Virus record (IMG/VR): IMGVR_UViG_3300050821_000463
Span: 1-30,993 of that record
Source: a virus
Length of the DNA stretch: 30,993 bases
Reading direction: 5' to 3' (one strand)
The notes under the pieces were generated by a model. That model was not told the DNA's origin. It was given only the letters and a program-made list of their open reading frames with translations, and did no database searches. Below are positions 1 to 30,993 of this stretch, one piece after another (position 1 is the first letter of the stretch; each line of letters starts with the position of its first letter). A program made the translations under genes and the position numbers.

Positions 1-2
1 CT

Positions 3-131
3 GCATTAAAATTAGAGTTAGGAGATGTTCTATCATATCTTACTAAGATAGCTGATTTTTATGATATGACATTACAAGAAGTTATGGATGCCAATGCTAT
101 TAAATTAAAGGATAGATTTAAAATTGCTTAG
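3..131 (+). CDS. MazG-like nucleotide pyrophosphohydrolase, 3' end (5' truncated by window edge)
   Basis: The first 42 codons visible are the tail of a gene that begins before the window. The peptide contains ELGDVLSYLTKIADFYDMTL followed by a helix ending in NAIKLKDRF. This matches the C-terminal helical part of MazG / all-alpha NTP pyrophosphohydrolases, where ELGDVLWYL carries metal-binding acidic residues (here E and D of ELGD). Such enzymes hydrolyse NTPs or dNTPs to NMP plus pyrophosphate, and phage copies are thought to adjust nucleotide or ppGpp pools. Its stop codon overlaps the dcd start by 8 nt, so the two are probably translationally coupled in a dNTP-metabolism operon. The family call rests on a short fragment; only the C-terminus can be judged. 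Confidence 0.72.
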   Translation, partial: ALKLELGDVLSYLTKIADFYDMTLQEVMDANAIKLKDRFKIA

Positions 132-612
132 TGATAGTTCTTTAATTGAGATTTTACCTCAATTAATTCCTAATGATAATGAACGAGATTATTCATTAGT
201 TAATCCTGCTTCTATTGATATTCGCGTTGGTAAAAATTTAATTATTGAGACATCTTACGGGTTTAAGAATATTGAACTTAATGAGAATGAGGGATATTGG
301 CTTGAACCTGGGGACTTTGTATTGGTGGATACTTATGAGCGTATTTGTGTACCTAACGGTTTTGCTGTTGACCTCAAATTAAAGTCTTCAACCGCTAGGA
401 AAGGATTTAATCATTCCCTAGCATTTTGGGTTGATCCAGGTTGGGATGGTAGGCTTACTATGGAAGTTCAGAATATTCTTAGATATCAACCCTTGGTTAT
501 TAGACCTAAGATGAAGTTCGCTCAAATTATTGTACATAAGCTTGATAAGCCGGCTATGAAGCCATATAGTGGTAGGTATCAAGGGGCTGCTACCGTGGAG
601 GGAGCTAAATAG
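124..612 (+). CDS. dcd: dCTP deaminase / dUTPase-superfamily enzyme
   Basis: The 162-aa protein has the DCD/DUT fold signatures: KSSTAR (residues 87-92), VDPGWDG (103-109), TMEVQN with Glu114 at the position of the catalytic Glu of E. coli Dcd, and a C-terminal YQGA (152-155). Dcd deaminates dCTP to dUTP; some relatives also hydrolyse dUTP to dUMP. The segment just before VDPGWDG reads LAFW, so the His-Arg of E. coli Dcd is absent. That looks closer to monofunctional or bifunctional relatives with an AGFIDPG-type loop, so the exact activity (deaminase, dUTPase or both) is uncertain. Start: the TTG gives MLSD, the usual Dcd N-terminus, with AAGGA about 11 nt upstream and an 8-nt overlap with the upstream gene. 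It works with the MazG-like enzyme and the ribonucleotide reductase downstream. Confidence 0.88.
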   Translation: MLSDSSLIEILPQLIPNDNERDYSLVNPASIDIRVGKNLIIETSYGFKNIELNENEGYWLEPGDFVLVDTYERICVPNGFAVDLKLKSSTARKGFNHSLAFWVDPGWDGRLTMEVQNILRYQPLVIRPKMKFAQIIVHKLDKPAMKPYSGRYQGAATVEGAK

Positions 613-788
613 TGTGGTCAGTAGAAAAGCGTCGTAGTTTGATTGGTGGTATCTATTGGGCTGTACTTAAGAATAATAATCTGGTAGCATTTTTTGTCAA
701 CGATGAAGAATTAAAAAAATATATGGAGGATAAAAATGAGCCGGTACAGAATAAGGATAGTGGCGGGACGGAAGTACGAGGTTCTTGA
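612..788 (+). CDS. Small unknown protein (58 aa)
   Basis: This GTG-started frame is below usual length cut-offs but well supported by its start. A GGAGGGAG Shine-Dalgarno at 597-604 sits 7 nt before the GTG, and the start shares one base with the dcd stop. The protein begins VWSVEKRRSLIGGIYWAVLK, has a mildly hydrophobic first half and an acidic, Lys-rich second half. Its last 53 nt overlap the next gene in another frame, so the C-terminus may be less conserved. No family is recognised. It lies in the nucleotide-metabolism operon, but nothing in the sequence indicates an enzymatic role. Confidence 0.62.
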   Translation: MWSVEKRRSLIGGIYWAVLKNNNLVAFFVNDEELKKYMEDKNEPVQNKDSGGTEVRGS

Positions 789-939
789 CACTAAGTTTGG
801 GGAAAGCACTGAGGCGGTATTTAATAATTTAGAGCTTACTCAGCAATTTATCGAGTATATGAACCTTAAAGAACGGCTCATTGATACTGTTACAAAGCAC
901 ATTTCAGAAGATATTGATGTGGAGTTTTTAAAGAAATAA
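736..939 (+). CDS. Small unknown protein (67 aa)
   Basis: The ATG has a GGAGG Shine-Dalgarno at 725-729 with 6-nt spacing. The protein starts MSRYRIRIVAGRKYEVLDTK, suggesting a beta-hairpin, then continues as an amphipathic helix (LELTQQFIEYMNLKERLIDTV). It overlaps the 58-aa gene by 53 nt and its TAA shares a base with the ATG of the next gene. It is not recognised; it is a typical small early phage protein. Confidence 0.68.
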   Translation: MSRYRIRIVAGRKYEVLDTKFGESTEAVFNNLELTQQFIEYMNLKERLIDTVTKHISEDIDVEFLKK

Positions 940-1104
940 ATGGAAGAACAGCTAAAAGCTCTAAAGCAAATTAGAAGTATTTGTAGTGGCTTTAAGTCGC
1001 CTAAGATGAGTGATAATGCTGAATTAGCTTGGGCCATTTATATGTGTCGTGAAATTTCAGATCAGTTTATTCGTATGGATTATTGGAATAAAAAAGTTGT
1101 TTAA
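940..1104 (+). CDS. Small unknown protein (54 aa)
   Basis: The ATG directly abuts the previous stop (TAAATG), which suggests translational coupling, since no good Shine-Dalgarno is close. The product (MEEQLKALKQIRSICSGFKS then a helix ending WNKKVV) is mostly helical and contains two cysteines. Its stop lies 8 nt inside the best start of the ribonucleotide reductase, the same geometry as the MazG/dcd junction. This argues that the reductase begins at 1097 rather than further upstream within this gene. No function is recognised. Confidence 0.58.
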   Translation: MEEQLKALKQIRSICSGFKSPKMSDNAELAWAIYMCREISDQFIRMDYWNKKVV

Positions 1105-2773
1105 ATCTAGTTTAGGTGCTGCATTTCGTAATCAGTTTGCAGTAGATATTTTTACACAGAAATATAGACATGAAGGCGCTTGGGCTTGGGAAGAATTGGC
1201 TCGAACAGTCGTTGAAGATGTATGTCGGGCTAATTTAACCAAGGACGAGAAAGATCAATTAACAAAATATATTGCTGATATGAAATTTTTGCCAGGAGGG
1301 CGTTACCTTTACTATGCCGGACGTGAAAAGAAGTTTTTCAACAACTGCTACCTTTTACGGTCTGAAGAAGATACTCGTGAGGATTGGGCCAATCTCTCTT
1401 GGAAAGCTGAAAGCTGTCTTGCCACTGGTGGAGGAATTGGTAACGACTATTCAATCTATAGAGCCAGTGGATCAATTTTACATGGTACTGGTGGCATCGC
1501 GTCAGGACCAGTCTCCAAGGCTTACATGGTCAACGAGATTGGAAGACAGATTATGCAGGGAGGTTCAAGACGTTCTGCGATCTATGCGTCTCTTAATTGC
1601 GGACACGCAGACATCCCAGTATTTATGGGAGCTAAAAATTGGGACCGACTTAAAATTGCCGGCACTGAAAAGACCTTTGCAGACGTAAGAAAAGAGGATT
1701 TTAATTTTCCTTGTCCTCTTGATATGACTAACATTAGTATTAATTATGATACAAAATGGCTACTTAATTATTGGCAAACAGGATATGTAGGCAAAGTATT
1801 TCTAGAGAATGTTAAGCAAGCCTTATCTACAGGTGAGCCCGGGTTCTCTTTTAATTTCTTTGATAAAGAAAATGAAACACTACGAAACGCTTGCACAGAA
1901 GTTAGCTCTGCTGACGATAGTGATGTTTGTAATCTCGGTAGTGTTAATTTCTCACGGATTTCTTCCCTCACAGAGCTTATGGATGTTGTGGCTCTGGCGA
2001 CTAAATTTCTTGTGTGTGGGACTTTGGTAGCTAAGTTACCTTATGAAAAAGTATATAAAGTAAGAGAAAAGAACAGACGACTTGGCTTAGGGTTAATGGG
2101 TCTTCACGAATGGTTGGTGCAAAGAGGGTATCGTTATGAATGTACAGACGAGCTTAAGAGATGGCTCACTATATATCGAGATATTAGTGCCGATACAGGA
2201 ACTAAATTCTCGGCTTCCTTGGGCATATCATCCCCTGTTGCATTCAGAGCTATTGCACCCACCGGCTCAATCGGGATTTTGGCCGGCACTACAACGGGGA
2301 TTGAGCCTATCTTTGCTGTGGCCTATAAGAGACGTTATCTTAAAGGTACTGCATGGAGGTTTCAATACGTCATCGACGGAGCAGCTAGAACCTTAATGGA
2401 CCTATATGGAGTAGATCATGCAAAACTGGAAAGCGCATTGGATTTATCTAATGACTATCAGCGAAGAATTGCATTTCAGGCTGATGTACAAGACTTCGTC
2501 GATATGGCTATATCCTCCACTATCAATTTACCCAAGTGGGATGCAGAAAAAAATGGCGATGAGTATATTGAAAGATTTGCTAATTGTCTTGCTTCTAACG
2601 CCCATCGTCTTCGTGGCTTTACCTGTTATCCTGATGGTTCTCGTGGTGGCCAACCTCTTGTTTCAGTTCCTTATACTGAGGCCCGTGATAAGCTTGGTGA
2701 AGTATTTGAGGAGCATGTGGAAGCAATTGATGTATGTTCAATAACGGGTCGTGGCGGTGCTTGTGGCTCGTAA
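1097..2773 (+). CDS. nrdJ: Class II (adenosylcobalamin-type) ribonucleotide reductase
   Basis: The 558-aa protein should reduce ribonucleotides to deoxyribonucleotides for phage replication. Numbering from the TTG at 1097, the core motifs are: first redox Cys84 (FNNCYLL), the thiyl-radical motif Asn264-x-Cys266-x-Glu268 (NACTE), the partner Cys278 (VCNLGSVN), and APTGSIGILAGTTTGIEPIF around 387-406. The last is the phosphate-binding loop typical of class II enzymes rather than class I. Two C-terminal cysteines (547 and 556) could be the thiol-shuttle pair. There is no ATP-cone at the N-terminus and no nrdB-like gene beside it, both consistent with B12 dependence. It is shorter than many cellular NrdJ proteins. 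A longer GTG-started version from 1049 is possible but would overlap the 54-aa gene and lacks a Shine-Dalgarno; family similarity starts near FAVDIFTQKYR. Confidence 0.9.
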   Translation: MFKSSLGAAFRNQFAVDIFTQKYRHEGAWAWEELARTVVEDVCRANLTKDEKDQLTKYIADMKFLPGGRYLYYAGREKKFFNNCYLLRSEEDTREDWANLSWKAESCLATGGGIGNDYSIYRASGSILHGTGGIASGPVSKAYMVNEIGRQIMQGGSRRSAIYASLNCGHADIPVFMGAKNWDRLKIAGTEKTFADVRKEDFNFPCPLDMTNISINYDTKWLLNYWQTGYVGKVFLENVKQALSTGEPGFSFNFFDKENETLRNACTEVSSADDSDVCNLGSVNFSRISSLTELMDVVALATKFLVCGTLVAKLPYEKVYKVREKNRRLGLGLMGLHEWLVQRGYRYECTDELKRWLTIYRDISADTGTKFSASLGISSPVAFRAIAPTGSIGILAGTTTGIEPIFAVAYKRRYLKGTAWRFQYVIDGAARTLMDLYGVDHAKLESALDLSNDYQRRIAFQADVQDFVDMAISSTINLPKWDAEKNGDEYIERFANCLASNAHRLRGFTCYPDGSRGGQPLVSVPYTEARDKLGEVFEEHVEAIDVCSITGRGGACGS

Positions 2774-2797
2774 TTTTAAAAATTAGAAAGTTAAATC

Positions 2798-2986
2798 ATG
2801 CGGGACGTAATTAAACAACTAGAAGAAAAAGTGAATGCTCTAAAAGAGCAATTCAATATTGACTATGAGAAGCTTGGATATCATGAAACCACAGCCATGG
2901 AATTAAAAATTCAAATGTCTAAACAGCTAAAAGAAATTCAAGAATTAGAAACAGCTATGGAAAGGCTAAAAAATGGCCGATATTAA
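2798..2986 (+). CDS. Small coiled-coil protein (62 aa)
   Basis: The sequence is almost entirely a charged heptad-like helix (VIKQLEEKVNALKEQFNI early, then KQLKEIQELETAMERL near the end), which predicts a coiled coil. It starts 24 nt after the reductase stop behind a weak AGAAAG. Its 3' end overlaps the next coiled-coil gene by 14 nt, and that gene's AAAGG Shine-Dalgarno lies inside it. The function is unknown; the two adjacent helical proteins could pair with each other, which is inference only. Confidence 0.66.
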   Translation: MRDVIKQLEEKVNALKEQFNIDYEKLGYHETTAMELKIQMSKQLKEIQELETAMERLKNGRY

Positions 2987-3176
2987 TGTATTAAAGGCTC
3001 GTCGAAAGGTTGTACGTGATAATGTTAAAGATTTAAAAGCATTAAATATTCGTACTAAACTAGAACTGGCCGCACTTAAGTCTCAACTTAGACATAATAA
3101 AGAAACTCTGGCTACTCTTCTGGAAGAGTTAAAGCACCTTAACAGCGAGATTAAGAGTGGCGCAGCAGCACAATAA
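2973..3176 (+). CDS. Small coiled-coil protein (67 aa)
   Basis: This Lys/Leu/Glu-rich helical protein starts MADINVLKARRKVVRDNVKD and has Leu-repeat spacing (LELAALKSQLRHNKETLATL) typical of a coiled coil. AAAGG at 2961-2965 lies 7 nt before the ATG. It overlaps the previous gene by 14 nt and the following one by 20 nt. No family is recognised. Confidence 0.64.
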   Translation: MADINVLKARRKVVRDNVKDLKALNIRTKLELAALKSQLRHNKETLATLLEELKHLNSEIKSGAAAQ

Positions 3177-3396
3177 CACAGATATTATCCTGCTGAAATA
3201 TTCATTTATTTTACAACCGGATGGTCAACTGCGCACAGACGTAGACAATATTAATCCGGAAGAATTTATTAAGGCAGTAAAAGAAGTAGACCCTGATTGG
3301 GATGGGGCGGGCATTGTATCCCAAGGATTGAAATATCTCTTGAATGAAATTAAACAACTAGATATTGAGTTTGATAAATATTTGTTAACCCTATAA
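3157..3396 (+). CDS. Unknown protein, last gene of the plus-strand operon (79 aa)
   Basis: This frame opens at a GTG inside the end of the preceding gene; the Shine-Dalgarno there is weak, so the true start could be a later non-ATG codon. The product has a polar N-terminus, a beta-like stretch (IILLKYSFILQPDGQL) and an acidic region (EVDPDWDGAG), then a helix ending FDKYLLTL. It is unrecognised. It is the last clear plus-strand gene before the terminator, and its TAA is embedded in an exceptionally strong Shine-Dalgarno sequence. Confidence 0.55.
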   Translation: MAQQHNNTDIILLKYSFILQPDGQLRTDVDNINPEEFIKAVKEVDPDWDGAGIVSQGLKYLLNEIKQLDIEFDKYLLTL

Positions 3397-3405
3397 GGAG
3401 GTGAT
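3394..3405 (+). promoter_or_regulatory. Extended 12-nt Shine-Dalgarno
   Basis: TAAGGAGGTGAT is a perfect 12-base complement of the usual 16S rRNA 3' end and is the strongest ribosome binding site in the window. It includes the stop codon of the preceding gene. At 7-nt spacing it points to a TTG at 3409 that encodes only seven codons (MFTLIHA) before a stop. No ordinary gene follows it, which makes its purpose unclear. Confidence 0.6.
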
Positions 3406-3539
3406 GCCTTGTTTACCCTGATCCATGCATAGGCCCATACGTTCCTAATACATTTCCATTTCCGGGACCAGTAATAAAAGCCCCCCTAGAGAAACAATCT
3501 AGGGGGGCATTATTGTGTCTAAATTCTGGAAACGATTAG
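3404..3539 (+). other. Possible frame-broken proline-rich peptide
   Basis: From 3414 one frame is open to 3539 and reads YPDPCIGPYVPNTFPFPGPV then IKAPLEK, strikingly proline-rich and unlike random sequence. It has no start codon in frame. The ATG at 3404 runs in frame -1 to CCC-TGA (3416-3421); a +1 slip on CCC would give MPCLP joined to DPCIGPYVPN. Alternatively, one missing T in the TTT run at 3412-3414 would join it to the TTG at 3409. Against coding: the ATG is only 2 nt from GGAGG, and the frame runs through the terminator hairpin. This is a candidate, not a confirmed gene. Confidence 0.25.
3480..3508. terminator. Convergent Rho-independent terminator
   Basis: Perfect 11-bp stem GCCCCCCTAGA / TCTAGGGGGGC with a 7-nt loop (GAAACAA). 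Read on the minus strand it is followed by TTTTATT, a good U-tract, so it should end the 27-kb late operon strongly. On the plus strand ATTATTGTGT follows, a weaker U-rich tail, so it may also stop the early operon. Its place between convergent genes fits both roles. Confidence 0.9.
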
Positions 3540-4123
3540 GCTAAATCTGCTATCACCTTAGCAATCATATGACTATCGATAGGGTTTAAAGTAGGCTCTC
3601 CTATAAACATAGGTTTACTAGGATGTTCATAAGGGAATGGTAAATCCGGTACAGGATCATCGCCATCCCATGTAATTGTAACCCTCTTTACCATTAACAA
3701 TAGATCATTAAGCTTTCCCATTGTAGTTTTAGCAGGCTCAAAAGCATCTACGAATGCTGGCGGTATTCCTAATGCAGCAAACCATCCCGCAGCTATAAGA
3801 GCCTCACTCCCTCCTAAACTGTGCCCTACAAATCCTAATTTACCTTCCTTAGCTACTTCACTAAGGTTGGCTAACATATCTGGCATTACAGATTGTACGC
3901 CATGTAAGAAGCCAGCAGGGCACCATCCCACAACAGAACTATACCAAGGCAGGAACCTAATATCTTGAATTACATTTTCAAGATTATTAGTTCCTTTATA
4001 GACAACTATTGTATATCCATTAACACGAACTAGCATAGCTGCTGTACCATTAGAGCTATGATAATCCCATGGCCCTAGGTACGCAGCTTGTGCTAGCCTA
4101 GCTGTCTCTAATATGGTAGGCAT
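3536..4123 (-). CDS. Class 3 lipase-like alpha/beta hydrolase
   Basis: The 195-aa protein has the features of a compact lipase class 3 enzyme: an oxyanion-region strand IVVYKGTNN (39-47), the nucleophile elbow GHSLGG with Ser102, a likely acid Asp155 or Asp156 (WDGDDPVPDLP), and His185 (IDSHMIA), completing a Ser-Asp-His triad. Such enzymes hydrolyse acyl-glycerols or phospholipids. There is no signal peptide or lipobox. It is the last gene of the late operon, directly after lysozyme, holin and two lipoproteins, and its start overlaps the upstream stop (TAATG). By position it is probably a lysis accessory that attacks membrane lipids, but a role in the virion cannot be excluded. Confidence 0.8.
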   Translation of the reverse strand: MPTILETARLAQAAYLGPWDYHSSNGTAAMLVRVNGYTIVVYKGTNNLENVIQDIRFLPWYSSVVGWCPAGFLHGVQSVMPDMLANLSEVAKEGKLGFVGHSLGGSEALIAAGWFAALGIPPAFVDAFEPAKTTMGKLNDLLLMVKRVTITWDGDDPVPDLPFPYEHPSKPMFIGEPTLNPIDSHMIAKVIADLA

Positions 4124-4299
4124 TATGGTGGTAGTGGAATGGCCTTACATCCACCATCCATTTTACAATCATGGTACGCGGTTAGTCCTAAAGTACCACC
4201 TGACACACCTACTGCTCCTAAAGCTATAATTGTGGCAGCAGGCAAGCCACAACCACTTAGCATAGCACATACAGAAAGCAGAAGTGCCAATTTACGCAT
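4123..4299 (-). CDS. Small lipoprotein (58 aa), candidate outer-membrane lysis factor
   Basis: The N-terminus MRKLALLLSVCAMLSGCGLP is a lipoprotein signal peptide with lipobox LSGC; Cys17 would be lipidated. The mature part has a hydrophobic Gly/Ala/Val stretch (ATIIALGAVGVSGGTLGL), then a short tail with two Cys (DCKMDGGCK) and a Pro-rich end. Both ends show one-base TAATG overlaps with neighbours. Size, lipobox and Pro-rich C-terminus resemble o-spanins (Rz1-type), but the hydrophobic mature region is unusual and no partner i-spanin is evident. Confidence 0.72.
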   Translation of the reverse strand: MRKLALLLSVCAMLSGCGLPAATIIALGAVGVSGGTLGLTAYHDCKMDGGCKAIPLPP

Positions 4300-4565
4300 T
4301 AAGAGCCTGCTTTAACTTGCTGAGCCAGTTGTCCTAGCCATTGGATTGTTTCAACAGTCTGTGGCAAAGCAGCTACGGCCTGTTCTGTAGCACAAGAAGC
4401 ATTAACATAGTCTAGTACATTAGAGCTAGGATTAGACTTAGCAGCTAAGTTAACGTCTGCACAAGCCAAAGAGATACCAGTAGATACATCTGTAACTGCT
4501 GCCTGTTCTTGAGCAGCAGTACATGATGCCAGTAGTAGAGCACTTAATAGAATAATTTTCTTCAT
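4299..4565 (-). CDS. Lipoprotein (88 aa) in the lysis cassette
   Basis: MKKIILLSALLLASC is a type II signal peptide with lipobox LASC and lipidated Cys15. The mature domain is Ala/Gln-rich with two further cysteines (Cys35 and Cys58, in ACADVN and ASCATEQ) that could form a disulphide in the periplasm, and ends with a helix (TIQWLGQLAQQVKAGS). It follows the holin and precedes the second lipoprotein. It may act at the outer membrane during lysis or modify the envelope of the infected cell (superinfection exclusion); the sequence does not decide. Confidence 0.8.
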   Translation of the reverse strand: MKKIILLSALLLASCTAAQEQAAVTDVSTGISLACADVNLAAKSNPSSNVLDYVNASCATEQAVAALPQTVETIQWLGQLAQQVKAGS

Positions 4566-4566
4566 A

Positions 4567-4737
4567 TTACGATCCTTTTAAATTAAGTCCAACAGAGTAA
4601 GCAGCGGCAGTTAGCGTTGCTACAAGGAGACTTGGGTCTAATTTGCCAATATAAACTCCGGCTGCAACTAGACCTACAATAACTCCTCCTGCCAAATAAT
4701 GAAGTGCTAAGTTAGCAACTTCGGGCCATGTTTTCAT
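4567..4737 (-). CDS. Holin, small two-TM membrane protein (56 aa)
   Basis: The gene is short but clear: GGAGG at 4744-4748 lies 6 nt from its ATG, and it sits directly after the lysozyme gene. After MKTWPEVANLALHY comes a first membrane segment (about 15-31, LAGGVIVGLVAAGVYI), a short loop GKLDPS, and a second weaker segment (about 37-53, LLVATLTAAAYSVGL), ending in a Lys-containing tail. Size, topology and position fit a small class II-type holin that permeabilises the inner membrane to release the signal-less lysozyme. No specific holin family was recognised. Confidence 0.78.
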   Translation of the reverse strand: MKTWPEVANLALHYLAGGVIVGLVAAGVYIGKLDPSLLVATLTAAAYSVGLNLKGS

Positions 4738-4738
4738 A

Positions 4739-5182
4739 TTATACCTCCAAAAATAAAGCCTTCTCGGCTTTCCTTCTATTTACAAGTCCGTTAGAAACAA
4801 CACCTTTATCATAAACCCAACGATCGAATTGATTAGCAGCATTTGTGTATTGTTTAGCGTTTAATAGTTGTAACATAGTGCTATGTGCAAATGCATCTTC
4901 GCCTACGTTATATGTAAAAATCACTAAGGCATCTAATTGGTTTTGAGTTAATGGAACCGCCACAACATGATTAATAAAAGTAACTGTTGGCGTAACGTGA
5001 GCCAATAGAAGCTGTGTAGCCGTATCTTCTGTTACAGAGGGTATGGTGAACTGCCCATCACTATTCTTGCCAATTACAGTGCCGTAACCAATAGTCCAAA
5101 CGCCGCCTATGTCTAAATAAGGATATGGTTTGAAGCTCTCAAGTTGCTTTAATATAGATACACCATTCTGTGAAAATTCCAT
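4739..5182 (-). CDS. Endolysin, GH24 lysozyme (muramidase)
   Basis: The 147-aa protein is a phage lysozyme that cleaves the MurNAc-GlcNAc bond of peptidoglycan. The GH24 catalytic triad is present with the standard spacing E-x8-D-x5-T: Glu15 (QLESFKPY), Asp24 (YLDIGG) and Thr30 (VWTIGYGT). Further family features are LTQNQLDALVIFTYNVGEDAF (77-97) and NRRKAEKALF near the end. There is no signal peptide or signal-anchor, so it needs the adjacent holin for export. Its start shares a base with the stop of the upstream membrane-protein gene. Confidence 0.95.
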   Translation of the reverse strand: MEFSQNGVSILKQLESFKPYPYLDIGGVWTIGYGTVIGKNSDGQFTIPSVTEDTATQLLLAHVTPTVTFINHVVAVPLTQNQLDALVIFTYNVGEDAFAHSTMLQLLNAKQYTNAANQFDRWVYDKGVVSNGLVNRRKAEKALFLEV

Positions 5183-5430
5183 TAATTTTTACCTAGTAAT
5201 TTAAGAATACCAGAAATATTATATGTAATAAATGCATATATAGCTGCTAAAACAGCTAAAGCTCCTGACAGATAGGTTTGTCTAGTTTCAAGCTTCCTAA
5301 TTCTACTTTCATGATCTACTTTAATAGTATTCAAACCTACTAGAATTAAATCAACTTTACCGTCAATTTTGGCTACTGTAAGAGCTAGATCATAAACTTT
5401 TTGAGGAGAGTTAATGTTGTCTGTCGTCAT
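5182..5430 (-). CDS. Small membrane protein with N-terminal helix and C-terminal TM (82 aa)
   Basis: Residues 10-50 form an amphipathic helix or coiled coil (VAKIDGKVDLILVGLNTIKV and HESRIRKLETRQ); residues about 53-75 (YLSGALAVLAAIYAFITYNI) are one membrane span, with a Lys-rich end. The layout resembles XhlA-type accessory holin proteins. It is the reverse of a typical i-spanin, where the membrane segment is N-terminal and the coiled coil periplasmic. It lies just before the lysozyme, so it is probably a second lysis membrane protein (accessory holin or antiholin). That role is inferred from context. Confidence 0.65.
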   Translation of the reverse strand: MTTDNINSPQKVYDLALTVAKIDGKVDLILVGLNTIKVDHESRIRKLETRQTYLSGALAVLAAIYAFITYNISGILKLLGKN

Positions 5431-8420
5431 TATTTAGCCCCCTGTTGCTTTAATGCTTCGTTAGTTTGTTGCTGAGCACTTGTATAAGTGCTATGGCCAG
5501 TAGTCATAGTTTCTGTAGGGTTCAGAGCTACTAATGCTCTTTGTAAAGCTATAGGCAGATCAGATGGAATTTTACCGGACAAGCCTTCTACGGCTTTACT
5601 TAATACTTGCTGTAGTGGTGTTTTATCTACGCCTGCTTTGCCATAAAAGAATTCTTGTACCCCAGGTCTAGTCCATCTAGAACCAATCCACCAATGCTCT
5701 ACTAAGGTCTGTAATACTTCCTTTTTAAGGCTCATGATTTCAGAAGCCTTTTGAGCACCAACAAGTGCGTCGCCTGTTCCGCCAGTTCTCTCGATTTGTT
5801 GAGCAGTTGTGTTAATATCTTGTAATAGAGATTTATCTTCTGGCGTTAAAAAACGACTAAGTGTTTTATAATCATATTTATTAAGTGTCTCTGTTAGTGC
5901 TGGTGCGCTTACGGAAGTAGCTCCACGGAATGTTCCTAATGATTGCATAGCAATATGCTGCATAAGGCCAGCCCTGATAGACTGTGCAAATTGTGTTTCA
6001 GGATTAGCCTGAACAATATTTTCAATAGTCTGTAAATTTGTTACGTCTTTATCTTGAAGCAATTGATCTATGTATTTGGCACCAGCTTGCTTTGTGTATT
6101 CTGGATTGGCGTTCCTGTTGGCTTCTGCAGTTGAGCCGATTTCAGCTTCATTAATCTGCTTCCAAGTAGTGCCAAGGTCCTTATAAGCTTGTGCTGTTTT
6201 ATCATCAGGAAAGATACGAGACCTAAGTTCAGGGTCCATTCTATCCATAGTGTCAGACAACTTATCCATATTATTTAATAAATTAGTTCTGTAGGATTGT
6301 AGAACGGTCTCATAATTCTCTGGAAGCATAATACTTTTTAGACGATCAAGCTGTGATACTTGGCGACCTGAAGTAGCTCCCATAGTCTGTACAGAGCTTT
6401 CTGGCGTAGTGAGAATGCTTTCTAAGTCTTGCCTATTACCTCTTCTAACAAGAGGATCATCCAGATTAGTAAAGCGTTCTCTAGCAGCAGCTTTAGCAGC
6501 TTCGTTGGCAGCCTGGAATGCAGGATTACCGTTAGTGGGGTTCTCAAGCATGGTTTGTAGGCCACTACGCATCATAGTAGCTTTAGTGGGATCAAGCCGC
6601 ATAGCGCCAGACGCATCAGGTCTAGAAAGATCGTATAGCTGCCTTTGCATGGCTTGAATTTGATCTGCTACTGTAGTTACTGTGCCATCTTTATTAGTAA
6701 ATGGTTTAGGTGGTGAACTTTGCCATAATTTTATTTTATCCGCTATGTTTTGTGCTTCAGGAGTTAACGGTTCAATTTGATTAACCTGTTCCTTCCCAGG
6801 CATCATCAGAGGCTTGCCTTCAGCATCTACTAATGTCTTTGATGGTGTAGGAGCCTCTGTATAAGGTTGTGGTGTGCCCTTCTCGGCTTGTGCTACTGCG
6901 TCTAGAGCAGGTTTAGGATCGTATTGTGGGGCTTCCCCAGGCTTTAATGTGGCATCTCTGGCTGCGTATAGTTCTCTTACTTTGGCTTGAGAACGATCTG
7001 CATATCCACCAAGATCACCAGCATAAACATCACCAGCTTTCTTAAAGGATACATTAGGATTGGCTGGCCCTGTGTCTATAGCCGCGCCACGAGCGAGAGT
7101 ATCGGCTTGTTGACCTCTACTAACGGCTTTTTGTAAATCTTCAGGAGACAACATTCTCTTAACTGTGTCGGAAAGGAATGTTTTTTGAACTTCAAGATAA
7201 TTACCAATCTTGCCAAGAATGCTTTGAGCTTGTTTTGACCATCTCTCTAACAGGGGCAAACTTACTAGCTGATTTGGCATATACCCAATAGCGTCAATTG
7301 TTTTTGGATCAACGCCATGTAATAATGCTATATTCTTTAGGCGATCAAGTGCATCACGGGCCTCTTTAGCTGCTGGTGAAATTTCAAACATACCAGAGCC
7401 CGATAGACCACTAGCAACACCTTTTAGAACTGCCCTTCCAGCATTAAGAACGCCAGCACCAGCCTTAATCACCCCAAGGCTAGCAAATGCCTCAAGACCT
7501 TCTATAGTTCCCTTGGCTAATACTTGTGGGGAGCTTTCACCAGTGCTAACGCCGGAAGCTTCTAAGGCGTCGTGTGTGGCTAATTTAGAGCCTTCCCCAG
7601 CAGCCACAAGCTTAGCCCCTTGGCGCCATAGTCCTCCGCCACCAGTAAGTAATGTCATAATAGCCGTAGTGGCTGCTTCACCACTATTGTCTTCAATAGC
7701 ACGACCTATAAGAAGCATTGAAGCAGCAGTCTTTTGTGCTGGATTAGTAGAGGGATCTTTTTGAATTTGCAGATATGCATTCACTCCTTCTTGGAATGTA
7801 GGAGTCAGCCTAGCCCATGGAAGCGATTTATTATTTGCATCAGGAGTATATACAAGAGTGTTTGTGCCGCCGTCGTTTACCTCACGCATATCCCCGTCAG
7901 GATAAAATTTCTTGAATGTATTATATTTTGCTGTAAAAGTATCACCAAGCCCAATAGCAGCACGAGCCTCATCACTAGGCTTGTCCTGGGAAAGATCAGA
8001 AGCAGTTGTAAAGCCTTGTTTCTGTAAGGCTGTGTTGATGCCTTGATTGCTTTGTTGATCTACTTGGTTATTAGCATTTTCAACAGGCGAAGTATCAACG
8101 CCTTTAGTAGCTAACCCAAATAGGTCACGAGGTATGTCTAACAGACCCTTAGAATTAGGAACTGCCCCTGCTACAGGCGATGTTTGCGGAGAAGGCGGTG
8201 TACTTGGTTGTTGGTTTATTTGTGGCGGCAAAGGACTTACAGCAGCCGCTTGTGGTTGTCCTGATGTTGTTGCCTGTTGTTGGCTCAAAGCCTCCTGTAG
8301 CTTGCTTGGATCGAACGGCTGCTGCTCAGGCGCCTGCGGCATCTGAGACATATTCTGGTCAGCCTGTTGTTGATATTGTTGGGCTGTCTGTAGAGATGCA
8401 GGATTAAAGTCCTGATCCAT
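5430..8420 (-). CDS. Large internal-virion-type structural protein (996 aa)
   Basis: This is the longest gene in the window. The first 90 residues are Q/P-rich and disordered. Around 235-350 there are Gly/Ala-rich hydrophobic stretches (AIMTLLTGGGGLW, FASLGVIKAGAGVLNAGRAV) that could insert into membranes. The rest is long, mostly helical and charged, ending in a Q-rich tail. Composition, length and position between tail genes and lysis genes match proteins ejected with the DNA by podoviruses (T7 gp15/gp16-like role). No lytic transglycosylase motif was seen by eye. It is coupled at both ends by TAATG overlaps. The function is inferred, not shown by a specific motif. Confidence 0.68.
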   Translation of the reverse strand: MDQDFNPASLQTAQQYQQQADQNMSQMPQAPEQQPFDPSKLQEALSQQQATTSGQPQAAAVSPLPPQINQQPSTPPSPQTSPVAGAVPNSKGLLDIPRDLFGLATKGVDTSPVENANNQVDQQSNQGINTALQKQGFTTASDLSQDKPSDEARAAIGLGDTFTAKYNTFKKFYPDGDMREVNDGGTNTLVYTPDANNKSLPWARLTPTFQEGVNAYLQIQKDPSTNPAQKTAASMLLIGRAIEDNSGEAATTAIMTLLTGGGGLWRQGAKLVAAGEGSKLATHDALEASGVSTGESSPQVLAKGTIEGLEAFASLGVIKAGAGVLNAGRAVLKGVASGLSGSGMFEISPAAKEARDALDRLKNIALLHGVDPKTIDAIGYMPNQLVSLPLLERWSKQAQSILGKIGNYLEVQKTFLSDTVKRMLSPEDLQKAVSRGQQADTLARGAAIDTGPANPNVSFKKAGDVYAGDLGGYADRSQAKVRELYAARDATLKPGEAPQYDPKPALDAVAQAEKGTPQPYTEAPTPSKTLVDAEGKPLMMPGKEQVNQIEPLTPEAQNIADKIKLWQSSPPKPFTNKDGTVTTVADQIQAMQRQLYDLSRPDASGAMRLDPTKATMMRSGLQTMLENPTNGNPAFQAANEAAKAAARERFTNLDDPLVRRGNRQDLESILTTPESSVQTMGATSGRQVSQLDRLKSIMLPENYETVLQSYRTNLLNNMDKLSDTMDRMDPELRSRIFPDDKTAQAYKDLGTTWKQINEAEIGSTAEANRNANPEYTKQAGAKYIDQLLQDKDVTNLQTIENIVQANPETQFAQSIRAGLMQHIAMQSLGTFRGATSVSAPALTETLNKYDYKTLSRFLTPEDKSLLQDINTTAQQIERTGGTGDALVGAQKASEIMSLKKEVLQTLVEHWWIGSRWTRPGVQEFFYGKAGVDKTPLQQVLSKAVEGLSGKIPSDLPIALQRALVALNPTETMTTGHSTYTSAQQQTNEALKQQGAK

Positions 8421-10228
8421 TATTTAAGTCCTTGGCCTTGTTTGGCCCCTATTTCCGTAGCTAAAATTCTATAAGCATCTTGTCCAGATAGATTTAGCTG
8501 TTTGGTTAGGAACGTATACCTAGATGCTTGTGCTTGCTGATTTTGTGACAAATCAGGAGGAGCAGGATAAATAGCATTCAGATCACCTGCTACAGTCCTA
8601 TACATTAAGTTCTCTACGTATCCTAAGTTAGCTTGTACAGATTGTGGCGTGTCGTGCCATTTCTCATCAGAAATAATGCCTGAAATTTGCTCTCGTTCAT
8701 AATTGCTAATGCGGCCACCAGTTTGATCTTGTGTAATTGGTCGTGGTAATGAAGCTCTTAAGTCATCCATAGCAGATTTAAATTCAGATGTCTTCGATAC
8801 ATTAAGCCACTTATTTACTGAGTCGCCAGCTTGCGAACTAAATAGGTTTCCTAGAGTTACCATAGGCCCACCAATCTGTTCAATAGCATGACCAGGAACA
8901 CCCACAGACATTGGGTTATTAGTTACCAATTGTTGAACATAATGAATTTTAGCAAGCGTCTGTGGTACAGAATTAAGTTCCTTAGATACCATATCGTAAA
9001 CAGGTTTAGTTACCCAGGCTTGTGGGGTTGGCTTTACTGGCTGTGTTGGTTGCTGAGCACCTGCAGCATTAGTCTGTTGTGGTGGACTAGCTGCGCTATT
9101 TTGTTGTGGCTGAGTTGGTGGTAATGTGCTATTTTTACCTCCAGGAGGGCCAGGAGGTTGTTGTGCAGGTTGGGCTGGTTTGCCTTGTTGTGGTGTACTA
9201 GTTGTATTGCTTTGTGCTGGATCGACCACTCCACCAGGAAGAACATCAGGATGAGCAGCTACAGCAGCGGCCATTGCTGGGTCTAATAGTTGTCCTGTGG
9301 TAAGGTCTATGGCTTGTGCTTGTCCAGAAGCCGGATCGTGAGTTACATGTATGGCCCCGATAACAATCTTCTTGGATAGGGCGTCAGGAACGCCAATACC
9401 ATTTAGTGTATCAATTTTTTGTTGGAATACAGGGTCTTTAACTTGATGTTGAATTGTTGTCCAATCAAAATCTTTTTTCTTGCCGCCAAGACCTTCATAC
9501 ACAGCTTCAGCATTTTCAGGACTATTTATGTGTCCTGAAGCAATAAGGTCCATAGTTTTAGACATGGCCTGACTTTTAGCTTCTTTAGGGTCTTTCCCAT
9601 AAGCTTTAGTTATAAGATCAGGAGTTATAGACCCAGGACTTACTCCTGGCACGTCTAGTTGTGCTAAGGTAGCTTGGGCATTAGCTTGATCTGGGTCTCT
9701 AGGAGGCGGAAATGCCCCATACATACTACGATAATTTGGCTTAGGTGGCTCTGGTTGATAAATTTGACGAGAAGGTTCGCCAGGAGTAATGGCACTAGGT
9801 ACAGGAGGCACTTCTTTACTGCCTATGCCAAAAAATCCAGATGTTTTATACCCAGTTCCAGGTGTAGGAGTGCCACCAGTTGCCTGTGTACCTTGTGTAT
9901 AATTGCCTGTAGGCTTTAATCTTTGGATATAATCGGCACGTTTGTCTGGGTCCATCTTATCAAATGATGGATCAGTAGCTAAATTGTATGCTAAATCATC
10001 ATCAATGCCGTATTGTCCCTTTAAAGACTCTTTAGTTCTCACAACTTGTGTTGCTTTAGCATCAATTTGGTTTTGTTCGGCAGCAACTTTATCCACTATG
10101 GCCTTTTGATTGGCATATGCTTGAGCTTGTTGGTTGGCTTGATTGGCCATTCCTTCACCAACACCTTGGGCGACACCAGCAGCAGCCGCTAGTCCTTGGG
10201 CAGCGCCAAATCCACTTAAAAATCCCAT
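8420..10228 (-). CDS. Internal-virion-type structural protein (602 aa)
   Basis: The N-terminus MGFLSGFGAAQGLAAAAGVA is an Ala/Gly-rich hydrophobic helix with membrane-active character, followed by a Q/A-rich helical region. A long Pro/Gln/Thr linker (about 325-405, with runs such as QQPPGPPGG) separates an N-terminal region from a C-terminal helical domain (VYDMVSKELNSVPQTLAKIH onward). This suggests an ejected or internal head protein, like the neighbouring 996-aa product. The large linker implies two independently folding halves. There is no enzymatic motif. Confidence 0.66.
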   Translation of the reverse strand: MGFLSGFGAAQGLAAAAGVAQGVGEGMANQANQQAQAYANQKAIVDKVAAEQNQIDAKATQVVRTKESLKGQYGIDDDLAYNLATDPSFDKMDPDKRADYIQRLKPTGNYTQGTQATGGTPTPGTGYKTSGFFGIGSKEVPPVPSAITPGEPSRQIYQPEPPKPNYRSMYGAFPPPRDPDQANAQATLAQLDVPGVSPGSITPDLITKAYGKDPKEAKSQAMSKTMDLIASGHINSPENAEAVYEGLGGKKKDFDWTTIQHQVKDPVFQQKIDTLNGIGVPDALSKKIVIGAIHVTHDPASGQAQAIDLTTGQLLDPAMAAAVAAHPDVLPGGVVDPAQSNTTSTPQQGKPAQPAQQPPGPPGGKNSTLPPTQPQQNSAASPPQQTNAAGAQQPTQPVKPTPQAWVTKPVYDMVSKELNSVPQTLAKIHYVQQLVTNNPMSVGVPGHAIEQIGGPMVTLGNLFSSQAGDSVNKWLNVSKTSEFKSAMDDLRASLPRPITQDQTGGRISNYEREQISGIISDEKWHDTPQSVQANLGYVENLMYRTVAGDLNAIYPAPPDLSQNQQAQASRYTFLTKQLNLSGQDAYRILATEIGAKQGQGLK

Positions 10229-10231
10229 ATT

Positions 10232-10699
10232 TTACTCTTCTCTCGCCATTAATCCAGACATACGTGCCTTGAATGCTTCAGGAATATCATCAGTTTCAGG
10301 GTTAGACGTACTCATTTGCATCTGTTTTAGGTTTACTAGATGTTTTAAAGGACTTCTATCAACATGAGTGACTTTAACCTTAACACCAGCACGCTTAGCA
10401 ATACCTAAAAGCATGTACATAACAGGTTTTGCCAGTAAAAGTCCTAAATCAGGTGTCCAAAGCCCTTGACTGAAGCCTTTAAAAATCAGCACCTTAGCCA
10501 ATGCCTCAGCAGATAAGCCATTTTTGAACATAAATAGCATTTGATGTAGCACATTTTCTTGACAAAGCTGATTGAACACGAAATTAGCAGCATCGTTTAA
10601 TTTAGTAAATTTAGGCGGTTTTTGCCAGGGGACGCTTCCAAGCTTTCTAGTAAGACTTTGGCCAGGAATTGGAGCACTTGTACCGTTAAATGCAGCCAT
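10232..10699 (-). CDS. Conserved-looking virion-associated protein (155 aa), function unknown
   Basis: The protein begins with a Pro/Gly-rich arm (SAPIPGQSLTRKLGSVPWQK) and contains two hydrophobic helices, around FVFNQLCQENVLHQMLFMF and around LGLLLAKPVMYMLLGIAKRA (residues 126-ish region is charged). The second is hydrophobic enough to touch a membrane. From memory, similar proteins (PP then a helix then WTPD...L..P..Y) occur beside internal-virion genes in other phages, but I cannot name a family. It lies inside the putative ejection-protein block with 3-nt spacing to the 602-aa gene. Confidence 0.6.
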   Translation of the reverse strand: MAAFNGTSAPIPGQSLTRKLGSVPWQKPPKFTKLNDAANFVFNQLCQENVLHQMLFMFKNGLSAEALAKVLIFKGFSQGLWTPDLGLLLAKPVMYMLLGIAKRAGVKVKVTHVDRSPLKHLVNLKQMQMSTSNPETDDIPEAFKARMSGLMAREE

Positions 10700-11233
10700 T
10701 TATTTACCGCCTTTATATGAGAAAGTATTCATATCATTATACCAACGCATCCAAATTGATCTCGGGTCTTCGCTTTGAGCCTTCTTTGATGGTACAGGGT
10801 CGGGAGTTTCATGCTTGCGCATATACATATGCCCTTCTAGAGGGAATTGGGAAGTTAGGGGGCGAGGTTTATATTCGTTCGCGTTACCAGAAATATTTTT
10901 TTGTAAACTTGAGGCTAATGAACCTTTAACTCGGCCCCAACGATCATCATTACTCTGTGAAGCATCTCCTGGCGTATCATATTGGTTAACTAAATCATTT
11001 ACAGATTTGCCTGAGTCAGAGCCCATAGAGAAATTCTGTTTATCATATGCTTGTGGTTGATAATTATCTAAATCAGCACCAGCACCTTTAAAGGCTTGTG
11101 GTAGGTCTTGTTCATTACCCCAATTGGCATGATTTAAGTCACCACCCCAATCATTTGTAACATCATGGAATGCTACATCCATGCTCGTAGTTCCTGTATT
11201 ATTTAATAGACTTCCATACATAGAAGTATCCAT
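10700..11233 (-). CDS. Unknown virion-block protein (177 aa)
   Basis: A polar, Asp/Asn/Gly-rich protein with little predicted regular structure in its first 130 residues (for example DWGGDLNHANWGNEQDLPQA), then a basic segment and an aromatic end (RSIWMRWYNDMNTFSYKGGK). No known domain is recognised. It directly abuts the 155-aa gene, so it probably belongs to the internal or tail components. The mostly disordered composition suggests a linker or chaperone-like virion protein; this is inference. Confidence 0.58.
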   Translation of the reverse strand: MDTSMYGSLLNNTGTTSMDVAFHDVTNDWGGDLNHANWGNEQDLPQAFKGAGADLDNYQPQAYDKQNFSMGSDSGKSVNDLVNQYDTPGDASQSNDDRWGRVKGSLASSLQKNISGNANEYKPRPLTSQFPLEGHMYMRKHETPDPVPSKKAQSEDPRSIWMRWYNDMNTFSYKGGK

Positions 11234-11243
11234 ATTTTACTCC

Positions 11244-12812
11244 TTAGAAGAATGCCAATGCAGCTAAACTAGCAATGCTAGCGATTGAACTAATTGAGCT
11301 AGTCGTACTATTTTGAGAATTTAATCCAGAGGCTGTGTTAGAAGACAGCATAGCCATAGCTAAGTTAGCATTAATTGTATTATTATTTTGGCTATCTAGG
11401 TTTGCCCATGTGGCTTCATCAGTCCATTGTTGCCATAGGTTATTTTGTGCCGTTGACGTTAAATTAAATGCATTCTGTGCATTAGTTTGATTGGCTGCGT
11501 TATCAGCAGCAGTATTAATTGTATTAATAGATCGTTGCCAATTTACGTTAGATTGATCTATAGTTAATTGATTAGAAGCGTTAAATTGTGCTCTTTGATT
11601 GTCTAGATTTGCGTTGAACTGAGAAGTGGCATTAGATTGCCCAGCATTGAATTGAGACATAGCATTAGTGGCATTAGCATTTGTAGTAGCTATTTGTGTA
11701 GCCAAACCAGCCATGAATTCACCAACTTGTGTGGTATTAGTAGCATTAAATTGTTCAGCAGCATTTTGAGCAGCTTGATCAGATAAAAATGCAGACTGTT
11801 GGTTTTGTGTATTTTGTAAAGAAGTCTGCTGTTCAGCAGTTAAATTAGCAAGATTTACTTGGACTTGGTTATTGGCATTAGTAAGATTAGCCTGTTGTTG
11901 ATTATTTAAATTAGCAAGCCCCATCTGTAAATTTGCACCTGCATCAGCAGCCGCAATAGGTAAAGCAGCGCCAAATATAGCAGATGCAGTAGCTCCTTGT
12001 GCAATAGAGCTACTACCGAGCCCACGACCAGCCATAACATCCTGTGACGCCGTTACAGCCCCGAGCGCCCAGGTAGGAAGACTAGAACCAATAGCAGTTG
12101 AACTTGTGCTACTAGGTTGTCCTACTCCTTGAGTTAGGTTGGCATATTGTCCCGCTACTGTTTCATTAGGATTAATAGTGCCTTGAGCAGCCTGCATATT
12201 AGCAGAAGTAGTCTGATTAGCTGTGCCTTGAGCAATATTGGCATTTTGAGCCGTTACTGTAGAAGCTGTTACAGGAGTAGCTTGACCCACTTGAGAGGCA
12301 TTGCCTGCCGAAGTAAAGGCTGCATCATTGCTTTGTGCAAAATCTCCTTGGTTTGATTGCAAAGTAGTCTGGGGAGTATTTTGTACTTGTGCCGCAGTAA
12401 CAGTTTCATTGGGCGCAAGAGATACATTACCGGCCGCTTGCTGCCCTTCCAAATTCATAATGAAGTCATTTTGACCTGCTGTTACGCCAGTTGTTGGAGG
12501 AACAGAAGACCCAGTCGGGAAAGAACCTGCTATACTATTAGGTTGTGGTCCGGGAGATGTAATACTACCAGTTGATGGGGTGCCACCTGCCCCGCCCACA
12601 GTAGGCGGGGGCGTAACACCACCACCACTATCATAATGTGGGGTGAAAGGAATTACTCCTGTTTTAGTGGCTGGCTGTTGTGTTGTATCCCCGGAAGTTC
12701 CTATGCCGATACCAGAGGGATCAACGAAACCTGGGGAAATAGAGGCTTCTGCTTGTTGGGCACCAGTTTCAGGGATAGCGGTTTGATTTGTCGATGCTGT
12801 TGTTGAACTCAT
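11244..12812 (-). CDS. A/Q/N/T-rich internal virion protein (522 aa)
   Basis: About 130 N-terminal residues are Pro/Gly/Thr-rich and disordered. The remainder is very rich in Ala, Gln, Asn and Thr with degenerate short repeats (LTNANNQ, VNLANLT, QFNASNQL, QFNAGQSN), suggesting a long alpha-helical rod. It ends in a hydrophobic stretch (SSIASIASLAALAFF) at the very C-terminus. Such low-complexity helical proteins are common among podovirus internal or ejected proteins. It lies immediately downstream of the tail fibre and shares a TAATG junction with it. Confidence 0.62.
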   Translation of the reverse strand: MSSTTASTNQTAIPETGAQQAEASISPGFVDPSGIGIGTSGDTTQQPATKTGVIPFTPHYDSGGGVTPPPTVGGAGGTPSTGSITSPGPQPNSIAGSFPTGSSVPPTTGVTAGQNDFIMNLEGQQAAGNVSLAPNETVTAAQVQNTPQTTLQSNQGDFAQSNDAAFTSAGNASQVGQATPVTASTVTAQNANIAQGTANQTTSANMQAAQGTINPNETVAGQYANLTQGVGQPSSTSSTAIGSSLPTWALGAVTASQDVMAGRGLGSSSIAQGATASAIFGAALPIAAADAGANLQMGLANLNNQQQANLTNANNQVQVNLANLTAEQQTSLQNTQNQQSAFLSDQAAQNAAEQFNATNTTQVGEFMAGLATQIATTNANATNAMSQFNAGQSNATSQFNANLDNQRAQFNASNQLTIDQSNVNWQRSINTINTAADNAANQTNAQNAFNLTSTAQNNLWQQWTDEATWANLDSQNNNTINANLAMAMLSSNTASGLNSQNSTTSSISSIASIASLAALAFF

Positions 12813-14632
12813 TAGTTACCTATTGCCATCCAATAGAAAGAAGTTGTACCGCTAGTTTCAGGATTATTTATAGTAAACCCGCTTGTAGAAAGGCTGCTTG
12901 TTACTATATTCCAAGTTTGACTAGTAGGACTTGTAATAAAACCACCTAAAGGAGTTATATTAATATTAAATCCGTTATTTGGGAAAGATTTTGGAAAAGA
13001 TATAGCTGTAGTAGTATTAAGAGAAGCTGTTGCGGTGCCCCACTGCATAATAATTCCACCAGGGAGATCAACCCATCCATTAGTAGCAGCATGAATACTG
13101 CCATCACCTAAACTATTACCATTAACAAATAATCCTGTAGCATTAATTGTTCCTGCACCTTGCCCAACACCAGTAGCACCATTAGTAAACCATCCACCAT
13201 CTGTAGTAGCACCAGTTCCTACTCCACCAGATAGGAGGTTAGTTTCCGTTCCATTAACCCAAGTATTAAATTTGAGAGAGCCGCCTTCTGCTCCTGCTGC
13301 GGTGTTAGTAGCAATGCATTTAATTCTAGCATAACTTTTTTGTGCTAAGCTGGCATTATTAGCCTGCATTAAAATTGTAGCAGCAACGTCGCTATTGTTT
13401 ACGGTAGTTTGGTTATGGTAAAGAGTTAAAGTTGCTTCATTTGTAGAACCGCCAGGAGATACAGAAGTAAATATAGGATCAACACCAGTGCCAGCTAAAC
13501 TACCAACCCAGTTAGTTCCGTTACTAATTAAAACGTTACCGGTTGCCCCAGGAGCTATAAACGTTGGTGACGAAGTACCTGCTCCAACTAATAAATTAGC
13601 AGATGTTAGAGTGGCTAATCCTGTGCCACCTGAAGATACTGGAATTGCTGCTGTAGACGTTACAGCAGCAGCATTAAGTGTGCCACCAGTAAAAGTACCT
13701 GATAATGTACCTCCGCCTGATAATATGACTGCTGATATAGTTTTATTAGTTAACGTATCTGTAGTCGCACGACCAACAAGTGTGTCGGTGCTTGTAGGAA
13801 GAGTAAGAGTCCCTGTATTTACTATCTGTGATATTACAGGAGTTGTTAACGTTTTATTAGTTAGTGTTTGTGTGGCAGATAATGTTACCAGAGTATCTGA
13901 TACATTAGGAATAGTTAAAGTTCTTAATGTTCCAGTTGTGATACCGGCTAATGAGAATTGTAATTGTTTTGTGTTATCACTAGAATTTTGCATAGTCCAT
14001 TGATTATCATTAATTGTTTCAATGGGCAATGAAATAGTTTTATTACTTAATGTTTGAGTGGCAGTAAGTGTAACCATAGTATCAGAAATGTCTGGTACAG
14101 TAATGGTTCTACCAACACCATGAGAAATAGAGGCACAAGAAAATTGTAACTGTTTTGTTGGATCAGCAGTATTAAATATAGTTATACTACTATCGAAGAC
14201 TTCAATAGAGCAGAAATTTAAAAGAGTAGCTTGTAGAGTTTTGTTAGTAAGTGTTTGTGCCGCACTAAGCGTTACTATAGTGTCAGAAATATCTGGAACA
14301 GTTAGAGTACGTATTTGTCCTGTAGTTAGACCACCAAGAGCGAATTGCACAACCTTTGTAGTGTCTGCTTGGTTCTTAATAGAAAAATTAGAACCATCTT
14401 GAATTACAAATGTTTTGGGGTTATTAGTTCCAGCAGTAGACCAATCCTGGTTAGTTTGTAATGCTTGCCACGGTAACGGAGCACCGCCACCAGTAGTACC
14501 ATCATGATCATGTCCTACAACAGCATCAAATGCTGTTTGAATGGCATTGTATTCGTTATTAAAAGCAACAGCAAAAATAATAGCGCCATTTACTATTTGA
14601 GCAGAAGACTGTCGTGTATACCCATTGGCCAT
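12812..14632 (-). CDS. Tail fibre / receptor-binding protein (606 aa)
   Basis: The N-terminus (MANGYTRQSSAQIVNGAIIF then VVGHDHDGTTGGGAP) is a typical fibre base with the HDHDG signature. Residues about 90-265 hold three to four imperfect repeats, each containing LRTLTIP.VSDT.VTLSATQ and TLTNKTL, likely a trimeric beta shaft. The C-terminal 95 residues (GWVDLPGGIIMQWGTATASL ... FYWMAIGN) resemble the gp53-like fibre tip domain, where the sequence IIQWGT is characteristic and the domain binds the host surface. It shares TAATG junctions with the nozzle gene upstream and the 522-aa gene downstream. Confidence 0.86.
   Translation of the reverse strand: MANGYTRQSSAQIVNGAIIFAVAFNNEYNAIQTAFDAVVGHDHDGTTGGGAPLPWQALQTNQDWSTAGTNNPKTFVIQDGSNFSIKNQADTTKVVQFALGGLTTGQIRTLTVPDISDTIVTLSAAQTLTNKTLQATLLNFCSIEVFDSSITIFNTADPTKQLQFSCASISHGVGRTITVPDISDTMVTLTATQTLSNKTISLPIETINDNQWTMQNSSDNTKQLQFSLAGITTGTLRTLTIPNVSDTLVTLSATQTLTNKTLTTPVISQIVNTGTLTLPTSTDTLVGRATTDTLTNKTISAVILSGGGTLSGTFTGGTLNAAAVTSTAAIPVSSGGTGLATLTSANLLVGAGTSSPTFIAPGATGNVLISNGTNWVGSLAGTGVDPIFTSVSPGGSTNEATLTLYHNQTTVNNSDVAATILMQANNASLAQKSYARIKCIATNTAAGAEGGSLKFNTWVNGTETNLLSGGVGTGATTDGGWFTNGATGVGQGAGTINATGLFVNGNSLGDGSIHAATNGWVDLPGGIIMQWGTATASLNTTTAISFPKSFPNNGFNINITPLGGFITSPTSQTWNIVTSSLSTSGFTINNPETSGTTSFYWMAIGN
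13737..14360 (-). repeat. Imperfect tandem repeats in the tail fibre gene
   Basis: Repeats of about 187-199 nt have left edges near 13851, 14038 and 14237 (TTTTATTAGTTAGTGTTTGTG and close variants on the plus strand), with a shorter fourth partial copy near 13738. They encode the FSLAGITTGTLRTL...TLTNKTL units. Divergence between units is substantial, so they are old duplications kept by protein structure rather than recent copies. Confidence 0.8.
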
Positions 14633-16557
14633 TAGCGCCTACCTAATAATCTATATTGAATTGTTATGCCTTGAATAGTGTGTGACGGGTTCATATCAGT
14701 CGTAGAAAAAGTTAATTGAATTATTTTACCTGAACCTTGTACATTTTGAGAAATCTTAGGTTGAACTTGACCACCAAAAGTACCAGTACCAAATATAGAT
14801 ATACCGTATACCGCCACGCCAGTTGCTCCTGAGAATGAGAATTCTGTAGGTTGTGCAACTGTTGGATCAGCAAAATCATAAACAATATTTCCAGTAACGC
14901 TTGCAGCCCCCTCAAGATGTAAAAATACTGTTATTTTTTGTAATAATTTTCTTAATTCTGGATCATCAAAAGTTAATGGGGCGGTTGTATAAGAAGAAAT
15001 AATATTAGAACCATTAAAGCTTGTACCAAGTTCTTGTTGATAAATAAATCCATCATCCATTCCGTGAGCAACTACTTCACTAGTTCCATTTAAATCGCTA
15101 TCACAACAGAATGGCCTAATTCCTAAAAGTGTCGCCCATTCCCATACACTAATATAGGAACCGAATTGCGTCATAGTTTGCTTGCCTGGGCGTATAGCCC
15201 CTAGTATGCCTAGTGCGTCTGCATTGGCCTGTCCAGGAGTATTATAAAATAAACGATATTGATTTTTCTCTCTTATTACTACAGTACTTACTTGATCAGG
15301 ATCATTACCAATTTGATTATCAATTTGATTTGCTATAGTTAAAATTGGTTTAGAAATATCACCTAATTCCATTGAATTTAATTTCATGGTGCCAGAAAGA
15401 GTTCTAATACCGTCTTCTGCAAGATATACTAAGTCTCCATTTACTTCTTGTAAACTATCTGGACACGTAAGACCTATGCCTGTAGCAACATAATCCAATA
15501 CAAAGTTGCTAACGTTTGTGCCAGTAAGAGACATAATTGTTCTTTGGCAAAAAATATACAATACATCATTATAGCTTCTTAAGCCTGTTATAACATCACT
15601 TGTTTGAATTTCAATAGCGCCATCAGTGCCATTAAAGTCTGAGTCTCCTAATGGAGAACTAATACTGAACGCACTGATACCTCCTCCAGAAGTATAACCA
15701 GCTAATACAAGGCATCCCGCAAAGAATGTAGCGAACTTAGGATTAGTTGGGGCTCCTACACCATTAATTAATGAATATGTATTACCGTTCCACCTGCCAG
15801 CAGGATTGACACCATCACAGATAGCGATTACTTTACTACCACCAAAATAATATTTACCAAATCTATATTTACCAGCACTTGTACGAGGTAAACTTCCTGT
15901 ATTCGTACTTGGCAATGCTGATCCTGCAATAAGACCAGAAGTAGGTTCTTGCCAATTAGTGCCAAGAGCTATAGGAGTTGCATTTTGCTTAGTTTCTGTT
16001 CCAGTAGTTGTACTAACATAAACATTATACCCGGTAGCCCCATTAGTAGGAGATTGAGGAGGAGATTGAACTATAAGTACAAAGCTAGAACCAATAGATA
16101 ATGAAGCCTCAGGAGAGGCAGTAGTTTCACCACCAGGAGTTACATAAGTAACTTTAGCAAAATATGTAGTAGCAGGTATTACGCCTGCTATAGTATCGCT
16201 CAATGTAGGAGCAGATGATGGCGGGTTAATAGGTCCAGTTAATCTTGTATTCCATCCTGTTCCAGAACCAAAATAAACATCACTCTGTCTACAAGCCACT
16301 ATTCCAGCAGAGGGGCCATTCCAAACTGCAATACCCAATACAGACCCTGTACCAGGAACAGCATTAGTATCGAATAAAGTATAGCCACTTATACGCCTAT
16401 ACCCACCAAATATTCCAGGCTCATAATTAATTAACTCAGTAGCCTCTCCTGGCAAATATGATAAAGTATCCTCAGACGTGTTAAGTCCGCCACGGCACTG
16501 AATTACATTAGTTTGCCAACGATCCCCGGAAGGTTGTTTAGCAGCAGTTTGTACCAT
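14632..16557 (-). CDS. Tail nozzle protein (T7 gp12 / P22 gp10-like), 641 aa
   Basis: The N-terminus (NVIQCRGGLNTSEDTLSYLP) and the series of beta-rich segments (YRFGKYYFGGSKVIAICDGV, DVLYIFCQRTIMSLTG, GDLVYLAEDGIRTLSG) fit the beta-propeller of tail tubular protein B or packaged-DNA stabilisation proteins that form the tail tube of podoviruses. Residues about 115-208 look like an inserted fibronectin-III-like domain (TYFAKVTYVTPGGETTASPE then GYNVYVSTTTGTETKQ). It follows the adaptor gene with a TAATG overlap, the order expected for gp11-gp12. The product joins the adaptor and closes the tail. Confidence 0.82.
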   Translation of the reverse strand: MVQTAAKQPSGDRWQTNVIQCRGGLNTSEDTLSYLPGEATELINYEPGIFGGYRRISGYTLFDTNAVPGTGSVLGIAVWNGPSAGIVACRQSDVYFGSGTGWNTRLTGPINPPSSAPTLSDTIAGVIPATTYFAKVTYVTPGGETTASPEASLSIGSSFVLIVQSPPQSPTNGATGYNVYVSTTTGTETKQNATPIALGTNWQEPTSGLIAGSALPSTNTGSLPRTSAGKYRFGKYYFGGSKVIAICDGVNPAGRWNGNTYSLINGVGAPTNPKFATFFAGCLVLAGYTSGGGISAFSISSPLGDSDFNGTDGAIEIQTSDVITGLRSYNDVLYIFCQRTIMSLTGTNVSNFVLDYVATGIGLTCPDSLQEVNGDLVYLAEDGIRTLSGTMKLNSMELGDISKPILTIANQIDNQIGNDPDQVSTVVIREKNQYRLFYNTPGQANADALGILGAIRPGKQTMTQFGSYISVWEWATLLGIRPFCCDSDLNGTSEVVAHGMDDGFIYQQELGTSFNGSNIISSYTTAPLTFDDPELRKLLQKITVFLHLEGAASVTGNIVYDFADPTVAQPTEFSFSGATGVAVYGISIFGTGTFGGQVQPKISQNVQGSGKIIQLTFSTTDMNPSHTIQGITIQYRLLGRR

Positions 16558-17303
16558 TAAACATATCCAATAGTGTCTTGAACAATATTATCAGATCGCA
16601 TATAGTCAGCACGATTAATAAGTTCTGTACGCATACGGGCAATGCCCTTCTCAAATTTAGATTGAGCTATGGCTGCTTCATCTGGATTATCTCGAAACAT
16701 ATACCCGTAATACATGCCACCATCAATAATTACACCTTTAAATCTATCTGGCACTACTGTTGTATCAGTAGCGTTCACAAGATCAGTTGGAAATATCCAA
16801 TTATTATAATTAATATGATAAATTACATTAGTTAATTGTGAACCATTAATGCCTGGGCCTGGAGGAGGTGATAATATTAATTGTGTGTTATTAACGTGCC
16901 TAACTACATTAAGAGGAGGACTCCAGTCATCAGCTAACATCTGCTGTTCCGTACCTGCCCTAGTTTGTAGCCATTCATAATAATCTAGGAATTTTATATA
17001 ATTAGAAATTACAGGAGGGCTTTGTGTGTCGTCTCTTTGTATAAGGAAGCTCTGCCAATCTATTTGAGTAGCATTAGACGCTAAACTATAGAACTGTTGA
17101 CCAGCAGTTGTAACGAAAGTTGTAGTTTGATACAAAAATGGCCAATTTATCTCAGCAGCGTAAATATCATTTAAGGCATCGTTAATAGCATCTTGTACTT
17201 GTTGTTGAAAGCCAGATGCAGAAGTAAAGGTCGTAGATTGTAGTTGGACCTCATTAAATCGCCTTAAAACTCTATTACAAAGCTGTAGATAAGTTTGGCT
17301 CAT
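16557..17303 (-). CDS. Head-tail adaptor (tail tubular protein A / T7 gp11-like), 248 aa
   Basis: The protein opens with a helix (TYLQLCNRVLRRFNEVQL), a conserved Q..V..A...AL.DI...E..WPFL pattern (residues 31-56), then a beta-rich region with LSPPPGPG and a C-terminal helical end (FEKGIARMRTELINR). This is the pattern of T7 gp11-like adaptors, which form a dodecameric ring between the portal and the nozzle. Length (248) is near the family norm of about 200. It is placed after capsid genes and immediately before the nozzle gene. Confidence 0.84.
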   Translation of the reverse strand: MSQTYLQLCNRVLRRFNEVQLQSTTFTSASGFQQQVQDAINDALNDIYAAEINWPFLYQTTTFVTTAGQQFYSLASNATQIDWQSFLIQRDDTQSPPVISNYIKFLDYYEWLQTRAGTEQQMLADDWSPPLNVVRHVNNTQLILSPPPGPGINGSQLTNVIYHINYNNWIFPTDLVNATDTTVVPDRFKGVIIDGGMYYGYMFRDNPDEAAIAQSKFEKGIARMRTELINRADYMRSDNIVQDTIGYV

Positions 17304-17322
17304 TATATATTCCTAAATAGTA

Positions 17323-17346
17323 GGTGGGGCCATTTCTGACCCCACC
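17323..17346 (-). terminator. Hairpin between decoration and adaptor genes
   Basis: GGTGGGG (17323-17329) pairs with CCCCACC (17340-17346) around a loop that includes two further pairs (CA/TG) and one mismatch. It lies in the 54-nt gap between the capsid/decoration genes and the tail genes. On the minus strand no strong U-tract follows, so it is more likely a partial terminator or mRNA-processing/stability element that keeps capsid transcripts more abundant than tail transcripts. Confidence 0.5.
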
Positions 17347-17357
17347 ATTTTATAATT

Positions 17358-17828
17358 TTAAAGAACTGCAACCTTTGCCGGAATGCGATACGATGCATCC
17401 ACAACAATTGCCCAGAACTCCACAATACCTGTGGTAATGCTGGCACCGCCTACAGTGGCAATAATTGTCTCTGTAGAGGTGTATTGTTTAAATGTAGAAC
17501 CGGCTGTCTTAAAGCCAGTGCTAGCAGCAGAGATAGCAGAAGTCCAAGTAGTAGTACTGTCACCATCGCCAAGTGCAATGGTCGAGCTTGTATTACAAGC
17601 AGTCACAACTTGGAAACCGGCGGCTAGAATAATCCAACCGGGCTGTACGTTAAATAGTTTAAGAGTATCTCCGCTAGCAAAGGTGTCACCAAAGCCAGTG
17701 CCACCATTGTTAACTAGATCGAAGCGTTGCTGTAGAACACGAGCAACCTGCTTTTGATCTCCGAAATTAGTGCTAGCAATAGCGCCGGCAACGCCTGCGC
17801 CAGTACCAGAAAAGTCCCAAATAGTCAT
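17358..17828 (-). CDS. Putative capsid decoration or minor head protein (156 aa)
   Basis: A small beta-rich, Thr/Gly/Ala-rich protein (for example KLFNVQPGWIILAAGFQVVT and TALGDGDS-like loops in SSTIALGDGDSTTTW), ending in a strand-rich C-terminus (VEFWAIVVDASYRIP). It follows the major capsid gene by 17 nt and, like it, uses more GC-rich codons than most neighbours, as expected for abundant virion proteins. No named family is certain. A decoration protein is the most likely role from position, size and composition. Confidence 0.62.
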   Translation of the reverse strand: MTIWDFSGTGAGVAGAIASTNFGDQKQVARVLQQRFDLVNNGGTGFGDTFASGDTLKLFNVQPGWIILAAGFQVVTACNTSSTIALGDGDSTTTWTSAISAASTGFKTAGSTFKQYTSTETIIATVGGASITTGIVEFWAIVVDASYRIPAKVAVL

Positions 17829-17845
17829 AGGTTATATGTCCTTTC

Positions 17846-18757
17846 TTAGTTAAGCTGCCAGAAAATAGCGCCAACAGCATGTGGACGAAGAACCTTACGA
17901 CCGTACAGATGAAGACCACGAACCACGTCAGCAAAGCTGTCAGGGTCACGGAACACTTCTGTCTTGGCAATCTGTGATGCAGATGCAGTCGAAGACATAT
18001 GACCGAACAGAGCCACGCGGTAAGCGTTATTGCCGCTAGGATCGTTTGGTGTATTATTACTCTTATAGCTCTTGAAGCCACGAATTTCGCCGTCTAGTAC
18101 TAGACCATTACGTACTGCCGATTTAGCATCGCCAGTGAAGAATGCTTCCATTAGACGTGAATTCTCGTCTCCCATGACTTCCCAGAACTCTGGGTCAGCA
18201 ACGAACCAACGCTCATTTGTTGGAACGTTATTGATGTCAAGGAAACGCTGTGCTCGGTTCATAACAGCTAGAGGAGACATGCTTCCAGGCTTAAACCCTA
18301 CAAGTTGTGGGGTGCCAGTAGAAGCAAGAACGTTTGAAGCGTCCACCTGCGTTGAGATATAGGTTAGAACTTCGGAGTCAAATGTATCCTTAATTGAATA
18401 CGCACCCGAAGATGTTGCAAGTGCTTCCCAGTTAGTATGCGCTTGCTTTGCCTCAATATCATCGACTTTAAACGCAAAGAAATTTGCATGGTCAACAATT
18501 AATTGAGTTTGCTGGTCTACAAGGTCCTGTGGTGTAACAACGGTGCCACGTTGATATGGCTGAACGCTGATTACAGGCTCTAGGATAATGTTGACTGTAT
18601 CGCCGAAGTTCTCAATCTCACCAAAATAATCTGTATTAGTAATATCCTCTACTACAGATACCTTACGGAAGAACTTGAGAACCTTTTGGCTATAGATAAC
18701 CGGAGTAAATACACCATTGGGAAGGTTATTATACCCGGCTGCCCTTACGAAAGCCAT
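17846..18757 (-). CDS. Major capsid protein (303 aa)
   Basis: The sequence has the outline of an HK97-fold podovirus coat protein: an N-terminal arm (MAFVRAAGYNNLPNGVFTPV), a helical spine-like region (LIVDHANFFAFKVDDIEAKQ), an axial-domain segment ERWFVADPEFWEVM (183-196) and GLVLDGEIRGFKSYKSN typical of the A-domain in phage coats, ending with LRPHAVGAIFWQLN. Codon use is visibly more GC-rich and biased than in flanking genes, consistent with very high expression. GGAG lies 8 nt before the ATG. It sits directly after the scaffold gene, the canonical order. Confidence 0.88.
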   Translation of the reverse strand: MAFVRAAGYNNLPNGVFTPVIYSQKVLKFFRKVSVVEDITNTDYFGEIENFGDTVNIILEPVISVQPYQRGTVVTPQDLVDQQTQLIVDHANFFAFKVDDIEAKQAHTNWEALATSSGAYSIKDTFDSEVLTYISTQVDASNVLASTGTPQLVGFKPGSMSPLAVMNRAQRFLDINNVPTNERWFVADPEFWEVMGDENSRLMEAFFTGDAKSAVRNGLVLDGEIRGFKSYKSNNTPNDPSGNNAYRVALFGHMSSTASASQIAKTEVFRDPDSFADVVRGLHLYGRKVLRPHAVGAIFWQLN

Positions 18758-18771
18758 TAGTTATTCTCCTT

Positions 18772-19602
18772 TTACGATTGATCGATCCTGCCTTCCATAC
18801 GAGCTTGGTCAATTTCGCCTTCTAGGCGTTCATAATCTCGTCTGTTAAGCTTTGCGATCTCGCTTAATTTCCATATTTTGCCTTGTGTCATTTGAGGCTC
18901 AGCTACACTTGCAGTCCTAGTTACAGCTTGTGCTGCTGAACTAACATCTGTAGTTTTCTTAGATGATTTATGTAGTCCCTTTTCAACCTTGTACAAATCG
19001 ATAGCTTTAGCAGCTAACAGAGCGTCATCTTCATTATCATAAAGCCATGACTGAATTTGTGAAGGTTGTTCACGGACCCAATTATGGAAATCTTCACTAT
19101 TCTTTAGATTTTCAAAATCTGGATGTAGCCGCAATAAGGCAGCTTCCGCTGTCTTACGACGTTCTTTTTTGGTAAGCAATTCAAGATGCTCTAATTTACC
19201 CTGCATCTCTTTTGCTGTACCGTCCATTTCCTCTCTAACAGAATTAACAATCATCCTGTATAGATCGGGGTATTGTGTTTTCCATCTTAAGAAATCTTCA
19301 GGATTAGTTGGGATTTCTTTTCTATTCACCTTTGAAACTTGAGCTTCAAGTTCTACAATTCGCTTACGACTATCAATAATAGTACGATCATAATGTGCTT
19401 TAAGATGGTCGTAGCGATCTTTATATGTGCGTTCCTCTGGAGGTAATTCTGTGCCCGCTGAAGGAGTAGCCGTGTTAGGGGTTCCTGTAGGCGGGGTAGC
19501 AGTATTAGTAGTCGCAGGGTCAACAGGGGTATCATTATCCTGTTTATATGCACCACGATAGGGGGTCACAGTTTGTGGCCTAGATACCATTGCTTCGTTC
19601 AT
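18772..19602 (-). CDS. Capsid scaffolding protein (276 aa)
   Basis: A Pro/Thr-rich acidic N-terminus (about 1-60) precedes a long charged helical region with coiled-coil character (RYDHLKAHYDRTIIDSRKRI and VELEAQVSKV) and a helical C-terminus rich in Arg/Glu (NRRDYERLEGEIDQARMEGR). High charge, lack of hydrophobic core motifs, and position immediately before the major capsid gene are characteristic of podovirus scaffolds. The scaffold directs procapsid assembly and then exits the head. AAAGGAG precedes its ATG. Confidence 0.82.
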   Translation of the reverse strand: MNEAMVSRPQTVTPYRGAYKQDNDTPVDPATTNTATPPTGTPNTATPSAGTELPPEERTYKDRYDHLKAHYDRTIIDSRKRIVELEAQVSKVNRKEIPTNPEDFLRWKTQYPDLYRMIVNSVREEMDGTAKEMQGKLEHLELLTKKERRKTAEAALLRLHPDFENLKNSEDFHNWVREQPSQIQSWLYDNEDDALLAAKAIDLYKVEKGLHKSSKKTTDVSSAAQAVTRTASVAEPQMTQGKIWKLSEIAKLNRRDYERLEGEIDQARMEGRIDQS

Positions 19603-19637
19603 TTAATCTCCTTTAGGGGCTTGTTACCAAGGTCGCC

Positions 19638-19662
19638 TAAATATACAGGGGTTGTATATTTA
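19638..19662. promoter_or_regulatory. Perfect 10-bp stem-loop upstream of the scaffold gene
   Basis: TAAATATACA / TGTATATTTA form a perfect inverted repeat around a GGGGT loop. It spans the stop codon of the 51-aa gene in the only gap of some size (57 nt) of the head module. The stem is AT-rich and lacks a U-tract, so it is not a classic terminator. An mRNA-processing site (RNase III-like), a translation control element, or an operator dyad are all possible. Confidence 0.6.
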
Positions 19663-19815
19663 CAAGTGGCCTGTTAATTTTACCTTTTCTATAAGTTGTT
19701 TAGCTTTTTCCTCTGATATTTTCATTTTCTGCATCAGAGAAGAAACCGTTTCTGTTCTTAGTGTTTGTGGATACCCTCGTGCATCACGAGTCATCCCTTC
19801 ATCTTTCCAATTCAT
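19660..19815 (-). CDS. Small unknown protein between GG-repeat protein and scaffold (51 aa)
   Basis: The ATG overlaps the upstream stop (TAATG), with AGGTGG just before it. The product starts MNWKDEGMTRDARGYPQTLR and continues as a helix (SSLMQKMKISEEKAKQLIEK) ending KLTGHL. Hydrophilic and mostly helical, it is not recognised. The stop lies inside the 19638-19662 stem-loop. Position suggests a head-assembly accessory. Confidence 0.66.
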   Translation of the reverse strand: MNWKDEGMTRDARGYPQTLRTETVSSLMQKMKISEEKAKQLIEKVKLTGHL

Positions 19816-21257
19816 TAGCCACCTAAACTAAATGGGCTAGGACTTGGAGGAGGAGCTTTTGGAGGAGTTGCAGTTTGTGCAATCCTTTGTTGACTTGCAT
19901 TAGGTTGTGCAGCAGCCTGTGGTGGTAATTGTTGTGGCATTTGCTGCTGTTGTCCTTGTGGAGGAGCTGCTAAACCAGGGCGCTGACCAGCTTGCTGTTG
20001 TTGCTGTGCATTCTGTTTTTCAAGATGCTTAGCTATAGCTTCATGCGCCTTATCTTGCATCTGAATAAGTTTACCCATCCCCCAAAACTGTACTGTAGCA
20101 GCATCCATAACAAATTCACCTTTAGATAGTTTGGCGTCTACATTATCTGCTGTGCCATCTTTGGGAACAACTTGATTAGCAATCTGTTGATTTTGCATTG
20201 ATTGCTGTTGATCTGGAGAAGGCTGGCCTTGTTGTGGTTGCTGCTGTTGATCGGGTGCAATGTCTCCGCCATCGGCATAACCAGCATCATTAGCATTAAA
20301 ATTAGCAGCACCACCATTAGCATACCTATGAACCATACCACCGCTAGCCATAAATCCTGCTTCATCAGCACTCATGCCAACATCAGCAATACCACTACTA
20401 TCGCCACCACCTATGCCACTAAATGTACTGGGGTCCATACTTTGTAATTGTGTAGATTGACCAGGATTATTTATAGAATTGCCAATAATTTTATTAATAA
20501 GGCTACCATACACGGAACTTCCAAGAGCACTATTAACTGGACTAGTAGGGGAGGAAACTTGGCCAGGAGACTGCATACCAGAGCCGCCTACAACTGTACC
20601 ATTACCGGCTACAGACATTTGCCCACCGCTAGGAGATTGTGGGGGCGGGCTGCTACCGCCAGAACTTCCCCCCATCATGCCGCCCATCATTGGCATCATA
20701 CTACTTAATCCGCCCATCATGCCACCACTGGCAAACCCACGAGTGCTGGAACTTAATGGCGACGTAGGACTGCCTCCATAGGCAAAATTCTCGCTTGTAA
20801 CAGTCTTTGCAACTGTATCAGGCTCATTAACCATTCCACCTTTGGCATATTCGGGAATACCCTTATGGTAGTACCCAGTCTTGCCTGAGCCCATAATGCC
20901 TCCAGATGCATAAGCTTCTGAAGTATGCGGTAGCGTATCAAATTGCGGATTGAGCATTGCGCCACCATCAGAATAAGGTAGCCTAGGATCAACCGCCGCC
21001 CCGCCGCTTACTAATCCTTGCATAGGATTAGGACCGGCCAATCCCCCCGATAACAAGTGTTGTGGTGGTTTAGGTAAAGATCGCATAATATTACCGTCTT
21101 GTTTGGCAATAGGAACGCCTTGTGGGCTATGAAAAACTCCACCAGAAGTAAAATGACCACTTTTATATGATTGGTCTGGAACTGGTGCATGTGTAGGTAC
21201 TGGTTGTTGAACCAATCCACCAACTTTATAGTTCATATCCACAATAGGTTCTGCCAT
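19815..21257 (-). CDS. Repetitive GG-motif virion protein with LSxGEFVM domain (480 aa)
   Basis: The first 330 residues contain at least ten copies of a short motif of the form [YF/L]-x-x-GG-[hydrophobic]: FTSGGVF, LLSGGLA, LVSGGAA, YSDGGAM, YASGGIM, YAKGGMV, FASGGMM, MASGGMV, YANGGAA, YADGGDI, often followed by a Pro or Gly. A Met/Gly/Ser-rich tract lies near 175-200. After a Q/P-rich linker, residues about 375-410 (DNVDAKLSKGEFVMDAATVQ then FWGMGKLIQMQDKAHEAIA) form a compact domain I recall from proteins of other podoviruses located near portal genes. The end is again Q/P-rich. The role is probably structural (head or connector), but no mechanism is known to me. Confidence 0.68.
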   Translation of the reverse strand: MAEPIVDMNYKVGGLVQQPVPTHAPVPDQSYKSGHFTSGGVFHSPQGVPIAKQDGNIMRSLPKPPQHLLSGGLAGPNPMQGLVSGGAAVDPRLPYSDGGAMLNPQFDTLPHTSEAYASGGIMGSGKTGYYHKGIPEYAKGGMVNEPDTVAKTVTSENFAYGGSPTSPLSSSTRGFASGGMMGGLSSMMPMMGGMMGGSSGGSSPPPQSPSGGQMSVAGNGTVVGGSGMQSPGQVSSPTSPVNSALGSSVYGSLINKIIGNSINNPGQSTQLQSMDPSTFSGIGGGDSSGIADVGMSADEAGFMASGGMVHRYANGGAANFNANDAGYADGGDIAPDQQQQPQQGQPSPDQQQSMQNQQIANQVVPKDGTADNVDAKLSKGEFVMDAATVQFWGMGKLIQMQDKAHEAIAKHLEKQNAQQQQQAGQRPGLAAPPQGQQQQMPQQLPPQAAAQPNASQQRIAQTATPPKAPPPSPSPFSLGG

Positions 21258-21476
21258 TTATTCTTCCTTAAGGCTGTCTTGTGCCGTCTTGCGTAGCTTG
21301 ATTAGCATTCGCAGTAAAGCCGCTTTGCCCTGGCTGCGGAACATTTCCTGTTCCGATGTTGCCCCCTCCATTGCCTGATGTACCTGGGTTAGAAGGTTGT
21401 TGAGGAGGGCCTCCATTCTCTCCCACCCCTGGTGTTCCAGTAGCGGTCGCAGCCGAAGGATTGCTTCCTTGTCCAT
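21258..21476 (-). CDS. 72-aa helical protein overprinted on the portal 3' end
   Basis: This frame shares 209 nt with the last 69 codons of the portal gene in another phase. AGGA at 21484-21487 is 7 nt before its ATG. The product (MDKEAILRLRPLLEHQGWER then MEALLNNLLTQVHQAMEGAT, QEMFRSQGKAALLRMLIKLR) is a well-formed amphipathic helical protein. Its pattern, hp-GW-E...L...L......E....RGK..AL..L..., I recall from small proteins adjacent to portal genes in other phages. Its stop abuts the next ATG (TAAATG). The portal's overlapped tail is low-complexity G/P/N/Q/T, which fits it yielding to the constraint of this gene. Likely a small head-assembly factor; the function is unknown. Confidence 0.78.
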   Translation of the reverse strand: MDKEAILRLRPLLEHQGWERMEALLNNLLTQVHQAMEGATSEQEMFRSQGKAALLRMLIKLRKTAQDSLKEE

Positions 21477-23430
21477 TCATTTGTCCTATCATACGAGCAT
21501 AAATTGCAGCTTCTTCTGGATCATTAATTAATTTCTTTGGGTCGATATCCAAGCTATCAGCAATTTCTTTAAGCAGCCCAATAGCTTTAATATACGGAGC
21601 AAAGGCAGGGTTGGCGGTTAGTTGCATAAAGGTCATAAGACGTTGTGATCTGACTTCTTTTTGCATTAAAGCAGAAGTACCACGAGCCTTGATCTCTAAG
21701 TCGCCACGAATTTCAGGAACATCATCATTAAATTGCATGTTCCAATGAAAGAAATATTCACCCAATGGTCCTAGAAGGTAATCATCAATATTCTTTACTA
21801 CCGTTTTGATGTTAAGAGCAGCAGCGCCCATAAGCATCGACATACCGCTCGCTGTGCGAGTAGTGCTCTGCACACCTGTAGCTCCGTGACTGTAGGAGGG
21901 GATGCCTGTTGCTTCATCTGACAACTGCCTAAATTTATCAAACATCATTAAGTTATCTTGTGCTGTACTTGGAAACTTAACACCAAATATAGCTTGTCCA
22001 GGTTGTCCACTTTGACGACGGAAAATTTTACCTGGATAAATCTTCATATCTTGGCCAGGAACTAGAGACTGTTCGTCAATATCAAAAACAAGGTGACCAG
22101 CTAATGCTAGGTTATCAATTGCCATACGTGCATGACCGTTCATTACAGTTTGGCAATCGTCCATATTCTCTGGTAAGCCAACTCCCCAAAACTGATAAGG
22201 ATTTAACTCATAAGGGCAAGCTTGATAAGGAATGTGCGCGGGAGTAAATGGATTAATTACCATACGAAGAATTTGATTTCCACAAATCCAAATATTTACT
22301 TGAACTTCATCTAAGTCATCATCACTTAGCCCATCAATTCCGCATACAGAAGCTGTATTTTTGTCTAGCACGCCCCAATATTCAAATACTTCATATCGTT
22401 CTTTATTGCCAGTTTGAGAAATATCATCTCTAAGATGATCTTCAAACCATTGTTTAATATAATTAGGACCTAATGCAATCGCTGATCTTACTGCTTCATC
22501 TCTAAAATAAGGCTTATTAAGTAGCCCTCTCATATGAGATCGACCTAGAGCATGTCTTTGAATAACCCATTCACATTGATCAAGCGTTACAGCATCTGGA
22601 TCAGGGTAAAAATACCAGCAGCTAACTGCTTCAATGGTAGGAACCATACGTTCCATAGGGCTATAATCTAGACCACCATCTTTATTTGGTATCCATCTGT
22701 GAGATATTTTCTTAAATGAGAATGGGCCTTTAACAATACAATGACCAAGCAAAACCATCTCAAATACTGCATGTCGTAATACCGTACCGGCATCACTCTC
22801 TTCTAGCTGTTCTTGAATGACCTTTTCCATCTCCTTAGCAGAGATTTCAGCCGGCGATATTTGGGGCATATGAGCAAGATCAGGAGCAGGACCGTCTGTA
22901 AAACCAGCCTTACCATATTCTTGTTGTAGACCTCCTAACAGAGTGCTATACGTTGCGCCAGGAGGTATATCACGACCGTCACCATTCCAACCATAAACAT
23001 TCTGTGGTTGTTGCTGATCTTGGTCTTCATCACCGTCTTGATCTTGCCCCTGGCTTTGTGGTGGCTGATTTGGATCAATATGAGCATATTCAGAAACGCC
23101 AACGGGCTTCTCGCTTGGAATAATACCAATAGGAAATTTATCACCTGCAAAAAGAACTTCTAATAGTTGCCCATAAGAAGCGAGAACTTTTGTCTTAGTA
23201 ATTTTTACGAATACTCTTGATTTCTCACTCTCACGGAACATAACATCAGGACCATAAAGCCCGCGAAAGTTACGATATGCTCGCAACCATCTGCGCTCAT
23301 GGCCAAGCCGTTCCCTAACGGCCCTATTCCATCTCTCTTTTACAAGCGCAATTAAGCCCATATAAGGGCCAGCTACAGACTCCTGGCCCTCCTTATCGTC
23401 TTTTAATGCCTGTACTTCGTCTAGTGCCAT
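21268..23430 (-). CDS. Portal protein (720 aa)
   Basis: A large podovirus-type portal that forms the dodecameric DNA channel at the unique head vertex. Recognisable features are an N-terminal helical region (LIALVKERWNRAVRERLGHE), RNFRGLYGPD, an acidic Q/D-rich loop (about 127-145), the wing region with WYFYPDPDAVTLDQCEW (residues 273-289), EVFEYWGVLD, the segment YQFWGVGLPENMDDCQ and a stem/crown helix with TRTASGMSMLMGAAA. The last 69 residues are G/N/P/Q/T-rich and coincide with the overprinted 72-aa gene. No strong Shine-Dalgarno precedes the ATG, 3 nt after the upstream stop, so coupling is likely. Upstream are the terminase and a 129-aa gene. Confidence 0.9.
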   Translation of the reverse strand: MALDEVQALKDDKEGQESVAGPYMGLIALVKERWNRAVRERLGHERRWLRAYRNFRGLYGPDVMFRESEKSRVFVKITKTKVLASYGQLLEVLFAGDKFPIGIIPSEKPVGVSEYAHIDPNQPPQSQGQDQDGDEDQDQQQPQNVYGWNGDGRDIPPGATYSTLLGGLQQEYGKAGFTDGPAPDLAHMPQISPAEISAKEMEKVIQEQLEESDAGTVLRHAVFEMVLLGHCIVKGPFSFKKISHRWIPNKDGGLDYSPMERMVPTIEAVSCWYFYPDPDAVTLDQCEWVIQRHALGRSHMRGLLNKPYFRDEAVRSAIALGPNYIKQWFEDHLRDDISQTGNKERYEVFEYWGVLDKNTASVCGIDGLSDDDLDEVQVNIWICGNQILRMVINPFTPAHIPYQACPYELNPYQFWGVGLPENMDDCQTVMNGHARMAIDNLALAGHLVFDIDEQSLVPGQDMKIYPGKIFRRQSGQPGQAIFGVKFPSTAQDNLMMFDKFRQLSDEATGIPSYSHGATGVQSTTRTASGMSMLMGAAALNIKTVVKNIDDYLLGPLGEYFFHWNMQFNDDVPEIRGDLEIKARGTSALMQKEVRSQRLMTFMQLTANPAFAPYIKAIGLLKEIADSLDIDPKKLINDPEEAAIYARMIGQMNGQGSNPSAATATGTPGVGENGGPPQQPSNPGTSGNGGGNIGTGNVPQPGQSGFTANANQATQDGTRQP

Positions 23431-23433
23431 GAA

Positions 23434-23823
23434 TTAGAATACGCCAGCTTCACCACTTCCAGGCTTTTTCTTGTCGTCTTTTTCAGGGCCAAGTCCTCCC
23501 CAAACCTTATTAAGCTTCTCGAAGCCAGCAAGGATGCCATTCTCGAATTTATCTTTAGCTTCCTTCTTAGGTTCAAAAGCAGGATCGACAATAGTTTTGT
23601 TATCGTTGTCAACTTTACTAAGGTCCATTTCATCATTATATTGTTCTGCTTCCTGCTTAGGATCAGGACCATTTGCAGAAGGCTTCTTCTTATCATCCTT
23701 CTCAGCACCTAGCCCGCCCCAAACCTTATTTAGTCCAGAGAAGTTAAGCTTTTTAACATTGCCGGGACCTTCACAGGCAACATCTAATTTCTTACCAGTA
23801 TATTTATTTCTTGGTTCAGTCAT
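23434..23823 (-). CDS. Protein with duplicated LNKVWGGLG-EKDDKKKP motif (129 aa)
   Basis: Located between large terminase and portal. It is charged, Lys/Asp-rich and probably disordered, but contains two copies of an 18-residue motif, LNKVWGGLGxEKDDKKKP, at 31-48 and 104-121 with 17 of 18 residues identical. The DNA of the two copies differs at about ten mostly third-codon positions, so the peptide is held by selection. An acidic spacer separates the copies. This looks like a bivalent short linear motif, perhaps binding portal, terminase or scaffold; that is inference. No family is recognised. Confidence 0.68.
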   Translation of the reverse strand: MTEPRNKYTGKKLDVACEGPGNVKKLNFSGLNKVWGGLGAEKDDKKKPSANGPDPKQEAEQYNDEMDLSKVDNDNKTIVDPAFEPKKEAKDKFENGILAGFEKLNKVWGGLGPEKDDKKKPGSGEAGVF

Positions 23824-23833
23824 CTAAATCTCC

Positions 23834-25498
23834 TTAATACCCAAATTGTCCATCAGCAGCCTGATAGTTTTGTTCTAAAATTTGCCTTGCAACCCAGTCT
23901 ATTTTAGCAGGATTTAAGGGCCTAGACATACATCCATATCGTAATGCATCGTATCCATGGTCGTTACTGTCAGTGTCAACATCCTCAGGATCATTAATAT
24001 CAAGAGGTAGAGTAGGAATTTCATTAATTAAATTTATACAATTACTAAATATTTTTATAGAGGGTTCGTTGTTAGAAAGGTCACACAAAAGTCTTCTGTG
24101 GATTTCAGCTTTTCCATTCTTCCGACTTTGTGGAGAGCGATCTGAGGGACGCCATCTGACGCCATTAGTTTGCATTGTTTCAACGATCCCAGGTCCAACA
24201 TCCCCCCGCTTAGCCCAAACAGAACTATCCATAACTCCATAATGAATTCTTTCTTTACCTTCTAATTGCCTAATCTTTTGTGCAAATATATCGGCTGTCA
24301 TATGGTGTGTTTTAAATTCTCTATATACATAGAGATTGTTATTATAATCTATCGCGAACCATATACAGAAAGCAGCAGTAGAATACCCCCAGTCACAAGC
24401 CCTAAATCGTATCCAAGAATTTGGAATATCGAATGGCTCACATACATGGACATTTCTCTTAAACTCTGGAAACGCCGCACCATCCCATACATCCCAATCC
24501 CCCTCTAACCATTGCCTACGTTGTATTTCTGGCAAAGATGCCAGCATTGTCATATAACTTTTAGTTCTAGTTAAATATGGATTATCTTGTAATTTAGCAG
24601 GAATAAATTTACGTGTTATGTGTTCGATAGAGCCGTCTGGTAGTTCTACATCAACTGTAAATCTGGTATTCCAGACTGAGGGGTTAATGAACATTTCTTT
24701 AACCCAATTAGAGCCAACATTTCCTGGATTTCCTGTAGCTCGCATATACTCAGGGATACTAGGATCGACCGACCGAAGGGAACCCCTGAGATCGTTCCAA
24801 ATGGCGCTATCAGGGTATTGAGGGAGTTCATCAATGCCAATCCATGTATAGCTTTGTCCCTGATATCTGAGAGCATCTTGACGAGTCTCTGCGTATCCGA
24901 ATTCAATTCGTGCTCCACTGGGGAACCTCCACTCTTTCTCTTGTTCTCTCCATTTAGCTCCTGGAAAAGCTTTTGAATAAAGCTTTAGTGAATGATTAAT
25001 AAGATCACGAAGCTCTGGCATTGTTCTACGGAGAATAAGTGCCCTAGCAGCTTCTTTATCACAATAACGTAATGGATCAACAATAAGGCTATAAGATTTA
25101 CCGCCACCTCTTGCGCCACCATAAAAGACTTCTCTCTCTGAGGCAGCTAAAAATTCAGTCTGAGGACCAGGATTAGGTTGAAAGACAACAGGACGATCTA
25201 AGACATGCTCTTGTACAGTTCTTGGAACTTCAAGAATGGCTTCTTCTGTAATAATACTAGACTTGCCTTTAACAATATTCTCGGCAGTCTTAAGGGCTTC
25301 TTTCTTTTTATCTACTTTAGCTTTAATCGCACTTACTTTAGATTGGGCAGTCTGAAGCTCCTTTTCAGCTAATTTTTTAGCCCTTCGTGCTGCTTGTTCG
25401 GCTCTCTTGCCAATAGGTCTACCCCTAGGCTTTCTATTTTCCTTAAACTGGCTATTCGGGTTTTTAGCCTTAGTAGGAGGAGGAATATCGTCAAACAT
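23834..25498 (-). CDS. terL: Terminase large subunit (554 aa)
   Basis: The ATP-driven packaging motor and headful or site-specific nuclease. ATPase domain: Walker A GGARGGGKS (127-135), Walker B WIGIDE (219-224, Asp223-Glu224), and coupling motif ATGNPGN (254-260). Nuclease domain: Asp369 (ACDWGYS), Asp424 (GVMDSS) and Asp513/Asp517 (NDHGYDALRY). Unusual is a roughly 100-residue N-terminal extension that is Lys/Ala/Arg-rich and coiled-coil-like (EQAARRAKKLAEKELQTAQS), ahead of the normal family start. The start codon follows the upstream stop directly (TAAATG). The product acts with the small terminase at the portal. Confidence 0.95.
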   Translation of the reverse strand: MFDDIPPPTKAKNPNSQFKENRKPRGRPIGKRAEQAARRAKKLAEKELQTAQSKVSAIKAKVDKKKEALKTAENIVKGKSSIITEEAILEVPRTVQEHVLDRPVVFQPNPGPQTEFLAASEREVFYGGARGGGKSYSLIVDPLRYCDKEAARALILRRTMPELRDLINHSLKLYSKAFPGAKWREQEKEWRFPSGARIEFGYAETRQDALRYQGQSYTWIGIDELPQYPDSAIWNDLRGSLRSVDPSIPEYMRATGNPGNVGSNWVKEMFINPSVWNTRFTVDVELPDGSIEHITRKFIPAKLQDNPYLTRTKSYMTMLASLPEIQRRQWLEGDWDVWDGAAFPEFKRNVHVCEPFDIPNSWIRFRACDWGYSTAAFCIWFAIDYNNNLYVYREFKTHHMTADIFAQKIRQLEGKERIHYGVMDSSVWAKRGDVGPGIVETMQTNGVRWRPSDRSPQSRKNGKAEIHRRLLCDLSNNEPSIKIFSNCINLINEIPTLPLDINDPEDVDTDSNDHGYDALRYGCMSRPLNPAKIDWVARQILEQNYQAADGQFGY

Positions 25499-25801
25499 TT
25501 AAATAGATTTGCGCTTCTTAAGGATTTTACTTAAACCAGCTAAACTAATATTTCTACCAGTAGCCTTTATGATCCATTCCCTTACTGATCGCCAAGTATA
25601 CTTTTCATCAATGAATTGCTTAGCTTTTTTTAAAGCCTCAAGCTCTACGGGAACGGGAACTAGATAGTCCTTATTCTCATGATGAACCTTATAACCAAAA
25701 GGTATAGTACGTGCTTTGCGAGGCACTGTACCTTCGTTATTAGGAACTTTAAGAGTCGTTTTTGGCGGGGAGGATGAATATACCAATTTTATCTGACGCA
25801 T
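25499..25801 (-). CDS. Small protein resembling the C-terminal part of serine recombinases (99 aa)
   Basis: Starts at the ATG at 25801 (a GTG at 25858 would lengthen it); overlaps the small terminase by 53 nt and directly abuts the large terminase start. A Pro/Lys-rich lead is followed by IPFGYKVHHENKDYLVPVPV then a helix and YTWRSVREWIIKATGRNISL ending GLSKILKKRKSI. This resembles the PyGYk...l.p.p.Ea....i......s.r.ia..l...g.......v..iL pattern of the recombinase domain of large serine recombinases, minus the catalytic domain. It may be a DNA-binding helix-turn-helix protein that aids packaging-site recognition. Confidence in the family is low; it could also be a second small packaging factor. 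Confidence 0.55.
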   Translation of the reverse strand: MRQIKLVYSSSPPKTTLKVPNNEGTVPRKARTIPFGYKVHHENKDYLVPVPVELEALKKAKQFIDEKYTWRSVREWIIKATGRNISLAGLSKILKKRKSI

Positions 25802-26114
25802 CGATCTGGATTTGCTCTTTCTTAACAATCCCAACTCGATCCAAAATCTGTTTAGCACAATCTACACGAAGGGGATTAACTGGCACTGGAATATCTTCAT
25901 CAATGCCATTTACTAAAGTAGTAGCAGCACGAGGGGCGTTTAATGCTAAAATGCCTTCTGCCATTTCAATAATTTCAGTACGTAGCTTCTTGGCTAACAA
26001 AAATCCATAAGTTGGTGCAAAGCCACATTCTTCTGCGGCCTTGCGCCAATTACCTTTATATTCAAATGCCAGTTCGATGAACTTTTGATGTTCAGCCGAA
26101 AGTTCTTTAGACAT
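25749..26114 (-). CDS. terS: Terminase small subunit (121 aa)
   Basis: The N-terminal 50 residues (LSAEHQKFIELAFEYKGNWR then KAAEECGFAPTYGFLL) form the helix-turn-helix pattern of small terminases, with NWRKAAEECGF at the core. A middle helical region (LNAPRAATTLVNGI and VNPLRVDCAKQILDRVGIVK) is the usual oligomerisation part that repeats the alanine-rich AA..L motif. The C-terminal tail is short. The gene precedes terL by one small overlapping gene, the usual order. TerS recognises the pac or cos site and stimulates TerL. Confidence 0.82.
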   Translation of the reverse strand: MSKELSAEHQKFIELAFEYKGNWRKAAEECGFAPTYGFLLAKKLRTEIIEMAEGILALNAPRAATTLVNGIDEDIPVPVNPLRVDCAKQILDRVGIVKKEQIQIDASDKIGIFILPAKNDS

Positions 26115-26713
26115 TAGATACCAACACCAACCGTATCGTTAACGTATAGAATTAGAAAACCCCAAGTGCTAGACGATGGAGTAAATGAAGCACTAGTACT
26201 ATTTGTAATTGTTAGAGTAATAGTATTTGCAGCAGTAACTGATGCTGTGTAATCTAATGAACCTAAGTTTGTTCCTGGTAAAGCAATTACACCATCACCA
26301 ACAGCAGCACCTTCATTAGGAACAGTAATAGTTGTGGAGAATTGCCCACCAGCCGTACCCCATAGAAGCTTCTCTTGTACTGTAGGAGCTACAGAATAAG
26401 TAACGTTAACAGCATCGCCAGGATACAACATGGCGGTAAAAGGTGTAGTAGTACCAAGAGTTGCAGACGTAAATCCGCCTCGTGTTAGTGTAAAAATAGA
26501 GGTAGTTCCACCAGTAAAGATAACTGTTTCAGGAACACCATCAGCATTTGTATATGTTGCTGGCGATGCCCCTAGAGTAATTGTAGCAGCGGCCGGAGCA
26601 GAACCATAAGCAGGAATGGCCCCAGGATTGATTGTCGCTGTGGCATAACTCTTAATTACTGGAAATCTTGCCGACCATTTGTAAGTAGGACTAATGCCGT
26701 CACCTGCGGTCAT
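26114..26713 (-). CDS. Beta-rich putative virion protein (199 aa)
   Basis: A Thr/Ala/Ser/Gly-rich protein with clear beta-strand alternation (TITLGASPATYTNADGVPET, VIFTGGTTSIFTLTRGGF) and a hydrophobic end (WGFLILYVNDTVGVGI). Charge is low and there are no enzyme motifs. Composition matches phage head fibres, decoration or minor tail proteins. It precedes the small terminase with a TAATG overlap. Its location ahead of packaging genes is unusual for a tail gene, so a head-associated role seems more likely. Confidence 0.6.
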   Translation of the reverse strand: MTAGDGISPTYKWSARFPVIKSYATATINPGAIPAYGSAPAAATITLGASPATYTNADGVPETVIFTGGTTSIFTLTRGGFTSATLGTTTPFTAMLYPGDAVNVTYSVAPTVQEKLLWGTAGGQFSTTITVPNEGAAVGDGVIALPGTNLGSLDYTASVTAANTITLTITNSTSASFTPSSSTWGFLILYVNDTVGVGI

Positions 26714-26731
26714 TTCTATTTATCTCCTTTA

Positions 26732-26983
26732 TTAATATTTCTTCTTTTTAGGCTTAACGCTAGATACATTCTTTTTAGCTTTAACAACGGCGCCCCCACC
26801 TTTAAATCCGCCACCTGGGGCATTGCCCATAGGGCCACCATCACCAGCTTCAGGAAGCCCTCCAGCAGGGGGCATCATAGGTGCTGGCATGCCTTTAGGC
26901 GCCGGCGCTTTTCCGAACGAGGGCTTCTTTGACGGCTTTGGGGCCGGCATCTTCTTTGGTTTTCCTTGCTTCAATTTCTTCAT
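26732..26983 (-). CDS. Lys/Pro/Gly-rich basic protein (83 aa)
   Basis: Strongly basic ends (MKKLKQGKPKKMPAPKPSKK and VVKAKKNVSSVKPKKKKY) flank a Pro/Gly/Met-rich centre (MPAPMMPPAGGLPEAGDGGP). It is entirely low-complexity and likely disordered; a nucleic-acid-binding or head-internal role is possible. The first 89 nt overlap the preceding 76-aa gene in another frame. The ATG has AAAGG directly adjacent, too close for an ideal site; a second in-frame ATG at Met12 could be the true start. Confidence 0.55.
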   Translation of the reverse strand: MKKLKQGKPKKMPAPKPSKKPSFGKAPAPKGMPAPMMPPAGGLPEAGDGGPMGNAPGGGFKGGGAVVKAKKNVSSVKPKKKKY

Positions 26984-27125
26984 CCTTTAAATCATAAATA
27001 ACATCAATTAGTGCTTGAGCTAGCTCACTTAAAATTCTATTCATAACTCTATGAGTAGCAAAGCCATGCTCAACAGTATTAGAAATCTTTTGTTTAGCTT
27101 CTGTGCGGTTCATCGGTCTTCTCAT
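26895..27125 (-). CDS. Small helical protein (76 aa)
   Basis: The core HRVMNRILSELAQALIDVIY then DLKDEEIEARKTKEDA reads as an amphipathic helix with a charged tail. Its first 32 nt overlap the end of the secreted-protein gene and its last 89 nt overlap the next gene in another frame. The start may be the ATG at 27113 (MNRTEAKQ) instead. It is unrecognised. Its sequence up to about residue 55 looks genuine; the final Ala/Lys-rich part is where the two genes share DNA. Confidence 0.58.
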   Translation of the reverse strand: MRRPMNRTEAKQKISNTVEHGFATHRVMNRILSELAQALIDVIYDLKDEEIEARKTKEDAGPKAVKEALVRKSAGA

Positions 27126-27456
27126 AAGTTAGACCATACCAGATTTGACCAGTTTCATTTTCAACTTGCCAAATATTAATATCGGGACGGCCGTCTGTGC
27201 CTTTCACAACTCCAACAACTCTCTTTAGAGTTACTTCAGCGGGAACCGGCAAATGAACACAATCACCAGCCTTCTTAGCAACTTCACCAACCTGCTCAGC
27301 AGTCTTATTAGCAACTACGGCTTGGGCTAATTTAGTTACAGACGATGCGCTCTTACAAAACCCTACACCATGAACCTTATCCCCTGATGAAACAGCAAAC
27401 GCACTAGAGATAAAACTCAGAAAAACAATAACTGGTAAAAAAACTTTAAATGCCAT
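27094..27456 (-). CDS. Secreted periplasmic protein with two cysteines (120 aa)
   Basis: MAFKVFLPVIVFLSFISSAF followed by A-V is a clear Sec signal peptide (cleavage expected after Ala21). Two cysteines of the mature part (Cys34 and Cys66) could form a disulphide. The C-terminal half is beta-like (VPAEVTLKRVVGVVKGTDGR and INIWQVENETGQIWYGLTYE). An exported protein within a late structural operon is unexpected; candidates are an envelope-modifying or superinfection-exclusion factor. No family was recognised. The gene overlaps its upstream neighbour by 11 nt and its downstream neighbour by 32 nt. Confidence 0.72.
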   Translation of the reverse strand: MAFKVFLPVIVFLSFISSAFAVSSGDKVHGVGFCKSASSVTKLAQAVVANKTAEQVGEVAKKAGDCVHLPVPAEVTLKRVVGVVKGTDGRPDINIWQVENETGQIWYGLTYEKTDEPHRS

Positions 27457-27586
27457 ATAATCCTTCCTCTATCATTTCTTCAATAATTTCATTTTCAGAT
27501 TTAGAATTTTCTCGACCTTTAGTTGGCTTAGGGGTTTTCTTTTTCGTCTTTATAAAATCCTTCTGATCTTTCCAAGTTTTAGCCAC
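27446..27586 (-). CDS. Small Lys-rich protein (46 aa)
   Basis: A GTG start overlaps the upstream stop by 8 nt (GTGGCTAA), with AGGA about 10 nt upstream. The product is strongly basic at first (MAKTWKDQKDFIKTKKKTPK) and acidic at the end (NEIIEEMIEEGLYGI). It overlaps the signal-peptide protein gene by 11 nt. It is unrecognised and too short to classify, but tight packing and overlap geometry like the other junctions support coding. Confidence 0.55.
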   Translation of the reverse strand: MAKTWKDQKDFIKTKKKTPKPTKGRENSKSENEIIEEMIEEGLYGI

Positions 27587-27707
27587 GAAGAATATTTCCT
27601 AAAATTAAAAAGGTTGGGGTAACTCCATCCGAACTAAGAGAATGCTTACCTGTAGAAATAGACTTTGTAGCTATAGTAGGTAAAATAGTTGCAATAGCTA
27701 ATGTCAT
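27579..27707 (-). CDS. Very small Thr/Ser/Ile-rich protein (42 aa)
   Basis: The ATG follows the upstream stop by 1 nt (TAATATG) without a visible Shine-Dalgarno, so it would depend on coupling. The peptide (MTLAIATILPTIATKSISTG, then KHSLSSDGVTPTFLILGN) is polar-to-hydrophobic without a clear membrane segment. It fills an otherwise empty interval in the operon; coding is plausible but not certain. Confidence 0.42.
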   Translation of the reverse strand: MTLAIATILPTIATKSISTGKHSLSSDGVTPTFLILGNILRG

Positions 27708-27708
27708 A

Positions 27709-28011
27709 TTATGCAATCGAATATACAGAAGTAACTGTGCCAGAAGTAAATGCAGTCACATTGGCTCTAAACGCAGCGAAATAACCATTAATGCTACCTA
27801 CACCTGCGGCTGTGAAAGTCAATCCAGAACTAACCCAATTCACACTATCTAATGTAACTTCAATAGTAACAGTGGCAGAAAATGTGCCTTCTACTTGAAA
27901 GGTTGCTAAAGCACCAGTAGGACGAAAGCCATTGCCAGGACCAGTACCAGTAGCATTGCTAAGGATTAAATTTAGTATAGGCGCTTTAGATGGATCAGAT
28001 TGAATTGTCAT
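27709..28011 (-). CDS. Small beta-rich virion protein (100 aa)
   Basis: The sequence alternates strands and loops: ATFQVEGTFSATVTIEVTLD, VNWVSSGLTFTAAGVGSING, YFAAFRANVTAFTSGTVTSV. The pattern VEGTFS..VTIEVTLDSVNW resembles a small jelly-roll or head-fibre/decoration-like fold seen in phage accessory proteins. No specific family is claimed. It is one of a run of similar Thr/Ser/Ala-rich genes (26114-29657). Confidence 0.62.
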   Translation of the reverse strand: MTIQSDPSKAPILNLILSNATGTGPGNGFRPTGALATFQVEGTFSATVTIEVTLDSVNWVSSGLTFTAAGVGSINGYFAAFRANVTAFTSGTVTSVYSIA

Positions 28012-28021
28012 TTATTAATCC

Positions 28022-28282
28022 TTATAGCATATTAAATAGATAAGAACTTTGCGTAGGTGAGCCAGAAGTAAACGTGAATATCAATTGGGATAAAGCAGAC
28101 TGTGCATTTTGCATATCAGCTACAGCTATATCTGTACGTGCCCCAGTAGAATTTAAATATAATCCAAATAAATTAGGATTAGCAGTTAATCGAGCTATAA
28201 GTTCTTGTGCTTGTGTTATATCATTAACAAGGTTTTGGCACGTTTGTAAAAATAAGTTTCCAAAGTCAATTGCTTGTGCCAT
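28022..28282 (-). CDS. Small helical protein (86 aa)
   Basis: The N-terminal half is one amphipathic helix (AIDFGNLFLQTCQNLVNDIT and AQELIARLTANPNLF); the second half repeats the pattern (VADMQNAQSALSQLIFTFTS). There is one cysteine. It lies between two beta-rich putative virion genes, 1 nt from the upstream gene's end, and is unrecognised. Its helical nature contrasts with its neighbours and may form an oligomerisation partner; that is inference. Confidence 0.58.
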   Translation of the reverse strand: MAQAIDFGNLFLQTCQNLVNDITQAQELIARLTANPNLFGLYLNSTGARTDIAVADMQNAQSALSQLIFTFTSGSPTQSSYLFNML

Positions 28283-28933
28283 TTAAACAGGAGCCTCATA
28301 CCAAACGATTGTAATGTTATAAGTTGATGCTGTTGCTGTAGAAGCTACAGGATATACAAGAACTCCAGGCGGTATAATTAAAGACCCATCATACTCATAC
28401 GTATATTGAAATGAGCCAAAGGTAGCAGTACCAGTAGTAGTTAAATGCGACCAACCTGTACCAGTTAGCACAGTGCCAGCAGTAGTTAATGTAGCTGCCG
28501 TACCAAACTTAGCTGTAGTAGCATTACCGCCTCCCAATAGGCCGTTCTGTGGGGTAGCTGCCGTAAATGCAGAAACTGGGGCTGCTGTAGCAATAGTAGC
28601 ACCAGCACCAGCCAAAAAGGCTAGCTGTATATTTCCAGGAGCTTCTGTAGTAGCAGACCATCCTGCTGTCATACGTACTGGAACCAAATTTTTAATATTG
28701 CCAGAAGGGTTCCATAATACGAACCCAGTTAAAGCAGTGCCGTTGGCAGGAATAGCAGCAGCAGTGGCATTAATGCCGTGAAATAGAAAGCCACGATATG
28801 TTTGAGTATAATACTTGCCATGAAGTTCCGCTACAATTGTTTCTGTAGCTTTGCCGCCTAACGCGGCGTATACTTGGCCGTCACTAGCACTTTGGCTAGG
28901 AATTCCACCCACTTGAATTTGGTTTAATGCCAT
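28283..28933 (-). CDS. Ala/Thr/Gly-rich beta virion protein (216 aa)
   Basis: After a short N-terminal arm the protein has beta-strand alternation throughout (TQTYRGFLFHGINATAAAIP, ALTGFVLWNPSGNIKNLVPV, TYEYDGSLIIPPGVLVYPVA) with two Gly/Ala/Thr-rich connections. It ends with YNITIVWYEAPV, a strand-like end common in small capsid-decorating or head-fibre proteins. No enzymatic motif was seen. Position in a block of similar genes upstream of the terminase suggests a virion surface role. Confidence 0.62.
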   Translation of the reverse strand: MALNQIQVGGIPSQSASDGQVYAALGGKATETIVAELHGKYYTQTYRGFLFHGINATAAAIPANGTALTGFVLWNPSGNIKNLVPVRMTAGWSATTEAPGNIQLAFLAGAGATIATAAPVSAFTAATPQNGLLGGGNATTAKFGTAATLTTAGTVLTGTGWSHLTTTGTATFGSFQYTYEYDGSLIIPPGVLVYPVASTATASTYNITIVWYEAPV

Positions 28934-28943
28934 TTATAACCCT

Positions 28944-29657
28944 CTATTGTAGTGTATAAGGCGTCAAATTATCATTTCTAAGAGAATTTAAATCTTCTCT
29001 ATTAGCACAATTAATTTGTTGAAAATATGTATTAACTTTCAATTCTACTAATATCGCTGTCAATACTTCAAGAATTTGTTGTAGTTGCCCCGCCTGCTCT
29101 TGGGCAGCATTATATGGTAATGGTAATGAACTCACACTAACCGACTGCACAGATGGCAGATTACCTATAGAAACAGTGCCAGATACAGGTTGTGTAGCAG
29201 GGAAATTACTAACTGCTACAGTGCCTGAAACTGGCTGAGTAGCAGGAAAATTATTAACTCCTACTGTCCATGCGCCACTTTGAGTGGCAGCTACGGTGCC
29301 AGATACAGGTTGTGTAGCAGGGAAATTACTTACACTAACAGCGCCTGTAATAGTTACAGTACCAAAAGAATTGGCAGCCAGATTGACATTTAAATTATTA
29401 GACCCGTCTGCCGTAAGATTGGTCATATTGGAGCCGTTCTTGACTCCTATAGCAGTACCAGCAGTTGGGAATGTGCCGCCAAAAGTAGAAGATGTCCCGC
29501 CCGAACCACCAGCATCATCTGCTATTACATGTACCCTCAAGCCGCCGTTGGTATCTAAACTTAATGGCTGTATATCTATATTAGAATTATATGACGGGTT
29601 AGAAAGAGTAACCTTTCCCGTCATTGGATTAGTTATAATGAGTGTAGTAGGTGACAA
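28944..29657 (-). CDS. Virion protein with NFPATQPVSGTV repeats (237 aa)
   Basis: The N-terminal half is polar and beta-like (LSLDTNGGLRVHVIADDAGG). Residues about 109-160 contain three copies of NFPATQPVSGTVA plus a decayed fourth (NLPSVQSVSV). The repeats form the collagen-like or beta-spiral stalk seen in some phage head and tail fibres. A C-terminal helix (QEQAGQLQQILEVLTAILVE) could trimerise. This suggests a short fibre or head-fibre. It abuts the following gene and is preceded by a 63-aa helical gene. Confidence 0.68.
   Translation of the reverse strand: MSPTTLIITNPMTGKVTLSNPSYNSNIDIQPLSLDTNGGLRVHVIADDAGGSGGTSSTFGGTFPTAGTAIGVKNGSNMTNLTADGSNNLNVNLAANSFGTVTITGAVSVSNFPATQPVSGTVAATQSGAWTVGVNNFPATQPVSGTVAVSNFPATQPVSGTVSIGNLPSVQSVSVSSLPLPYNAAQEQAGQLQQILEVLTAILVELKVNTYFQQINCANREDLNSLRNDNLTPYTLQ
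29172..29328 (-). repeat. Three 36-nt direct repeats in the fibre-like gene
   Basis: Copies lie near 29172-29207, 29217-29252 and 29292-29327. The first and third share an essentially identical core (GTGCCAGATACAGGTTGTGT continuing through AGCAGGGAAATTACT on the plus strand); the middle copy differs at several positions. They encode NFPATQPVSGTVA. Spacing is irregular (45 and 75 nt), so this is a coding repeat and not CRISPR. Confidence 0.85.
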
Positions 29658-29849
29658 TTATTTGCCAACTAAGCTAATAACTAACTTTTGTACAATACTT
29701 TCTAACTTCTCAATCCTACGGATAAGAGCTTCAATGATAGGATCGGAATGTTGTGCTGATTTACTAAAATAAGAAATAATATCGTCATCATATCTATCAA
29801 TTAGGTTTTTGATAGCATCATCTGTCTTATCTCTAAAATCGTGTATCAT
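29658..29849 (-). CDS. Small helical/coiled-coil protein (63 aa)
   Basis: A charged helix begins MIHDFRDKTDDAIKNLIDRY and a second, with coiled-coil heptads, is IIEALIRRIEKLESIVQKLV. It ends SLVGK immediately before the fibre-like gene. Its ATG overlaps the stop of the upstream 89-aa gene (TAATG). It is unrecognised; it might be a chaperone or base for the following repeat protein, which is inferred from adjacency only. Confidence 0.6.
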   Translation of the reverse strand: MIHDFRDKTDDAIKNLIDRYDDDIISYFSKSAQHSDPIIEALIRRIEKLESIVQKLVISLVGK

Positions 29850-30118
29850 TATTCTACTGTAATTGTGCTTTCAGCAATTCTCTGAGTTAATTTAGTTTTT
29901 ACCATATAAGGTAAATGAAATAAATCCATAGGGTCATTAACGGCATAATCTGTAACAGTATCTATGCCATCAGGAGCACGCTTATAGCAAATAAGTACCC
30001 ATCCGTCGTTATCCTTGGGCATAGACTTGGCTGATCTAACCAACCTATCGTAATATTCCCTGGTTTTACGCTTTTGTTTGGTATTACGATGAACAGATAG
30101 TCTCACAACTTTGCCCAT
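29849..30118 (-). CDS. Small unknown protein, basic N-terminus (89 aa)
   Basis: The first 30 residues are strongly basic (VVRLSVHRNTKQKRKTREYY), then a mixed alpha/beta stretch (DGWVLICYKRAPDGIDTVTD, YAVNDPMDLFHLPYMVKTKL). The basic arm could bind nucleic acid. No known domain is recognised. It starts 1 nt after the upstream stop and shares a TAATG junction with the next gene. Confidence 0.6.
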   Translation of the reverse strand: MGKVVRLSVHRNTKQKRKTREYYDRLVRSAKSMPKDNDGWVLICYKRAPDGIDTVTDYAVNDPMDLFHLPYMVKTKLTQRIAESTITVE

Positions 30119-30119
30119 G

Positions 30120-30281
30120 TTACTTTACCTTTTTAAGTCGTGGATTAGCCCTCTTAGCGGCCTTCCCAGCGCCTCTAGTACTGGCAGCTAGGATAGCACC
30201 AGCCTCCTTATCGGAGACGCCCTCAGAGGCTCCTATGCGCTTCTGTACGGCCTTAAAACCAGGATGCTTCTTACTTGCCAT
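30120..30281 (-). CDS. Small basic Ala/Lys-rich protein (53 aa)
   Basis: GAGG lies 6 nt before its ATG and it overlaps the upstream gene by 11 nt. The peptide MASKKHPGFKAVQKRIGASE continues to GVSDKEAGAILAASTRGAGK and ends with NPRLKKVK. From memory this KHPGFKAV...GAILA...NPRLKKV pattern recurs in small proteins of many phages, without known function. Strong positive charge suggests DNA or RNA contact. The gene is noticeably more GC-rich than its neighbours. Confidence 0.75.
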   Translation of the reverse strand: MASKKHPGFKAVQKRIGASEGVSDKEAGAILAASTRGAGKAAKRANPRLKKVK

Positions 30282-30498
30282 TCTTCACCTCATCATACCA
30301 ATAGATTTTTATACCTTTTGGCCAATAATTAGGATAACTAGATAATACTATAGAATTAGGAAAACTTGGCTGACTCTCATTATATTCAAAAGAAACATAA
30401 GCAACTTTAGGAATTTCTGGATATTTCTTTCTAGCTTCTGCTAGAATTACTTCTTTTAAATCTTCTAATGTGAAGGAAATCCTATGCTCCGGAGGCAT
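30271..30498 (-). CDS. Small unknown protein (75 aa)
   Basis: The N-terminal helix (FTLEDLKEVILAEARKKYPE) precedes a beta-like region (KVAYVSFEYNESQPSFPNSI then YWPKGIKIYWYDEV). The opening SFTLEDLKEVI resembles the start of the upstream partial gene (SFTLEQVEGLLEEIF), so the two may share a DNA-binding or dimerisation helix or derive from duplication. It overlaps the metallopeptidase gene by 17 nt. No family is known to me. Confidence 0.62.
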   Translation of the reverse strand: MPPEHRISFTLEDLKEVILAEARKKYPEIPKVAYVSFEYNESQPSFPNSIVLSSYPNYWPKGIKIYWYDEVKNGK

Positions 30499-30892
30499 TT
30501 CTAAGTTCCTTCATAGCATCCATATGATTAATCAACTTACCATATAACGGAGAAGATAGCTTTTGAGCCACAAACCATAAATACTTGGCTTTAAGGTTCC
30601 TATCTTTATTATTTCTATTCAATTCTTTATATTCTGCTTGGTGAGCAATAAGTTCCTCATTTAATCGGAACTCAACATCGTTCAAATAATCAAACCACCA
30701 AGCTTCGATATCATTGCCTTGTCTCTGTCCATGAACTGCCTCATGAGCATGCAAGGAGCTAGAAATAGGAACACCTAGAGGGTTATAGATTTTATCCCCC
30801 CAGGCGTATAGGATAGGCTTATCATGAACATTAAATTTAGCATCAATTTGAGGGAATAGAGGTGGGTAGGCTACTATTACTTCTTGAACCAT
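30482..30892 (-). CDS. HExxH zinc metallopeptidase-like protein (136 aa)
   Basis: The motif HEAVH (His50, Glu51, His54) in LHAHEAVHGQRQG is the zincin active site. The helix NDVEFRLNEELIAHQAEYKE supplies a likely third zinc ligand at Glu79 or Glu80. The aromatic WWFDYL lies between. There is no signal peptide, so it acts in the cytoplasm or virion. Similar small phage zincins exist whose substrates are unknown; it might process virion proteins or act on host targets. Its 5' end overlaps the upstream partial gene by 16 nt. Confidence 0.72.
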   Translation of the reverse strand: MVQEVIVAYPPLFPQIDAKFNVHDKPILYAWGDKIYNPLGVPISSSLHAHEAVHGQRQGNDIEAWWFDYLNDVEFRLNEELIAHQAEYKELNRNNKDRNLKAKYLWFVAQKLSSPLYGKLINHMDAMKELRNASGA

Positions 30893-30993
30893 TTGTCCTT
30901 ATACCATTTAGGAATAATATCTTTAGTTTTATATTGAAAAATTTCCTCTAAAAGACCTTCAACTTGCTCTAATGTGAATGATTGCTTGAATTT
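30877..30993 (-). CDS. 3' end of an unknown gene (5' truncated by window edge)
   Basis: The visible 38 codons read KFKQSFTLEQVEGLLEEIFQ, then YKTKDIIPKWYKDKWFKK and a stop. The end is Lys/Trp-rich and basic. The SFTLEQVEGLLEEIF helix resembles the N-terminal helix of the 75-aa protein at 30271-30498. Too little is visible to assign a function. Confidence 0.6.
   Translation of the reverse strand, partial: KFKQSFTLEQVEGLLEEIFQYKTKDIIPKWYKDKWFKK

Follow-up and report, generated by a model that had tools for sequence, protein, structure and literature searches.

The portal end and the gene nested in it

The window, i. e. the whole stretch of 30,993 nucleotides that was analysed, carries on its minus strand a portal protein gene (21268..23430, 720 aa). 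Its product matches Pfam SU10_portal at E 1.1e-21 and, at E 1.3e-70, phrog_332, a family that bears the name head-tail adaptor. This portal is one of the HMO-2011-type group; its tblastn identity reaches 57% with HTVC033P and 50% with HMO-2011. On the same strand a 72-codon open reading frame starts with an ATG at 21476 and ends with a TAA at 21258-21260. It lies in the +1 frame relative to the portal. The last 209 nt of the portal gene (21268-21476) are common to both genes, and all but 10 nt of the small gene are within the portal gene. An in-frame stop stands immediately 5' of the small-gene ATG, and an AGGA at 21484..21487 on the minus strand, the likely ribosome binding site, precedes this ATG at a spacing of 7 nt (AGGA-CAAATGA-ATG). 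The original prediction had named this reading frame, the shared 209 nt and the AGGA with its spacing, and all of them were exact.

The TAA of the small gene adjoins the ATG (21257) of the next operon gene (19815..21257, minus strand), which encodes a Gly/Gln-rich protein of 480 aa. In nested relatives the median distance between these two codons is 0 nt. The adjoining stop and start, together with the spacing to the portal stop, suggest coupled translation of the small gene. An SD core of at least 3 nt is found near the small-gene start in 102 of 102 nested representatives; its conservation may in part come from conserved portal Gly codons.

The 480-aa product contains LSKGEFVM...G, and LSEGEFVM is found near the start of the corresponding HMO-2011 gene; its only match to a tape measure was weak (phrog_5448, E 7.9e-4). 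Between terminase and portal (23434-23823, minus strand) a 129-aa protein is encoded that contains two copies of LNKVWGGLG[AP]EKDDKKKP and had no confident match in PHROG or Pfam (best E 0.17). A gene resembling that of the ribonucleotide reductase large subunit (1049-2773, plus strand; phrog_84, E 1.8e-53) lies on the strand opposite to the structural operon.

The predicted structure of the small protein is all helical, with four helices and a mean pLDDT of 93. Its 72 residues include no cysteine and no long hydrophobic segment. Comparison with Pfam, PHROGs and PDB sequences gave no usable match: phrog_1461 was hit with the HMO-2011 copy only (E 1.6e-3), and the PDB sequence matches were TPR-like and short. 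In a fold search with the model no PDB match was better than E 1.7, and the best BFVD matches were unnamed viral proteins of 70-81 aa (TM 0.7-0.85, E 0.02 or worse). As these searches gave neither a named relative nor a significant PDB fold, an assembly role rests on gene position. The gene is constantly placed between the portal and the genes that lead on to the coat, which would suit a small factor of virion assembly that acts together with the portal; for such a role we see about even chances.

Homologues and their arrangements in related phages

A tblastn search of IMG/VR with the 72-aa protein yielded 234 encoding stretches. Because choosing loci by the answer was to be avoided, loci were also retrieved by portal similarity alone. 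A scan of viral contigs with a single portal sequence gave no matches; portal alignments did retrieve loci. A homologue was encoded at all 144 portal-retrieved loci with an intact portal end (profile E <=1.2e-14), nested at 142 of them and separate at 2. Overall, both genes were present at 312 loci, of which 223 were nested, 73 partially overlapping and 16 almost without overlap, counts that mirror the queries used and not natural abundance. The partial overlaps measure 71-86 nt, represent the HMO-2011/CRP-345 clade and are all in the +1 frame, as in the nested copies. Among the 102 non-redundant nested copies the overlap is 173-218 nt long, and in every one of them the frame is open, starts with ATG and is +1 to the portal.

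The window copy matches the family profile at E 2e-25 and carries the conserved [YF]RxQG motif as MFRSQGK; the QG is invariant in the family alignment. In the window the gene sits between the portal and the next gene of the structural operon, and the same order is found in the relatives. Complete nested genomes gave the nested copy as their sole match to the small gene, one per genome. One contig (IMGVR_UViG_3300025653_000041, 58,718 bases), seen as loci L104 and L124, has different copies near its opposite ends (94% and 91% to HMO-2011), so that either the gene is present twice or two phages were joined in assembly.

In 13 phages (HMO-2011, CRP-9, CRP-13, CRP-207, CRP-212, CRP-235, CRP-603, CRP-738, phiM6, RHph_N3_19, CHOED, MQM1 and Slicky01) a small gene is annotated directly 3' of the portal with at most 35 annotated nt of overlap. 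Homologues occur as the gene next to the portal in HMO-2011 and in Roseobacter, Rhizobium, Vibrio and Aeromonas phages. The hhalign match between nested and separate small proteins is full-length (Prob 99, E 8.8e-18, 72 columns), and the nested gene of the window is the homologue of the separate gene found after the portal in HMO-2011-type and related phages. The separate genes (HMO-2011 phage1322_50, CRP-9 gp55, CRP-13 gp56, phiM6 SmphiM6_11, CHOED_090, MQM1_05) agree with it in size, operon position and the invariant QG. They differ in that they sit after the portal motif described below, with an annotated overlap of 0-35 nt (in the HMO-2011 clade about 71-86 nt if the upstream ATG is taken as the start), whereas the window copy lies upstream of and across this motif, almost wholly inside the portal gene. 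The pelagiphages HTVC033P, HTVC115P and HTVC103P are like the window, with +1 nesting of 190-200 nt, the same motifs and a single copy. Only sequence divergence distinguishes them from it, HTVC103P having changed both motifs together.

The expectation that gene calling would miss the nested gene was borne out by existing annotations. In HTVC033P and HTVC115P the region of the small-gene match is annotated as "portal" only, and in HTVC103P no small gene is annotated at the portal end. Separate and partially overlapping relatives are affected as well: the gene has a late GTG start in HMO-2011, is omitted in CRP-345 and is truncated in ctYwJ313 (loci L003:4473-4688, L088:3473-3685 and L093:3573-3788). 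The annotation bias against overlaps extends to short overlaps.

Selection on the two frames and the shared motif

When the last 68 portal codons were redrawn synonymously, the +1 frame was open in 49% of the draws. An open +1 frame is often to be expected by chance here because the Gly/Pro/Asn/Gln-rich portal tail yields few +1 stops. The open frame in this genome alone would therefore carry little weight; judged by the sequences of the relatives, its conservation is far beyond chance.

Silent change was compared in nested pairs chosen for 82-93% portal identity. Among conserved portal codons, 37% (0.371) were silently different in the core and 9% (0.090) in the overlap, an approximately fourfold fall that occurs exactly at the start of the small gene. 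In the partially overlapping HMO-2011 clade silent change drops from 45% to 8%, and this drop is confined to the roughly 25 overlapped codons. Divergence at portal codon positions 1/2/3 was 0.096/0.042/0.344 in the core of nested portals, 0.229/0.178/0.148 and 0.255/0.149/0.157 in the overlap outside the shared motif, and 0.093/0.070/0.114 in the motif, where all three positions are slow. Outside the motif divergence is minimal at the second position of the small frame and maximal at its third. By these values, the small frame is held and the portal frame relaxed over most of the overlap, and both frames are held in the shared motif.

This motif, GGGNIGTGxVPxPGExGF, stands at the end of the portal in all three arrangements, whether separate, partial or nested. 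In nested phages the same nucleotides encode ATSEQEMFRxQGK of the small protein, the outline of which (a helix start rich in [ST], followed by [YF]RxQG) is also present in the separate small proteins. In the window the doubly conserved stretch lies at 21316..21369 on the minus strand and reads GGGNIGTGNVPQPGQSGF in the portal and ATSEQEMFRSQGKAAL in the +1 frame of the small protein, with codon positions, silent change and column conservation as evidence. Silent change in the motif is 0.140 where it is overlapped and 0.283, i. e. twice as much, where it is not. Both halves are altered together in HTVC103P (L087:3461-3691; portal NGEIPQPTDNPPMPGQMEF, small protein HNLQIIHQCQGRW), a joint change that is expected if they are written in the same nucleotides.

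The view that the portal tail is passive filler was not supported. Most of the overlapped tail is relaxed in the portal frame, but it includes a motif of about 16 codons that is conserved even when not overlapped and in which all codon positions are slow when nested. The proposed complete and selected out-of-frame gene on the portal C-terminus is supported by the conservation in relatives and by the drop in silent change. In the relatives the 72-aa frame stays intact, substitutions do not cluster at portal third positions, and the search for homologues found the same protein at their portal end.

The position of the motif relative to the small gene differs between the arrangements. Measured from a fixed DxDPE-like portal anchor by regular expressions that matched 95 of 127 representatives, the window not among them, the small-gene ATG is 87 codons downstream in separate and 67 in partial phages, in both cases after the motif. 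In nested phages it is 25 codons downstream, 48 codons before the motif. Between the arrangements, the portal and small coding regions have shifted against each other by about 60 codons.

History of the gene pair

The original prediction had called the small gene overprinted in the sense of a new gene born on the portal. This part did not hold, since its full-length homologues are separate neighbours of the portal in many related phages. As homologues exist outside the overlap, the gene is not newly born; the comparison indicates that an old gene came to share DNA with the neighbouring portal. We consider it probable that the small gene is genuine and old and part of the head/packaging operon of HMO-2011-type podophages, that its ancestor stood separately after the portal, that it became nested in the pelagiphage-type clade by extension of the portal, and that it is translated by independent internal initiation. 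The ancestor would have been a separate gene directly 3' of the portal. Readthrough of the portal in +1 over the small gene would then have taken place in the pelagiphage-type clade, with an intermediate like the partial state of HMO-2011, and the old intervening portal tail would have been lost. By this loss the C-terminal motif of the portal and the conserved helix of the small protein would have come to lie on the same nucleotides. The small all-helical protein would be made from its own ATG inside the portal gene.

Trees built on the portal core show separate or partial arrangements in the gamma-phage outgroups and in the HMO-2011/Roseobacter/Rhizobium branch. In the best tree a branch with modest support (79) has the nested loci together with loci L271 and L272 on one of its sides, and rooting with the distant phage Y3 or with gamma phages leaves the deep order of nested and separate forms unsettled. 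Given this weak support, the direction of change may be the reverse. The place of L271 and L272 within the nested clade is firm (p-AU 8e-49 against their exclusion). They are sister to the nested L247, with portals 81-86% identical, yet their two genes are separate, and stops interrupt the frames that are open in nested phages. Among loci retrieved with the L272 small gene seven keep the portal end, all of them separate; one locus, L334, is the L272 contig again. The small proteins of L271 and L272 have their best nested match at 47.8 bits and their best gamma-phage match at 43.1 bits. The two loci look like a return to the separate state by duplication or recombination. The simplest history would be a change from separate to nested with this one later return.

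Other readings have to be weighed against this history. If the overlap were ancestral, the HMO-2011/Roseobacter/Rhizobium and L271/L272 branches would have been separated later, e. g. by tandem duplication with each copy keeping one frame. That separation does occur is seen from L271 and L272, which are separate within the nested clade; moreover, separate and nested phages alike carry the two motifs, every partial overlap is in +1 just as in the nested copies, and the trees do not settle the deep branching order. However, the gamma-phage outgroups are separate and the nested loci group with L271/L272 on one side of a branch, so an ancestral overlap needs more changes, and we regard it as rather unlikely. 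Unusual frame-compatibility of the ancestral motifs was considered as proof of a former overlap and is weak (p 0.05-0.1 by shuffling, rank 3 of 102); with compatibility this mild, a former overlap is not needed to explain the motifs.

Far less probable still is a de novo origin, in which the 72-aa frame arose within the portal and is either the source of the relatives' separate genes or without kinship to them. The portal tail is of low complexity and its +1 frame open by chance in about half of the redraws, but separate homologues exist in distant outgroups (Vibrio, Aeromonas and Rhizobium phages), the full-length profile match at E 8.8e-18 contradicts such an origin, and similar folds are predicted among phage proteins. 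We give just as little credence to production of the second frame only as a frameshifted portal-small fusion that lacks independent initiation. Same strand, +1 frame and the end of the small protein close to the portal stop would fit a fusion, and a few nested loci have 9-19 open codons upstream in this frame. It is set aside because of the upstream stops: 97 of 102 nested copies have one at most 5 codons 5' of the ATG, and in the window stop and ATG adjoin; besides, the ATG is present in all 102 and the separate homologues have their own starts. Least probable is that the frame is open by chance, or that it owes its conservation to RNA structure or some other non-coding signal and not to its translation. 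Chance opens it about half the time and reduced silent change need not mean coding, yet divergence outside the motif follows the codon positions of the small frame, lowest at the second and highest at the third, a homologue is encoded in every relative, and homologous stand-alone genes contradict this reading.

Comparison with known overlapping genes

The closest parallel is the Rz/Rz1 spanin pair, which exists in embedded, overlapped and separated forms and in which the embedded gene is commonly missed by gene callers (PMC6139136). The small gene likewise is embedded in, overlapped with or separated from its upstream partner and often missed. Rz and Rz1 are lysis genes, and the o-spanin needs a lipoprotein signal, whereas the pair described here consists of head genes and shows no lipobox cysteine. 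Membership in the spanins, which calls for a lipobox cysteine and a partner in the inner membrane, was considered and rejected, since the 72-aa protein has no cysteine and its partner is the portal; only the arrangements are alike. Also, i-spanins diverge where they are overlapped (PMC6139136), whereas the portal keeps its motif. The spanin survey found no family that joins the embedded to another arrangement, and it named readthrough of the upstream gene over its neighbour with internal deletion as one possibility (PMC6139136). As the portal/small pair does join them, this route becomes testable.

De novo overprinted viral genes (reviewed in PMC8227390) share with the small gene the same-strand +1 overlap, the low-complexity partner and selection on both frames; unlike them, the small gene has homologues outside the overlap. 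The paper on HMO-2011-type genomes does not use the word overlap (PMC9038755), and the literature searched held no report of the portal/small-gene pair, which speaks only weakly for novelty.

The usual explanation of a long out-of-frame overlap is a new gene that was born in an old one. In this abundant marine phage group, two old genes would instead have come to share DNA, with intermediate and reversed states in hand. We lean slightly towards the fuller statement that two unrelated, already conserved genes were merged onto the same nucleotides with both motifs kept, and were pulled apart again in one branch. One gene pair exists in separate, partial and nested forms, with a changeover between portals that are 81-86% identical, and would then be a natural record of neighbouring viral genes becoming, and ceasing to be, overlapping.
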